The notes beneath the pieces were generated by a model. It saw nothing but the letters and a program-made list of their open reading frames with translations, searched no databases and was not told the origin of the DNA. From Myxococcus xanthus (GTDB lineage: Bacteria > Myxococcota > Myxococcia > Myxococcales > Myxococcaceae), in assembly GCF_900106535.1 (NCBI RefSeq), contig NZ_FNOH01000004.1, forward strand, positions 620,001 through 684,000: DNA of 64,000 nt, written 5' to 3'. Shown piece by piece: positions 1-64,000 of this stretch. Position 1 is the first letter of the stretch, and the number at the start of each line of letters is the position of its first letter. The position numbers and the translations under genes are program-made.

Positions 1-5
1 GCGGT

Positions 6-1406
<1,401 letters not shown>

Positions 1407-1689
1407 TGACGCTCTCCCTTGAGCCGTTTCGGGGACTGCGAGTTAGCCGGGCCCCGGCCCCGAGGACAAGGGCGCTGTGCCCCAAGCCTCGCCGCCCTGG
1501 CCGCCCAGAGGCGCTTCTGGGGGCTCCAAGCACCCCGCCAGACCGCCTGAAACCCGACCAACCATGTCAGACCCCCCAGGTATCTTTTTCCCATGGTCGC
1601 CCCAAAAGGGGACCAGCGATTCCACGAAACCCTCACGTCCCTCGCAGGCCTCACGGCCTGCCCTGGCCGTGCCCTACCTGGAGAGTCAC

Positions 1690-2718
1690 ATGGCTACTCG
1701 TAAGACGTCCAAGCGCAATGTCGTCGCCCGCAACCGCTCCACCGAGGCCACCAAGGCCGCCTTCGAGGAGCTCGCTCGCAAGGCGCGCAACAAGCCCATC
1801 GTCTCCACCAAGGAGCAGGACGCGCAGGAGGCCCACGCGAAGAACGTCCTCGCGGACGTGTCCAGCCTCACCGCCGAATCCGCCGTGAAGAAAGTCACGG
1901 AGGCGGGCCTCACCATCAACAAGACGCTGGCCGGCATCAACGAGCAGGTCATCTCGCTGGTGGAGGAGCTGAAGCAGCTCGACGAGGCCATCCAGCTCAA
2001 GACGGAGGAGCTGAACGGGCTGCACGGCAAGGACGTGGCCGCCAGCGCCATCGACGTGCTCGTGGCCGAGTACGACAAGAAGAAGGCCGAGCTCGAGGCG
2101 GAGATGGAGCGGCTCCAGAAGGACATCGAGGACACCCGGGCGAAGGCCGCCGCGGACCAGTCCTCCGAGCGGCAGGCCACCGAGGTCTCCCGCAAGCGCG
2201 CCGAGGAGGAGTACGCCTATGACACCCAGCTCCAGCGCAAGAAGGAGCAGGATGCCTTCGCCGAGTCGCTGCGCCAGCAGGCCGCCACCGAGCGCGACCG
2301 CAAGGAGAAGCTGGAGAAGGACTGGGCCACCCGCGAGGACGCCCTGAAGCAGCGTGAGAAGGAGTTGGAGGACCTGCGCAAGCAGGTGGCGGACTTCCCG
2401 CTGGTGCTCAAGAAGGAGACGGACACCGCCGCGGCCATCACCGGCAACCGGGTGAAGTCCGAGTGGGAGCTCAAGCTCACGCTCGCCACCAAGGACGCGG
2501 AGACGGCGCAGCGCGTCGCCGCCATGGAGATTTCCTCGCTCAAGGAGACCGCCACCAAGCAGGCCCAGGCGCTCCAGACGCTTCAGACGGAGCTGGCCGA
2601 GGCCAAGCGCCAGGTCCAGGCCATCGCCGAGAAGGCGCTCGAGTCCGCGTCCGGCGCCCGCGCGCTGGCCGAGGTCCAGGGCGTCATCGCCAGCCGCGAC
2701 TACAGCAAGGGCAAGTAG
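1690..2718 (+). CDS. Coiled-coil protein of unknown function
   Basis: This is a 342-residue, highly charged protein with no signal peptide or membrane segment. From about residue 70 to the end it is rich in Lys, Glu, Gln and Ala with heptad-like spacing, which predicts a long coiled coil. The N-terminal 30 residues are basic (MATRKTSKRNVVARNRS). The reading frame stays open upstream to an ATG near 1564. The ATG at 1690 was chosen because a GGAGAG ribosome site sits 4-9 bases before it and the upstream residues are Pro/Ser-rich and unlike the rest. It diverges from asnS. I do not recognise a family. Structural or filament-forming roles are possible but unproven. Confidence 0.85.
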   Translation: MATRKTSKRNVVARNRSTEATKAAFEELARKARNKPIVSTKEQDAQEAHAKNVLADVSSLTAESAVKKVTEAGLTINKTLAGINEQVISLVEELKQLDEAIQLKTEELNGLHGKDVAASAIDVLVAEYDKKKAELEAEMERLQKDIEDTRAKAAADQSSERQATEVSRKRAEEEYAYDTQLQRKKEQDAFAESLRQQAATERDRKEKLEKDWATREDALKQREKELEDLRKQVADFPLVLKKETDTAAAITGNRVKSEWELKLTLATKDAETAQRVAAMEISSLKETATKQAQALQTLQTELAEAKRQVQAIAEKALESASGARALAEVQGVIASRDYSKGK

Positions 2719-2793
2719 CCCGGCGCGGTGGGCTCCCTGGCGCCGCGCCCTGTCCTGGCGCCGCCGGGGAGTCTCGGATCACGGCTTATTGGC

Positions 2794-2811
2794 GTCATCC
2801 CTGGTGATGAC
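2794..2811. promoter_or_regulatory. Palindrome upstream of the O-methyltransferase gene
   Basis: GTCATC and GATGAC form a perfect 6-base inverted repeat around CCTGGT, centred about 37 bases before the methyltransferase start. The position would suit an operator or the 5' end of its promoter region. No regulator is encoded next to it, and chance cannot be excluded for a repeat this short. Confidence 0.25.
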
Positions 2812-2839
2812 AGGATTTGAGCGCTGTTAGACTCCAAGC

Positions 2840-3865
2840 ATGGACAAGACTCCCGGCGGGACTCCGTTTCCCACGCAGCTACTCTATGAGCGAATCGGCG
2901 GCTATTGGCTCACCCAGGTCATTGGCACGGCGGCCCGTCTGGGAATCGCGGACCTGCTCTCCAAGGGCCCGCGGAGCAGTGACGCGCTGGCGGACGAGCT
3001 CGGCATCAGCGCGGATGGCCTGTACCGGCTGCTGCGAGGCGGCATCTCCGCGGGCGTCTTCCAGGAGGTCGGTGAGCGGACCTTTGCCCTGACGCCCATG
3101 GGCGAAGGGCTCCGCTCGGATATCCCCGGCTCGCTGCGGGACGTGGCCATCGCGCAGAGTGACCGCGCCCACTGGCTGCCCTGGGGCCAGCTCATCGAGG
3201 CCGTCCGCACCGGGAAGTCCACCGTCCGCGAGGCCCTGGGGACAGACATCTGGGAGCACTTCGCCAAGCACCCCGAAGAGGCGACGCACTTCGCCCGGGC
3301 CATGGGCAACCTGTCGGCCCTGGTGGCCCATGAGCTGACGCAACAGGTCGACTTCTCCCCCTTCGCCCATGTGGCGGACATCGGCGGCAGCCAGGGCGCG
3401 CTGCTAGCGCGGGTGCTGCGCGCCAACCCCTCCTGCCGGGGCATTCTTTTCGACCTGCCGCACGTGCTCGAAGGCGCGAAGGCCCCAATGGAAGCCCAGG
3501 GCCTCCATGGACGGGTGGAGCTGGTGGGCGGCAGCTTCTTCGAGCCGGGCCTCCCCTCCGCCGAGGCCTACCTCCTCAAACACATCCTTCACGACTGGGA
3601 CGAGGAGTCCGCCACCGCCATCCTGCGGAACATCCATGCCGCGGCGCCCGCGGGAGCCCGGCTCTTCGTGATGGAGCTGGTGATGCCCGACAACCAGACG
3701 CCCTCTCCCGTGCCCCTGATGGACCTCAACATGATGGTGCTGGCGGACGGACGGGAGCGCACGGCCAACGAATTCCAGACACTGCTGACCCGGACCTCCT
3801 GGGAGTTGGTGGGCATCCGCCCCACCCAGGCCGGCACGTGCATCATCGAAGCCGTGAAGCGCTGA
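2840..3865 (+). CDS. SAM-dependent O-methyltransferase, plant COMT/acetylserotonin type
   Basis: This 341-residue enzyme of the O-methyltransferase family 2 probably methylates a hydroxyl on a small, often aromatic or secondary-metabolite substrate. The N-terminal 100 residues form the winged-helix dimerisation domain (LGIADLL...LADELGISADGLYRLLR). The Rossmann SAM-binding motif appears as VADIGGSQGALLARVL near 178-193. Next comes a segment with the family pattern LKHILHDWDEE near 246-256, where the His is the expected general base. The C-terminus holds the usual beta strands. The ATG sits close behind a TA-rich stretch and I see only a weak ribosome site. The gene ends one base before the convergent membrane protein gene on the opposite strand. 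No biosynthetic cluster surrounds it, so the substrate is unknown. Confidence 0.88.
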   Translation: MDKTPGGTPFPTQLLYERIGGYWLTQVIGTAARLGIADLLSKGPRSSDALADELGISADGLYRLLRGGISAGVFQEVGERTFALTPMGEGLRSDIPGSLRDVAIAQSDRAHWLPWGQLIEAVRTGKSTVREALGTDIWEHFAKHPEEATHFARAMGNLSALVAHELTQQVDFSPFAHVADIGGSQGALLARVLRANPSCRGILFDLPHVLEGAKAPMEAQGLHGRVELVGGSFFEPGLPSAEAYLLKHILHDWDEESATAILRNIHAAAPAGARLFVMELVMPDNQTPSPVPLMDLNMMVLADGRERTANEFQTLLTRTSWELVGIRPTQAGTCIIEAVKR

Positions 3866-3866
3866 G

Positions 3867-6092
3867 CTACGGCGCGACCTGTTCGCGGAGGAGGAAGAGC
3901 TCCGCGAGCAGGTTGTCCACCGGAGCGAAGTCATCCGTGAGCAGCAACGCGGGGCCCGCGGCCAGATAGGCGTCAATCTCCGCGCGAGGCACCCGGCCTG
4001 TGCGCGGCTGCTCGATGCCCACGCCGCGCAGCAGCTCCGGGAGACGCTCCAGTTCCATGGGCCGTGCCGAGCCCGCGACGATGTAGACACCCTGCCCCTT
4101 GGAGCCACTGCGGGCGTCGTGGAGCAGCTCCACGTGGGGGAAGACCTCCTGCATCGTCCGGAGGGCCGAGCGCAGGAAGGAGCCCCGGGGAATCTCGTCG
4201 ATGACGGTCAGCAGGTAGAGGCCGTCCGGCTTGAGCAGCGAGCGCACCAGCATGTCGTACTCGCGCGTCATCAGGTGGTAGGGCACCGACAGGTCGTTCA
4301 CCGCGTCCTGGACAATCAAGTCGTACGCGCCGCGCTCCGCCATCTCCTGGAGGTACTGCCGCCCATCCAGGCTGAAGGAGGCGATGCGCGTGTCCGGCTT
4401 CACACCGAAGCGCTCCAGCGCGATGCGCGTCACGGCCGGGTCTATCTCCACCACCTCCATCCGGACCTGCGGGACGTAGGTCTCCACCCAGCGCGGCACC
4501 ACGTAGCCGCCGCCGCCAATCACGAGTACCCGGGGCTCCGCGGTGCGCGCGGCCACGTGGCGCACCACCTCCGAGTGGATGTACCCGTGCGGGTAGCCCA
4601 GGTACGACGGGTCCTCCAGGTCCACCATGGTGTGCGTCAGGTGGTCCAGTTGCATGGCCAGCAGCCGCCGACCGTCATGCTCCACCTGGTTGACCTTGAT
4701 GCAGAAGTAGTCCGTCTCCTCCGTGCACGGCGACGCGAACAGCCCCAGCGCGCCGAACATGCCCGCCAGCGCGAGCGTGCCCGCGGTGGCGCCGACGAAG
4801 AGGGGCCGCCGCCACACCTGCCCCACGAAGGCCGCCAGCGCCACCAGGCCCAGGCTGGCTCCCATGACCAGCGGGTAGACGCCCACCTTCGCGATGAGCC
4901 ACCAGCCGGTGAGGAACGAGCCCAGCAGCGCACCCGCGGTGCTCCACGCGTACAACCGGCCCACGGTGCGCCCCGCCCGCTCCACGTCCGCCAGCGCCAA
5001 CCGGAGCACCTGGGGTGACAGCGTGCCCAGGGCCGTCACCGGCAGCAGGAACACCGCGGCCGTGTACCCGACGATGCGAGCCTGCAGGCCCAGGCCGTCG
5101 AAGTAGCCCTTCAGCACCAGCCACTGATGGATGGGCGGAATCAGCAGGCAGCTGGCCGCCGCCAGCAGCATGGAGCCGGCGAGCACCTCCTGCCGGGGCC
5201 ACCGGTCCGCCAGGTGGCCGCCCAGGAAGTTGCCCAGCGCCATGCCCGTCAGCACCACGCCGATGATGCCTGTCCAGCTCAGCAGGGAAACACCCACGGT
5301 AGGCGCCAGGATGCGGCTGGCCGCCAGTTCGATGGCGAGCGTGCAGAAGCTCGCGCTGGCCACCAGGAAGCACGCCAGCACGGGCCGGGTGCGCAGGTCC
5401 ACGCCCGTCGAGGACGGCGCGGCATCCGCTGCCGTCACGGCGCCGGCTGTCGCGGGGGCCGCCGGTTCGACGGGCGGCGCGGACACGGAGGCCTTGGGCA
5501 GCGCCAGCAGCGCGCACAACATCAGCGCGCCCGACACGGTGAGGACGATGGTGGGCACGGGGAACCACGCCACCAGCACGAAGCCCGTGAGGAAGTTGCC
5601 CGCGAGGCTCCCCAACGTGCCCAGCGCGTACAGCAGGCCCACGATGCGCCCGGCGCGCCCCAGGTCCGGCAGCAGCAGCCGGAGCGCCAGCGGCGTCACC
5701 ATGGCCAGCACGAAGCTGACGGGGAAGAAGCCCAGGAAGGTGAGCAGGAAGGTGCGCGGCAGCACGGGGATGGGGCGCAGCGCGGCGCCATCCCCCAGCA
5801 CGGCCACCCACCCCAGCGGCAGGAGCGCGAGCACCGCCCCCAGCGCGGTGAGGCCCGCCAGCCACCGGAACGATGCGCCCCGCTCCGACAGCCGGCCTCC
5901 GGCATAGCTGCCCAGACTGATGCCCGCGAGCACCACGCCGATGATGCTCGTCCACGTGTGGAGCGAAGCCCCGATGAAGGGCGCCAGCAACCTGGCGGCG
6001 GCCAGCTCCAACACCAGGGTAGCGCAGCTCGTCACCAACACGAGGAGGGCAGCGCGAAGCACATCCAGACGAGACGCGGGGAGAAGAGCCAT
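3867..6092 (-). CDS. Membrane-fused spermidine-synthase-like protein
   Basis: This 741-residue protein has about 12-14 predicted hydrophobic segments followed by a soluble domain of the polyamine aminopropyltransferase (spermidine synthase) fold. The membrane part is an internal duplication: the pattern ELAAxRxLAPxxGxSLxxWTxIIGVVL occurs near residues 28-55 and again near 255-285, each beginning an MFS-like block. The soluble part has the nucleotide loop VLVIGGGGYVVPRW at about 522-535, an acidic VEIDP near 548, DGRQYL near 576 and a late TDDFAPVDN. The frame is open 30 codons upstream, but ATG 6092 begins the first membrane helix and was chosen. The substrate is not known. Proteins of this kind often lack polyamine synthase activity, so no polyamine role should be assumed. 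A second, more distant member lies at 30632-32731. Confidence 0.85.
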   Translation of the reverse strand: MALLPASRLDVLRAALLVLVTSCATLVLELAAARLLAPFIGASLHTWTSIIGVVLAGISLGSYAGGRLSERGASFRWLAGLTALGAVLALLPLGWVAVLGDGAALRPIPVLPRTFLLTFLGFFPVSFVLAMVTPLALRLLLPDLGRAGRIVGLLYALGTLGSLAGNFLTGFVLVAWFPVPTIVLTVSGALMLCALLALPKASVSAPPVEPAAPATAGAVTAADAAPSSTGVDLRTRPVLACFLVASASFCTLAIELAASRILAPTVGVSLLSWTGIIGVVLTGMALGNFLGGHLADRWPRQEVLAGSMLLAAASCLLIPPIHQWLVLKGYFDGLGLQARIVGYTAAVFLLPVTALGTLSPQVLRLALADVERAGRTVGRLYAWSTAGALLGSFLTGWWLIAKVGVYPLVMGASLGLVALAAFVGQVWRRPLFVGATAGTLALAGMFGALGLFASPCTEETDYFCIKVNQVEHDGRRLLAMQLDHLTHTMVDLEDPSYLGYPHGYIHSEVVRHVAARTAEPRVLVIGGGGYVVPRWVETYVPQVRMEVVEIDPAVTRIALERFGVKPDTRIASFSLDGRQYLQEMAERGAYDLIVQDAVNDLSVPYHLMTREYDMLVRSLLKPDGLYLLTVIDEIPRGSFLRSALRTMQEVFPHVELLHDARSGSKGQGVYIVAGSARPMELERLPELLRGVGIEQPRTGRVPRAEIDAYLAAGPALLLTDDFAPVDNLLAELFLLREQVAP

Positions 6093-6193
6093 GCAGTGGC
6101 GGCGACTGTACCACCCCCGTCCGAGGCGACCATCCGTGCTGGTGGGAATCACCCGAGGTGCGGGAAATCGCGCCCGGCGCATACGATGGCGCC

Positions 6194-6400
6194 ATGTCCG
6201 CGCGCCCCGACCTCCAGCGCCTCCCCTACCAGGGCCTCTGGCTCGGCAGCTTCCCCCTCATGGGCATCCCCGGCCGCGCGCAGGCCCACTCGGACCACCC
6301 CGTCGTCGCCCTGGAACAGGGCGACTTCCTGCTGGTGAGCCTCATCCGCACCAGCCCCGAAGAAATTCCGCAGACCACGTCGATACGTTGGAGGCCCTGA
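6194..6400 (+). CDS. Short hypothetical ORF, possible 5' remnant
   Basis: This is a 68-codon frame from ATG 6194 to TGA 6398, ending four bases before the methyltransferase gene that follows. Codon use is typical of the genome (almost all third positions G or C) until about position 6360. It then changes abruptly (gaa gaa att, ata cgt tgg agg), which suggests the true frame ended or shifted there. I recognise no domain. It could be a small gene or the start of a decayed gene whose 3' part is lost. Confidence 0.35.
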   Translation: MSARPDLQRLPYQGLWLGSFPLMGIPGRAQAHSDHPVVALEQGDFLLVSLIRTSPEEIPQTTSIRWRP

Positions 6401-6404
6401 CCGC

Positions 6405-7214
6405 ATGGATACCGAAGCGCTCGCCCGAATCCCGGGCGTCAACCCGAACGTCCCCAATGCCGCCCGCATCTACGACTACACGTTGGGAGGCACGCACCAC
6501 TTCGAAGCCGACCGGCAAGCGGCGGAGTACCTGTTCTCGCTGGTGCCCTCCACCCGGAAGTGGGTGCCCATGCTGCGCGCCTGCCTGCGCACCGCCGCGC
6601 AGCGCCTGGCGGCCGACGGCTTCCACCATTGGGTGGACTTCGCGTCGGGGCTGCCCACCGGGGACCACGTCCACGCCGTGCTGCCAGACGCCCGCGTGCT
6701 CTACAGCGACGTCAATCCGCTCACCATCACCACGGCCCACCATCTGCTGGGGGACACGCCTCGCGTCCGCTACATGGAATGCGACATCCGCCAGGCGGGC
6801 GCCTTCCTGCGGCGGCCGGACGTCAATGCCTTCCTGGGGGGAGAGCGCCGCGTCGCTTTCGGCGCCAATGGCATCACCGTGTTCCTGTCCGCAGAGGAGA
6901 ACCGCCAGTTCTTCCGTGACCTGTACGACTGGGCAGCCCCGGGCTCGAAGCTGTTCACCACCTTCGAGACGAAGTCACCGGACCTCAGCACCCCGAAGTG
7001 GGAGCAGTTCGTCGGCATGTTCCGGCAGATGGGCGAGTCCTTCCAGCTCTACTCCCTGCCCGAGTACCTGGACCTGTGTGGCCCCTGGGCCCGGGATGCC
7101 ACCGGCGTGCTGCCCGTGCGCGAGTTCCTCGGGCTGCCCCCGGAGCACATCACCGACGAGGACCGTGAGGGCGTGGGCATCGAGTTCTACGCCGTCGTCC
7201 TGGAGAAGCGCTGA
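6405..7214 (+). CDS. SAM-dependent methyltransferase, PF04672 family
   Basis: This 269-residue protein matches the S-adenosylmethionine methyltransferase family formerly called DUF574, common in actinomycetes and myxobacteria. The family hallmark is plain near residues 15-38: PNAARIYDYTLGG followed by HHFEADRQAA. A degenerate glycine motif (VDFASGLPTGDHVH) lies near 82-95, an acidic YSDVNP follows near 104, and GVGIEFYAVVLEKR closes the protein. Such enzymes often modify secondary metabolites, but the substrate here is unknown. The small ORF directly upstream may be cotranscribed. The next gene starts 153 bases downstream and encodes a lipoprotein. Confidence 0.88.
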   Translation: MDTEALARIPGVNPNVPNAARIYDYTLGGTHHFEADRQAAEYLFSLVPSTRKWVPMLRACLRTAAQRLAADGFHHWVDFASGLPTGDHVHAVLPDARVLYSDVNPLTITTAHHLLGDTPRVRYMECDIRQAGAFLRRPDVNAFLGGERRVAFGANGITVFLSAEENRQFFRDLYDWAAPGSKLFTTFETKSPDLSTPKWEQFVGMFRQMGESFQLYSLPEYLDLCGPWARDATGVLPVREFLGLPPEHITDEDREGVGIEFYAVVLEKR

Positions 7215-7367
7215 CCGTCCCCCTTGGTGGAGCGAGCGTGCGGGCAGGCGCTCGCGCCCATCCCCGTCAGGGCAGCGCCACGGCACGCCTCCCTGCCGTC
7301 TGCCTCCCCAGCGGTGCGTGACTACCGTCTTTGCAGGCAACACGCGCACACGGAGAGGAGACGGAGC

Positions 7368-8084
7368 ATGTTTCAATCGAGAAGGCGTCGGGTTCTTGCG
7401 GGCGTGATGATGGGAGCGGCCCTGTCGGTGGCGAGCGTTGGGTGCAGCTCGACGCGCTCGGCGAAGGTGGACGAGTCATGGCTGGCCCGGGTACCCGAGA
7501 GCCAGTTGGGCGACGTCCGCGAGGCCCAGACGCAGCGGCGCACGGCCCAGGACGCGGTGACCCGCTCCGACGTGGCCCTCAATGATGCGCGCCGGGAGCT
7601 GGAGGTGGCCAGGCGCAACGAGGACGCGGCCAAGTCCCGCCGGAAAGCGCATGACGAAGCGCTGAAGGCCGCCAACGCGACCGGGCAGAGCAGCAACATC
7701 ACCCAGGCGCAGGCCGAGCTGAAAAGCGCGGACTCCAGCATGAGCGCGGCCCAGGCCCAGGTGAGGTACCGCGAGCACACCATCAAGACGATGGAGGCCC
7801 TGAAGGACCTGCGGGAGAGCGAGCTGGCGGAGGCCGACGCGAAGCTCAGCCAGGCCGAGTACGAGGCCCTGAAGACGAACCAGGACGTGCGCGCCCAGAA
7901 TCTGTCCGAGGCCGACTTCGCCTCCGCCACGGCGGACGCCCAGCGCAAGGTGGAGGAGTCCCAGCGCAAGCTCCAGTCGCAGCAGCAGCAGGAGCGGCAG
8001 GCTCGCGCCACCTGGGAGCGGATGCGCAACCAGGTGCAGGGCTACGGCGGCAGCGGCACCGAGCACAAGCAGCGCAATCCGTAA
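7368..8084 (+). CDS. Coiled-coil lipoprotein
   Basis: This 238-residue exported protein has a basic N-terminus (MFQSRRRR), a hydrophobic stretch and a lipobox ending ASVGC at about residue 26, so it should be lipidated and anchored in the envelope. The mature part is rich in Ala, Gln, Glu and Arg with heptad-like repeats from about residue 45 to 215, predicting an extended coiled coil. An AGGAGACGGAGC ribosome site precedes ATG 7368. The frame is open 48 codons further upstream, but that part does not look exported. It converges on the TPR gene downstream. I do not recognise a named family. An envelope-spacer role of the Lpp type is only a possibility. Confidence 0.82.
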   Translation: MFQSRRRRVLAGVMMGAALSVASVGCSSTRSAKVDESWLARVPESQLGDVREAQTQRRTAQDAVTRSDVALNDARRELEVARRNEDAAKSRRKAHDEALKAANATGQSSNITQAQAELKSADSSMSAAQAQVRYREHTIKTMEALKDLRESELAEADAKLSQAEYEALKTNQDVRAQNLSEADFASATADAQRKVEESQRKLQSQQQQERQARATWERMRNQVQGYGGSGTEHKQRNP

Positions 8085-8139
8085 GTCACCGCGACCACCG
8101 GCCCGGCTGAGCCAGAACAGGCACGGCCGGGTCCGTGGC

Positions 8140-9594
8140 TCACTTCGGCGGACGGAAGACGTACTGGAACACGGGCGTGTCGGGCCCCGGCGGGTACTGC
8201 GCGTCCATGAACGCGAAGTGGGCGTGGCCGGTGATGACCGCTTCGTTGAGGCTGTCATAGAGCACCGTCACGCCGGTGGCCCGGCCGGACGCGTCTACCT
8301 GGACTTGAACCTTGAGGTTGCCTTTGATGCCCGGCGTCTGCTGGAGCCGGTTCATGTAGAGCGCGACCAGGCCCAATGACACCCGGTTGTATATCTGGTC
8401 CTGGGTCCCCCGAGCGGGCTGGGACGGCAACCGGAAGTGGCGCACCAGCGCGGCGGCTTCGCTCTCGGCCTCGGCGACCCGGCGCTCGGGCGCAGCCAGC
8501 GCCGCGCGGTAGGCGGCCAGCGCATCCTGGTGACGCTCCTGCTTCAACACCAATCGGGCCCGCAGCACGTGGATGTCGGCGCGGGCGGGCGCTCGCTCGG
8601 AAGCCTTCACCAGGTGGGTTTCGGCCGCCTTGGAATCTCCGCGCGCTTCGGCCAGCTCGGCCAGGCGAAGCAACGGCTCCGGGTCTTCTGGCGCGGCGGC
8701 GACGAGCCGGACCAGGGCCTTGTCCTCCACGTCGGCGCGGCCCAGCTCCCGATACAACCGCACCAGCAACCCCAGGGCCGCAGGCTCCATGCCGCCCAGC
8801 TCCGCGTAGCGCTCCAGCGACCCGGCGGCCTTCTCCTTCTCCGAGGCGGCCAGCCACAGGTCGGCCTGGAGCCGGTGCGCATCTTTGTCCCGGGGCTTGA
8901 GGGCCACCAGCTTCTCGCCCGCGGTCGCCGCCGCACGCACGTCGTTGGCTGCGCGGGCCAACTGCGCCAGCTTCCGCAGCGCCTCGGGCTGCTCGGGCCA
9001 CGCCTCCACGGTCCGCGTCAGCTCCGCGCGCGCGTCCGCTTCCCGCTCGGGAATCCCCGCCAGCAACATGGCCAGGGACGTCCGAATCTGCGGCGCATCC
9101 AACTGAGCGAGCGCCTCACGCAGCCGGACTTCCGCCTCCGCGGGCTTGCCCTCCGCTTGGAGCAACACGCCCTGCGCCCACAGCGCTGGTGCGAAGCCAG
9201 GGACCTGCTTCAGGGCGGCGGCGATGGGCGGTCGCGCCTCCGCCAGCAGCCCCCACCGCACGTAGATGAGCCCCATGCCCACGAAGGGCCACGGATTCTC
9301 CGGGTCCAGGGTGGAGAGCGCCTTCAGCTCGTTCCAGCACGCGTCCGAGGGAAAGGTGAGCCACGCCCGGTACATCCGCGGCATCAAATCCCCGGGCCGG
9401 ACCCGTGACTGCTCTTCCAGCTCGCTGTCCATCGCGCTGGCACGGCCGCGTGCCCGGGCCGTCTCCAACTGCCGCAGCGTCGCCATGACCTCTTCGGGAG
9501 GAGGCAAGCCCGGGCGCACCACCGCCCCCCGTGCCGGCGCGGCAAGCGCGAGCAACATGACGCACAGCGGAAGCGCGAACGAACGGGAGGCCAT
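8140..9594 (-). CDS. Secreted TPR protein with TonB-like C-terminus
   Basis: This 484-residue protein starts with a signal peptide (MASRSFALPLCVMLLALAAPARG). Repeated TPR-like helix pairs follow from about residue 60 to 390 (for example the segments around ALWAQGVLLQAEGKPAEAE and PLLRLAELAEARGDSKAAE). The last 60 residues (GNLKVQVQVDASGRATGVTV ... YPPGPDTPVFQYVF) resemble the TonB-type C-terminal module of the myxobacterial AgmX/PglI proteins. In those proteins the module accompanies TPRs in periplasmic gliding-motility and envelope machinery. That resemblance is from memory and not computed. ATG 9594 was chosen because it begins the signal peptide; the frame runs open 23 codons further. It likely acts as a periplasmic scaffold. 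Confidence 0.8.
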   Translation of the reverse strand: MASRSFALPLCVMLLALAAPARGAVVRPGLPPPEEVMATLRQLETARARGRASAMDSELEEQSRVRPGDLMPRMYRAWLTFPSDACWNELKALSTLDPENPWPFVGMGLIYVRWGLLAEARPPIAAALKQVPGFAPALWAQGVLLQAEGKPAEAEVRLREALAQLDAPQIRTSLAMLLAGIPEREADARAELTRTVEAWPEQPEALRKLAQLARAANDVRAAATAGEKLVALKPRDKDAHRLQADLWLAASEKEKAAGSLERYAELGGMEPAALGLLVRLYRELGRADVEDKALVRLVAAAPEDPEPLLRLAELAEARGDSKAAETHLVKASERAPARADIHVLRARLVLKQERHQDALAAYRAALAAPERRVAEAESEAAALVRHFRLPSQPARGTQDQIYNRVSLGLVALYMNRLQQTPGIKGNLKVQVQVDASGRATGVTVLYDSLNEAVITGHAHFAFMDAQYPPGPDTPVFQYVFRPPK

Positions 9595-9679
9595 GAGGCG
9601 CGCGGACGATAGCAGACGCCCGTCCAGCGGAGGCTGCCTGCTCCCTTGGCAGCACGAACTCATTGATTTCAGGGAAGCC

Positions 9680-9710
9680 CCGCTCCGGAAGGACGAACCT
9701 TCCGGAGCGG
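9680..9710 (-). terminator. Strong hairpin after the Cys-rich lipoprotein gene
   Basis: CCGCTCCGGAAGG and its exact complement CCTTCCGGAGCGG form a 13-base-pair stem with a 5-base loop, about 30 bases past the stop codon of the minus-strand gene. There is no U-tract, so it may be a transcript-end stabiliser or a Rho-assisted stop and not a classical intrinsic terminator. Confidence 0.6.
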
Positions 9711-9740
9711 CGCCTCGACCTTCACCTCAGGACGACGGGC

Positions 9741-11492
<1,752 letters not shown>

Positions 11493-11736
11493 GGGAGCAA
11501 ATGCTGAAAGTGCTTCGCACCGCTGTCAACGCGTCACGGCAGGTCAACGGATGCGCGGTGCAGACGGCGCACAGATGTGCAGGCAGAACGGACTTTCCAT
11601 GAGCTCCCCGTCTGCTGCGCACATCTACATTCATGACAACAACGCCTGAAACATCACTTTCGTAGAAAGTCGGAAGCGGCGTGAAGCACGGGGCGCACAC
11701 GTCCCGTGCGGGCCATTCCCCCCGTTCCCACCGGCG

Positions 11737-13197
11737 TCACTGGGCCACGTTGCGGACGTATTGGGCATAGAAGCGCACCGCGTCCGCGTAGCCCTTCACC
11801 GACACGCGCTCGTCCTTGCCGTGGAGGCGTGACAGGTCGGCGCCGTCCAGGCGCAGCGGCATGAAGCGGTAGACGTTCTCACTCAGCCCGGTGAAGTAGC
11901 GCGAATCCGTCGCGCCCAGCATGAGGTACGGGGCCACGACGACGTCGGGGAACACCTGGCGCACGCTGCGCTGGAGCTGCGACCACGCCTCGGAGTCCAT
12001 GCGCGACACGGGCGACGGTTCACTGATGAAGCCCAGCGTGCGCACCTTCACCCGCGGGTCATCCACCACGCGCCGCACGTGCTCCAGCACGCCCGCCACG
12101 GAGTCTCCGGGGAGGATGCGGAAGTTCACCACCGCGCGGGCGCGGGCGGGCAGCACGTTGTCGCGCTCGCTGCCCTCGAACATGGTGGCCGCGGTGGTGG
12201 TGCGCACCGCCGCGTTGGTGGTGGCCTTCGCGGTGAGCTGGCGCAGCACCAGCGGCTCGAACAGCCACAGGTTGGCGAAGAGCGTGCGCATCCCGAAGCC
12301 CATCTCCGGCCCCGCGAACTCGAACAGGGCCCGGCTGCCACCGCGCAGCTTCGCGGGCATGGGCGCATCCTCCAGCCGGGAGATGGCGCGGCTCAGCACG
12401 CCCACGGCCGTCTGGGGCGGCGGCATGGACGAATGGCCGCCTTCGCCATCCGCCACCAACTCCGCGCTGGCGAAGCCCTTCTCCGACACGCCGACCAGGG
12501 CCACCGGTGAGGCCACGCCGGGCACGGTGCCGGACACAATCATCCCGCCCTCGTCCAGCACGGATTCCAGCGTCACGCCCCGCTCGCGGAGCAGCTTCGC
12601 CATCGCCTCCGCGCCCTCGCGCCCACCCACCTCTTCATCCCCACCGAAGGCGAGCAGCACCGTGCGCTTGGGCTGGAAGCCCGCCGCGAGCAGCGCCTCC
12701 ACCGACTCCAGGATGCCGAACACGCTCCCCTTGTCGTCCAGCGCGCCCCGGCCCCAGACATAGCCGTCCGCCACCAGCCCGCTATAGGGCGGGTGAGTCC
12801 AGGACGCCTCCGTGCCGGGCTCCACGGGCACCACGTCCAGGTGCCCCAGCAGCAGCGCCGGGCGCAGCGACGCGTCCGTCCCCGTCCAGGTGTACAGCAC
12901 CGAGTGCGCCCCCACGGGCTCGCGCTTCAGCGCCTGATGAAGCCGGGGGTATTGCTCCCGCATGTAGTCGTGGAGCGCGGTGAAGGCGGCGTCCTCCGCA
13001 GCCTGCCCCTCCGCCGCCGCCAGCGTCTTGAGCCGCAGCGCACCGCCCAGCCGGGCCGCGGCGGCATCCGCGTCCACGGTGAACTCCGCGGGCGCCTCCG
13101 GCTGGACCTGCCGAGAGGTGAAGCGAAAAGCCTTCGTGAGGAGAACCCCCGCGAGGGCAACGACGACAAACAACAACGACAAGAGGATGCGTTTCAT
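11737..13197 (-). CDS. Membrane-anchored M20 family peptidase (PM20D1-like)
   Basis: This 486-residue metallopeptidase of the M20/ArgE/DapE family should hydrolyse N-acyl amino acids or dipeptides. A hydrophobic N-terminal anchor (MKRILLSLLFVVVALAG) predicts export with membrane attachment. The zinc-binding landmarks appear in order: LLLGHLDVVP (metal His), WGRGALDDKG (bridging Asp) and FGGDEEVGG (Glu base and metal Glu). The dimerisation lid follows with the substrate His in EGGHSSMPPP, and a late metal ligand is expected near GATDSRYFTG. The arrangement is closest to the carboxypeptidase-S/PM20D1 branch. ATG 13197 was preferred to an in-frame TTG two codons earlier. It diverges from the GH18 gene. 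Confidence 0.9.
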   Translation of the reverse strand: MKRILLSLLFVVVALAGVLLTKAFRFTSRQVQPEAPAEFTVDADAAAARLGGALRLKTLAAAEGQAAEDAAFTALHDYMREQYPRLHQALKREPVGAHSVLYTWTGTDASLRPALLLGHLDVVPVEPGTEASWTHPPYSGLVADGYVWGRGALDDKGSVFGILESVEALLAAGFQPKRTVLLAFGGDEEVGGREGAEAMAKLLRERGVTLESVLDEGGMIVSGTVPGVASPVALVGVSEKGFASAELVADGEGGHSSMPPPQTAVGVLSRAISRLEDAPMPAKLRGGSRALFEFAGPEMGFGMRTLFANLWLFEPLVLRQLTAKATTNAAVRTTTAATMFEGSERDNVLPARARAVVNFRILPGDSVAGVLEHVRRVVDDPRVKVRTLGFISEPSPVSRMDSEAWSQLQRSVRQVFPDVVVAPYLMLGATDSRYFTGLSENVYRFMPLRLDGADLSRLHGKDERVSVKGYADAVRFYAQYVRNVAQ

Positions 13198-13388
13198 CGG
13201 CAAGACTCGCGGTGGGGACGCCTCACGCTAGCAAAGGCGGCCCGCCACCCCACTGCGTCTCCAGGGCAGAGCCTCCACGGCAGGCCTCGCTTCCACGAAC
13301 CACGGCTTTACAGAATTGCAACCATTTTCCATGTTCGCCGCGAAACGCAAGGCGTGTAGATGACGCGGCTCGTCGCAGGGGGTGCGCA

Positions 13389-15179
13389 GTGAAGAAGCCG
13401 TCCACGGTGTGGAGACAGCTCTGGCTTGGCCTGGTGTTGGGGACACTCGCTGGCTGCACCGCTGGAGGCGCGGAGGACCCGGGTCTTCCGGGCGCCCCGG
13501 GCGCGGCCACGGCCCAGGCAGCCGATGCCGAGGCCTTGGTGACGTGGCTGCCGCCCACGAGCGACGGCGGCCACCCGGTCATGTACTACATCGTGCGATG
13601 TGAGCCCGCCTGCGGCGGCGCCATCGTCACGTCGGACGAGTTCCAGGCCACCGTGCGCGGCCTCCACAACGGCTTCGCGTACACCTTCAAGGTCGCGGCG
13701 GTGAACATCAACGGGGAAGGTCCCGCCTCCGTGCAGTCGGAGCTGGTGACGCCGCAGCCCGGCCTCTCCATCCCCAACCCCACCGTCCCGGGCCAACCCC
13801 GTGGCGTCCGGGCCACGCCGGGCAACGGCCACGCCTTCGTGAGCTGGCTGGCTCCAGCCAGCTACGGTGGCCGGCCGCTGCGCCAATACCGGCTGACGGC
13901 GGAGCCAGGGGGCGTCTCCGTGATGGTGGACGCGCCGGCCGCGAGCGCCGTCATCCCCGGACTGGTCAACGGCGTGCCGTACCGCATCACCGTGGCGGCC
14001 ACCAACGAGAAGGGGGAAGGCCCCGTCGCGGTCGCCAACACCATCCAGCCCCGCGCCGGGGGCGAGCCCACCGAATGGGTGACGGGCTACTTCGTGGGCT
14101 ACCAACTGTGGATGCAGCCGGTGGACGCGGTGGACCTGGCGGGCATCACCCACCTCGTCGTGGGCCGCGTCAAGCCGAACCCCAACGGCACCCTCAACGC
14201 GAACTTCGACGCCAACATCGACGACAGCCACGGCCGCGCCATGGCCAAGGCCCTGGCGACGCGCGCGCACCAGCAAGGGCGCAAGGCGCTGCTGATGCTC
14301 GGCGGCTTCGGCGAGCATGAGCACTTCGTGCACGCGGCGTCCGAGGCCCAGCGCGCGCACTTCATCCGCAACATCATCCAGCTCATGGACGAGCTGGGCT
14401 ACGACGGCATCGACGTCGACTGGGAGCCCATCATCCTGGCCGCGGACATCCCGGAAGGCGCGCCCATGGAGCCCGATGACGGAGAGCCCCTGCTCGCGCT
14501 GCTGGAGGGCCTGCGCGCCGCGCGGCCGGACATCATCCTCACAGTGCCGGTGGACTGGCTGAACTCCAACTTCAAGATGAGCCGCTATCGCGCCGACTTC
14601 ATGAAGCAACTGGCGTCGCGCGTGGACCAGCTCAACATCATGTCCTACAAGATGAGCGGTCACTGGGGCGGCTGGGAGAGCTGGCACTCCAGTCCGCTCT
14701 ACGGCCACTCGCAGTTCCACCCCACCTCCGTCTCGCACTCCGTGGAGGGCTACCTGGACGCGGGCGTGCCCGCGGGACGGCTGGGCATGGGCATTGGCTT
14801 CTTCGGGACGTGCTGGGGCGGCGTGACGGAGCCGAACACTCCCCTGGATGGTCGTGAGGGTGTCTTCGAGGGCCAGAGCGACAACTTCATGAGCTACACC
14901 AACATCATGACGCACTACTACCGTGCGGACGCCAGCCGCTGGGACGACGAGGCGAAGGTTCCCTACCTATCCTTCCCCACCGGCCACGGCCCGGGGCTCT
15001 GCAACTACGTCTCCTACGAGGACCCGCGCTCCATCTCCGTCAAGGGCCAGTACGCGCGCGAGAAGAACCTGGGCGGCGCCATCATCTGGACCATCAGCCA
15101 GGGGCACTTCCTCCAGCCGACGAACGGCCACAGGGACCCGCTGCTGGACGCGGTGAAACACGCCTTCCTGGACCCGTGA
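13389..15179 (+). CDS. GH18 family glycoside hydrolase lipoprotein with two FN3 domains
   Basis: This 596-residue protein has a GTG start preceded by AGGGGG. Its signal peptide ends in a lipobox (TLAGC), so it should be a surface lipoprotein. Two fibronectin type III domains follow, about residues 40-125 and 135-220, each ending in the usual AVNINGEGPAS or AATNEKGEGPVA pattern. The catalytic barrel of glycoside hydrolase family 18 occupies about 230-590, with the signature DGIDVDWE at 339-346 where Glu346 is the expected proton donor. Chitin or a related beta-1,4-GlcNAc polymer is the probable substrate. The lipid anchor and FN3 modules fit degradation of fungal or bacterial cell-wall material at the cell surface. 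The frame is open upstream, but the region before 13389 has no coding character. Confidence 0.92.
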   Translation: MKKPSTVWRQLWLGLVLGTLAGCTAGGAEDPGLPGAPGAATAQAADAEALVTWLPPTSDGGHPVMYYIVRCEPACGGAIVTSDEFQATVRGLHNGFAYTFKVAAVNINGEGPASVQSELVTPQPGLSIPNPTVPGQPRGVRATPGNGHAFVSWLAPASYGGRPLRQYRLTAEPGGVSVMVDAPAASAVIPGLVNGVPYRITVAATNEKGEGPVAVANTIQPRAGGEPTEWVTGYFVGYQLWMQPVDAVDLAGITHLVVGRVKPNPNGTLNANFDANIDDSHGRAMAKALATRAHQQGRKALLMLGGFGEHEHFVHAASEAQRAHFIRNIIQLMDELGYDGIDVDWEPIILAADIPEGAPMEPDDGEPLLALLEGLRAARPDIILTVPVDWLNSNFKMSRYRADFMKQLASRVDQLNIMSYKMSGHWGGWESWHSSPLYGHSQFHPTSVSHSVEGYLDAGVPAGRLGMGIGFFGTCWGGVTEPNTPLDGREGVFEGQSDNFMSYTNIMTHYYRADASRWDDEAKVPYLSFPTGHGPGLCNYVSYEDPRSISVKGQYAREKNLGGAIIWTISQGHFLQPTNGHRDPLLDAVKHAFLDP

Positions 15180-15219
15180 GCGCGGGAAGCACTGGCGGCG
15201 GAGCGCCCGCTCCCGCACC

Positions 15220-16038
<819 letters not shown>

Positions 16039-16059
16039 CCCGGGCCCGCCACCGGGCGA

Positions 16060-18273
16060 CTACTTCGCGGCCTTCTTCGGCGCGGCCTGCGCGGCAGGCA
16101 CGGGGAAGCCGCGCTTGCGCATCAGGGCCTGGATGCCCGCCTCACGGCCCCGGAAGGCGCGGTACGCGTCGGCCGGGTCCAGCGTGTTGCCCACGGAGAA
16201 GACGTGCTTGCGCAGGAGCGCGGCCACGTCCTTGTCGTAGGCGCCCTTGCCTTCGGTGAAGCGCTCGTAGGCGTCCGCCGTCAGCGTGTCCGACCACAGG
16301 TAGCTGTAGTAGCCCGCCGAGTATCCGTCACCCGCGAAGACGTGGCCGAACTGCGGCGTGCGGTGCCGCATGACGATTTCCTTCGGCATGCCCAGCGCGT
16401 TGAGCGTGTCGCGCTCGAAGGCGTCCGCGTCAATGGGCGTAGCCCCCGCCAGGTGCAGCTTCATGTCCACCAGCGCGCTGGACAGGTACTCCACCGTCCC
16501 GAAGCCCTGGTTGAAGGTGGCGGCCTTCTCGATGCGGTCCACCAGCGCCTGGGGAATGGGCTTCCCCGTCTGGTAGTGCAGCGCGTAGGTGTTCAGCACC
16601 TCGGGCGTGGACAGCCAGTGCTCCAGCAATTGCGAGGGGAACTCCACGTAGTCGCGCGCCACCGCGGTGCCGGCCAGCGACGGGTACGTCACGTTGGAGC
16701 TGAGGCCGTGCAGCGCGTGGCCGAACTCGTGGAACAGCGTGGAGGCATCCTCCCAGCTGATGAGGACGGGCTCACCGGGCTGGCCCTTCACGAAGTTGGA
16801 GTTGTTGGAGACGATGGTGGTGACTTCACCCCGGAACCGCTCCTGGCTGCGGTACGCGTTCATCCACGCGCCGGAGCGCTTGCCCTTGCGCGCGTACGGG
16901 TCGAAGTACCACAAGCCCACGTGACGCCCGCTGGCCTGGTCCTTCACCTCCCAGACGCGCACGTCGGGGTGGAACACGGGCACGTCGTTCACCTGCGTGA
17001 AGGAGAAGCCGAACAGCTCGCCGGCCACCCAGAACATGCCCTCGCGCAGCTTCTCCAACTGGAGGTAGGGCTTCACCTCGTTCTGGTCCAGGTCGTACTT
17101 CGCCTTGCGGACCTTCTCCGCGTAGTAGCGGTAGTCCCAGGGTTCAATCTTGAGCTTCGCGCCCTCCTTGTTGGCCACGCGCTGCATGTCCGCGACCTCT
17201 TCGTGAACGCGGGCCACCGCGGGCTTCCAGACGGCCTCCATCAGCTCCATGGCGCGCTCGGGCGTGCGGGCCATGGCGTTCTCCAGCCGCCAGTGCGCGT
17301 GCGTCTTGTAGCCCAGCAGCGTGGCGCGCTCGGCGCGCAGCTTCAGGACTTCGGCGATGATGACGTTGTTGTCGCGCGCGTCGCCGTTGTCACCTCGGTT
17401 GACGTAGTTGCGCCAGACCTTCTCGCGCAGGTCGCGCCGCGACGAGTACGTCAGGAACGGCTCCATGGAGGAGCGCGTGTTGGTGATGAGCCACTTGCCC
17501 TTCTGACCGCGCGACTCGGCCGCGGCGGCGGCGCCCGCGCGCACGGAGTCCGGCAGGCCCGCCAGGTCCGCCTCGGACTCCAGGACGACGGTGTAGCCCT
17601 CTTCGTCCGCGAGCACGTTCTGGCTGAAGGACGTGTAGAGCGACGCCAGCCGCTGGTTGATGGCCGCCAGCTTCTGCTTGGCCGCCGCGTCCAGCTTCGC
17701 GCCGGAGCGGACGAAGCGCGTGTAGTGCAGCCAGGTGAGCCGCTGCTGCTCGGGCGTCAGCTTCGCCTTGTCGGGCGACTGGTACACCGCCTCGATGCGG
17801 CGGAAGAGCGCCTCGTTCTGGAAGATTTCGTCGTCGAAGGCGGCCAGCTTCGGCGCCATCTCCCGCTCCAGCGCCTGGAACTCCGGCCCGCTCATGGACG
17901 AGCTCCAGATGCCGTAGAGCGTCTCCACTTCGCCCTGCGTCTTGCCGGCGGACTCCAGCGCGACGATGGTGTTCTCGAACGTGGGCGCCGAGGTGTCGTT
18001 CGCGATGGCCGCCAGTTCGCCGCGCGTCCGCTCCATCGCGGCCTCGAGCGCTGGCTTGAAGAGCTCCACCTTCACCTGGTCGAACGGCGGAACGCCGCCA
18101 TGGGCGCCCGTCCACTTCGCGATCAGCGGGTTGGTCTGCTCCGGAGCAGCCGGCGCGGCGGGGGCGGTCGTCTGGGGCGCGGTGGCCAAGTTCTGGGACT
18201 CCTGCGAGGTCGTCGCACAGCCGGTGGACACGAGTACGGCCATGCCCGCGCCAGCGAAGAAGAGCTTACGCAT
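16060..18273 (-). CDS. M3 family metallopeptidase lipoprotein (peptidyl-dipeptidase Dcp type)
   Basis: This 737-residue zinc metallopeptidase of the oligopeptidase A/Dcp family cleaves short peptides. The zinc motif HEFGH is at 515-519, and the third ligand is Glu544 in DYVEFPSQLLEHW. The C-terminal substrate region with the expected Tyr residues appears as DGYSAGYYSYLWSD. The N-terminus (MRKLFFAGAGMAVLVSTGC) carries a lipobox, so unlike cytoplasmic enterobacterial family members this one is exported and lipid-anchored. An Ala/Pro/Thr linker follows the Cys. The C-terminus ends in an Ala/Lys-rich tail. ATG 18273 was chosen because the 34 upstream codons have no signal character. Release of amino acids from prey peptides would fit. 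Confidence 0.92.
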   Translation of the reverse strand: MRKLFFAGAGMAVLVSTGCATTSQESQNLATAPQTTAPAAPAAPEQTNPLIAKWTGAHGGVPPFDQVKVELFKPALEAAMERTRGELAAIANDTSAPTFENTIVALESAGKTQGEVETLYGIWSSSMSGPEFQALEREMAPKLAAFDDEIFQNEALFRRIEAVYQSPDKAKLTPEQQRLTWLHYTRFVRSGAKLDAAAKQKLAAINQRLASLYTSFSQNVLADEEGYTVVLESEADLAGLPDSVRAGAAAAAESRGQKGKWLITNTRSSMEPFLTYSSRRDLREKVWRNYVNRGDNGDARDNNVIIAEVLKLRAERATLLGYKTHAHWRLENAMARTPERAMELMEAVWKPAVARVHEEVADMQRVANKEGAKLKIEPWDYRYYAEKVRKAKYDLDQNEVKPYLQLEKLREGMFWVAGELFGFSFTQVNDVPVFHPDVRVWEVKDQASGRHVGLWYFDPYARKGKRSGAWMNAYRSQERFRGEVTTIVSNNSNFVKGQPGEPVLISWEDASTLFHEFGHALHGLSSNVTYPSLAGTAVARDYVEFPSQLLEHWLSTPEVLNTYALHYQTGKPIPQALVDRIEKAATFNQGFGTVEYLSSALVDMKLHLAGATPIDADAFERDTLNALGMPKEIVMRHRTPQFGHVFAGDGYSAGYYSYLWSDTLTADAYERFTEGKGAYDKDVAALLRKHVFSVGNTLDPADAYRAFRGREAGIQALMRKRGFPVPAAQAAPKKAAK

Positions 18274-18475
18274 GTAGAGGATGTCTCCCGACGAAAGGGG
18301 GGCTACCTGAAGAGGGACGCAGCCTAGCGGCATCGCGTCGCGAACCGGGGGACGGAATCGCGGGCACACCAACATGCCTGCCTGCCCATCTGTTCCCGGC
18401 CAACACCATGGTCACGGGAAAGACGCGGTGTGTTACACCCATTGCCCCCACAGCATTCACCCTCCAGGAATGACC

Positions 18476-19999
18476 GTGACGAGCACGCTGAAGGACCGCA
18501 TCGAGAACACCGAGTTGCTGGCGAAGGTCGTCCCCGTCGAAGAGGCGGTGAAGCACGTCGTCCACGGCAACACCGTGGCCATCAGCGGCTTCACCAAGTC
18601 GGGTGAGCCGAAGACGTTCCTGCCGGCGCTTGCCTGGCACTTCTCCCAGACGGCACCGGACGCCCGCATCACCCTGCTGTCCGGCGCGTCCCTGTCCGAG
18701 GATGTGGAGGGCCCCATGGCGCCCTTCATCGCCAAGCGCGGTCCGTACATGTCCTCGCCTGCCTCGCGGCGCCGCATCCATGCCGGAGAGATGGACTTCA
18801 CGGACGTCCACCTGTCCGCCTTCGCGCGCAACCTGATGTATGGCTTCTACGGCGACATCGACGTGGCCGTCGTCGAGGTGTCGCGCATCCGGAAGAACGG
18901 CAGCGTCGTCCTCACGTCGTCGGTGGGAATCAGCGCGGAGGCGCTGGCCCGCGCGAAGAAGATCGTCCTCGAGGTCAACACCTCCGGGCCGGACTACACG
19001 GGCTTCCACGACATCGTCCTGCCCGCCGTCCATCCGCACGTGGGCTGGCCGCTGCCGCTGGTGAACGTGAGGGACCGCATCGGCAACCCCTACGTGGAGC
19101 TCGACCTGAGCAAGGTGGTGGCGGTGGTGGAGTCCCGCACGCCCGACCACCCGGTGCCCTTCAAGGCGGCGGATGACACCGCCAAGCGCATCGCCGAGCA
19201 CGTCATCGACTTCCTGATGCGCTGCCGTGAGCAGTACCAGTGGGGCAAGCGCCTGCCGCCCATCCAGTCCGGCGTGGGCAACGTGGCCAACGCCATCATC
19301 AGCCAGCTCTACGACTCTCCCTTCCAGAAAATCCGCTTCTGGACCGAGGTCTTCCAGGACGGGATGTTGCGCTACGTGGAGGACGACGCAAAGTTCGAAT
19401 ACGCGTCCGCCACCGCGGTGTCCTTCTCCTCTGAGGGCCGCCAGCGCTTCCTCGACATGTTCGAGCGGAGCAAGGACCGGCTGGTGCTGCGGCCCATGTG
19501 GCTGTCCAACAGCCCCGAAATCATCTCTCGCCTCTTCGTCATCGCGATGAACACCCCCATCGAGGTGGACATCTACGGGCACGTCAACTCCACGCACATC
19601 GACGGTTCGCGCATCGTCAACGGCCTGGGCGGCTCGGGTGACTTCTTCCGCAACGCGTACCTGAGCATCGTCCACACGCCGTCCACGCGAAAGCTGCGGG
19701 ATGGCCGCACCGTGAGCTGTGTCATGCCGTACGTGCGGCACATCGACCACACCGAGCACGACATCAAGTGCGTCGTCACCGAGCAGGGCTACGCGCTCAA
19801 CATGGACATCCGCTCGCCCAAGCGGCGCGCCCAGGACATCATCGACCGCTGCGCGCACCCCTACTTCCGGCCGCTGCTGCACGCGTACCTGGACATGGCG
19901 GGCCCTGGCGACGAGCCGCGCGCCACCGACATGAAGGTGCTCCAGGGCTGGTGGGCGGACTACGACGCGGCGACGCGTGCCTTCCCCCAGAACGGCTGA
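18476..19999 (+). CDS. Acetyl-CoA hydrolase/succinyl-CoA:acetate CoA-transferase family
   Basis: This 507-residue cytoplasmic enzyme of CoA-transferase family I (AarC/Cat1/Ach1 type) should move CoA between succinyl-CoA or another acyl-CoA and acetate, or hydrolyse acetyl-CoA. Landmarks are the N-terminal VAISGFTKSGEPK, the central RFWTEVFQDGM with the probable active-site Glu, and the family-typical GLGGSGDFFRNAYLSI near 382-398. The start is debatable. The ATG at 18470 lies directly against AGGA with no spacing. The in-frame GTG at 18476 leaves six bases after AGGA and is preferred. A GGTGT-GTT-ACACC inverted repeat at 18427-18439 lies upstream. The TPR gene following it starts within or just after its end. 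Confidence 0.88.
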   Translation: MTSTLKDRIENTELLAKVVPVEEAVKHVVHGNTVAISGFTKSGEPKTFLPALAWHFSQTAPDARITLLSGASLSEDVEGPMAPFIAKRGPYMSSPASRRRIHAGEMDFTDVHLSAFARNLMYGFYGDIDVAVVEVSRIRKNGSVVLTSSVGISAEALARAKKIVLEVNTSGPDYTGFHDIVLPAVHPHVGWPLPLVNVRDRIGNPYVELDLSKVVAVVESRTPDHPVPFKAADDTAKRIAEHVIDFLMRCREQYQWGKRLPPIQSGVGNVANAIISQLYDSPFQKIRFWTEVFQDGMLRYVEDDAKFEYASATAVSFSSEGRQRFLDMFERSKDRLVLRPMWLSNSPEIISRLFVIAMNTPIEVDIYGHVNSTHIDGSRIVNGLGGSGDFFRNAYLSIVHTPSTRKLRDGRTVSCVMPYVRHIDHTEHDIKCVVTEQGYALNMDIRSPKRRAQDIIDRCAHPYFRPLLHAYLDMAGPGDEPRATDMKVLQGWWADYDAATRAFPQNG

Positions 20000-20009
20000 G
20001 ACCCCGGCG

Positions 20010-20726
20010 GTGGAGCGCAACGGCCGCGAAGCCTGTCCCCCGGAGCTGGCCGCCCAACTCCGGGAGGTGGACCGCCTGCGACGCAGCGGGCGTTACGCAT
20101 CCGCCCTCACGCTCGCGCGAGCGCTGGCGGAGGCGCATCCCCGGCAGGCCCGCGTGCTGCTGGAAGTGGCGCAGACGCTGGCCATCTGGGGCGGCGTCCC
20201 CGGGGAAGCGCTGGAGTGGTACGAGCGCGTGCTGGCGCTGGCCCCCGGCCACCTCACCAGCCGACTGCACCGCGCCTTGTGCCTGTCACGCCTGAGCCGC
20301 CATGAAGAGGCGGTCGCGGACTTCGACGCGCTTGTCGCCTCGGGCTACCGCAAGGCACTGGTGCTGCACATGAAGCGCGCCGAGGCGCTGGAGGCGCTGG
20401 GCCGGGATGAAGCAGCGGAGCGGGACTGGACGCTCGCGATTGAGGAGGCCCTGGGCAACCCGTGGCTGCTCCAGCAGCGCGCCGCCGCGCGGGCCCGCCT
20501 GGGCCGGCTGGACGACGCGGCGCAGGACCTCACCGAGGCGCTAGCGTCCCAGACGGGCGACGAGGTGGACCCGGAGCTGCTGCACGCGCGCGGTGTGTTG
20601 CGTGAGCGGCAAGGTGACGTGGACGGTGCGCGCGCGGACTTCGAGGCGGGACTCTCCGCCTTTCGTGAAGGCGACCCACCCGCCCTGCTGGACGCGCTTC
20701 GTGAAGGAACCATGCGCAAACCATGA
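20010..20726 (+). CDS. TPR repeat protein
   Basis: This 238-residue soluble protein is built from about five or six TPR-like helix pairs (YASALTLARALAEAHPRQ, ALEWYERVLALAPGHLTS, HEEAVADFDALVASGY and similar), without signal peptide or other domain. The start is uncertain. GTG 20010 lies just after the stop codon of the CoA-transferase gene. Another in-frame GTG at 19977 would overlap that gene by 23 bases. Either way the two genes are probably cotranscribed. TPR proteins of this kind act as protein-binding adaptors, and the partner is unknown. Confidence 0.75.
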   Translation: MERNGREACPPELAAQLREVDRLRRSGRYASALTLARALAEAHPRQARVLLEVAQTLAIWGGVPGEALEWYERVLALAPGHLTSRLHRALCLSRLSRHEEAVADFDALVASGYRKALVLHMKRAEALEALGRDEAAERDWTLAIEEALGNPWLLQQRAAARARLGRLDDAAQDLTEALASQTGDEVDPELLHARGVLRERQGDVDGARADFEAGLSAFREGDPPALLDALREGTMRKP

Positions 20727-21040
20727 CGGGCCCTTCGCGGCCACGGCATGCGACAAGAATGGCCATGCACACGGCGGCTCCGGCCGCGGGTGCTGATTCC
20801 GGGCCTGATGCTCCCGGAGGGGCGGGGGTGCTCGCGAGTGGGCCGAGCGCCGATGCAATGCCTGACACCACGTGAGAGCGCCGACTTGGGGCGGTGCTTG
20901 GGAACCACGTTGGTGGAGGGGAGCGTCGTGCGGGCGCGGACCACGCCGAGCGCAGCGGTGGGCCAGAGGGAATCGCATGCCGGGCCGAAAGGAAGCGGCT
21001 CGTACCTGCGGTTCCCTCTGGTGTCGGGGTGATGCCCCAG
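20727..21040. other. Convergent intergenic region between the TPR gene and dusA
   Basis: These 314 bases separate two convergent genes. Frames here lack the third-position GC pattern of the neighbours and contain no ribosome site I trust, so I call no gene. The only clear element is the long hairpin at 20963-21021, listed separately. Confidence 0.6.
20963..21021. ncRNA. Long stable hairpin, possible structured RNA or bidirectional terminator
   Basis: CCAGAGGGAATCGCA (20963-20977) pairs without a break with TGCGGTTCCCTCTGG (21007-21021): 14 Watson-Crick pairs and one U-G pair. The 29-base apical part can form a further GCCG/CGGC helix around GAAAGGAAG. It begins 19 bases past the dusA stop codon, so it could end the dusA transcript. 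It has no U-tract and a more complex apex than a terminator needs. Both strands can form the stem. The function is unknown. Confidence 0.4.
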
Positions 21041-22039
21041 TCAGGCCGCGACTTCGGCTTCGGGCTCCCGCCGCACCTTCGCCAGCGCCGCCACGACGAC
21101 CTCCGGCCCGGCGCCCTGCTTGTGGGCATTCTCACTCAGGTGCCTGCGCCACGCGCGCGCCCCCGGGAGCCCCTGGAAGAGCCCCAGCATGTGTCGGGTG
21201 ATGGCGCCCAGCGGCGCGCCGCGCAGCATGGCCTTCTCGATGTACGGCAGCATGGCCTCGACGACTTCGTGCCGCTGCGGCACCGGCGTGGTGGCGCCGA
21301 AGAAACGGCGGTCGGCCTCGGCCAGCAGGTACGGGTTCTCATACGGGGCGCGGCCCATCATCACCCCGTCCACATGGCGCAACTGCTCCGCGGCGGCGTC
21401 CAGCGTCTTGATGCCGCCGTTGATGCTGATGTCCAGGTGCGGGAACTCCACCTTGAGCCGGTGCACCAGGTCGTAGCGCAGCGGCGGGACGTCGCGGTTC
21501 TCCTTGGGGCTCAGCCCCTGGAGCCATGCCTTGCGCGCGTGCACGATGAAGCGGGTGCAGCCCGCGGCGGACACCTTCCGGATGAAGCCCTCCAGCGTGG
21601 GCCACTCCTCCAACTCGTCGATGGCGATGCGCGACTTCACCGTCACCGGGATGCTCACCGCCTCTCGCATCGCCCCCACCAGCCGAGCCACCAGGTCCGG
21701 CTCCGCCATCAGGCACGCGCCGAAGCGGCCCGACTGGACGCGGTCGCTCGGGCAACCCACGTTGAGGTTGATTTCGTCGTAGCCCCACTGCTCGCCGATG
21801 CGGGCGGACTCGGCGAGCGCCGCCGGCTCCGAACCGCCAAGCTGAAGCGCCACCGGGTGCTCCGCGGCGTCGTAGCCCAGCAGCCGCTCCCGGTCGCCAT
21901 GCAGGATTGCGCCCGTGGTGACCATCTCCGTGTAAAGCAGCGTGTGGCGGCTGAGCTGGCGATGGAAGTACCGGCAGTTGCGGTCCGTCCAGTCCATCAT
22001 CGGCGCGACAGACAGCGGCATGGGATGAGTCGGCATCAT
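21041..22039 (-). CDS. dusA: tRNA-dihydrouridine(20/20a) synthase
   Basis: This 332-residue flavoenzyme reduces uridine 20/20a in the tRNA D-loop using NADPH. The N-terminal FMN-site pattern [18 protein letters not shown] is present. [21 protein letters not shown] follows with the catalytic Cys in NVGCPS. Further on are [26 protein letters not shown] (a DusA-specific stretch) and [14 protein letters not shown]. The length and the [16 protein letters not shown] segment favour DusA over DusB or DusC. The frame is open to 22129, but the first recognisable beta strand follows the paired ATGs at 22039/22036. It diverges from the MDR oxidoreductase gene. Confidence 0.94.
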
Positions 22040-22269
22040 GCGAGAACCCGGGGCAGCAACCGGAGCGTCCCGTTCGGCGGGCCGCTCCCCTGCCGCCTGC
22101 ATGTAGCCGGGTTTTCCGCCCCTGCCCACCCCTTTGCCGCCCCTCTTCCCTGGCCACCGGGCAGGCGCCCACGGCGAACCACTTCACTCCGGGCAAATCC
22201 ACCCAGCCAGCGAGCCCTTCCCGCATGGTTGTCTGGCCGCCCTGACGGTCCGTGGATAGTCATGCCCGC

Positions 22270-23280
22270 ATGAAAGCCTACGAACTGAAGCAGACAGGGA
22301 GCGCCGACGCATGGGTGCAGGTGGAGCGGCCGGAGCCCACGCCGGGCCACGGCCAGGCGCTGGTCCGGATCCGCGCGGTGTCCCTCAACTACCGGGACCT
22401 CTACATCGCCCTGGGCCGCTATCCCGGACCGCGCCCTGCCTCCCTCATCCCCGTGTCGGACGGCGCGGGAGAAGTCGTGGCCGTGGGCCCCGGCGTCTCA
22501 CGCGTGACGCCGGGTGACCGCGTGGCCCCCACCTTCTTCCAGACCTGGACGGATGGCCCAGCCTCGCCGGAGAAGACGCGGAACGCCCTGGGTGGCAGCG
22601 TGAATGGCGTGCTCGCGGAGTACGTCGTCGTGGACGCGGAGGGGCTCGTCCTCCTCCCTGACCACCTGTCCTTCGAGGAAGGCGCCACCCTCCCGTGCGC
22701 CGCCGTCACCGCCTGGAACGCCCTGGTCGCCGAAGGCCGGCTCCAGCCGGGCCAGACGGTGCTGGCGCAGGGCACCGGCGGCGTGTCCATCTTCGCGCTC
22801 CAGTTGGCCAAGGCGCTGGGGGCGCGCGTCCTCATCACCTCCAGCCAGGACGCGAAGCTGAAGCACGCCCGGACGTTGGGTGCGGATGGCACCATCAACT
22901 ACAAGACGCACCCGGACTGGGAGGAGCAGGTGCTGGCGCTCACCGGCGGCCAGGGCGTGGACCACGTCCTGGAGGTGGCCGGCGAGGAGACATTCCCCCA
23001 CTCCGTCCGGGCCACGAAGCCCGGGGGCCACATCTCCCTCATCGGCATGCTCAGCGGCGGCTTCGCCAAGCCGGACCCCGCCCTGGTGGAGCCCAAGAAG
23101 CTCGACGTCCAGCGGACTTACGTGGGCAGCCGCGCCATGTTCGAGGACATGAACCGGCTCCTCATCCAGCACCGCCTCGAGCCCGTCATCGACCGGAGCT
23201 TCCCCTTTGAGCAGGCGCGCGAGGCCCTGCGTTACATGGAGTCCGGCGCCCACTTCGGGAAGATTGTCATCGCCGTCTGA
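22270..23280 (+). CDS. Zinc-independent MDR family NAD(P)-dependent oxidoreductase
   Basis: This 336-residue medium-chain dehydrogenase/reductase has an N-terminal GroES-like domain (QALVRIRAVSLNYRDLYIALGRYPG) and a Rossmann domain with VLAQGTGGVSIFALQLAKALGA near 168-189. The catalytic and structural zinc Cys residues of classical alcohol dehydrogenases are missing, so it is likely a quinone-reductase/enoyl-reductase-like branch. The sequence SNYRD/LNYRD and the ending SGAHFGKIVI are typical of a widespread bacterial group annotated as NAD(P)-dependent alcohol dehydrogenase. The substrate is unknown. ATG 22270 was chosen over an in-frame GTG six codons upstream because homologous proteins start at MKAYEL. 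Confidence 0.85.
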   Translation: MKAYELKQTGSADAWVQVERPEPTPGHGQALVRIRAVSLNYRDLYIALGRYPGPRPASLIPVSDGAGEVVAVGPGVSRVTPGDRVAPTFFQTWTDGPASPEKTRNALGGSVNGVLAEYVVVDAEGLVLLPDHLSFEEGATLPCAAVTAWNALVAEGRLQPGQTVLAQGTGGVSIFALQLAKALGARVLITSSQDAKLKHARTLGADGTINYKTHPDWEEQVLALTGGQGVDHVLEVAGEETFPHSVRATKPGGHISLIGMLSGGFAKPDPALVEPKKLDVQRTYVGSRAMFEDMNRLLIQHRLEPVIDRSFPFEQAREALRYMESGAHFGKIVIAV

Positions 23281-23431
23281 GCGGCCGGGGCGCGAGCAAG
23301 GTGGCCAGCCCTGGCTCCCACCCTCTGCCACCGGCGGGCGCGCCCTAGCGAGGGAGAAAGCCACAGGCAAGCAGAAAGGAAGGCTGGAGATTCTCTCCAC
23401 TTAGGGTAGTCACGGGCGCGCCAAGGGTGCG

Positions 23432-23483
23432 TGACAGACATGTCAACCGCCCTCAAGAACGGCGTCGCCTGCCCTCAGGCGAC
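23432..23483 (+). promoter_or_regulatory. Inverted repeat and leader hairpin before the DUF47-pit operon
   Basis: TGACA and TGTCA (23432-23436 and 23441-23445) form a short palindrome around GACA. Downstream, GTCGCCT and AGGCGAC (23464-23470 and 23477-23483) form a 7-bp hairpin that ends two bases before the GGAGGG ribosome site. The first could bind a regulator and the second could affect translation of the phosphate genes. This is sequence observation only. Confidence 0.3.
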
Positions 23484-23495
23484 TTGGAGGGACGG

Positions 23496-24122
23496 ATGCT
23501 CGAGAAGCTGATGCCGAAGTCGGACGAGTTCTTCGACGACTTCGATGCGCAATGTGCCGTCACCGTCGAAGGCGCGAAGATGCTCTACGAGTTGCTCAGT
23601 GACTACCGCGACGTCGGCCCGCGGGTCCAAGCGCTCAAGGACGCGGAGCACCGTGGGGACGAAGTCACCCACACCGCCTTCAACCGTCTGCACAAGCAGT
23701 TCATCACCCCATTCGACCGGGGACAGATTCACACCCTGCTCTCCCGCATCGACGACGTGTTGGATTTGACCAACGCCGCCGCCGCCCGCCTGCACTACTA
23801 CGAAATCCCGGCCAGCCTGCCGGACGCCACGGAGCTGGCACGCCTGCTGGTGCTGTCCACGCAGAAGGTGCAGGAAGTGGTGGCCGCGCTGCGGCTCATC
23901 AAGAAGCCGGAGCAGATTCTCGCCGGGTGCAAGGAAATCAAGCGCCTGGAGACGCAGGCGGATGAAGCCCTGCGCTCGGGTGTCGGCCGGCTCTTCAAGA
24001 GCGGCGCAGACACGCTGCTCATCATCAAGTGGAAGGAGATTTACGACTTCATTGAGACCGCCACCGACAAGTGCCAGTCGGTGGCGAACGTCATCGAAGG
24101 CGTGGTGCTGGAGCACAGCTAA
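23496..24122 (+). CDS. DUF47 (PhoU-like) phosphate transport regulator
   Basis: This 208-residue all-helical cytoplasmic protein of the DUF47/PhoU_div family is the usual partner of Pit-type phosphate permeases. The pattern is visible in FFDDFDAQCAVTVEGAKMLYELL near residues 12-34, the metal-binding-like acidic DAEHRGDEVTH near 50-60 and LSRIDDVLDLTNAAAAR near 80-97. A strong GGAGGG ribosome site precedes ATG 23496. The frame is open upstream but without coding character. Its TAA stop is followed immediately by the ATG of pit with no intervening base, so the two are translationally coupled. It is thought to modulate Pit activity. Confidence 0.92.
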   Translation: MLEKLMPKSDEFFDDFDAQCAVTVEGAKMLYELLSDYRDVGPRVQALKDAEHRGDEVTHTAFNRLHKQFITPFDRGQIHTLLSRIDDVLDLTNAAAARLHYYEIPASLPDATELARLLVLSTQKVQEVVAALRLIKKPEQILAGCKEIKRLETQADEALRSGVGRLFKSGADTLLIIKWKEIYDFIETATDKCQSVANVIEGVVLEHS

Positions 24123-25148
24123 ATGCTACTCGCCGCCGTCATCCTCATTGTCGCGGTCGCACTCATCTTCGATTTCATCAATGGATTCCACGACGCGGCG
24201 AACTCCATCGCCACCGTGGTCTCCACCCGAGTGCTGTCCCCCAACCTCGCCGTGGCCTGGGCCGCGTTCTTCAACTTCGTGGCGGCCTTTGGCGGGAACG
24301 TCCACGTGGCCAACACCATGGGCAAGGGCATCATCAACTTCGAGATGCTCCGGGCTCAGGGCCCCAGCGCGGTGCTCGCCGTCATCTTCTCCGCCCTCAT
24401 GGGCGCCATCGTCTGGAACCTGTTGACGTGGTGGTGGGGCCTGCCCTCCTCGTCGTCGCACGCGCTGGCCGGAGGCATGATTGGCGCCACGCTGCCGGTG
24501 CTTGGCTTCGCGGGCCTGGTGGGCTCGGGCATCGCGAAGATCGCCGCCTTCATCGTGCTGTCGCCGCTCATTGGCATGACGCTGGGCATCGGTCTGATGG
24601 TGTTGAGCACGTGGGCGGTGCACCGCCAGACACCGCTGAAGGTGGACTCGTGGTTCCGCCGGCTGCAGCTCGTGTCGTCCGCCATCTTCTCCTACAGCCA
24701 CGGCACCAATGACGCGCAGAAGGTGATGGGCATCATCGCGGTGGTGCTCTTCGGCACCATCTGGCAGGACCGGCCGTTCCACATCGACTGGTGGATGATC
24801 ATCTCCTGCCACGCGGCCATCGCCCTGGGGACCTTCTTCGGCGGGTGGCGCATCGTCCGCACCATGGGCCACAGCCTCACCAAGCTGGCGCCCATCGGCG
24901 GCTTCGCCGCGGAGACGGGCGGCGGCGTCACCATCATCGCGCTGGCCCAACTGGGCATCCCCGTGTCCACCACGCACACCATCACCGGCGCCATCGTCGG
25001 CGTGGGCGCCACCCGGGGCTGGCGCGCGGTGAAGTGGGGCGTCGCCGGCCGCATCATCTGGGCCTGGGTGGTCACCATCCCGGCCGCGGCGCTGACCGCG
25101 GTGGTCTTCTACGGACTCACCCAGGTGGTCATGCGCCTGGCAAGCTGA
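24123..25148 (+). CDS. pit: Low-affinity inorganic phosphate transporter
   Basis: This 341-residue integral membrane protein of the PiT family (TC 2.A.20) carries out cation-coupled phosphate symport. The duplicated family signature is present twice: DFINGFHDAANSIATVVSTR near residues 17-36 and YSHGTNDAQKVMGIIAV near 196-212. About ten hydrophobic segments can be counted. The length is that of short bacterial Pit proteins and not of E. coli PitA. It begins directly after the DUF47 stop codon. A GC hairpin follows the stop at 25154-25190. Confidence 0.95.
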   Translation: MLLAAVILIVAVALIFDFINGFHDAANSIATVVSTRVLSPNLAVAWAAFFNFVAAFGGNVHVANTMGKGIINFEMLRAQGPSAVLAVIFSALMGAIVWNLLTWWWGLPSSSSHALAGGMIGATLPVLGFAGLVGSGIAKIAAFIVLSPLIGMTLGIGLMVLSTWAVHRQTPLKVDSWFRRLQLVSSAIFSYSHGTNDAQKVMGIIAVVLFGTIWQDRPFHIDWWMIISCHAAIALGTFFGGWRIVRTMGHSLTKLAPIGGFAAETGGGVTIIALAQLGIPVSTTHTITGAIVGVGATRGWRAVKWGVAGRIIWAWVVTIPAAALTAVVFYGLTQVVMRLAS

Positions 25149-25153
25149 GCGCT

Positions 25154-25190
25154 GGGGAGGGCTCGCATTGACCTCCGCGAGCCCTTCCCC
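25154..25190 (+). terminator. Hairpin after pit
   Basis: GGGGAGGGCTCGC and GCGAGCCCTTCCCC can form a 13-base-pair stem with one bulged base around a 10-base loop, starting six bases past the pit stop codon. There is no U-tract. It separates phosphate transport from the threonine leader region. Confidence 0.6.
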
Positions 25191-25222
25191 GTCATGCATG
25201 GACCTGCCGGGTCCCCTGCTTG

Positions 25223-25238
25223 ACTTGCCGCGGCAAGT
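25223..25238. promoter_or_regulatory. 16-bp perfect palindrome in front of the threonine leader peptide
   Basis: ACTTGCCGCGGCAAGT is a perfect palindrome ending 18 bases before the leader peptide ATG and overlapping TTGACT at 25220-25225, a possible -35 hexamer. The placement would suit a repressor site over the promoter. No -10 hexamer is convincing, and no regulator gene is adjacent. Confidence 0.4.
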
Positions 25239-25256
25239 TCGGCCAGCCTTCCCTTC

Positions 25257-25388
25257 ATGAACGGCGTCAACGGCCAGCACGTGCAGCGCGAGGGAACGAC
25301 GTTCCTCGCCCGCGCGTGTGTCCTGACGACCGTGCTGACCACCACCACCACGACCACGACGACTCCCCGCCGGGCGCGGGTGGTCTAG
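25257..25388 (+). CDS. thrL: Threonine attenuation leader peptide
   Basis: This 43-codon ORF encodes a peptide with nine consecutive threonine codons (25338-25364) preceded by VLTTVL and another Thr pair, 13 Thr in all. It ends at TAG 25386. It lies 159 bases before the fused aspartokinase/homoserine dehydrogenase gene and is followed by an antiterminator/terminator pair, exactly the arrangement of the enterobacterial thr leader. No isoleucine codons occur, unlike E. coli thrL; Val and Leu codons are interspersed. The ATG lacks a Shine-Dalgarno sequence, so initiation may be weak or leaderless. It is a sensing peptide: ribosome stalling at Thr codons when charged tRNA-Thr is scarce would favour readthrough. 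Confidence 0.85.
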   Translation: MNGVNGQHVQREGTTFLARACVLTTVLTTTTTTTTTPRRARVV

Positions 25389-25451
25389 CGACGGAACCAC
25401 CTTGGTTTCCAGCTCGGCCCCGCGCTCTCCGGCGCGGGGCTTTTTTGTTTT
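25372..25451 (+). terminator. Threonine attenuator: antiterminator and intrinsic terminator
   Basis: The terminator is a 9-bp GC stem (25417-25425 with 25432-25440, loop of six) followed by TTTTTTGTTTT. The competing strand is GGGCGCGGG at 25372-25380, inside the last codons of the leader ORF. It can pair over nine bases (one G-U) with 25419-25427 and would destroy the terminator. A ribosome reaching the stop codon at 25386 covers this strand and allows termination. One stalled early in the Thr run leaves it free. A local CCCGC/GCGGG hairpin at 25366-25380 may act as a pause structure. Confidence 0.85.
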
Positions 25452-25547
25452 CACATGCCGCAGGAGCCCCGACATGCAGCCCTCCTCGCAGTCGACACCG
25501 ACAAACCCGCCGTCCCGCCTCGCCGCCTTCCACGCGGAGGTGCGCTC

Positions 25548-28007
25548 ATGAGGGTGATGAAATTCGGGGGGACGAGCGTGGGCAACGCCGAGCGGATGCG
25601 CGGCGTGGCGGACCTGGCCGCGGCGGCGCGCAAGCAGACGCGGGTGATGATGGTCGCCTCGGCCGTGTCCGGCATCACCAACCTCCTGTTGGAAGCGGCC
25701 CGCGCGGCCCAGGAAGGTCAGCCGGTGGAGTCGCTCCACGGCCGCTTCGAGGACGTCCACCGCGGCATCATCCGCGAGCTGGCGCCGGAGCTGGGGGAGG
25801 CGCGGCAGCGCTCGCTGGAAGAGGGACTTTCCACGCTGGCCTCGGAGCTGCGCGGGCTGCTGCAGGGCGTGGGGCTGCTGCGGGAATGTTCGCCCTCCGT
25901 GCTCGCGCACCTGTCCGGACTGGGCGAGCGCGCCGCGTGCCTGATTCTGGGCGCGCTGATGCACGCACGCGGACTGGAGCCGCACGCAGTGGAGCCACGG
26001 GACGTCATCCTCTGCGCGGGGGACCCGCTCCAGGCCACGCCGCTCCAGGAGGAGACCCGGGCGCGCTTCACGCCGCTGCGCGAGGCCGGCGGTCCCGGGT
26101 TGATGCTGATGCCGGGCTTCTTCGGCGGTGACACCCGGGGCAAGACGATGTGCCTGGGCCGGGGTGGCTCGGATTATTCGGCGGCGCTGGCGGCGGCGGC
26201 GCTGGACGCGGAGCTGCTGGAGATCTGGACGGACGTGGACGGCATCTTCAGCGCCGACCCGCGGCTGGTGCCAGAAGCCTTCCCGCTGCCCGAGGTGAGC
26301 TTCGAGGAAGCCATGGAGCTGGCCTACTTCGGCGCCAAGGTGCTCCACCCCAAGACGATTGCGCCCGCGCGCGAGCGCGGCATCCCCGTGCGCGTCTGCA
26401 ACAGCTTCCGCCCCGACCACCCGGGCACCCGCGTCACCGACGACGCCGCGCCGCCCGAGCACCCGGTGCGCGGCCTCTCCTTCCTTCCCGGCATCGCCCT
26501 GGTGAACCTGGGCGGCGCGGGGCTCAAGGGCGTTCCGGGCACCGCCGCCCGCGTCTTCGAGTCCATGGCCCTCGCCAACATCTCCGTGGTGCTCATCACC
26601 CAGGGCTCCAGCGAATGCTCCATCAGCTTCTGCGTCCAGCAGGCGGACGCGGAGCGCGCCGTGCAGGCCCTGGAAGTCGCGTTCGAGATGGAGCGCGCGG
26701 CGGGCAAGGTGGACACCATCGAGCAGCAGCGCGGGCTCGCCGTGCTCAGCATCGTCGGTGATGGCATGCGCCACCGCGTGGGCGTGGCGGGCACCTTCTT
26801 CAGCGCGCTGGCGGACGTGGGTTGCAGCATCGCCGCCATCGCGCAGGGCTCCAGCGAGCGCAGCATCTCCGCGGTCATCGCGGAGACGGACGGTCCCCGC
26901 GCCCTGGCCCATGTCCACGGTCGGTGCTTCGGCACCACGGAAGTCGTGGAGCTGCTGCTGGCCGGCGTGGGCAGCGTGGGCGGCGAGCTGCTCAAGCAGG
27001 TCCACCAGCAGGCGCCCAAGCTGCGCGCCCACGGCGTGGACCTGCGCGTCTGCGTCATCGCCAACAGCAAGCGCGTCGCGACGGCGAGCGAGGGAATTCC
27101 CCTGGAGGACTGGAAGCAGCGGCTGGCGGCCAGCAGCGACGGCGCGCCCCTGGACGCCTTCCGCGACTGGGCCCGCGCGAAGCGGCCGGGCCGGCCCGTC
27201 TTCGTGGACTGCACCAGCAGCGAGGACATCGCGCTCGCCTACCCGTCGCTGATGGAGGCGGGGCTCCACGTCGTCACCGCCAACAAGAAGGCCAACGCCG
27301 GCCAGTGGAGCCACTACCGCAAGCTGCGCGAGACGGCCTCCCGTCACCAACGCCGCTTCCTCTACGAGACGAACGTGGGCGCGGCGCTGCCCGTCATCGA
27401 CACGCTGAAGAACATGCTTCGCACGGGAGACCGGGTGCTGCGCGTGGAAGGCATTCTCTCCGGCTCGCTGTCATTCATCCTGGGCCTGACGGAGGAAGGC
27501 GTCCCCTTGTCGCAGGCGGTGGGCACCGCCATGGAGAAGCGCTTCACCGAACCCGACCCGCGCGACGACCTCCACGGCACCGACGTGGCGCGCAAGGTGC
27601 TCATCCTCGCCCGCGAGCTGGGCCGCCAGGTGGAGTTGGAGCAGGTGACGCTGGACTCCCTGCTGCCGTCGGACTTCGACGCCACCGGGCCGCTGGATGA
27701 CTTCCTCGCCCGGCTCCCCCAGGTGGACGCCGCCTTCCAGCGCCGCGTGGAGACACTCCGCGCGGAGGGCAAGGTGCTACGCTACGTGGGCAGCGTCACG
27801 GAGGACGGTTGCTTTGTCGGGCTCGTGCCGGTGCCCCTGACGCACCCGCTGGCGGCGGTGAAGGGCGGAGAGAACGCGCTCAGCTTCACCTCGGAGCGCT
27901 ACAGCCCCACACCGCTGGTGATTCGCGGCTATGGCGCGGGCGCCGCGGTGACAGCGGCTGGCGTGCTGGCGGACGTGCTCCGCCTGGTCGACGGGCCACT
28001 CCCCTGA
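25548..28007 (+). CDS. thrA: Bifunctional aspartokinase/homoserine dehydrogenase
   Basis: This 819-residue fusion catalyses the first and third steps of threonine/methionine synthesis: phosphorylation of aspartate and NAD(P)H-dependent reduction of aspartate semialdehyde. The aspartokinase domain (about 1-290) starts with MRVMKFGGTSVGN and has GRGGSDYSAAL and EIWTDVDGIFSADPR. Two ACT regulatory repeats follow at about 300-455 (each with SVVLITQGSSE or SIAAIAQGSSE). The dehydrogenase domain has its Rossmann GVGSVG at 473-478 and continues with TANKKANAG near 577. GGAGG precedes ATG 25548 by eight bases. Expression should be controlled by the thr attenuator directly upstream, and activity by threonine through the ACT domains. 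thrB and thrC are not in this window. Confidence 0.96.
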   Translation: MRVMKFGGTSVGNAERMRGVADLAAAARKQTRVMMVASAVSGITNLLLEAARAAQEGQPVESLHGRFEDVHRGIIRELAPELGEARQRSLEEGLSTLASELRGLLQGVGLLRECSPSVLAHLSGLGERAACLILGALMHARGLEPHAVEPRDVILCAGDPLQATPLQEETRARFTPLREAGGPGLMLMPGFFGGDTRGKTMCLGRGGSDYSAALAAAALDAELLEIWTDVDGIFSADPRLVPEAFPLPEVSFEEAMELAYFGAKVLHPKTIAPARERGIPVRVCNSFRPDHPGTRVTDDAAPPEHPVRGLSFLPGIALVNLGGAGLKGVPGTAARVFESMALANISVVLITQGSSECSISFCVQQADAERAVQALEVAFEMERAAGKVDTIEQQRGLAVLSIVGDGMRHRVGVAGTFFSALADVGCSIAAIAQGSSERSISAVIAETDGPRALAHVHGRCFGTTEVVELLLAGVGSVGGELLKQVHQQAPKLRAHGVDLRVCVIANSKRVATASEGIPLEDWKQRLAASSDGAPLDAFRDWARAKRPGRPVFVDCTSSEDIALAYPSLMEAGLHVVTANKKANAGQWSHYRKLRETASRHQRRFLYETNVGAALPVIDTLKNMLRTGDRVLRVEGILSGSLSFILGLTEEGVPLSQAVGTAMEKRFTEPDPRDDLHGTDVARKVLILARELGRQVELEQVTLDSLLPSDFDATGPLDDFLARLPQVDAAFQRRVETLRAEGKVLRYVGSVTEDGCFVGLVPVPLTHPLAAVKGGENALSFTSERYSPTPLVIRGYGAGAAVTAAGVLADVLRLVDGPLP

Positions 28008-28021
28008 GTTGACGCCCGGTC

Positions 28022-28070
28022 CGACAGGTCCGCGGCCGATGTACGTTTGAAGTTGGCTGCGGACTTGTCG
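28022..28070 (+). terminator. Long hairpin after thrA
   Basis: Positions 28022-28037 pair continuously with 28055-28070: 16 base pairs, two of them G-U, around a 17-base loop. It lies 15 bases past the thrA stop codon and before the next ribosome site. There is no U-tract. It probably ends or protects the thrA transcript. Confidence 0.55.
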
Positions 28071-28122
28071 ACAATGCCCCGCCTGCCCTCGAATGCGCGA
28101 GAGGCAAGGGGGAGAGAACGGA

Positions 28123-29736
28123 ATGGACGTGACTCGCAAGCCGACCCGAGACCTCACCTGCAAGGTGCTGGCGCTCGCATTCACCCTGGCGCTGACAACT
28201 GCGTGTCCCGGTGATGACGACGATGATGATGGGGGCAACGGTCCCCCGGGCGACCCCGTCACCCTGAGCGGCACGGTGACGTACGACTTCGTCCCAGCCG
28301 TCTACTCTCCCTCCACGCGGCGGGGGACCCTGGAGTTCAACCAGGCCCAGAAGCGACCCGTGCGCAACGCAGTCGTCCAGGTGCGACAGGGGACGCGGGT
28401 GCTCGTCGATGGAACGACGAACCAAGAGGGCCGCTACACGCTGACGTACAGGCCGTCTGGCAGCGGCGCGCTAACGGTCGTCGCGCTCGCCAAGACGACC
28501 CAGCCCGAAATCCAGATTGAGGACAACACCGACAACAACGCCATCTGGGCGTTGGGTGGCGACATCACCACGACGGTGACGACCAAGGACTTGCACGCGA
28601 CCCACGGCTGGGCGGGCACCAGCTACACGGCCAGCCGGCGCATCGCGGCGCCCTTCGCCATCCTCGACAGCATGTACACCGCGTCGCGGGCCTTCATGGA
28701 CGTGCGCCCGGTCAACTTCCCGCTGCTGAAGGTGAACTGGAGCCCGAACAACGTGCCCCAGTCTGGCAGCAAGCCGCAGGGCCGCATCGGCACGTCGCAC
28801 TTCTCCTTCTCGGAGAACGAAATCTACGTGCTCGGCCGGGACGGCGTGGACACCGACGAGTTCGACGCCCACGTCATCGTCCACGAGTGGGGGCACTACT
28901 TCGAGGCCAACCTGTCGCGCGCGGACAGCCCGGGCGGACCGCACTCCAGCGGTGACATCCTTGACCCGCGCCTCGCCTTCGGCGAGGGCTATGGCAACGC
29001 GCTCGCCAGCATCCTGCTGCCGGAGCCCATCTACGTCGACACGATGTGGAGCGGCTCGACGCTGGCCGCCTTCGGCTTCGACGCGGAGAGCGAGCCGCCC
29101 AGCACCGACGACCCGGAAAAGGGCGCCTTCTCCGAGATGAGCGTCTTCCGGCTGCTCTATGACTTGTACGACTCCGGCACCAACGAGTCGTACGACAGGG
29201 TGTCGTACGACCTGGGCATCCTCTACGACGTGCTCGTCGGCCCGCAGAAGTCGACGCCCGCGCTGACCACCATCGGCTCGTTCATCAACGGCCTCAACGC
29301 CCAGCCCGGCGTCAGCACCGCGGACGTGTACCAACTGCTGGCCCACTACAACATCGGGTCCATCTCCTCGGACTTCGGAGATGGGGACACCCGGCTGCGC
29401 GCCATCTACACCGACGTGCCGGGCATCCCGTACACCACCGAAGTGCCGCTGGTGGGCGGGCTCGACTACAACAAGCGCAAGCAGAACCAGTACTACGTCT
29501 TCACCGGCACGGGCCGGAACATGACGCTCAGCGCGTCCCATGCGTCGCAGGACGTGGGCATCGAAGTCTTCGGCCAGGGCCGGAGCCTGGCGGAGTCCGA
29601 CATCAGCTACACCGGTACGGAGACGGTCAGCATCCCGACCCAGGCGGACGCGCGGTACGTCGTCGTCGTGTACGGCTTCAAGGAGACGACCGGTAACTAC
29701 AGTCCCTTCCCCACCCTCTCCATCACCAGCCAGTGA
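28123..29736 (+). CDS. Putative zinc metallopeptidase lipoprotein
   Basis: This 537-residue exported lipoprotein has a signal peptide ending in ALTTAC near residue 28, followed by an acidic run of six Asp and a Gly/Pro linker. A carboxypeptidase-regulatory-like beta domain follows at about 45-130 (VRNAVVQVRQGTRVLVDGTT). The middle contains HEWGH at 254-258, a gluzincin-type HExxH. A possible third ligand is the Glu in AFGEGYGNALASI about 30 residues on. The C-terminal 120 residues resemble a pre-peptidase beta-sandwich (YYVFTGTGRNMTLSASH). A GGGGAGAG ribosome site precedes ATG 28123. The family is not certain and activity is inferred from the motif. It is followed after 13 bases by a small lipoprotein gene, so the two form an operon. 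Confidence 0.8.
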   Translation: MDVTRKPTRDLTCKVLALAFTLALTTACPGDDDDDDGGNGPPGDPVTLSGTVTYDFVPAVYSPSTRRGTLEFNQAQKRPVRNAVVQVRQGTRVLVDGTTNQEGRYTLTYRPSGSGALTVVALAKTTQPEIQIEDNTDNNAIWALGGDITTTVTTKDLHATHGWAGTSYTASRRIAAPFAILDSMYTASRAFMDVRPVNFPLLKVNWSPNNVPQSGSKPQGRIGTSHFSFSENEIYVLGRDGVDTDEFDAHVIVHEWGHYFEANLSRADSPGGPHSSGDILDPRLAFGEGYGNALASILLPEPIYVDTMWSGSTLAAFGFDAESEPPSTDDPEKGAFSEMSVFRLLYDLYDSGTNESYDRVSYDLGILYDVLVGPQKSTPALTTIGSFINGLNAQPGVSTADVYQLLAHYNIGSISSDFGDGDTRLRAIYTDVPGIPYTTEVPLVGGLDYNKRKQNQYYVFTGTGRNMTLSASHASQDVGIEVFGQGRSLAESDISYTGTETVSIPTQADARYVVVVYGFKETTGNYSPFPTLSITSQ

Positions 29737-29749
29737 TTCCGGAGCGCAC

Positions 29750-30250
29750 ATGAACCTCAAGGCAATCGCAGCCCTGTCCAGTCTCCTCGCGCTCACGGCG
29801 CAGGTCGCCTGCACCTCCCCGTCGAAGTCGAACCCCACGCCCAGCGACAGCTCGGACACCACGAAGGCCGGCGCGCCAGTGAAGGTGGACGCGAAGCTGG
29901 GTGAGGACCAGGCCCGCGTCTCCCTGCGCTTCGACGCGCCGGCGACCGACGTCAAGGTCAGCCTCTCCGGCGTGGACGGACTGGAAGTGAAGAGCTCCGC
30001 CACCCCCGTGTCGGGTGGCAGCTTCACCCCGGACGCCGTGTCCGAGTTCGACGTGAGCTTCACGCCGGGTGAAGGGCAGTCTCACCTCGTCGTCACCGTC
30101 ACGGGTGATTTCCGCGGCGCGCACCTGTCGCGGGTGTTCAGCTTCGCGGTGGGCACGCCCACGGCGGCGCAGCAGAAGACCGAGGGCACGACGGTGACGG
30201 GCGACGACGGGCAGCCCATCAAGGTCATGCCCTCGTCCGACGCCGAGTAG
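29750..30250 (+). CDS. Small lipoprotein of unknown function
   Basis: This 166-residue protein has a signal peptide and lipobox ending AQVAC near residue 21, a Ser/Pro/Asp linker to about 45, and one predicted all-beta domain (VSLRFDAPATDVKVSLSGVDGLEVK ... LVVTVTGDFRG) of immunoglobulin-like character. CGGAGCGC precedes the ATG. It begins 13 bases after the metallopeptidase-like gene and is probably cotranscribed, suggesting a shared surface role. No family is recognised. Confidence 0.8.
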   Translation: MNLKAIAALSSLLALTAQVACTSPSKSNPTPSDSSDTTKAGAPVKVDAKLGEDQARVSLRFDAPATDVKVSLSGVDGLEVKSSATPVSGGSFTPDAVSEFDVSFTPGEGQSHLVVTVTGDFRGAHLSRVFSFAVGTPTAAQQKTEGTTVTGDDGQPIKVMPSSDAE

Positions 30251-30265
30251 TCCGGCGGGCACAGC

Positions 30266-30289
30266 CGGGGCCCGGAGAACCGGGCCCCG
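30266..30289 (+). terminator. Hairpin after the small lipoprotein gene
   Basis: GGGGCCCGG and CCGGGCCCC form a 9-bp stem (10 with a flanking C-G) around AGAA, 16 bases past the stop codon. There is no U-tract. It probably ends the lipoprotein operon. Confidence 0.6.
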
Positions 30290-30305
30290 CCGAAGCAGAC
30301 CCCCT

Positions 30306-30348
30306 GAAAAAACACAGCGGGGAGCGCGCCCCCCGACGCACTCCCCGC
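30306..30348 (-). terminator. Minus-strand intrinsic terminator, copy 1
   Basis: Read on the minus strand, GCGGGGAG pairs with CTCCCCGC (plus three inner pairs past one mismatch), and a run of six U follows. It resembles copy 2 about 70 bases away, sharing the A-run, the GGGAGC-CG core and the CCCCC loop. Confidence 0.55.
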
Positions 30349-30377
30349 CGCGTGAGCCACTCAGACGAGAGCTCCAG

Positions 30378-30419
30378 AAAAAAACATTGGGAGCACGCCC
30401 CCTCGACGTGCTCCCAATG
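30378..30419 (-). terminator. Minus-strand intrinsic terminator, copy 2
   Basis: On the minus strand a perfect 13-bp stem (CATTGGGAGCACG with CGTGCTCCCAATG) and 9-base loop is followed by seven U. This is a textbook intrinsic terminator, yet the nearest gene upstream on that strand starts beyond 32788, on the far side of an oppositely oriented gene. Confidence 0.75.
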
Positions 30420-30508
30420 ACTGCGCGGCCCGACTCCGGCGCGCCCTCCCCCTCTGGAAGCAACAGCCCCCCCGGGCTTGCTTCCTCCCCATCCCCACTT
30501 CGAAATTC

Positions 30509-30554
30509 AAAACGCACGGCGCCGAAAACCTTGAAGCACCCCTGCGTTTTTTTT
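30509..30554 (+). terminator. Hairpin with A- and T-runs
   Basis: AAAACGCA and TGCGTTTT form an 8-bp stem around a 26-base loop, with the T-run extending to eight bases (30547-30554). It could terminate plus-strand transcription before the membrane protein gene. The stem is AT-rich at its base and less certain than the other hairpins. Confidence 0.4.
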
Positions 30555-30631
30555 CCGGGCCGCCTGGAGCGATGCTCCGCCCACACGGCCACACACACGC
30601 TGCGTATGGGCCTTCGCGAGTGGCTCCCAGG

Positions 30632-32731
30632 ATGACGACCGACCTTCCCGCCCCGAAGCCCTCGACCCACGGCCTCACAGGGACGCTGTTCCACCTCTGG
30701 GTCTTCCTCGGCTCCTTCCTGCTCTTCCAGGTGGAGCTCATCCTCGCGCGGCTGCTGCTGCCCTCCTACGGAAGCAGCGCGGCCATCTGGACGACGTGCC
30801 TGGTGTTCTACCAGGCGGTGCTGCTGCTCGGTTACTTCTACTCGAGCCGGGTCGCGGTGGCCGCGCACCAGGGCCGCTACCGCTGGGCCCACCTGGGCTT
30901 CGTGCTGCTCGCGGTGGTCGTCTTCCCGTTCCGGCTGCACCTCTTCGAGCTGCACCCCGTGGCGGCCATCCTGCTCACGCTGACGCTGTCACTGGGGCTG
31001 CCGTTCCTCGCCCTGTCGACGACGAGCGTCGTCGCCCAGGGGTGGTTCACCCGAACGGAGCATCCCTCCCGGGGTGACCCGTTCTTCCTCTACGGAACGT
31101 CCAACGCGGGCGCGCTCACGGCGCTGCTCACCTTCCCCTTCCTGGTGGAGCCGGCGCTCGACATCCAGGAGCAACTGGCCGTCTGGTACGTGGGCTACGG
31201 CGCGTTCGTCGTCTTCGCGCTGCTCTGCATCCAGCGCGTTCGCCCGGCGCTTGCCGGTGGAAGCACGACGTCCGAGCCAGCGGCCCGGACCGAGCCGGTG
31301 CCCCGCGCGCCGCGCGCCTCACGCATCACCTGGCTGCTGCTGTCCGCGAGCGCCAATGCGCTGCTGCTCGCGGTCACCAACGTCCTCACGCTGGATGCCT
31401 CCATCCCGCTGCTGTGGATCCTCCCGCTCTCGCTGTACCTGCTCACGCTCATCGTCTGCTTCTCGAAGCGGCCCCCCACGCCCACGGGGTTGAACCGGCT
31501 CGCGCTGGGAAGCCTCGCCGTCGCGGCGGGCGCGGCGCTCTTCTCGCTGGCACGCGCGCAGACGTCGCTCCCGTCCCTGGTGCTGCACAGCGCGGTGCTT
31601 TGGGTGGGCTGCCTGCTGATGCATGGCAACCTCGTGTGGTGCCGCCCCTCGGACCCGCGCCTGCTGGGCTCGTTCTATCTGCACGTCTCGCTGGGCGGCC
31701 TGGTGGGCACCTTGCTGCTGGCCCTGCTCGTTCCCCTGACGCTGGGCTCGCTGGCGCTCCCGTACCTGGACCACGGCATCACCGGCCTGCTCCTGCTGGG
31801 AGGACTGGCGGCGCGGGACATGATGCGCCGGGGCCAGGGGCTGCCCGTCCCGAAGCTGGCGCCCTACGTATCGAGCGGAGCCGCCCTGTTCGTCGTCGCG
31901 GTCCTGGTGCTCTCCGGGTGGATGCTCGCGCGCGGGCGCATCGAAGGCTCGCGCACCTTCTACGGCCTCTACACGGTCAAGGACGCGGAGGGCCTGCGGC
32001 TGTTCCAGCACGGCAGCACCGTCCACGGCGTGGAGAACCTCCACCCGGACGAGCGAGGCGAGCCCCTCTCCTACTACCACCGGGGCTCCGCGGTGGGCCG
32101 GGTGCTGGCCTCGGAACGGATTCCGCGTGAGCGCGTGGCCGTCGTGGGGCTCGGCATCGGCAGCCTCGCCGCGTATGGCCGCACTGGCGAGCATTGGGAC
32201 TTCTACGAGTTGGACCCGGAGGTGGAGCGGCTCGCGCGCCAGCACTTCAGCATGCTCGGCTCCAGCCAGGCGGAGCTCCGCGTCCTCGCGGGGGATGCGC
32301 GCCTTCGCATGGAGGAAGCCAAGGACGGCGGGTACGACGTCATCGTCCTCGATGCGTTCTCCAGCGACTTCGTCCCCACGCACCTGCTGACCCGGGAGGC
32401 GCTGAGCCTCTATCTCCGGAAGCTCGCGCCGGAGGGGCTCCTGCTGTTCCATGTCTCCAGCCGGCTTTTCGACCTGGTCCCCGTGCTCACCCGCTTGAGC
32501 ACGGAGCTGCGGGTCCAGGGGCTCGTGAACCGGACGGAGCGCCTCACCGCCGAGGAGCTGGCGTCGGGCCGCTCCCCCAGCGTCTGGTTCGCCATGAGCG
32601 CCAACAGCGACGTCGTGGCCCGCCTCACCCAGGAGCTGCCCTTCCAGCCGGTGGACACGCCGCCCGAGCTGAAGGACAGGCGCGTCTGGTCCGACAGCTA
32701 CGTCAACCTGCTGCACGCGCTCGCGCACTGA
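30632..32731 (+). CDS. Membrane-fused spermidine-synthase-like protein
   Basis: This 699-residue protein combines about ten to twelve hydrophobic segments (residues 15-450) with a C-terminal methyltransferase/spermidine-synthase fold. The nucleotide loop RVAVVGLGIGSLAAYG lies at about 501-516, the acidic FYELDPEVERLA near 524-535, GDARLRMEE near 554-562 and VIVLDAFSSDFVPTHLLTRE near 570-589. The last of these is a hallmark of the spermidine synthase-like group annotated as fused MFS/spermidine synthase. It shares architecture but little sequence with the protein at 3867-6092 and lacks the duplicated ELAAxR block. ATG 30632 has a weak AGG site. Ligand and reaction are unknown. Confidence 0.82.
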   Translation: MTTDLPAPKPSTHGLTGTLFHLWVFLGSFLLFQVELILARLLLPSYGSSAAIWTTCLVFYQAVLLLGYFYSSRVAVAAHQGRYRWAHLGFVLLAVVVFPFRLHLFELHPVAAILLTLTLSLGLPFLALSTTSVVAQGWFTRTEHPSRGDPFFLYGTSNAGALTALLTFPFLVEPALDIQEQLAVWYVGYGAFVVFALLCIQRVRPALAGGSTTSEPAARTEPVPRAPRASRITWLLLSASANALLLAVTNVLTLDASIPLLWILPLSLYLLTLIVCFSKRPPTPTGLNRLALGSLAVAAGAALFSLARAQTSLPSLVLHSAVLWVGCLLMHGNLVWCRPSDPRLLGSFYLHVSLGGLVGTLLLALLVPLTLGSLALPYLDHGITGLLLLGGLAARDMMRRGQGLPVPKLAPYVSSGAALFVVAVLVLSGWMLARGRIEGSRTFYGLYTVKDAEGLRLFQHGSTVHGVENLHPDERGEPLSYYHRGSAVGRVLASERIPRERVAVVGLGIGSLAAYGRTGEHWDFYELDPEVERLARQHFSMLGSSQAELRVLAGDARLRMEEAKDGGYDVIVLDAFSSDFVPTHLLTREALSLYLRKLAPEGLLLFHVSSRLFDLVPVLTRLSTELRVQGLVNRTERLTAEELASGRSPSVWFAMSANSDVVARLTQELPFQPVDTPPELKDRRVWSDSYVNLLHALAH

Positions 32732-32788
32732 CCCACGGCCTCGTGGCGCTTCCGACCAAGCCCCGGAAGCGCCCTGTGGCCGCGACGG

Positions 32789-34156
32789 CTACGCGGTCTT
32801 CTCCCGGGCCGTGAGCACCTCGGACGAGGGCTCGCCGGATTCGGCGATGCGCCGGGTGAGGCGGCGACGGACGACGTCGACGTGCTCCCGGAAGAAGTAG
32901 AGGTTCTCCGCGTAGGCCAGGGGCATGGGGATGCGGTTCACCTCGCGCTCGGCCTCGTCGAGCCGCCGCAGCATCTCCTCCAGCATCTCCCGGCCCGGGC
33001 CCTCCTCGAGCTGGAGCTCGATTTCCTTCAGCCGCGCGTACCAGCGGAAGATGCGCGAGCGCACGCGCCACTGGTACAGCGCCGGCGCCACCCGGCCCAG
33101 GGGCACCAGGACGGCGATGAAGGGCACCAGCATCACCCAGAGCCGGTCCACCAAGTTGGCGGCCCAGAACGGCAGATAGCGGTGCAGGAGCGGAACGCCG
33201 GACTCGTAGTAGCGGCGCGCCTCGCTGCTGAACGGAAAGCCCGCCTCGAGCGCCGCCGGGAATTCGCCCGTGCGGTCCAGGATGCCGGCCTTGCCGTGGA
33301 CCTCGCTGGCCGCGCGCATCAAGAGGTAGGCCAGCGCCGGGTGGAGCGCATCGGTGGCGACCAGGTTCGCGGTGGGCGCCAACATCACCACGTCATGGCC
33401 TGGCACGTCCGCGGCCAGGTCGAGCACGCCCCGCGGCAGCACGTGCCGGGACAGATAGGGGTAGCGGCGCACGTAGGCCTCGCCCCGCGAGAAGCTGAGG
33501 AGATGGATGTCCGGCACCCGCGCGAGCCGCTGGACGGGCGGCGACTCCGCTGGGGACACGATGAAGACAGCATCGACCTTGCCCTGCTTGAGCTGCTCGA
33601 TGGCCTCGTCGCGCCCCAGGTTCAAGAGTTCCGTGGGCGCGGCGCCCACGCCGTTGGCCTCCAGCAACTTCATGGACAGGGCGCGCGTGCCACTCTCCTC
33701 GGGGCCCACGACGATGCGCTTGCCCTGCAGGGCATTCAGGTCGTCGATAGTGGGCCCTCGGTAGAAGACCCACAACGGCACATAGGAGAGGCTTCCCAGG
33801 GACACGACGTGCGGCGCCTTGGTGGCGTCGGACGTCCCGCTCTGAACGAAGGCCACGTCCACGCCCGAGCGCTCGTCCTCCAGCAGTTTGATGCTGGTGA
33901 GCGAGCCGTCCGTGGGACGAATCTCCACCGTGACGCCGTGCTTCGCGAGAATCTCCTGATACTTGCGCGCGAAGTACCGGAAGCCGCCCTCGTCCCCAGC
34001 CGCGGCGATGACGACCTTCTTCGGCGGCGCGGGCTTGACGAAGTAGAACGTGACGGCGAACGCGATGCTGACGATGACGAGCGCGGGGCCCAGCGTCATC
34101 CAGAGGTCCCACCGCAACGTGCGACGCAGGCGGGCCTTGAGCGAGTCCTTCTTCAT
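32789..34156 (-). CDS. TAXI family TRAP-type solute-binding protein, membrane-anchored
   Basis: This 455-residue protein has an N-terminal transmembrane anchor (about residues 19-42). A periplasmic TAXI-type binding domain follows at about 46-300, recognisable by VVIAAAGDEGGFRYFARKYQEIL, the DGSLTSIKLLEDERSGVDVAFVQSG segment, and GKRIVVGPEESGTRALSMKLLEANGV. A second hydrophobic region near 325-350 (LVDRLWVMLVPFIAVLVPL) and a charged, coiled-coil-like C-terminus follow. The two membrane segments and the C-terminal helix distinguish it from classic soluble TAXI proteins, and no TRAP permease gene is adjacent. It may be a sensor or orphan receptor. Ligands of TAXI proteins include glutamate and other acids; here it is unknown. 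Confidence 0.85.
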   Translation of the reverse strand: MKKDSLKARLRRTLRWDLWMTLGPALVIVSIAFAVTFYFVKPAPPKKVVIAAAGDEGGFRYFARKYQEILAKHGVTVEIRPTDGSLTSIKLLEDERSGVDVAFVQSGTSDATKAPHVVSLGSLSYVPLWVFYRGPTIDDLNALQGKRIVVGPEESGTRALSMKLLEANGVGAAPTELLNLGRDEAIEQLKQGKVDAVFIVSPAESPPVQRLARVPDIHLLSFSRGEAYVRRYPYLSRHVLPRGVLDLAADVPGHDVVMLAPTANLVATDALHPALAYLLMRAASEVHGKAGILDRTGEFPAALEAGFPFSSEARRYYESGVPLLHRYLPFWAANLVDRLWVMLVPFIAVLVPLGRVAPALYQWRVRSRIFRWYARLKEIELQLEEGPGREMLEEMLRRLDEAEREVNRIPMPLAYAENLYFFREHVDVVRRRLTRRIAESGEPSSEVLTAREKTA

Positions 34157-34269
34157 GATGGGCGCGGAGTATAGACACGGCGCGCGCCAGCCACGGGGCC
34201 CGGCCGCCGGTGGGGCGGCCGGGCAGTCAGAAGGCGGTCACTCCACCCGCCTCCCGAGGGACGGACGTC

Positions 34270-35355
34270 TCAGTCCCGCCGGCGCTTGGAGCGTGACGCC
34301 TCCCAGCCCATCAAGGTCCTGCCGCGCTCGTGGCGCCGGTGGTCGCGCTCGGCGGACGCACTGCGCTGACGGACCTGATAGGCCTGCTCACGCCGCAGCC
34401 GCTCGTAGCTGGCGAGCCGCGCCTCGGGCAGGGCCCCCGACGACACGGCCGCGCGCACCGCGCACCCGGGCTCGCGCTGGTGCTGGCAGTCCGTGAAGCG
34501 GCAGCCGGCGGCCAGCTCGAGGATGTCGGTGAACGTCTGGCCGATGCCGTCATCCTCGCCCCACAGCCCCAGCTCGCGCATGCCGGGTCCGTCGATGAGC
34601 AGTCCGCCGCCCGGGAGCACGAACAGCTCGCGGTGCGTGGTGGTGTGACGGCCCTTGTCGTCCTCGGCGCGGACCGCCTGGGTGACCAGCCGCGCCTCGC
34701 CCAGGAGCCGGTTGACCAGCGTGGACTTGCCAACACCGGAGGAACCGAGCAGCGCCCCCGTCTTCCCGGCCGGAAGCTGCGCGCGAAGGGCCTCGATGCC
34801 CTCCCCCGTCCAGGAACTCAGCGCGAGCACGGGTACGCCTGGAGCCAGCTCCTCCACCTCGGCCACGAGCGAGTCCGCGTCCGGGCGCAGGTCCGCCTTG
34901 GTGAGCACCACCACGGGCGCGGCGCCGCTGGTCCACGCCAGCGCCAATGCCCGTTCGATGCGGCGGGGATTGAAGTTGCCGTCCAGTCCCGCGACGAGGA
35001 CCACGACGTCCAGGTTGGCGGCGATGAGCTGCCCGTCGCGCTCACTGCCCGCCTCGCGCCGGGCGAGCACGCTGGCGCGAGGCAGCACCGCGTGGAGCAG
35101 CGCCTCGCCGTCCCCATCGGGGAGTTGGAGCGCCACCCAGTCGCCGATGGTGGGCAGGGACTCGACGCCGGGGGCTTGATGGAGAAGCCGGCCCGCGGTG
35201 CGCGCCAACAGGGTGCGCGTGTCCGTCTGGACCGTGAGCAGCCCTCGATGCTGGCGCACGACGCGGCCAGGGACGAGGGACAGTGGGGACTGCGAGACGA
35301 GCGTAGAGAATGCGTGTTCGAAGGCTGGACCCCAGCCGAGGGTTTCAAGCGACAT
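34270..35355 (-). CDS. rsgA: Ribosome small subunit-dependent GTPase A
   Basis: This 361-residue circularly permuted GTPase acts in late maturation of the 30S subunit. An N-terminal OB fold (about 28-105) precedes the GTPase with motifs in permuted order: G4 TKAD at 152-155, G1 GSSGVGKS at 204-211, switch region TTTHRE near 238-243 and G3 DGPGM at 255-259. The C-terminal zinc finger uses Cys285, Cys290, His292 and Cys298. The basic tail (SKRRRD) suits rRNA contact. The N-terminus carries about 25 residues more than the E. coli protein. It is a single-gene unit here. Confidence 0.95.
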   Translation of the reverse strand: MSLETLGWGPAFEHAFSTLVSQSPLSLVPGRVVRQHRGLLTVQTDTRTLLARTAGRLLHQAPGVESLPTIGDWVALQLPDGDGEALLHAVLPRASVLARREAGSERDGQLIAANLDVVVLVAGLDGNFNPRRIERALALAWTSGAAPVVVLTKADLRPDADSLVAEVEELAPGVPVLALSSWTGEGIEALRAQLPAGKTGALLGSSGVGKSTLVNRLLGEARLVTQAVRAEDDKGRHTTTHRELFVLPGGGLLIDGPGMRELGLWGEDDGIGQTFTDILELAAGCRFTDCQHQREPGCAVRAAVSSGALPEARLASYERLRREQAYQVRQRSASAERDHRRHERGRTLMGWEASRSKRRRD

Positions 35356-35456
35356 GGTTGGAAGGACTCCGGACAGAGCGGTGCCAATGGCGCACCTGGT
35401 TCTTCAGGGCTCCCCGAGGAGCGCACGGCCGCGCTGTGTCAGACCTTCGCGGCCGG

Positions 35457-35700
35457 CTAGGCGGCCTGCGCCCTCGAGGCGAACAGGACTTCCACCGCGT
35501 CGAGCACAAGGGGCGAGTTCACGATGCCTCCAAAGGACTTCAAGGGGCGGTGCCCACCACCGCCCGGCACGGCATGTCTATCCCGGCGCGTGGCGGCGGG
35601 GAATGGCCACGTGTGCAGAACCGCCGCCAGCGCCCGGCCGTCCAGGTAGCGCAGCGCGCCGAGCACATGCCGCACCGGGCGAGCGCCCGCCTTGCGGGTG
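35457..35700 (-). pseudogene. Probable gene remnant, 3' end only
   Basis: On the minus strand a frame ending at TAG 35457 has strong genome-like codon use and natural composition over about 75 codons (pieces such as VRHVLGALRYLDGRALAAVL and SPLVLDAVEVLFASR). There is no plausible start, and upstream of about 35690 the frame loses coding character. It looks like the C-terminal end of a decayed gene. No family is recognised. The rest of the 405-base gap between rsgA and the zinc-finger gene (35356-35456 and 35701-35760) holds nothing else I can identify. Confidence 0.35.
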
Positions 35701-35760
35701 GGTTCCGGTGGAAACGGACGCACCCCATTGTTAGGGGCAGATGTCCTCCAAGGAGCAGCC

Positions 35761-36231
35761 GTGTTCCGATTCGAAAACGACCGGGCGCTCATCGAATCCT
35801 TCCGCCCCAGAGACCGCCGAGTCATCGAGATGCCCCCGGGCATCACCTTCCCACTCTTCGTGCGGGACTACCTCGCCTGGACGGAGACGTCCGGCGCGCG
35901 CGTGTACCTCATCTTCTCCGCACCGGGCAGCCGCAAGCCCATTGGCATCATCTTCCGCCGGGACGCCCTGGGCGGCGAGCCCGTCACTCGCATGTGCGAG
36001 TGGTGCCACAGCTACGGCTCGGCTCACGAGGTGTGCCTGCTCACCACAGCGGTGGACAACAAGCGTCGTGTGGGGGTGAACCTCTGCGCCGACCTTCGGT
36101 GCAGGGAGAAGATGGAGGACGCGGCGGACCGCTCCGGTCGACACCCGCTTGAATTTCTCGGAAAGCTCAATGAACGAATGTTTCGTTTCGCGCATGAGGC
36201 GTTGGGCATCGAAGCGCAGCCCGCCGCCTGA
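35761..36231 (+). CDS. FBP-type C-terminal treble-clef zinc-finger protein
   Basis: This 156-residue protein has a GTG start preceded by AAGGAG. It matches the C-terminal treble-clef domain of the elongation-factor-G-binding protein family (FBP): CEWCHSYGS at residues 79-87 supplies Cys79 and Cys82, and NLCADLRCREKM supplies Cys109 and Cys114. In Gram-positive bacteria the related fusidic-acid-resistance proteins bind EF-G and rescue stalled complexes. Here only the C-terminal part is present, with a 75-residue beta-rich N-terminal section, so EF-G binding is plausible but unproven. No neighbours share the pathway, except that rsgA, another ribosome-linked gene, lies nearby. Confidence 0.75.
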   Translation: MFRFENDRALIESFRPRDRRVIEMPPGITFPLFVRDYLAWTETSGARVYLIFSAPGSRKPIGIIFRRDALGGEPVTRMCEWCHSYGSAHEVCLLTTAVDNKRRVGVNLCADLRCREKMEDAADRSGRHPLEFLGKLNERMFRFAHEALGIEAQPAA

Positions 36232-36287
36232 TGCCGCCGGGCAATCGGGCTTGACGGTGGCGGCATCCTTCGCTCTTTAGCGAAGTG

Positions 36288-38015
36288 ATGCCCCCTGTCC
36301 GCCTCGTCGTTCTCGCCTCGCTGCTGGCCGCGGGGCTCGCCGCCGCCGCCCCCGTCGTGCAAGTGCCGGAGGGTGGCCGCCCCGTGGAAGTGCTGGCCCA
36401 GGGGGTCGTCTGCGGACCGGTCCGCAACGGCTGGAGCCTGGGCCCGGATGGTCGCTCCGTGCATCCGCCCGCCAGGCCGGACGACAACGCGCGCACGCAG
36501 GACCTCAAGGTCGCCGACACCCCGGCGCAGTGCGCGACCAGTGAGCGAATCGTCACGGTGATTGCCACCGGGCCGCTGCCGCGCATCGACTTCTCGGGGA
36601 CTTCCTTCTATCCGGACGAAGGCCGCCTGGAGCTGCGCGGCGTGGGGCTGTTGAACGTGGGCGTCGCGTGGTCGGGCAAGCCGCGCGGCGAGCCGGAGCG
36701 CCCCGCCATGGAGGGGCAGGACGTCTGTCTGTCCCCCTCCAAGCCCCGGGGCCTCGCGGACTGCGCGGTGCCCGTGCCGCAGGGCCTGCCCACGGACACG
36801 TCGCTGTACTGGATTCCGCCCTACGGCCGCGTCGGGCCAGACGTGAAGACCTACGACGCCCTCGGGAACCTGGTGGACCCCGAATCGCTCCGCATCCGCC
36901 CCGGCCGCACCATCCTCACCGAGCCCCTGGTGCTCTCCAACGGAATCGACGTGTCGAAGGGGCCGGGCAGCGTCCCCGTCAGCCACTCCGAGGCGATTGC
37001 CACCGCCGACTGCGGCATCGCCCGCTGCGAACCAGCCGAAGGCTTCATCTCCGTGCGCAACGTCCCGGGCGTGGATGCCACGGTGACGCTGCGCGCGCGA
37101 CTGGTGCCGCGCGTCTACTTCTCGCGCGCCGATGTGCTCGACCAGGTCATCACCACCACGCTGTCCGTGCTGGCGTGTCCCCTCACGGCGGTGGAGGGCT
37201 CGGTGCTGCGCGGCGCGGAGAACTCCGCGCTCGTGGTCCGGTTGGATCCCGTCTGCGCCCATGACCCGCGCACCCTGGTGTGGACCGTCAACGGCCTGCG
37301 CGTTCGCGTGGAGCGCGTGGTGAAGCTGGCGGAGGGCACCTATGTACTGCTGCGCACGGGCGGCACGTCCGATCAGCAGGTGACCATCACCGCGCTGACG
37401 TCGCGGCAGGATGGAACGGTGGTGGCCTCGGAGACGGCGAAGACGCTGCCCCTGCCCGTGCCCCGGGCCAGCTTGGAGCTGCCCGGGCTTGGCTCCATCG
37501 ATTTCATCCCGACGAACCGGCCCGCCCAGGTGAGCATGGCGTCCAACGCCGGCCTGGGACGCTTCGTGCTGGAGCCCTTGCCTGGCGCCTACAGCGTCAC
37601 GACGCGGGAGTCCGTCACCCTCATCCAGGGCGAGGCGGCGCCGGGCGCCTTCGTGGCGCTGCGCTTCGGCTACCGGCTCCCCACGCTGCCCGCGGAGCTG
37701 GCCACCACCGACCTGGTGCTGGTGGATGAGCGCTTCCAACGCGTGGTGCGCGAAGCCAGCGTGCCCGCCCGCATCGAGAACCTGGTGGAGTTCGTCTGCG
37801 CGGACAAGGACGGCAAGGACCAGGTACTGGAGCCCAGCCGCCCCCACCGGATTCCCTACGAGATGCGCAACACCTGTCGCGTCATCGTGCACCGTCAGCG
37901 CTTGAAGCCGGAGGATGGGAACCAGGAGGTCCTGCTCCGCATCAGCGTCACGAAGCCGGATGGCTCGGTGCGCGGGGAGAGCGGCGTCGAGCAGCGGATG
38001 TTCCTGCGTCCGTAG
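36288..38015 (+). CDS. Secreted beta-rich protein, 5' part of an amber-interrupted gene
   Basis: This 575-residue product has a signal peptide (MPPVRLVVLASLLAAGLAAAAP) and a long series of beta-rich segments with scattered Cys pairs. No catalytic motif is recognisable. The frame ends at TAG 38013, but the same reading frame continues without a further stop to 38591 with normal codon use. The amber codon therefore appears to split one gene of about 767 codons. A CAG-to-TAG change would explain it. ATG 36288 was preferred over the GTG immediately before it. If the stop is real, the product lacks its C-terminal outer-membrane-like domain. Confidence 0.75.
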   Translation: MPPVRLVVLASLLAAGLAAAAPVVQVPEGGRPVEVLAQGVVCGPVRNGWSLGPDGRSVHPPARPDDNARTQDLKVADTPAQCATSERIVTVIATGPLPRIDFSGTSFYPDEGRLELRGVGLLNVGVAWSGKPRGEPERPAMEGQDVCLSPSKPRGLADCAVPVPQGLPTDTSLYWIPPYGRVGPDVKTYDALGNLVDPESLRIRPGRTILTEPLVLSNGIDVSKGPGSVPVSHSEAIATADCGIARCEPAEGFISVRNVPGVDATVTLRARLVPRVYFSRADVLDQVITTTLSVLACPLTAVEGSVLRGAENSALVVRLDPVCAHDPRTLVWTVNGLRVRVERVVKLAEGTYVLLRTGGTSDQQVTITALTSRQDGTVVASETAKTLPLPVPRASLELPGLGSIDFIPTNRPAQVSMASNAGLGRFVLEPLPGAYSVTTRESVTLIQGEAAPGAFVALRFGYRLPTLPAELATTDLVLVDERFQRVVREASVPARIENLVEFVCADKDGKDQVLEPSRPHRIPYEMRNTCRVIVHRQRLKPEDGNQEVLLRISVTKPDGSVRGESGVEQRMFLRP

Positions 38016-38591
38016 GGAGAGCAGCGCGACATCCCCGTCCCGGGCAACATGGGGCAGTACGACCGCATCACCGTCCAGGTCTCCCACGTGGCGGACGAGT
38101 CCCGTTACGCCTTGAGCACGACGGACCGTACGGGCCTGCCTTCCGCGCAGTGGACGGCCATCGTCACCGGTGGCCTCTTCCGGCTCTACACGACGGCTGC
38201 CATTCCCGCGGGCCTCTACCGCGCCACCGAGCCCACCGGGCAGCTCGCCATCAACTTCGGTGTCGTGTCGCGACTGGCGTTGCTGAACAACGAAGGCCAG
38301 GAACGCCTGCTGGGAATCGAAGCGGGTTTGATGGGACTGGGGCTCGTGCCGCAGTCGGGTGACATTCAATTCCCGCCGACGCTCGCGGTCGTCTTGGGCC
38401 TGGGACTGCGCGTTCCGATTGGTCCGGGCGCTGCCGTCGGTGCGCAGGCGTGGCTGGCCTACGAGTTCCGCGGAGACATCCGACGTCGCACGGGAGGAGA
38501 CCCCACGCTGGACCCAATCGTTCCGTCGAGCAAATGGTCCTTCATCTTCGGACCGAGCATCTCTGTCGGCAACGTGGGCTTCAATCTCTGA
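38016..38591 (+). pseudogene. 3' part of the amber-interrupted gene
   Basis: These 191 codons continue the previous reading frame in phase directly after TAG 38013. An ATG at 38049 could restart translation for a 180-residue product, but I see no ribosome site in front of it (GTCCCGGGCAAC). The sequence has alternating hydrophobic residues and Gly-rich turns (LAINFGVVSRLALLNNEG, VVLGLGLRVPIGPGAAVG) and ends in NVGFNL. That is the pattern of an outer-membrane beta-barrel C-terminus, though the final residue is Leu and not the usual Phe. Alone it has no signal peptide, so it could not reach the outer membrane. Confidence 0.65.
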
Positions 38592-38607
38592 GCGCTGTTG
38601 AGTCGAA

Positions 38608-38644
38608 CCGGTCCTCGCGAAGGCACACCTCCGCTGAGGACCGG
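38608..38644 (+). terminator. Hairpin after the split gene
   Basis: CCGGTCCTC and GAGGACCGG form a perfect 9-bp stem with a 19-base loop, 17 bases after the final stop codon. There is no U-tract. It supports 38591 being the true transcript end and not 38015. Confidence 0.45.
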
Positions 38645-38851
38645 CTCCCACTCGCCCATCCCACATACCCGAGCCGTGCCAACCCGTAGCTTCCGCAGGC
38701 GCGCTCCCAGCCCGTGCTCCGCGACCGGCGGCAACATCGGCGCAGGACCGCGCCTCCAACACGCATCCAGGAACGGCGGGAGCCGCGGCCGGGGCGGCGG
38801 TGAACCTGCACCGTCACGCTCCGGACCGCGGCCGTCCCCGTGCGGCGTGGA

Positions 38852-39304
38852 CTACTTGTTCATCTTGTCGATGGAAGACGCCATGTTCTCGGTCGTCTTC
38901 TCCACGTTGAACTTGGTCCGGACCTGGTCCCCCTCCTTGATTTCACGCCGGAGGTGACTGTGGATGTCGCGGTGCTTCTCGATGGGCTTCCCATCGATTT
39001 GCGTGGAGTGGTTCACGCCCATCGCCACCACCGCGCCGTTCTCATCCTTGATGAAGACCTTGTCCTTCCGCAGGGCCACCACGGAGCCGCTCAGCTCCTG
39101 CTGGCCCTGCATCTGACGGCCTTGCATGCCGCCGGACGTCTGCGAGCCGCTGCTGGGTGGATGCTGCATCGATGGGTCCTGCTGCATCGATGGGTCCTGC
39201 GGCATCGATGGCTCCTGCGGCATCGACGGCTCTTGCGAGCCCTGCGCCAGAGCCGCGCCACCCGACGCCAGACCCGCGATCATCCCAATCACCTTGAGCT
39301 TCAT
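38852..39304 (-). CDS. Secreted protein with PSMQ/PSMP repeats
   Basis: This 150-residue protein has a signal peptide (MKLKVIGMIAGLASGGAALA) and a short low-complexity stretch of four six-residue repeats (QEPSMP, QDPSMQ type, about residues 24-47). A Gln/Gly/Ser linker and a small folded domain of about 75 residues follow (LSGSVVALRKDKVFIKDENG ... HLRREIKEGDQVRTKFNVE). The folded part resembles small beta-barrel domains found in secreted myxobacterial proteins, but I cannot name a family. AAAGGGGTC precedes ATG 39304. The repeats sit where the protein leaves the membrane and may act as a spacer. Confidence 0.78.
   Translation of the reverse strand: MKLKVIGMIAGLASGGAALAQGSQEPSMPQEPSMPQDPSMQQDPSMQHPPSSGSQTSGGMQGRQMQGQQELSGSVVALRKDKVFIKDENGAVVAMGVNHSTQIDGKPIEKHRDIHSHLRREIKEGDQVRTKFNVEKTTENMASSIDKMNK
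39161..39234 (-). repeat. 18-bp in-frame tandem repeat
   Basis: Four units at 18-base spacing (the CATCGATGG or CATCGACGG core recurs at 39167, 39185, 39203 and 39221) encode the QDPSMQ-type repeats. The near-identity of units suggests recent slippage and variable copy number. Confidence 0.8.
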
Positions 39305-39492
39305 GACCGACCCCTTTCGTCCTGGAGGGCGCACCTCGCCTCCGAAGCCAACCGTGACCATGCCCGGCGGCGTTGCCACCCGGTGCCACGGTGCGACCCG
39401 CCCCCTGGAACGCACCTCCAAGCTCGTCCGTCCCTCCTCGCGGTACGATGACCGCCGCGCCCCGTTGAAACGCAGCGGCCCCGGACGCCTGC

Positions 39493-41928
39493 TCAGTCCG
39501 CCCGGAGCGCCACCGCGGGGGAGACTCGTGCGGCCCGGCGCGCGGGCAGCAGCACCGCCAGGACGGCCACCGCCAACAGCACCGCCGCCACCGCCACGTA
39601 CGTCAGTGGGTCCGTGGGCCGCACGCCGCTCAGCAGGTGCGTGAGGCCGCGGCTGGTGGCCACCGCCAGCCCCAATCCAATGAGGAGCCCACACGCCGTC
39701 AGCCCCAGGTAGCGGCCGAGCACCAGCCCCAGCACCTGCGCCTGACGCGCGCCCAGCGCCATGCGGATGCCCAGCTCGCGGGTGCGCTGGAGCACCGCGT
39801 AGGCCACGACGCCATAGAGGCCCACCGCCGACAGCACCATCGCCAGCGCCGCGAAGGCCCCCGCCAGCAGCAGGTAGAAGCGCAGCGGCGCCACCGTGCG
39901 GTCAACCACCGAGGCCAGCGTGCGGACACTGCCTGGCGCCAGGCTCGCATCCAACGCACGAATCTCCGCGCGAGCCGCGGGAGCCAGGTCGAGCGGCGCC
40001 CCCTTCGTCCGCAGCAGCACCACCATGCTCGTGGTCCGCGCCTGCACGTAGGGCACGTACACCTCCGGCAGGGACGGCGCGCCAAGCCCTTCCAGTGCCA
40101 CGTCGTCCACCACGCCCACCACGCGCCCACCCATGGCACCACTGCCCCAGTCCATGCCGGTGTCCAGCGTGCGCCCCAGGGGCTCTTCGCCAGGCCAGAA
40201 GCGGCGCGCCGCCGCCGCGTTGACCAGCACCGCGCGCCCACCCGCGCCCTGGTCCGCCGCCGAGATTCCCCGGCCCTGAAGCACCTTCACGCGCAAGGCC
40301 TCCAGCGCCCCGGGCGTCACGATGCGCACGCTGGCCTGCCATGGCTCCGTCCCCTCCGGAACGGGCCGCATGGGGTCCTTCACGGGAACGGTCCACCGGG
40401 CCCCATCCAGTGGAAGCCCATTCACGGCACCAACCTGCTCCACGCCGGGCAGCGCCCGCAGCCGCTCGAGCAACGTGTCATAGAACGCCGCGGGCGCGGC
40501 GGTGCCAAAGCCATAGTGAAGCGGCGGCAGGTCCACCTTCACCGTCAGCACGCCCTCGGGGTCGAAGCCGGGCTTGGCCCGTTGCAGGTGCACGAAGCTG
40601 CGCAGCAACAACCCCGCGCACACCAGCAGCAGCACCGCCAGCGCCGTCTCCGCCACGACGAGCACGGAGCGCGTGCGGTGCCCCTGCGCGCCGCCACCCC
40701 CGCCGCCCACCACCCGCTTCAACCCACGAACCAGGTCCAGCCGCCCCGCCTGGAGCGCGGGCACCAGCCCGAACAGCAGTGTGGTCAGCACGGCCAGTCC
40801 CGCGGTGAAGGCCAGCACCGGGCCATCCAGCGACACCTCTTCGATGCGGGGAATGTCCTGAGGCCCCCACGTGGCCAGCGCATCCAGCGCCCACATCGCC
40901 ACCAGCAACCCCACAGCCGCGCCCAGACCCGCGAGCACGCCGCACTCCACCAACAGCTCGCGCGCGATGCGGCCACGGCTCGCGCCCAGGGCGATGCGCA
41001 CGGAGACTTCCCCCTCACGCGAGGCTGCCCGCGCCAGGAGCAGGTGCGTGAGGTTCGCGCACGCGATGAGCAACACCAACCCCACCGCGCCCAGCATCAA
41101 CAGGAGCGACGGACGGACGTTGCCCACCAGCACGTCGCGCAGCGGCTCCACGCGCGCATCCTTGCCCTCGTTCGTCTGGGGGTACTGCCCCGCGAGACGG
41201 TGGGCGATGGCGGAGAGCTCGGTGCGCGCGGACTCCAGCGCCACGTCCGGGCCCAGGCGGCCATACACCTCCAGCCAGTGCGCCCCGCGCCCCTCGGGCT
41301 TCGTCATGCCCTCTTCCCAGAGCAGCGGGCTCCACAGCTCCGAGCGTGCGGGGAAGTCGAAGCCCGGCGCCATCACCCCCACCACGGTCCACGGCTCCGG
41401 AGCGCCCAGGTCCACCGAGCGCCCCAGCACGGCGGCGCTCCCGCCGAAGCGCCGCTGCCACAGCGCATGGGAAATCACCGCCACCTTCGGAGCGCCGGGC
41501 CGGACGTCATCGGGGTGAAGCGCGCGCCCCAACTGCACGCGAGCGCCCAGCATCGGGAAGAAGTCGCCCGTCACCATCCCCGCCTGCACCTTCTCCGGCA
41601 AGGTGTCCGCGCTGTCCGCCGCCAGCGTCACCGCCACGGGCGCCACCGCGGACAGGCCCTTCAGCGTGCGGCTCTGCTCCCGCAGGTCCATGAAGTCCAG
41701 CACGGAGGTGGGCCCCGGCCCCTGCGTCCTCAGGCTGTACATGCGCACCAGACGGGCGTCGTCGTGCATGGGCAGCGGCCGCAGCAACACGGCATTCACC
41801 ACGCTGAAGATGGAGACGTTGGCGCCAATCCCAAGCGCGAGCGTGGCCACCGCGACCAGCGTGAAGGTGGGACTGCCACGAAGCCGGCGCAGCGCGAAGC
41901 GGAGGTCCTGGCCAAGGGTCATCGTCAT
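39493..41928 (-). CDS. ADOP-type ABC permease (MacB/FtsX family)
   Basis: This 811-residue membrane protein is of the duplicated orphan permease type. An N-terminal segment (LGQDLRFALRRLRGSPTFTLVAVATLALGIGANVSIFSVVNAVLLRPLP family pattern near 5-55) opens the first transmembrane helix and a MacB periplasmic core. Three FtsX-type helices follow near 285-420. A second periplasmic core (about 450-660) and three further helices near 690-805 follow. No ATP-binding protein gene is adjacent, hence orphan. Members are abundant in Acidobacteria and myxobacteria and are thought to move lipids, lipoproteins or peptides, or to transmit mechanical force in the periplasm. ATG 41928 fits the family N-terminus. 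It diverges from the nitronate monooxygenase gene across 193 bases. Confidence 0.9.
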   Translation of the reverse strand: MTMTLGQDLRFALRRLRGSPTFTLVAVATLALGIGANVSIFSVVNAVLLRPLPMHDDARLVRMYSLRTQGPGPTSVLDFMDLREQSRTLKGLSAVAPVAVTLAADSADTLPEKVQAGMVTGDFFPMLGARVQLGRALHPDDVRPGAPKVAVISHALWQRRFGGSAAVLGRSVDLGAPEPWTVVGVMAPGFDFPARSELWSPLLWEEGMTKPEGRGAHWLEVYGRLGPDVALESARTELSAIAHRLAGQYPQTNEGKDARVEPLRDVLVGNVRPSLLLMLGAVGLVLLIACANLTHLLLARAASREGEVSVRIALGASRGRIARELLVECGVLAGLGAAVGLLVAMWALDALATWGPQDIPRIEEVSLDGPVLAFTAGLAVLTTLLFGLVPALQAGRLDLVRGLKRVVGGGGGGAQGHRTRSVLVVAETALAVLLLVCAGLLLRSFVHLQRAKPGFDPEGVLTVKVDLPPLHYGFGTAAPAAFYDTLLERLRALPGVEQVGAVNGLPLDGARWTVPVKDPMRPVPEGTEPWQASVRIVTPGALEALRVKVLQGRGISAADQGAGGRAVLVNAAAARRFWPGEEPLGRTLDTGMDWGSGAMGGRVVGVVDDVALEGLGAPSLPEVYVPYVQARTTSMVVLLRTKGAPLDLAPAARAEIRALDASLAPGSVRTLASVVDRTVAPLRFYLLLAGAFAALAMVLSAVGLYGVVAYAVLQRTRELGIRMALGARQAQVLGLVLGRYLGLTACGLLIGLGLAVATSRGLTHLLSGVRPTDPLTYVAVAAVLLAVAVLAVLLPARRAARVSPAVALRAD

Positions 41929-42121
41929 GTCCAGGACGCCCGAGCATGCCGCGTGCCACACCGGCGTACAGGCCATCTGGACGAAGCGAGAAGCCCGGTT
42001 GCACGGGAATGGGAATCGGAGTCCCGCATCCGGACATCCCGCGCGCTTCCGCGTGTCGTTTCTCGCACCCCGTCCAGCGTCCGCGGTTATCCCTCCGCCA
42101 TTCCCGACTGAAGGAGCCGCG

Positions 42122-43195
42122 ATGAGCCCGCACCGAACGAACGAAGCCCTCCAGAAGCTGGGCATCCAACACCCCATCATCCAGGGCCCCTTCGGAGGCG
42201 GACTCTCCACCGAACGACTCGCGGCGGCGGTGTCGAATCTCGGAGGGCTGGGCTCGTATGGGGCGTATCAGCTCCCGCCCGAGGAGCTTGGCCGCGTGGC
42301 GGACCGGATTCGGGCGCTGACGGACAAGCCCTTCGCGCTGAACCTCTGGGTCTCCGACCATGACGCTGGCGGAGACGCACTCAGCCCTGAGGATTTCGAC
42401 CGCGTCTACCGACTCTTCGAGCCGTACTACCGCGAGCTCGGCGTGGAGAAGCCCGCCATGCCCGAGCGCTTCCACCACCGCTTCGAGGACCAGGTAGAGG
42501 CGCTGCTCGAAGCCCGTCCCCCCATCTTCAGCTTCGTGTTCGGCGTGCCCCCCGCCTCGGTCCTGGCGGAGTGTCGGCGCAAGGGCATCCTCACCGCCGG
42601 CGCGGCCACCACGCTGGCCGAAGCCGAGGCCCTGGACGCGGCGGGCGTCGACCTCATCGTGGCCACGGGCTTCGAGGCGGGCGGACACCGTCCTTCATTC
42701 CTCGCGCGCGCCGAGGACTCGCTGATGGGGACGCTGGCCCTCACGCCGCTCGTCGCCGACCGCGTGAAGGTGCCCGTCATCGCGGCGGGAGGCATCGCGG
42801 ATGGCCGAGGCATTCGCGCCGCGCTCACACTGGGTGCCCAGGCCGCGCAACTGGGAACGGCGTTCCTTGCCTGCGAGGAATCGGGAACGACGGACGCCCA
42901 CCGCGAGCTCCTCTTCAGCGACCGCGCGAAGCACACCACCTTGACGAGGTCCTTCACGGGCCGGCTCGCGCGAGGCATGCGCAATCGTTGGACTGAGGAG
43001 GTGGCCCATCAACTGTCAGCGCTCGCGCCCTTCCCCATCCAAGGTTGGTTCCTGTCGAAGCTCAAGCCCGCGGCCGTCAAGGCGGGCCGCACGGACCTCG
43101 TGTCGCTCTGGGCAGGTCAGGCCACGCCCAACCTGCGGCACCGGACCGTGCCCGCCCTGATGGACTCCCTCATCAAGGAGCTCTCGGCTTCGTGA
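42122..43195 (+). CDS. Nitronate monooxygenase family flavoprotein
   Basis: This 357-residue FMN-dependent TIM-barrel enzyme of the NMO/2-nitropropane dioxygenase family oxidises alkyl nitronates such as propionate-3-nitronate. Landmarks are HPIIQGPFGGGLS near residues 17-29, the FMN-phosphate region VPVIAAGGIADGRGIRAAL near 217-235 and GAQAAQLGTAFLACEES near 238-254. GFEAGGHRPSF supplies the expected catalytic His region. The strong GAAGGAG site fixes ATG 42122. The sequence is closer to class I NMO than to FabK enoyl-reductases, although the two are hard to separate without a tree. Confidence 0.9.
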   Translation: MSPHRTNEALQKLGIQHPIIQGPFGGGLSTERLAAAVSNLGGLGSYGAYQLPPEELGRVADRIRALTDKPFALNLWVSDHDAGGDALSPEDFDRVYRLFEPYYRELGVEKPAMPERFHHRFEDQVEALLEARPPIFSFVFGVPPASVLAECRRKGILTAGAATTLAEAEALDAAGVDLIVATGFEAGGHRPSFLARAEDSLMGTLALTPLVADRVKVPVIAAGGIADGRGIRAALTLGAQAAQLGTAFLACEESGTTDAHRELLFSDRAKHTTLTRSFTGRLARGMRNRWTEEVAHQLSALAPFPIQGWFLSKLKPAAVKAGRTDLVSLWAGQATPNLRHRTVPALMDSLIKELSAS

Positions 43196-43347
43196 CGCGG
43201 CGCACCCTCCATCCTTTCGAGCGCGCGGCAACGGCCCGCACGCCCGGCTGGAGTCCAGGAGGACCGGCGCCACTGCATCCCGCGCACGCACGGGCATGGC
43301 CAACGTGAGGAGATGTCCCCTGCGGGGGACTTCAAGGAGCCTCGCCC

Positions 43348-43989
43348 ATGGCCCAATCGGACACGCCGGTCCGCCTCGACGTCTGGAGCGATTACGTCTG
43401 CCCCTTCTGTTACCTCGAGCTTCCCGTCCTCGAGCAGTTGCATGCCCGGCTGGGCTCGGCGCTCGACATCCACTGGCGCGCGTTCGAGCTGCGTCCGGTG
43501 CCCGCGCGACCGCTCGCCCCGGTGAGTGAGCCCCCTCGGTCGGCCTGGGCCCGCTCCGTCTACCCGTTGGCCGAGCAGCGGGGCCTGACGATGAGGCCGC
43601 CGCCGGTGCAACCGAAGAGCCGGCTGGCGCTCGAAGCCGCCGAGTTCGCCAAGGACGCTGGGTCCTTCTCCCCGTTCCATGAGGCCCTCTTCCGTGCCTT
43701 CTTCGCGGACGGCCAGGACATCGGGGACCTGCGCGTGCTGGGGGCGCTGGCGGAGGACGTAGGCATGGACCGCGAGTCCATGACACGCGCACTGGAGGCG
43801 GGCCGGTACACCGCGCGCGTGCTCGCCGACGAGGAGGAGGCACAACGGCTGGGGATCCGCGGCGTCCCGGCCATGCGGCTCGCGGGCAATGGGCCCGTGC
43901 TCCTGCTGACCGGCGCTCAGCCGGAAGAAGCCGTTCGCGCCGCCTTCGCGCGCGTCCGGCCGGGCCCCTCCCTGAGTGCCGTGCACTGA
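43348..43989 (+). CDS. DsbA family oxidoreductase, FrnE-like
   Basis: This 213-residue protein has a thioredoxin fold with the active site CPFC at residues 18-21 (VWSDYVCPFCYLELP) and a helical insertion, ending in the cis-Pro loop GIRGVPAMRLAG. There is no signal peptide, so it is cytoplasmic, as in the FrnE/2-hydroxychromene-isomerase branch of the DsbA superfamily. Such proteins act in polyketide tailoring or oxidative-stress disulfide chemistry, and the partner here is unknown. AAGGAG precedes the ATG. A short GTCCCC/GGGGAC hairpin (43316-43331) lies just upstream of the ribosome site. Confidence 0.88.
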   Translation: MAQSDTPVRLDVWSDYVCPFCYLELPVLEQLHARLGSALDIHWRAFELRPVPARPLAPVSEPPRSAWARSVYPLAEQRGLTMRPPPVQPKSRLALEAAEFAKDAGSFSPFHEALFRAFFADGQDIGDLRVLGALAEDVGMDRESMTRALEAGRYTARVLADEEEAQRLGIRGVPAMRLAGNGPVLLLTGAQPEEAVRAAFARVRPGPSLSAVH

Positions 43990-44044
43990 GCGCGCGGCCA
44001 CCGCCGTCCTGGCGGGAGCACTTCGCGCCGAATAGGGTGCCGGC

Positions 44045-44812
44045 ATGGAGCACCGCCCGACCCTTGTCTTCGCTGATGGCGCCTGTTCAGGAAACCCTGG
44101 CCCGGGTGGCTGGGGGAGCATCATCGTCACGCCCGACGGGCTGGTGACGGAGCTGGGCGGACACGAGCCGGAGACCACCAACAACCGGATGGAGCTGACG
44201 GCCGTGGGCAAGGCCCTGCGCCACCTGGAGCGCGCGCCGGGCCCCATCCACATCCACACGGACTCCACGTATGTGATTCAGGGAGCTACCAAGTGGGCGT
44301 TCGGCTGGAGCCGGCGCGGGTGGAAGACGGCCGAGGGTGGCGAGGTCGCCAACGCCATCTATTGGAAACGGCTGATGGCGCTCCTGGCGCAGCGCAAGGA
44401 GAGCCATGCCGCCGAGGCCGCCGCCGTCGCGTGGTTCTACATCCGGGGCCACGTGGGCGTTCCCGGCAACGAGCGTGTGGACGCCATCGCCGTGGCCTAT
44501 TCCAAGGGGCGTGACGCGAGGCTCTACACCGGCCCGCTCCACGGCTACGGCGTGGCGGTGCACGACCTGCCGGAGGACATGTCACTGCCTCCAGAGAAGC
44601 CCAAGGAACAGCGGGAGGCAGCGGCCAAGGCCTACTCCTACCTGAGCCAGGTGGGCAGCTCCGTGAAGCGCCACGCCTCCTGGGCCGCGTGTGAGCGCCG
44701 GGTAAAAGGTGTGTCCGGCGCCCGTTTCAAGAAGACAAAGAGCGCGTTGGATGAAGCCAAAGTGCTGGAGGACTGGGGCTTCAAGGGACAGGACGTCCCG
44801 TCGGAAGACTGA
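44045..44812 (+). CDS. rnhA: Ribonuclease HI with C-terminal hybrid-binding-like domain
   Basis: This 255-residue protein has a complete RNase HI domain (about 1-160) with catalytic Asp11 (FADGACSGNPGPGG), Glu50 (NNRMEL), Asp73 (HTDSTYV) and Asp146 (GNERVDAIA). A basic handle-like stretch WAFGWSRRGWKTAEGG is present. It removes RNA from RNA-DNA hybrids. Beyond it, residues 196-246 (YSYLSQVGSSVKRHASWAAC ... VKGVSGARFKK ... EAKVLEDWGF) follow the pattern of the RNase H1 hybrid-binding/viroplasmin domain, normally found at the N-terminus. A linker of about 35 residues joins the two. The domain assignment for the C-terminal part is by eye. No other replication gene is adjacent. Confidence 0.88.
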   Translation: MEHRPTLVFADGACSGNPGPGGWGSIIVTPDGLVTELGGHEPETTNNRMELTAVGKALRHLERAPGPIHIHTDSTYVIQGATKWAFGWSRRGWKTAEGGEVANAIYWKRLMALLAQRKESHAAEAAAVAWFYIRGHVGVPGNERVDAIAVAYSKGRDARLYTGPLHGYGVAVHDLPEDMSLPPEKPKEQREAAAKAYSYLSQVGSSVKRHASWAACERRVKGVSGARFKKTKSALDEAKVLEDWGFKGQDVPSED

Positions 44813-44892
44813 GGCAGCCCCTCCAAGCCCATTGCCCCGCCGGTCCATTGCGCCTATGGGTCGGTGCCACTCCCATCCCGCGAGGACGCAGC

Positions 44893-46773
44893 ATGGCTCA
44901 AGAGCCTCTCCATATCGCCTCGGAGTTCCCGGCCCCGTCGGTGGAAGACTGGCGCCGGCTCGTGGACAAGGACCTGAAGGGCAAGCCCTTCACCGCGCTC
45001 CAGTCGCAGTTGGAAGGCGGCCTATCGCTCCAGCCGCTCTACACGCAGCAGGATGCCGCCGTCGCGCCGCCCGGCGTGGCCCCCTACGTGCGCGGCACCC
45101 AGGCCCTGGGCCTCACCGAGGGTGGATGGCTGGTGTGCCAGGAGTACAGCGAGCCAGACGTGACGCAGGCCGCCGAGGCCATCCGCACGGACCTGGACCG
45201 GGGCGGCTGGGGCGTGTGGCTCCACCTGGGCGACACGCACGGCGTTCGCGTACCGGATGCCGAGGCGCTGCGGCGGCTGCTCGCCCATGCGCCACTGGAC
45301 ACGACGCCCGTCCACCTGGAGCCCGAGTCCGACCCGCTGGCCGCCGCCCAGCGCCTGCTCCACGTCGCGGAGCAGACGGGCGTGTCCCGCGCGGCGCTGA
45401 AGGGCAGCCTCGGCGTGGATCCGCTCGGCATCCTGGCCCGTACGGGCTCGCTGCCCATGGGGCTGGACGCGACGCTTTCCCAGGCCGCGCCCCTGGTCAC
45501 CTCGCTGCGTGAAGCCGCGCCCGGCCTCCGGGTGCTGCTCGTGTCCACGCGCGCCTACGCGGACGCGGGCGCCACATCGGTGCACGAGCTGGCCTGGGCC
45601 ATCGCCACGGGCGTGGCGTACCTGCGCGGACTGGAGCGCGCGGGCGTCTCCCCCGACGTCGCGGCGCGCTCCGTCCAGTTCGCCATGTCCGTGGGGGGAC
45701 AGTTCTTCCCGGAGATTGCCCGGCTGCGCGCGGCGAGGCTCTTGTGGTCCAAGGCCGTGGCGGCCTGTGGCGGCTCGCCGGAGGCCCAGGCCATGGTGCT
45801 GCACGCGCGCACCGCGAGCACCACGAAGACGCAGCGGGACCCGTGGGTGAACATCCTCCGCGCCACCGCGGAGTCCTTCGCCGCCGTCGTCGGTGGCGCG
45901 GACAGCGTCAGCACCTCGCCGTTCGACGAAGCCCTGGGCACGCCCGACGCGTCCGCCCGCCGGCTGGCGCGCAATACGCAGCTCATCCTGCGCGACGAGT
46001 CGAGCCTCAACCGCGTCGCCGACCCCGCGGGCGGCAGCTACTACCTGGAGCAGCTCACACAGGACATCGCCCGCGCGGCGTGGACCGAGCTGCGGCGCAT
46101 CGAGGCGCTGGGCCGCATGGAGCAAGCGCTCACGAGCGGCGACGTGGCCCGCGTGCTCGCGGAGACGCGCGCGGCGCGCGACAAGGCCGTGCGCACCCGC
46201 CGCCTGCCCATTGTCGGCGTGAGTGAGTTCCCCCACCTGGGCGAAACACCCGTTCAGCGGAAGTCCCGCGCCGAGGCGTCCACGGCGCCAGCGACATCGG
46301 GCCCCCTGCCGCTGCGCCCGGCGCGAGTGGCCGAGCCCTTCGAGGCGCTGCGCGACGCGAGCGACCGCCACCTCGCCGCGCACGGTGCACGCCCCAAGGC
46401 CTTCCTGGCAAGCCTGGGCACGGTGGCCGAGCACACCACCCGCTCCACGTGGACGGCCAACGTCCTGGCCGCGGGCGGTATCGAGCCGGCGGACCAGCAT
46501 GGCTTCGCGGACATCGCGGACGCGGTGGCCCGCTTCCAGGCATCCGGCGCGCCGCTCGCCGTCATCTCCGGGCCGGACGCGCTGTATCCAGAATGGGTGC
46601 CCGCGTTGACGGCGGCGCTGAAGTCGAAGGGCGCGCGCGCGGTGGCCGTGGCGGGCCGGCCCGGTGACCATGAGGCCGCCTTCCGCGCGGCCGGCGTGGA
46701 CGTCTTCTTCTACGCGGGAGCGGACCTGTTCGCGCTCCTGTCCTCACTGCACCAGCAGCTCGGAGTGGCCTGA
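44893..46773 (+). CDS. mutA: Methylmalonyl-CoA mutase small (beta) subunit
   Basis: This 626-residue non-catalytic subunit pairs with MutB. The TIM-barrel half (about 1-450) keeps the mutase pattern ([32 protein letters not shown] near 316-347 and [14 protein letters not shown] near 377-390). The C-terminal cobalamin-fold half lacks the DxHxxG cobalt-ligand motif ([19 protein letters not shown] in its place), as expected for the small subunit. GCGAGGACGC precedes ATG 44893. The stop codon TGA overlaps the mutB start (TGATG), so the two subunits are made in step. The pathway is propionyl-CoA/succinyl-CoA interconversion. Confidence 0.95.
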
Positions 46774-48965
46774 TGCGCCCCCACGTACCGGACTTCTCGG
46801 GCATCGACTTCGACGCCCCCGAAACGCACTCCGCCGCGCCCATGCGCGACCAGCAACTGCGTCAGGCCGGCGAGGCCACGCGCAACGCCGAGCGCTGGGA
46901 CACGCCCGAGGGCATCCCCGTCAAGCCGGTGTACACGCGAGAGGACATGGAGGGCGTGGAGCACCTGGGCTCGCTGCCGGGCCTGCCGCCCTTCGTGCGC
47001 GGCCCCTACTCCACCATGTACGTGCAGCAGCCGTGGACGGTGCGGCAGTACGCCGGCTTCTCCACGGCCGAGGCCTCCAACGCCTTCTACCGCCGAAACC
47101 TCGCGGCGGGACAGAAGGGCCTGTCCATCGCCTTCGACCTCGCGACGCACCGGGGCTACGACAGCGACCATCCCCGCGTGGCGGGTGACGTGGGCATGGC
47201 GGGCGTGGCCATCGACTCCATCAAGGACATGCGCATCCTGTTCGACCGGATTCCGCTCGACCAGATGAGCGTGTCCATGACGATGAACGGGGCCGTGCTC
47301 CCGGTGCTGGCGCTCTACGTGGTCGCCGCCGAGGAGCAAGGCGTGCGCCCCGAGCAGCTCAGCGGGACCATCCAGAACGACATCCTCAAGGAGTTCATGG
47401 TCCGCAACACGTACATCTACCCGCCCGCTCCGTCGATGCGCATCATCGGCGACATCTTCCGCTTCACGGCGGAGAAGATGCCGCGCTTCAACAGCATCAG
47501 CATCAGCGGCTACCACATGCAGGAAGCCGGGGCGACGCAGGACCTGGAGCTGGGCTACACGCTGGCGGATGGCGTGGAGTACGTGCGCGCCGGGCTCGCG
47601 GCGGGACTGAGCGTGGACGCCTTCGCGCCGCGCCTGTCCTTCTTCTGGGCCATTGGCATGAACTTCTTCATGGAAGTGGCCAAGATGCGCGCCGCCCGCC
47701 TGCTCTGGGCGAAGCTCATCAAGGGCTTCTCCCCGAAGACGGACAAGAGCCTGGCGCTGCGCACCCACAGCCAGACGTCGGGATGGAGCCTCACCGCGCA
47801 GGACGTCTTCAACAATGTCGTGCGCACCTGCGTGGAGGCCATGGCCGCCACCCAGGGCCACACGCAGAGCCTGCACACCAACTCGCTGGACGAGGCCATC
47901 GCGCTGCCCACCGACTTCAGCGCGCGCATCGCCCGCAACACCCAGCTCTATCTCCAGTTGGAGAGCGGCACCACGCGCGTCATCGACCCGTGGGGTGGCA
48001 GCTACTACGTGGAGCGCCTCACGCACGAACTGGCGCACAAGGCGTGGGCCCACATCCAGGAGGTCGAGGCGCTGGGCGGCATGACGAAGGCCATCGAGGC
48101 CGGCCTGCCCAAGCTGCGCATCGAGGAGGCGGCGGCGCGCACCCAGGCGCGCATCGACTCCGGCCGCCAGGCCATCATCGGCGTGAACAAGTACCCGCCC
48201 GAGCGCGAGGACTCCATCGAGATTCTCAAAGTGGACAACTCGGCGGTGCGCGAGGCGCAGATTGCCCGGCTGCGCGAGCTGCGCGCCGAGCGCAACGCGG
48301 AGGACGTCCGCCGCAAGCTGGACGCGCTCACCGAGGCGGGACGGCGCGGCGAGGGCAACCTGCTGGCACTGGCCATCGACGCGGCCCGCGCCAAGGCGAC
48401 GGTGGGCGAAATCAGCGACGCGCTCGAGAAGGTGTTCGGGCGCTACGAGGCCACGGTGCGCAGCGTGACGGGTGTGTATTCCAGCGAAGCGGGCAAGGAC
48501 GCTCAGGGAATCATCGACGCGCGCGAGAAGGCGGACGCGTTCCTCGCGCGCTTCGGCCGCCGGCCGCGCATCCTCATCGCGAAGATGGGGCAGGACGGAC
48601 ATGACCGCGGCCAGAAGGTCATCGCCACCGCGTTCGCGGACCTGGGCTTCGACGTGGACATCGGTCCCCTGTTCCAGACGCCCGAGGAGTCCGCGCGGCA
48701 GGCGGTGGAGAACGACGTGCACGTCGTGGGCGCCAGCTCGCTCGCCGCCGGCCACCTGACGCTGGTGCCGCAACTCAAGCAGGCCCTCAAGGCGCTGGGC
48801 CGTGAGGACATCATGGTCGTCGTGGGCGGCGTCATCCCCGCGCAGGACTACGACGCGCTTCGCGCCGCGGGCGCCGCGGCCATCTTCGGCCCTGGCACGG
48901 TCATCTCCAAGGCGGCCATCGAACTGCTCGACAAGCTGGCCGCGTCGCTGGAGGAAGAGGCGTGA
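46773..48965 (+). CDS. mutB: Methylmalonyl-CoA mutase large (alpha) subunit
   Basis: This 730-residue catalytic subunit converts (R)-methylmalonyl-CoA to succinyl-CoA with adenosylcobalamin. The substrate barrel has [19 protein letters not shown] near 80-98, with the substrate Tyr and the Arg in [24 protein letters not shown] near 245 and [15 protein letters not shown] near 330 follow. The cobalamin domain has DGHDRG at 608-613, where His610 coordinates cobalt, and [12 protein letters not shown] near 690. It overlaps mutA by one base and meaB by four, giving a tight three-gene unit. The final EEEA is typical. Confidence 0.97.
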
Positions 48966-49945
48966 AGCTGCTGTCCGCGGACGCGTATGTAGACGGTGTG
49001 CGCGCGGGTGACCGCGCCATGCTCGCGCGCACCATCACCCTGGTGGAGAGCGAGCTGCCGCGCCATGCCGCGCTCGCCCAGGAGGTCCTCACGCGGCTGC
49101 TCCCCGCCACGGGTGGCAGCCGGCGCGTGGGCATCAGCGGCGTGCCGGGCGCGGGCAAGAGCACCTTCATCGACGCGCTGGGCATGCACTTGGTGAAGGC
49201 CGGCAAGCGCGTGGCAGTGCTGGCCATCGACCCGTCCAGCACCGTGTCCGGCGGCAGCATCCTGGGTGACAAGACGCGCATGGCGCGGCTGTCGCGCGAG
49301 GAAGCCGCGTACATCCGCCCCAGCCCCTCCAGCGGTACTTTGGGCGGCGTGGCACGCAAGACGCGCGAGACGCTGCTCTTGTGTGAGGCGGCGGGCTTCG
49401 ACGTGGTCCTGGTGGAGACGGTGGGCGTGGGCCAGTCGGAGACGGTGGTGGCCGACCTGGTGGACTTCTACCTGGTGCTCATGCTGGCGGGCGCCGGGGA
49501 CGAACTGCAGGGCATCAAGCGCGGCATCCTCGAGGTGGCGGACATGCTCGCCATCAACAAGGCGGACGGCGACAACAAGCCGCGCGCCGAAAGGGCCCGC
49601 TCCGAGCTACGCGCCGCGTTGCACCTGATGCGGCCAGGCGCCGAGCCGGAAATCACCACCTGCAGTGCCCTGGAGGGCACCGGCATCGAGAAGCTGTGGA
49701 CATCCGTCGAGACGCAGCTCGGGCGGAGCGCGGTCTCGGGCGCGATGGAGCGCCGCCGCAAGGCGCAGCAGGTGCAGTGGATGTGGTCCATGGTGCAGGA
49801 CGGCCTCCGAGCGGCCCTGCGTGCGCACCCCGAGGTGTCCGCACTGGTGCCCACGCTGGAGGCGGACGTGCGCGAAGGGCGTGCGACACCGACGTCGGCC
49901 GCACTGCGGGTGCTGGGCGCGTTCCTCCCTGAAACGAGGGCCTGA
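48962..49945 (+). CDS. meaB: MeaB/ArgK-type GTPase, methylmalonyl-CoA mutase chaperone
   Basis: This 327-residue G3E P-loop GTPase loads and protects adenosylcobalamin in MutAB. The Walker A motif GVPGAGKS lies at 60-67. [21 protein letters not shown] (switch region) and [13 protein letters not shown] follow, with the base-specificity motif NKAD near 199-202 and the C-terminal dimerisation helix. The start is GTG within the mutB stop region (a four-base GTGA overlap). Its position directly after mutAB supports MeaB and not an arginine-transport kinase, the older annotation of this family. Confidence 0.95.
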
Positions 49946-49984
49946 CAGCCCGCGTCGAGGAGCGGTCAGTCACGCTCCAATCCC

Positions 49985-50014
49985 TTGCCTCGACACAAAC
50001 GGCGCTCTTACTGT
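49985..50014 (+). promoter_or_regulatory. Possible promoter for icmF
   Basis: TTGCCT (49985) and TACTGT (50009) are separated by 18 bases, each matching four of six consensus positions. Transcription would begin at about 50020-50022, right at the GTG start of icmF, which has no Shine-Dalgarno sequence. This would give a leaderless mRNA. The match is weak and rests on position. Confidence 0.25.
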
Positions 50015-50021
50015 ACGCGCC

Positions 50022-53000
50022 GTGCGAAACGTCCAGCAGACACCCGTTCCCCAGCCCTACAAGCCTCGTTTCCACGTCCGCATCGTGACGGCCGCCTCCC
50101 TGTTCGACGGGCATGACGCCGCCATCAACGTGATGCGCCGCCTCATGCAGTCCTCGGGCGCGGAAATCATCCACCTGGGGCACAACCGCTCGGTGGCTGA
50201 GATTGTCGACTGCGCCATCCAGGAGGACGTGCAGGGCATCGCCATCACGTCCTACCAGGGCGGTCACGTCGAGTTCTTCAAGTACATGATTGACCTGCTG
50301 CGCGAGCGGAAGGCCAACATCAAGGTCTTCGGCGGCGGTGGCGGCACCATCCTCCCGTCGGAGATTGAAGAGCTCCACCGCTACGGCGTCACGCGCATCT
50401 ACTCGCCGGACGATGGGCGGGCCATGGGCCTTCAGGGGATGATTGACGACCTCATCTCCCAGTGCGACTTCGAGAAGCGGCCGGCGGACTTCGCGCCCCT
50501 GCTCGATGCGCCCTCGATGCGCGAGCCGTCCCGGATTGCCCCGCTCATCACCATCGCGGAGAACTTCGCGTCCCAGGGCGCGGCCCTGCGCGAGGCCATG
50601 TCGCATATCCAGGCCAGGGGCCCGCGCGTGCCCATCCTGGGCATCACCGGCACCGGCGGAGCGGGCAAGTCCAGCCTCGTGGATGAGCTGGTGCGCCGCT
50701 TCCTCGCCGACTTCCCGGACAAGACGCTCGCCGTGCTGTCCGTGGACCCGTCCAAGCGCAAGTCCGGCGGCGCGCTCCTGGGCGACCGCATCCGGATGAA
50801 CGCCATCGACAATCCGCGCGTGTACATGCGCTCGATGGCCACCCGCCAGAGCAACCTCGCCCTGTCCAAGCACGTGGGCGACTCCATCGAAATCTGCAAG
50901 GCCGCCGGCTTCGACCTCATCGTGGTGGAGACCTCCGGCATCGGCCAGTCCGACACCGAAATCACCGAGCACTCCGACGTGGCGCTCTACGTGATGACGG
51001 CGGAGTACGGCGCGGCGACGCAGCTCGAGAAGATCGACATGCTCGACTTCGCGGACGTCATCGCCATCAACAAGTTCGACAAGCGCGGTTCGCTGGACGC
51101 GCTGCGCGACGTGCGCAAGCAGTGGAAGCGCAACCACAACGCCTTCACCACCGCCGATGACGCGGTGCCCGTGTTCGGCACCATCGCCTCGCAGTTCAAC
51201 GACCCGGGGATGAACCAGCTCTACCGGGCGCTCATGGACACCATCTCCACGAAGACGGGCGCGCCGCTCAAGTCCGGCTTCGAGCTCACGCCGGGGATGA
51301 GCGAGAAGAAGTGGATCATCCCGCCCGAGCGCACGCGCTACCTGGCGGAAATCGTCGAGGCCTGTGAGTCCTATGACGGCTTCGTGAAGGCCCAGGCCGC
51401 CATCGCCCGGCGTATGTACCAGCTCCACGGCACCATCGAGGCGCTGCGCACCAACGTGGGCAGGAAGCGCCTGGAAATCGTCGAGCCCAAGGACCCCTCG
51501 GACACGGTGCAGGTCACCGAGCGCGTCGAGGGCGAGCCCGCCTACCTGAGCGAGCTGGTGGAGCTGTACAAGGATTTGGAGTCGCGGCTCCACGCCGACT
51601 GCCGCCGGCTGCTGGCCGAGTGGCCCGCGACGAAGCGCCGCTACGCCGCGTCCAAGTACCAGTTCCAGGTCCGCGACAAGGTCATCGAGCTGGACCTGTA
51701 CGCGGAGACGCTCTCCCACCTGCGCATCCCCAAGATTGCCCTCCCCCGTTACGAAGACTGGGGTGACATCCTCACCTGGCTGCTGCGGGAGAATGCGCCG
51801 GGCGCCTTCCCCTTCACCGCGGGCGTCTTCCCGCTCAAGCGCGAGGGCGAGGACCCCGCGCGCATGTTCGCCGGCGAGGGCGGCCCGGAGCGCACCAACA
51901 AGCGCTTCCACTACGTGTCGCGGGGCCTGCCCGCCAAGCGCCTGTCCACGGCCTTCGACTCGGTGACGCTGTACGGCGAGGACCCGGACCACCGGCCGGA
52001 CATCTACGGCAAGGTGGGCAACTCGGGCGTGTCCATCGCCAACGTGGACGACGCGAAGAAGCTCTACTCCGGCTTCGACCTGGCGGACCCGTCCACGTCC
52101 GTGTCCATGACCATCAACGGCCCCGCGCCGATGCTGCTCGGGTTCTTCCTCAACGCCGCGGTGGATCAGCAGTGCGAAAAGTGGATTCGCGAGAACGGCA
52201 AGGTCGACGAGGTCGAGAAGAAGATTGATGCCCTCTACCGCGAGCGCGGCCTGCCGCGGCCCCGCTACCAGGGCGACTTGCCGCAGGGCAACGACGGGTT
52301 GGGCCTGCTGCTGCTCGGCGTGTCCGGCGACGAGGTGCTCCCGCGCGACGTCTACGAGCGCATCCGCGCGAAGACGCTCCAGTCGGTGCGCGGTACCGTG
52401 CAGGCGGACATCCTGAAGGAGGACCAGGCGCAGAACACCTGCATCTTCTCCACGGAGTTCGCCCTGCGGGTGATGGGCGACATCCAGCAGTACTTCATCG
52501 ACCAGAAGGTGCGGAACTTCTACTCGGTGTCGATTTCCGGCTACCACATCGCGGAAGCCGGGGCGAACCCCATCTCCCAGCTCGCCTTCACGCTGGCCAA
52601 CGGCTTCACCTTCGTCGAGTACTACCTGTCGCGGGGCATGGACATCGACGACTTCGCGCCCAACCTCTCGTTCTTCTTCTCGAACGGAATGGACCCGGAG
52701 TACGCCGTGCTGGGCCGCGTGGCGCGCCGCATCTGGGCCAAGGCCATCCGGGACAAGTACGGCGGCAATGACCGCTCGCAGAAGCTGAAGTACCACATCC
52801 AGACGTCTGGCCGGAGCCTGCACGCGCAGGAGATTGCCTTCAACGACATCCGGACCACGCTGCAAGCGTTGCTCGCGCTCAACGACAACTGCAACTCGTT
52901 GCACACCAACGCCTACGACGAGGCCATCACCACGCCCACCGAGGAGAGCGTGCGCCGCGCGCTCGCCATCCAGTTGGTCATCAACAAGGAGTTCGGCCTC

Positions 53001-53489
53001 TCCAAGAACGAAAACCCCAGCCAGGGTGCGTTCATCATCGAGGAGCTGACCGACCTGGTGGAGGCGGCGGTGCTGGCGGAGTTCCGCGCCATCTCCGAGC
53101 GCGGCGGCGTGCTGGGGGCCATGGAGCGCATGTACCAGCGCTCCAAGATTCAGGAGGAGTCCCTCTACTACGAGACGCTGAAGCACGACGGGACGCTGCC
53201 CATCATCGGGGTGAATACGTTCCTGGACCCCAAGGGCTCTCCGACGGTGACGCCGCCCGAGGTCATCCGCGCAACGACGGAGGAGAAGAACTACTCCATC
53301 ACCTCGCGCGACGCCTTCTGGAAGCGGAACGAGGCGACGGCGCCCAAGGCCCTGGAGGCCGTGCGCCGCGCGGCGCTGGACAACGGCAACATCTTCGCCG
53401 CGCTGATGGACGCCTGTAAGGTCTGCACGCTCGGCCAGCTCTCCCGCGCGCTGTACGAGGTGGGCGGGCAGTACCGGCGCAACATGTAA
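50022..53489 (+). CDS. icmF: Fused isobutyryl-CoA mutase
   Basis: This 1155-residue protein joins in one chain a cobalamin-binding domain (about 15-150, with DGHD at 29-32 where His31 should bind cobalt), a MeaB-like GTPase (P-loop GTGGAGKS at 210-217, [16 protein letters not shown]) and a mutase barrel (about 550-1150, with [19 protein letters not shown] and [14 protein letters not shown]). That order defines IcmF, which interconverts isobutyryl-CoA and n-butyryl-CoA and in some species isovaleryl-/pivalyl-CoA. The GTPase serves as its own chaperone. The start is GTG 50022, just before the first beta strand. No ribosome site is visible. It lies 76 bases after meaB and ends in a clear terminator. 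Confidence 0.94.
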
Positions 53490-53537
53490 GGCTGACACCG
53501 CGTCCCCAGCCGGGCGGACGCGGCGATGAAACGCACG

Positions 53538-53569
53538 GGCCGAGGCGCTTGCCGCGCCTCGGCCTTTTT
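53538..53569 (+). terminator. Intrinsic terminator after icmF
   Basis: GGCCGAGGCGC and GCGCCTCGGCC form a perfect 11-bp stem with a TTGCC loop followed by five T. It ends the mutA-mutB-meaB-icmF transcript about 50 bases past the icmF stop codon. Confidence 0.9.
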
Positions 53570-53623
53570 CATGTCACGACGACGCCGTCTCGAGTGGGAG
53601 CCGCACCGCAGTTCCCGCGGGCC

Positions 53624-55375
53624 TCAAGGCACCACGGCGTCCGCGGGTGCCGGCAACAGAGGCCCGGCCTTCAGTGCGGACAGTCGCTCCAGCACGTAGT
53701 CCAACATGCTCCGTGCCAGCGCGTGCTCGCCCATCACCACCCGGTCCACGCCCAATGACACCAAGTAATCCCGCTCCTCGTCCCCATGCGTGCGCACCAC
53801 CGCGGGAAGGGACGGATTCACGCCTTTGGCCTGCTCCACGATGGCGCGGGCCTGCAGCGCGTCCGGCGTGGCGACGATGAGGATGGACGCCGTATCCAGG
53901 TGCGCGTGCTCCAGGATGCCGGGCACCGCGGCGTCCCCGTAGATGGCGGGCACGCCCTCCTCACGAAGGCGCTCCACGTACTCGCGGTTCTGCTCCACGA
54001 CCACGAAGGGAATCTTCTGCTCCGTCAGGCTCTGGCCAATCACGCCGCCCACGCGCCCGTAGCCAATCAACACCGCGTGCTCGCGCAGTTGCACGTCCCC
54101 CATGCCAATGGGCAGGTCGGACAGCTCATCTTCCTCGGGGTCCATGCGCGCGGCGAACCTTGGGTGCCGGCGTAGCCACGCCAGCAGCGGATCAATGGTC
54201 TTGAAGACGAGCGGATTGAGGGTGATGGACAGCAGGGCTCCCGACAACACCAGGCTCTGCCCTTCTTTCGGCAGCAGCCCGAGCGTGACGCCCAATCCCA
54301 CCAGGATGAATGAGAACTCCCCAATCTGCGCCAGGCTCGCGGACACCGTGAGGGCGGTGTTCACCGGGTAGCGGAACGCCAACACGATGAAGAAGGCGGC
54401 CAGCGACTTGCCCAGGACGATGATGCCCAGCACGGCGAGGACCTCGAGCGGCTGCTTCACCATCACCATCGGGTCGAAGAGCATTCCCACCGACACGAAG
54501 AACAGCACCGAGAACGCGTCCTGGAGCGGCAGCGAATCCTCCGCCACCCGGTGGCTGAGCTCCGACTCACTGACCACCACGCCCGCGAAGAAGGCGCCCA
54601 GCGCGAAGGAGACGCCGAAGAGCGCGGCGGCCCCGAACGCAATCCCCAGCGACACCGCCAGCACCGACAACGTGAACAGCTCGCGGGAGCCCGTCTTGGC
54701 CACCTGGGTCAGCAGCCAGGGCACCAGCCGCGTGCCGGCGACCACCATCAGCGCCACGAAGAGGCACACCTTCCCCAGCGTGAAGGCCAGGGTCCAGATG
54801 AGGCTGTCTCCAGCGGCCGCCGTCGCGGGCGTCTGCGTGTCGGCGGAGCCAAGGACGTTGCCCAGCGCGGGGAGGAGGACCAGGGCGAGCACCATCGCCA
54901 GGTCCTCGACAATCAGCCAACCCACCGCGATGCGGCCATTCACCGAATCGAGGATGCCCCGCTCCTCCAAGGCGCGCAGCAGCACCACGGTGCTGGCGGT
55001 GGACAGCGCGAGGCCGAACACCAGGCCCGCACCCAGGCTCCAACCCCACCAGTGCGAGACCGCGGTCCCCATCACGGTGGCCGCCGCGATCTGCACGACG
55101 GCGCCCGGCACCGCGATATTGCGCACGGCGAGCAGGTCCTTGATGGAGAAATGAATCCCCACGCCGAACATCAGCAGGATGACGCCAATCTCCGCCAACT
55201 GACCGGCAAGGCCCCCATCCGCGACGAAGCCCGGCGTGAATGGCCCCACGGCCACGCCCGCCAGGAGATAGCCCACCAAAGGTGGCAGCTTCAGCCACCG
55301 TGCGACGAACCCACCGACGAAGGCCAGTCCGAGTCCAACTGCGATGGTGGCGATGAGCGTGGTGTCGTGAGGCAC
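53624..55375 (-). CDS. CPA2 family monovalent cation/proton antiporter with TrkA-N domain (KefB/YbaL type)
   Basis: This 583-residue inner-membrane protein has about 12-13 transmembrane helices (residues 1-390), including the family LVGYLLAGVAVGPFTPG near 33-49, GLALSTASTVVLLRALEERG and GVSFALGAFFAGVVVSES. A cytoplasmic TrkA-N (RCK) nucleotide-binding domain follows at about 425-545 with HAVLIGYGRVGGVIGQSL. It should exchange K+ or Na+ for protons and respond to NAD(H) or thiol adducts through the RCK domain. The GTG start is preceded by AGGGAG. No KefF/KefG-type ancillary subunit gene is adjacent, which is closer to YbaL than to KefB/C. Confidence 0.92.
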   Translation of the reverse strand: MPHDTTLIATIAVGLGLAFVGGFVARWLKLPPLVGYLLAGVAVGPFTPGFVADGGLAGQLAEIGVILLMFGVGIHFSIKDLLAVRNIAVPGAVVQIAAATVMGTAVSHWWGWSLGAGLVFGLALSTASTVVLLRALEERGILDSVNGRIAVGWLIVEDLAMVLALVLLPALGNVLGSADTQTPATAAAGDSLIWTLAFTLGKVCLFVALMVVAGTRLVPWLLTQVAKTGSRELFTLSVLAVSLGIAFGAAALFGVSFALGAFFAGVVVSESELSHRVAEDSLPLQDAFSVLFFVSVGMLFDPMVMVKQPLEVLAVLGIIVLGKSLAAFFIVLAFRYPVNTALTVSASLAQIGEFSFILVGLGVTLGLLPKEGQSLVLSGALLSITLNPLVFKTIDPLLAWLRRHPRFAARMDPEEDELSDLPIGMGDVQLREHAVLIGYGRVGGVIGQSLTEQKIPFVVVEQNREYVERLREEGVPAIYGDAAVPGILEHAHLDTASILIVATPDALQARAIVEQAKGVNPSLPAVVRTHGDEERDYLVSLGVDRVVMGEHALARSMLDYVLERLSALKAGPLLPAPADAVVP

Positions 55376-55691
55376 GGCGGAATCTCCCTGGGCGCTACGC
55401 GGATGGGGGTATGAAAAAGCGGCGCAACGAGGAAGCCGGCCCTGGGGGCGGAACCCTCGAACACCTTTCGAGCATGGGTGGTCTTGAGCGGACGCTCGCG
55501 CTGCTGCAGTGAGATTCCGCCGGGCGGGAATCTACTACGGCGCGGGCTCGTTCCCAACCCTCATCCGCACGCGGAAAGTGATGCGCCCGCCAAGCATCAC
55601 TTCAAGTAGGCAACGCGCCATGTCACCCCGTGGGCAGTGCGTCGGCGCGTCCCCAGGTTGGGGAAAGAGCACATCCCCGCGGAGGTCCCCC
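55376..55691. other. Divergent intergenic region with inverted repeats
   Basis: These 316 bases lie between two divergent genes and show no coding pattern. CGGCGGAATCTC (55375-55386, spanning the antiporter start codon) recurs inverted as GAGATTCCGCCG (55511-55522), followed by a near copy GGCGGGAATC. Separately AAGTGATGC and GCATCACTT (55576-55584 and 55594-55602) form a perfect 9-base inverted repeat. These could be operators or RNA hairpins for either gene. Confidence 0.45.
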
Positions 55692-57353
55692 ATGCGTGCT
55701 CCCCTGCCCTATGTCTTGATGTTGGCCATGGCGGTCGCCGGCACGTCCGCCGCTGCGGCGGAGCACTCGGCCCCGACCCTGGATTCCCTGGCAGACGGCG
55801 CGTTGCTGCTCGACGGGCTGGGGACGCACGAACGCCAGGTCACCACGGCCTCCCCCCAGGCCCAGGCCTTCTTCAACCAGGGCCTGCGGCTGGCGTATGG
55901 CTTCAACCACGACGAGGCCGCACGCTCGTTCGCCCGAGCCGCGCAGTTGGACCCCACCTGCGCCATGTGTTTCTGGGGCGTCGCGCTGGTGCTGGGTCCC
56001 AACTACAACATGCCCATGCTGGCGGAGAGTGCGCCCGCCGCCTGGGACGCCCTCCAGCGCGCGCGGCAGCTCGCACCCCGTACGACGCCGGTGGAGCAGG
56101 CGCTCATCACCGCGCTCGTCCAGCGCTACCCCGGCCCGAATGCCCTGCCACCGGAGAAGATGGCCCCCTTCAACGAGGCCTATGCCAGCGCCATGGCGGA
56201 CGTGGCCGCGCGCTACCCGGAGGACCTGGACGTGCAGACGCTCCATGCCGAGGCCCTCATGGACCGGAATCCCTGGAAGCTGTGGTCGCTGGACGGGGCG
56301 CCGGCTCCGGGCACGGAGCAGATTGTCGCCACGCTGGAGTCCGTGCTCACCCGGGCCCCCTACCACCTGGGCGCGAACCACTATTACATCCACGCGGTGG
56401 AGGCCTCGCCGAACCCGGAGAAGGCGGAGCCTTCCGCGGACCGGCTGGGCGCTCTGGCGCCGAAGGCGGGGCACATCGTCCACATGCCGGCCCACATCTA
56501 CCAGCGCGTGGGCCGCTACGCGGATGCATCGGAAAGCAATCGGAAGGCGGCGGCGGCGGACCTGGCCTACCAGAAGCAGGCGAAGCCGCGCGGCCACGTC
56601 TACCCCATGTACACGTCCCACAACTTCGGCTTCCTGGCGTACTCCGCGTCCATGGAGGGGCGGAAGCAGGAGACGTTGGAGGCAGCCCGGGCCTCGGCGA
56701 AACACTTCCCGCCGGAGCTGCTCACGATGATGCCGGGCATGGACTTCTTCGTGGCCCAGCCGCTGTTCGCCATGGTGCGCTTCGGGGACTGGGAGGGCCT
56801 CCTCGCCGAGCCCCGCCCGAACCCGAAGTACCCCGTCCAGACGGGCCTCTGGCTCCACGCGCACGGCATGGCGCTGGCGGCCACGGGGCAACTGCCACAA
56901 GCCCGCGCGGAGCTGGCCGAGCTGCGACAACTGGCCCGCACCGTGCCTCCGACCCTGGCCGCGAACCTCAACACCGCGAAAGACGTGCTGGGCGTCGCGG
57001 TGCGCGTGTTGGAGGCCCGCGTGGCCCAGGCCGAAGGCCGGCCCCAGGCCCTGACGCTGTGGCGGGAAGCCGTCGACGCCGCGGACCGGCTCTCCTACGC
57101 CGAGCCCGCGGACTGGTTCTATCCGGTGCGCCACTACCAGGGCGCCGCGCTGCTGGAGGCCGGGCGCAATCAGGAAGCGGAGGCCGTCTACCGCGAGGAC
57201 CTGCGGCGCAACCCGAAGAATGGCTGGGGCCTGTTTGGCTTGACGCAGTCGCTCGAAGCGCAGGGACGCCATGAGGAGGCGGCTCGCACCCGCTCCGCTT
57301 TCGAGAAGGCCTGGGCGCGCGCGGACTTTCCGCTCACGACGACCGCGCCCTGA
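55692..57353 (+). CDS. Secreted TPR protein
   Basis: This 553-residue protein has a signal peptide (MRAPLPYVLMLAMAVAGTSAAAA) and TPR-like repeats over most of its length (FFNQGLRLAYGFNHDEAARSFARAAQLDP near 50-80 is a clear first repeat). The Cys pair CAMCFWGVALVLGPNYN near 82-98 and the central HYYIHAVEASPNPEKAEPSADRL are features of a conserved secreted TPR family seen in many Gram-negative bacteria. I know no function for it. GGAGG lies eight bases before ATG 55692. It is followed after 91 bases by the SNF2 helicase gene. Confidence 0.82.
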   Translation: MRAPLPYVLMLAMAVAGTSAAAAEHSAPTLDSLADGALLLDGLGTHERQVTTASPQAQAFFNQGLRLAYGFNHDEAARSFARAAQLDPTCAMCFWGVALVLGPNYNMPMLAESAPAAWDALQRARQLAPRTTPVEQALITALVQRYPGPNALPPEKMAPFNEAYASAMADVAARYPEDLDVQTLHAEALMDRNPWKLWSLDGAPAPGTEQIVATLESVLTRAPYHLGANHYYIHAVEASPNPEKAEPSADRLGALAPKAGHIVHMPAHIYQRVGRYADASESNRKAAAADLAYQKQAKPRGHVYPMYTSHNFGFLAYSASMEGRKQETLEAARASAKHFPPELLTMMPGMDFFVAQPLFAMVRFGDWEGLLAEPRPNPKYPVQTGLWLHAHGMALAATGQLPQARAELAELRQLARTVPPTLAANLNTAKDVLGVAVRVLEARVAQAEGRPQALTLWREAVDAADRLSYAEPADWFYPVRHYQGAALLEAGRNQEAEAVYREDLRRNPKNGWGLFGLTQSLEAQGRHEEAARTRSAFEKAWARADFPLTTTAP

Positions 57354-57444
57354 TGACAAGGGACACCCCCTGACACCCCGCCGCACCCGGAACGAGGCCC
57401 GGGTTGCACGAGGCTCCGCATGGGGATAGGGAAGCAGGCCTCGT

Positions 57445-60400
57445 ATGTCTGCGACCGCGGAGCTGCTCGATGCCGTCCGGGAGGAAGCGCGCCCGGACAC
57501 CTGGTCTGCCGGCACGGGCCTCGCTCGCGCGGGCGCCGTCTCGGTGCAGTCCGTGGATGAGGAAGAGGCCGTGCTGCGGGTGCGAGTGCCCAGCCGGCCC
57601 GCCCCCGTGAAGACGGTGCTCTACCTGGATGAGGCCATCTGGGAGTGCGACTGCCGCGGCCGGGTGGACCCCTGCGAGCACGTGGTCGCGGCGGCGCTGA
57701 TTCTCCACCAGCATGCCACGGCGCGGCGTACCCCCGCGCAGCGTCCGGCCACCCCCGCCGCGCGCCCAGGTGCGAACACCATCACCAGGCCCAGCGCACC
57801 CGCGGCTGGCGCGCCGAAGCCGGAGCGCATGGTGTACCGGTTCAAGCGCGTGGACGGCGGGCTCCAGTTGGAGCGGCTGGTCGTGCGTCCGGACAACACC
57901 GCGCGACTGCTGGCGCGCAGCCTGGCCTCGCTGCTCACCAATCCCGTGGAGGCCGCTCGCATCCAGACGCAGCCGTGCGACCTGCTCGCGGACAAGCTGC
58001 TGCTGAAGCCCACCCGGGGCGCGCTGCCACCCGAGCGGCTCAACGCGCTGCTGCGCGTCCTGGAGCCCGCGCGCACCGTGCTCTTCGACGGCGCCCTGGT
58101 GTCGGTGACGAGCGAGCCCCTCATGCCCCGCGTCACCGTGGAGGACCGCGGTGAGAACACGGTGCTCAAGGTGGAGAAGGACCCGCGCGTCACCGAGGTG
58201 GTGAGCCCCGGCCTCGCGCTGTGCAGCGGGACGCTCTGTCCCCTGGGGGAACAAGGCCTCACGGGACCCTGGCTGGAGAAGCTGCCGCAGGAGCGCGCCT
58301 TCGCGCCCCACCAGATGGGAGACCTGACGGGAAAGGTGCTGCCGGACATCGCACGGCGCATGCCGGTGGATGTGCGAAGTCAACGGCTGCCGCCCATCGA
58401 CCGCACGCTGAAGCCTCGCATCTCCCTGGAGTTGAACCAGCTCGACACCGGCCTCTCCGTGCTGCCGACGCTGGTGTATGGCTCGCCGCCGACCGTGCGC
58501 ATCGACAGCGGACGCATGGTGTACCTGAAGGGCGCCGCGCCCGTGCGCGACGAGGCCGCCGAGCAGATGCTCATCCACCAGCTCCGCGACGAGCTGAACA
58601 TGGCCCCCGGGCGGCGCGTCACGGTGCAGGGGAAGGAAGCCGTCCAGCTCGCCGACAAGCTGCGGCGCTGGCGCGGGGGCCTCACGGGGGATGGCGCGGC
58701 GGTGGTGACGAACCCGAACGTGCAACTGCGCCCGGTGCTCAAGGTGGACACGGGCGCCGTCACCGAGGGCGTGCCGCACGTGGGCTTCTCCTTCGACTTC
58801 CAGGTGGAGGGCGAGGACCGGGAGTCGCCCCGCTCCGTGGATGCGGCGGCGGTCATGCGGGCCTGGGAAGAAGGGCTCGGGCTGGTGCCGTTGGAAGGTG
58901 GCGGCTGGGCGCCCCTGCCCGCGGAGTGGCTGAAGTCCCATGGCCAGCGCGTGGCGGACCTGCTGTCCGCGCGAGGCCGGGATGGCCGGCTCGCCAACCA
59001 CGCCATCCCGCAGCTCACTGGCCTGTGTGAAGCGCTGGAGCACCCCTCCCCGCCGGGCCTGGAGCGGCTGGCGCCCCTGGTGAAGGGCTTCGAGAAGCTT
59101 CCCGAGCCGCAGCTGCCGGAAGACCTCACGGCGACGCTGCGCGCGTATCAGCTCCAGGGCGTGAGCTGGCTCACCTTCCTCCGGCAGGCGGGACTGGGCG
59201 GCGTGCTCGCGGACGACATGGGCCTGGGCAAGACGCTGCAGACCATCTGCACGCTGGGCCCGGGCACCCTGGTGGTGGCGCCCACGAGCGTGCTGCCCAA
59301 CTGGGAGGCGGAGGTGAAGCGCTTCCGTCCCTCGCTGAAGGTCTCCGTGTACCACGGCCCCGGACGCGCGCTGGATGAGTCGGCCGACGTGACGTTGACG
59401 ACGTATGCCTTGATGCGCCTGGACGCGGAGGTCCTGGGCGCGAAGCAGTGGAGCACCGTCGTGCTGGACGAGGCCCAGGCCATCAAGAACCCAGACAGCC
59501 AGGTGGCGCGAGCCGCGTATGGATTGCAGGCGGACTTCAAGCTGGCGCTGAGTGGCACGCCCATCGAGAACCGGCTGGAGGAGCTCTGGAGCCTGATGCA
59601 CTTCACCAACCAGGGCCTGCTCGGCGGACGGAAAGACTTCGAGGAGCGCTGGGCGCGGCCGGTCGCGGACAACCACAAGGGCGCGGCGGAGCGGCTGCGG
59701 GCGCGCATCCGGCCCTTCATCCTGCGCAGGCTCAAGCGGGACGTGGCGCCGGAGCTGCCGCCCCGGACGGACGCCGTGCGCCACGTGACGCTCACGGAGC
59801 GGGAGCGCGCCGTCTACGACGCCATCTACGCGGCGACGCGCGAGGAAGTGGTGTCGCAGCTCGAGGCGGGCGGCAGCGTGTTGAAGGCCTTGGAGGCCCT
59901 GCTGCGGCTGCGGCAGGCGGCGTGCCACCCGGCCCTCGTGCCGGGCCAGCAGGCGAAGACCTCGTCCAAGGTGCAAGCCCTGGTGGAGGCACTGGGTACG
60001 GCGGTGGAGGACGGGCACAAGGCGCTGGTCTTCTCACAGTGGACGTCGATGCTGGACCTCATCGAACCCGCGCTCCAGGAAGCGGGCATCGGCTTCATCC
60101 GGCTGGATGGCAGCACGGCGAACCGAGGCGCGGTGGCGGCGTCGTTCCAGGACCCGAAGGGCCCACCGGTGATGTTGATTTCCCTCAAGGCGGGAGCGAC
60201 GGGGCTCAACCTCACGGCGGCGGACCACGTCTTCCTCGTGGACCCATGGTGGAACCCGTCCGTGGAAGCACAGGCCGCGGACCGCGCGCACCGCATCGGT
60301 CAGCAGCGGCCTGTCATGGTGTACCGGCTGGTGTCCCAGGGGACCGTCGAGGAGAAGATTCTCACGCTCCAGGCGAAGAAGCGGGAGCTGTTCGAGGCAG

Positions 60401-60465
60401 CGCTCGGCGGCGGCTCCGGAGCCACCGCGATTACGCGTGCGGACCTGATGCAACTCCTCGAGTAG
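57445..60465 (+). CDS. SNF2-family DEAD/DEAH helicase with SWIM zinc finger
   Basis: This 1006-residue Swi2/Snf2-type ATPase has an N-terminal SWIM zinc finger (Cys68, Cys70, Cys77, His79), a long middle region, and the two RecA lobes from about residue 560. Motif I is DDMGLGKT at 590-597, motif II is DEAQ at 675-678 (not DEAH), motif III is [17 protein letters not shown], and motifs V/VI are [17 protein letters not shown] and [23 protein letters not shown] and SNF2 together are a common bacterial arrangement, with HepA/RapA-like roles in remodelling nucleoprotein or RNA polymerase complexes. The partner is not known. A 7-bp inverted repeat (ACGAGGC/GCCTCGT) ends at the ATG. Confidence 0.92.
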
Positions 60466-60482
60466 CCGCCGCCCCCTCTTGT

Positions 60483-61904
60483 TCAACCGCCCGCGGGACG
60501 CATCGTGAAGGACACGGCCTCCGTGCCGAGCATGTACTCGTCACCGTCCGAGACCTGCTGCCGTGTGATTCGCTCGTTGTTGAACCAAGTTCCGTTCGAG
60601 GAGTTGAGGTCCTCGATGAAAACCTCGTCCCCCACCCGCGTCACGACCGCGTGCTCGCGCGAGACACGCTCCGACTTCACGACGAGGCTGCAGCGAGGGC
60701 CCCGGCCAATCGTGAAACGCTCCGTGGAGACGGCCACCGGCGCGCCTTGCGCCCACTGGACGAAGACCTCCAGTGGCGCGGGAGCCTTCACGATGTTGGT
60801 CGTCTCCGCCGACTGGTCCTCCAGAATCGTCGCGGCTTCGTCAGGTGGCCGGATCTTCGGCACAGGACGCGCCACCAGTGGACGTGCCGTAATCGGCGTC
60901 GCGACGGGTGCCTCCACCTTGGCAGCCTCCGCGGGCTCATCCTCGATACCCAGTGCCGCAAGCTCCGCGGCAATGTCGTCACTGGACACATCCCCCTTCA
61001 CACCGCTGCCCGCCGGTACCTCCGCCTCATCGTCCGACGCAGCTTCTTCGGACTCCGAGTCGTCCTCCGAATCCTCCTCCTCGGCATCCTCATCGGACGC
61101 ATCGTCTTCCGAGTCCTCATCCGACGACTCCTCGGCATCCTCATCGGACGCATCGTCTTCCGAGTCCTCGTCCGACGACTCCTCGGAATCCTCATCATCG
61201 GCGTCGTCAGACTCCTCGTCATCGGAGTCGTCGGATTCATCATCGTCGGCGTCGTCAGACTCCTCGTCATCGGAGTCGTCGGATTCATCATCGTCGGCGT
61301 CGTCAGACTCCTCATCATCGGAGTCGTCGGATCCATCATCGTCGGCGTCGTCTGATTGCGCGGCCAGCCCCTCCGACGGCAGCACGGATGCCTCGACCTC
61401 CGCGAGAATCTCCTGCATTCGCGCGAGCACCAGCTCAGTGGAATTCACCTGCGCCACGGACAATGGCACCGAGGTGACGCCAGGAGGTTCCGTCGCGGGC
61501 TCCTCCGTCGCGTCGTCCGCCGAGAAGGCGCCCACGACCGGGGCAGCCGTATCCGCCACCACTGCCACGGCAGACACCGACTCCTGCGCGCCGCCCCCTG
61601 GATTGACGGGCGGAACAGCCGCTGCCACCGGTTCGGGGACCGGAGGCGCGACCACGCTCGACGCCACCACCACGGGTGCAGCGGCCTGGACCACGGGCTC
61701 CGCAGCCGTCACGGCCCCACCGGCCACCTGCGCCTCCCCGCCCAGCGACACCGCGGTGGGGGACACGTAGCCATTCTGGCGCGCGAGTTGGAACAGGGCC
61801 TGCGCCACCAGCGCATCCCGGTCCACGCCCATGTCGCGGCTCATCAATTCCAGCGCCCGCCACAGGGGCTCGGAGACTTCAATCGTCTGACGAATCCGCT
61901 TCAT
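60483..61904 (-). CDS. RHH-like, acidic-repeat and FHA domain protein
   Basis: This 473-residue protein has three parts. Residues 1-45 (MKRIRQTIEVSEPLWRALEL ... ALVAQALFQLARQNGY) look like a ribbon-helix-helix DNA-binding fold. A Val/Ala/Pro-rich stretch leads to a very acidic Asp/Ser/Glu region (about 180-290) built from tandem repeats. The last 90 residues are an FHA phosphothreonine-binding domain (FTIGRGPRCSLVVKSERVSREHAVV ... DLNSSNGTWFNN). GAGGGGGT is a strong ribosome site for ATG 61904. It starts two bases after the stop codon of the thioredoxin/MORN gene, so the pair is an operon. It may couple a Ser/Thr kinase signal to DNA binding, which is inference. Confidence 0.85.
   Translation of the reverse strand: MKRIRQTIEVSEPLWRALELMSRDMGVDRDALVAQALFQLARQNGYVSPTAVSLGGEAQVAGGAVTAAEPVVQAAAPVVVASSVVAPPVPEPVAAAVPPVNPGGGAQESVSAVAVVADTAAPVVGAFSADDATEEPATEPPGVTSVPLSVAQVNSTELVLARMQEILAEVEASVLPSEGLAAQSDDADDDGSDDSDDEESDDADDDESDDSDDEESDDADDDESDDSDDEESDDADDEDSEESSDEDSEDDASDEDAEESSDEDSEDDASDEDAEEEDSEDDSESEEAASDDEAEVPAGSGVKGDVSSDDIAAELAALGIEDEPAEAAKVEAPVATPITARPLVARPVPKIRPPDEAATILEDQSAETTNIVKAPAPLEVFVQWAQGAPVAVSTERFTIGRGPRCSLVVKSERVSREHAVVTRVGDEVFIEDLNSSNGTWFNNERITRQQVSDGDEYMLGTEAVSFTMRPAGG
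61090..61360 (-). repeat. In-frame acidic tandem repeats
   Basis: Two arrays lie side by side inside the FHA protein gene: two units of 51 bases (starting about 61090 and 61141) and three units of 48 bases (starting about 61213, 61261 and 61309). Both are multiples of three and encode Ser/Asp/Glu-rich segments. Near-identity between units suggests length variation among strains. Confidence 0.85.
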
Positions 61905-61906
61905 GA

Positions 61907-64000
61907 CTACCCCCTCAGATTGGCCTGCCACGGAGACACGTGGTTCGCGTCGGTCAGCCAGAAGAACATCGCCTGCGTCTCCGCGTACTGCTCTTCGGCA
62001 ATCCCCGCCAGATTGGGATGCAGCTCCTGGAGGGCAACCCCTTCGAAATCGAACGTTGGCAGGTCCGGGTCGATGCGACCACGGGACCGCCGGTTGCGGC
62101 ACTGCCACAGCCGCTGCGTGGCCTGTCCCGCGGCCTGACCGAAGTCGGCCGGAGGCGTCAGCGCATCCGGCATCCGAATCGAATCCACCCCGCACGCCCA
62201 CAAGAGCCAGGTCAGCGCGCTCCAGTCTCCACGGGCCGCACGGGACAAGGCCGGAATCCCCATCCCCTTCGTGGACAGCGTCTCGTCGACATCCACCGAG
62301 TCACCATCCGCGTCCTCGACCTCCGTCTGCTCCAGTTCGACGGGCCCGTCCGGCAGCAAGGACGACACATCGGGCGGCAGCCAGGGCACGTTCGTGCCGG
62401 GCTTGAAGCGGGAGAGAATCTCCGCGCGCAGCAACTGGAGTCGAGTGGCGTACTTGCGGACCACGGCCTGCACCGCGTCCAGCTCCTTCGTGGGCCCGTC
62501 GGGGACCTCATCGAACGTGCAGTGCGCGGGCTCACGTCCCGGCCAGAACTCGAAGCGCGGAAACAGCACCCGCCGGTAAGCCGAGAGGAACTTCCACGAA
62601 TCCGGCTCCGCCGGCGCCAGCGCCTCCGCGTCCTTCTGCATCTGCTCGCCCAGCCCCAGGTTCGCCAGGATGAGGCTCCGAGTGAACAGGTACGCCGAGC
62701 GCTCCGGCGCGAGCAGCATCGCGGCCAGGATGAAGTCCAACGCCGCCCGGGGCCGGTCCTGCTGGTCGTGGAGCACCGCGAAGCCCCGAAGCAACATCGC
62801 GGCCTCCGCGCCACGCATCATCGCATCCGCCAACGCCGCCCGCTCATCCCCCGCGCTGTTCATCACGCCTTCGGCATTCTCGCGAGCACTCGCCTCCGTT
62901 CGAGGCAGGGTGAGCGACTCGAGCCATGCCTTCAGCGGGCCCGCATCCAGCGACACGGCGCTTGCCCGCGCCATGGCCAGCAGCGCCTCCCGGTATCGCC
63001 GGTCCGCCCGAGCCTGCTCGGCGAACGCACGCCATTCAGCGGCGCTCCTCGGAAGGTTCGAGAACACCTCCGAGGCATCCAACGTCTCGTGGTCCTGGAC
63101 AACGCCCAGGTCCCGGGTGACGACAGCGTTGCCCTCCGCATCCAGCAACTTCCACGTGCCGCACGCGAAGTCGTCCTCCATCTCCCCTTCGTCGAACCGC
63201 ACCCGAGGGTCCGCGTACTCGTCCACGGCGCGGGAGTGATAGCGGCCATGCCGGCTGCCTTCGTGGAATTCGCACTCCCAGAGGAGCTGCCCCTCCCGGT
63301 CCCAGAATCGGCACAGCCCGTGCCGCTCGGCCTTCGCGTTGAGCGACACGGACGCCCACTGGTCCTGGTCCTCGCGGTACTCAGCCTTCTCGGGGAGGTT
63401 CGCGGGCCGCGTGGGGTACGGCTCTCCGGTGGAGGGCACCACGCGTTCGCCGGCGCCATTGTAGTGCAGCACCTGCGTCACGCGGCCGTTCGCGTAGACC
63501 ATCACCGTGCGGCGGACCTTCTCGCTGACGCCGTTCTCATGCATCCGCTCGGTGGTGAATTGGTCGGACGCGTACCAGGTGCGCGGGCCGTGCAGATTGC
63601 CCTGCTCGAACGCGCCATCCTGGGACACCTCTCCGCTCTCATGGAAGCGCTTGAAGGGGCCGTGGGGCTTGCCGTGGACGAAGATGCACTCGTTGCAGAG
63701 GGTTCCATCCGCGCGCCAGTACTTCCAGGGGCCGTGCTTCTCACCCTCCTCGTCGGTGTCGCCGGAGCACCACTCCTCGTCTCCGGCGTCCCATTCCGCG
63801 TGGGGCGGAATGCCAGGCGGCGGCGTCCCCTCCTCCGTCAGCTTGCGGTTCGCCGCCCGCTGCTGCTCGACGGCCAGGTCCACGGAGTCCAGCTTGCTCA
63901 GCCAGGTCGCGAACGCCGAGGCCGACATCGCGCCCGAGGCGCGCCGGACCTCGACGCCATCCTTGAAGGCCACCAGCGTGGGAATGGAGCGAATCTCCAT
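61907..64000 (-). CDS. Thioredoxin-like protein with MORN/YwqK repeats (5' end beyond window)
   Basis: The visible 697 residues lack the beginning of the protein. The first 38 residues (EIRSIPTLVAFKDGVEV) are the C-terminal half of a thioredoxin fold with the cis-Pro, so the CxxC part lies beyond 64000. The Met at the edge is not the true start. Residues about 85-300 contain MORN/YwqK-type repeats (HGPWKYWRADGTL, HGPFKRFHESGEV, HGLCRFWDREGQL, HGRYHSRA). The last 390 residues contain TPR-like helices and no known domain. It is followed two bases later by the FHA protein gene. A redox-linked scaffold is possible. Confidence 0.82.
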   Translation of the reverse strand: MEIRSIPTLVAFKDGVEVRRASGAMSASAFATWLSKLDSVDLAVEQQRAANRKLTEEGTPPPGIPPHAEWDAGDEEWCSGDTDEEGEKHGPWKYWRADGTLCNECIFVHGKPHGPFKRFHESGEVSQDGAFEQGNLHGPRTWYASDQFTTERMHENGVSEKVRRTVMVYANGRVTQVLHYNGAGERVVPSTGEPYPTRPANLPEKAEYREDQDQWASVSLNAKAERHGLCRFWDREGQLLWECEFHEGSRHGRYHSRAVDEYADPRVRFDEGEMEDDFACGTWKLLDAEGNAVVTRDLGVVQDHETLDASEVFSNLPRSAAEWRAFAEQARADRRYREALLAMARASAVSLDAGPLKAWLESLTLPRTEASARENAEGVMNSAGDERAALADAMMRGAEAAMLLRGFAVLHDQQDRPRAALDFILAAMLLAPERSAYLFTRSLILANLGLGEQMQKDAEALAPAEPDSWKFLSAYRRVLFPRFEFWPGREPAHCTFDEVPDGPTKELDAVQAVVRKYATRLQLLRAEILSRFKPGTNVPWLPPDVSSLLPDGPVELEQTEVEDADGDSVDVDETLSTKGMGIPALSRAARGDWSALTWLLWACGVDSIRMPDALTPPADFGQAAGQATQRLWQCRNRRSRGRIDPDLPTFDFEGVALQELHPNLAGIAEEQYAETQAMFFWLTDANHVSPWQANLRG

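Follow-up and report, generated by a model that had tools for sequence, protein, structure and literature searches.

The locus considered here raises two linked questions: whether thrA of Myxococcus xanthus is preceded by a threonine-sensing transcription attenuator, and how such a switch came to stand before this gene. It lies in a 64-kb stretch of DNA (the window), which is part of contig G000:C4 of a 9.26-Mb M. xanthus genome. A preliminary description had proposed a complete attenuator of the enterobacterial kind, consisting of a threonine-rich leader ORF, a terminator, and a competing helix, and had offered two possible origins for it, independent evolution or acquisition together with the downstream gene.

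Layout and conservation of the leader locus

The 43-codon leader ORF with its nine consecutive Thr codons was found as described (Table 1); two further Thr residues (Thr24 and Thr25) lie outside the run. The gene behind it encodes the expected fused aspartokinase/homoserine dehydrogenase (AK-HSD) and is identified as ThrA by both Pfam and NCBIfam. A Shine-Dalgarno sequence (GGAGG at 25536-25540) precedes its ATG, and the distance from the leader stop to thrA amounts to 159 nt. The terminator and its U-tract are present, and the hairpin, initially given as 9 bp, comprises 11 pairs, nine of which are G-C (-23.1 kcal/mol, z -3.66 on folding). All nine pairs of the alternative helix can be read from the sequence, one of them being G-U. 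The locus thus has a leader ORF enriched in codons for the end product, and an intrinsic terminator before the gene.

A gene for a phosphate transporter of the PHO4 family ends upstream at 25148, in the same direction as the leader. Right behind it, a 13-bp perfect inverted repeat without a T-run spans 25154-25189 (-28.9 kcal/mol, z -5.02). On the 3' side of thrA, a 547-aa ORF starts at 28093, with only a sub-threshold match to a carboxypeptidase-regulatory domain. The thrC gene of the same genome is located elsewhere (G000:C10:107984), and a family-model search of this genome gave nothing above the cut-off for thrB. The arrangement of thrL-thrABC, where a single operon unites the leader with thrA, thrB, and thrC, is not found here.

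Table 1. Elements of the thrA leader locus (positions within the window)
Feature	Position	Strand	Remarks
-35-like TTGACT of the leader promoter	25220-25225	+	37 nt before the leader ATG
Possible weak -10 CAGCCT	25244-25249	+	18-nt spacer from TTGACT
Leader peptide ORF	25257-25388	+	43 codons, ATG to TAG at 25386-25388
Thr control codons Thr28-Thr36	25338-25364	+	nine consecutive; ACC, ACG, ACT
Antiterminator 5' arm	25372-25380	+	overlaps leader codons 39-42; partner 25419-25427
Intrinsic terminator hairpin	25416-25441	+	25416-25426 with 25431-25441, loop 25427-25430 (4 nt)
Antiterminator 3' arm	25419-25427	+	overlaps the terminator 5' arm
Terminator U-tract	25441-25451	+	T6 G T4
thrA, bifunctional aspartate kinase/homoserine dehydrogenase I	25548-28007	+	Pfam; NCBIfam NF006959 996 bits, cut-off 726

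The closest named relatives, Myxococcus sp. CA023 and M. xanthus AM003, encode ThrA proteins that are 99% identical to that of the window, and the leader peptide of AM003 is identical as well. A terminator preceded by a leader whose ten most Thr-dense codons include 7-10 Thr occurs in 16 of the 17 Myxococcus/Pyxidicoccus rows, that is, in every row with enough upstream sequence; the missing row (L036) holds only 62 nt upstream. These 16 rows represent 14 distinct genomes, L032 and L035 being duplicates of L003 and L005. The longest uninterrupted Thr run measures 6-11 codons in this set, and the leader stop codon is positioned 24-32 nt before the hairpin. Variation within the run is mostly due to synonymous substitutions and whole-codon length changes, with single interruptions by Ser (L034), Arg (L007 and L009), or Gln (L005). 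Both antiterminator and terminator arms are nearly invariant in the Myxococcus alignment, and the beginning of the leader shows partial conservation in near relatives, too. One of the duplicate records (BNCN01000014.1, L035) is titled Comamonas sp. KCTC 72670; it carries a Myxococcus-type thrA (94%) and a leader that matches G042 of the window's genus, and the Comamonas name is probably wrong.

The expectation that close relatives share the Thr run and the terminator holds to a lesser degree for Corallococcus, which carries a weaker version of the switch: a Thr-rich peptide (five Thr per ten codons) with a terminator was found in seven of eight Corallococcus-type rows. In one Corallococcus locus (L006, genome G031), a deletion of about 10 nt relative to L041, located about 120-290 nt before thrA, took out the antiterminator arm and shifted the leader into a frame other than that of its stop codon, the terminator being retained. 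This locus is a natural attenuator mutant that has lost the switch, and its thrA expression may be low.

In the control rows, a Thr leader was called when at least three Thr occurred within ten codons and a terminator followed. No such combination was present in L012-L025 (14 rows that carry the other ThrA type of Myxococcaceae), in six rows of a more distant copy (L027-L031, L111), or in nine rows from Bacteroidetes and similar sources. Three MAG rows (L044, L046, L050) had no Thr leader, though their ThrA is 51-59% identical to the window's. Three further rows (L087, L088, L090), in which thrA is cut off, stand outside the leader/terminator count; Thr-rich leaders and terminator letters are visible in them. 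L061 provided no uninterrupted ThrA reading and was left out of this count, the spacing count, and the quick tree mentioned below.

Runs of at least six Thr codons did not occur in 100 order-1 and 100 order-2 one-strand simulations of the window, in which runs of five appeared at 0.05 and 0.03 per 64 kb, respectively. In the 9.26-Mb genome itself, seven-Thr runs are found at four separate places (seven overlapping matches), compared with 16 matches of the backward-read control pattern; such runs are rare in this genome, not unusually frequent. The antiterminator duplex of the window locus alone reaches p 0.096. Taken singly, this helix is not beyond chance in GC-rich sequence and becomes convincing only via comparison across loci.

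Relationship of leader and thrA to Holophagae loci

An identity survey retained 79 loci as the best of 114 relatives. Among these, ThrA proteins more than 70% identical to the window's belong to Myxococcus, Pyxidicoccus, Corallococcus, one Myxococcaceae MAG, and the Comamonas-labelled record. The next tier (51-59%) is made up of Holophagaceae and other MAGs, followed by Gammaproteobacteria at 44-47%. Within the Myxococcaceae, window-type ThrA was detected in two of the 26 genera sampled; the remaining genera gave full-length matches of at most 43% identity and partial ones of up to 49%. The class to which one Holophagaceae record belongs yielded a strong ThrA match in 59 of 93 genomes, identity being at least 52% in 54 cases, and the best 30 of these 59 matches are denoted L121-L150. 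The class is called Holophagae by inference, the name Holophagaceae standing on three of the four seed records.

In a careful ThrA tree of 35 rows (the long-branch rows L044, L046, L050, and L131 were omitted there and included in a quick tree), ThrA of Myxococcus and Corallococcus falls inside the Holophagae group (supports 99/98 and 98/98). AU tests, performed with the tree already known, rejected a union with the other ThrA type of Myxococcaceae (p-AU 4e-10) as well as a Holophagae group that excludes the Myxococcus/Corallococcus proteins (p-AU 0.0012). The tree software warned that long branches might have been joined, and noted an odd composition in Gammaproteobacteria and the outgroup.

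The arrangement of a Thr-rich leader before a terminator recurs in this class. In a scripted call, 24 of 34 Holophagae loci showed a terminator behind a leader in which ten codons include three or more Thr. Ten loci were missed or under-scored (L052, L122, L126, L129, L130, L131, L132, L133, L140, and L144); in all of these except L122, which has two Thr, the promoter-anchored ATG opens a leader with at least three Thr, and they are kept outside the count of 24. This recurrence bears on the reading that the hairpin merely terminates the upstream phosphate-transporter gene and that the Thr run is a low-complexity accident. The orientation and proximity of the PHO4-family gene would suit such an explanation; however, that gene has a hairpin of its own, and the position of the Thr run ahead of the terminator is maintained throughout the genus and recurs, in the same arrangement, in the 24 Holophagae loci, so that the explanation is hardly credible.

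The Holophagae loci also share the position of a promoter element. TTGACT lies 37-38 nt before the leader start in all 12 Myxococcus/Pyxidicoccus loci, and TTGAC is found exactly 35 nt before an ATG of the leader in 29 of 34 Holophagae loci and at 36 nt in four more; the exception (L049) is on a contig that starts only 217 nt before thrA. The frequency of TTGAC in the window is 0.0004 per nt. An ORF containing three or more Thr begins at the ATG anchored in this way in 32 of 33 Holophagae loci, L122 again being the one with two. Corallococcus shows CTGACC at 38-40 nt in five of six loci. A consensus scan of 24500-26500 detected no full sigma-70 site, and the candidate -10 of the Myxococcus leader promoter is poor. 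No Shine-Dalgarno-like word occurs within the 14 nt before the leader start in the 12 Myxococcus loci. A -35 element at such a distance would make transcription begin at the leader start codon or no more than about 3 nt from it. It is therefore probable, going by this spacing in 12/12 Myxococcus and 33/34 Holophagae loci, that the leader mRNA is leaderless (devoid of a 5' UTR), unlike that of enterobacterial thrL. For Corallococcus, this reading is less secure, since a GGGGA-like stretch precedes some of the leader starts. The probable leaderless start and the probable Holophagae type of both ThrA and leader go beyond what had been proposed earlier.

The 3' end of the leader was compared between ten Myxococcus loci and five of 16 Holophagae loci. 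Around the leader stop, 8-18 nt are identical in register between the ten Myxococcus loci and three of the Holophagae loci (L048, L049, L051), with p 0.005-0.060 against shuffles; the longest identity (18 nt) connects Myxococcus L043 with Holophagae L049. Displaced by three positions, L149 matches the Myxococcus leaders over 6-13 nt; L135 showed nothing beyond chance at this end. In the letters compared, leader homology thus appears clear only for part of the Holophagae group, and the three loci most alike in leader sequence are not those placed closest in the ThrA tree. Myxococcus and Holophagae loci have promoter spacing and terminator letters in common.

Of the two origins first considered, acquisition with the fused gene gains support from the ThrA tree and from the identity of the leader 3' ends, and an independent origin within myxobacteria is disfavoured. 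The latter would mean that the same attenuator arose anew in the Myxococcus lineage before a resident thrA. Short leader peptides are thought to be able to arise repeatedly, as discussed for hisS leaders (PMC2965389); the Thr run is unlike what the Holophagae peptides show, and two of the five Holophagae loci (L149 and L135) share little or nothing in register. Against this stand the 8-18 nt in exact register with the other three, the shared terminator letters and promoter spacing, and a ThrA of the Holophagae group, which make such a convergence unlikely. The simplest and best supported account, given the ThrA tree and the nucleotide identity of the leader 3' ends, would be that the ancestor of Myxococcus and Corallococcus received leader and thrA in a single joint transfer, and the sequences support a Holophagae-like (Acidobacteriota) donor rather than a gammaproteobacterial one.

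Predicted switching

In the proposed mechanism, RNA polymerase would start at or beside the leader ATG, as the promoter spacing suggests, and a ribosome, loading at the 5' terminus of the new transcript, would follow. With ample Thr-tRNA, the ribosome is predicted to pass the nine Thr codons and reach the stop at 25386, thereby covering the antiterminator 5' arm (25372-25380); the terminator (25416-25441) would then form and transcription would end before thrA. When charged Thr-tRNA is short, the ribosome would wait in the Thr run, leaving this arm free to pair with 25419-25427, which is predicted to block the terminator and to allow transcription of thrA.

These states were modelled with explicit ribosome footprints, as an equilibrium fold of the freed 3' part of the leader gave a long mixed structure. 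In this occlusion model, the RNA left free by a ribosome is folded with the A site on a given codon and the footprint edge 13 nt downstream; offsets of 11, 13, 15, and 17 nt were tried, a control with 60 shuffles was run at 13 only, and the model covers equilibrium only. The 34 loci modelled (11 Myxococcus, four Corallococcus, 19 Holophagae) were picked among those with a called leader and terminator.

For the window locus, the model gave a terminator probability of 0.00-0.33 with the A site at Thr29-33 and of 0.965 with the A site at the stop codon. Termination was still predicted (0.86-0.96) with the A site at Thr24, 25, 28, or 34-36, or when the RNA was ribosome-free from the leader start. 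Control would therefore depend on stalling in the middle of the run, and the length of the run would matter by putting codons over the stretch where waiting frees the antiterminator arm. None of the 60 shuffles gave as good a difference between the stop and the best stall position. Across the set, this difference was matched by at most three of 60 shuffles in 28 of 34 loci (10/11 Myxococcus, 2/4 Corallococcus, 16/19 Holophagae) and by more in two of the four Corallococcus loci as well as in L004, L048, L123, and L147. The modelled effect is small in several loci, e.g. L043, L123, L147, L150, and all four from Corallococcus. A terminator probability below 0.5 at some Thr codon under all four offsets was obtained for 20 of 34 loci (nine of 11 Myxococcus, none of four Corallococcus, 11 of 19 Holophagae). 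An antiterminator that excludes the terminator and is freed by a stalled ribosome is thus present in prediction, weakly so in Corallococcus.

Leader translation could also act on thrA mainly by translational coupling, through Rho, or by a small protein working in trans, and the partial conservation of the first part of the leader among near relatives would fit such a role. It is nevertheless very improbable, given the distance of 159 nt between the leader stop and thrA, the Shine-Dalgarno sequence that thrA possesses itself, and the intrinsic terminator with U-tract between the two. Anatomy, conservation within the genus, and the predictions of the occlusion model make the threonine-sensing transcription attenuator put forward in the preliminary description the best explanation. 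We regard it as highly probable that a ribosome-mediated attenuator of this kind sets thrA expression by threonyl-tRNA supply and that leader, terminator, and thrA derive jointly from a Holophagae-like source; on this reading, the three would have entered the Myxococcus/Corallococcus ancestor together, with loss of the linkage to thrB and thrC. Confidence in this explanation is slightly reduced, and that in an independent origin slightly raised, because two of five Holophagae loci lack shared leader letters and switching at all offsets is predicted in only 20 of 34 loci.

Known attenuators and the amino acids probably sensed

The search for the Rfam threonine leader, envisaged earlier as a check, failed: the locus scores 14.9 bits with RF00506 (Thr_leader), compared with a gathering threshold of 55, and the window contains no match to this family at gathering. 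Four gammaproteobacterial loci scanned were below the threshold, too. A permissive Rfam scan returned 17 matches, all below their cut-offs; the best of them (anti-hemB, 26.2 bits versus 49.5) was rejected. The observation is real, and the element is predicted to work like a threonine attenuator outside Rfam Thr_leader. It is best seen as a probably leaderless variant that also occurs in a Holophagae-like lineage, its likely source.

The thrL leader of E. coli has a 5' UTR and contains Ile codons. The Myxococcus locus resembles enterobacterial thrL-thrABC in its Thr-rich leader, competing antiterminator, intrinsic terminator, and downstream ThrA-type AK-HSD gene; a Thr leader with terminator was found in eight of nine gammaproteobacterial loci examined. 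It differs in that the 3' half of the 12 Myxococcus leaders is without Ile codons, in that thrA stands alone with thrC elsewhere, and in the promoter: a TTGAC-type element 26-44 nt before the start of a Thr-rich leader, as seen here, occurred in none of the nine gammaproteobacterial loci. The Holophagae leaders are alike in promoter spacing, terminator, and ThrA group, and for three of the five loci compared the resemblance clearly extends to the leader 3' end; unlike in Myxococcus, their peptides are less purely Thr, and thrB and thrC follow thrA in L051, the one Holophagae locus examined with family models.

Leaderless short ORFs with polycysteine runs reportedly serve as attenuators in mycobacteria. 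Classical attenuators are likewise said to have been predicted in proteobacteria, those for threonine having been reported for Gammaproteobacteria. With the mycobacterial ORFs (Canestrari et al., 2020), the locus shares a leaderless short ORF and a run of a single amino acid as control codons; amino acid, phylum, and presumably target genes differ. With the predicted proteobacterial attenuators (Vitreschak et al., 2004), it has in common the general logic and threonine among the amino acids sensed. Among the open-literature matches listed (titles and beginnings of abstracts, subscription journals being mostly outside), there was no report of a threonine attenuator in Myxococcus or Acidobacteria. 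As a prediction, the present analysis extends threonine attenuation from Gammaproteobacteria to Myxococcus and one class of Acidobacteriota, and a coupling-dependent RNA switch seems to have moved between phyla with its gene while staying intact. The probable lack of a 5' UTR gives direct access to the question whether a ribosome loading at the very 5' terminus can follow RNA polymerase closely enough to govern termination 160-190 nt further on. A readable threonine reporter would also be gained for M. xanthus, which serves as a model of development and responds to a shortage of amino acids by fruiting.

The composition of the leaders indicates what may be sensed. Thr accounts for 59% of codons -22 to -5 in the 12 Myxococcus leaders, a 13.6-fold enrichment over ThrA, and Ile, Met, and Asn are absent there. 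The suggestion that Leu and Val might be sensed as well found no support, both being below their ThrA share in the 3' half of the leader. The 24 Holophagae leaders are enriched over ThrA in Thr (7.8-fold), Met (3.6-fold, a value that alternative start codons may inflate), Asn (3.4-fold), His (2.0-fold), Ile (1.9-fold), and Gly (1.3-fold). Four of these, Thr, Met, Asn, and Ile, are aspartate-family amino acids, and their enrichment in the Holophagae-like leaders (L121-L150) looks as if one attenuator read several members of this family.

The window locus displays the features of a Holophagae-type thr leader cassette, namely a ThrA of the Holophagae clade and TTGAC about 35 nt before the leader (37 nt here). 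The cassette in this sense consists of a start-anchored promoter, a leader ORF without 5' UTR, an antiterminator/terminator, and thrA. With moderate confidence, we favour a scenario in which this leaderless cassette is native to Holophagae thrABC and moved whole into the Myxococcus/Corallococcus ancestor, where a Thr/Met/Asn/Ile leader would have narrowed to nearly pure Thr, a second AK-HSD being under a SAM riboswitch. Another AK-HSD gene of the same genome (L111, G000:C2:422100-425700) encodes a protein 39% identical to the window ThrA; it has no Thr leader, and a SAM-I/IV riboswitch is located upstream of it (622-744, 49 bits, cut-off 41.1). This riboswitch suggests a division of labour, with threonine control at thrA and methionine-side control at the second copy.
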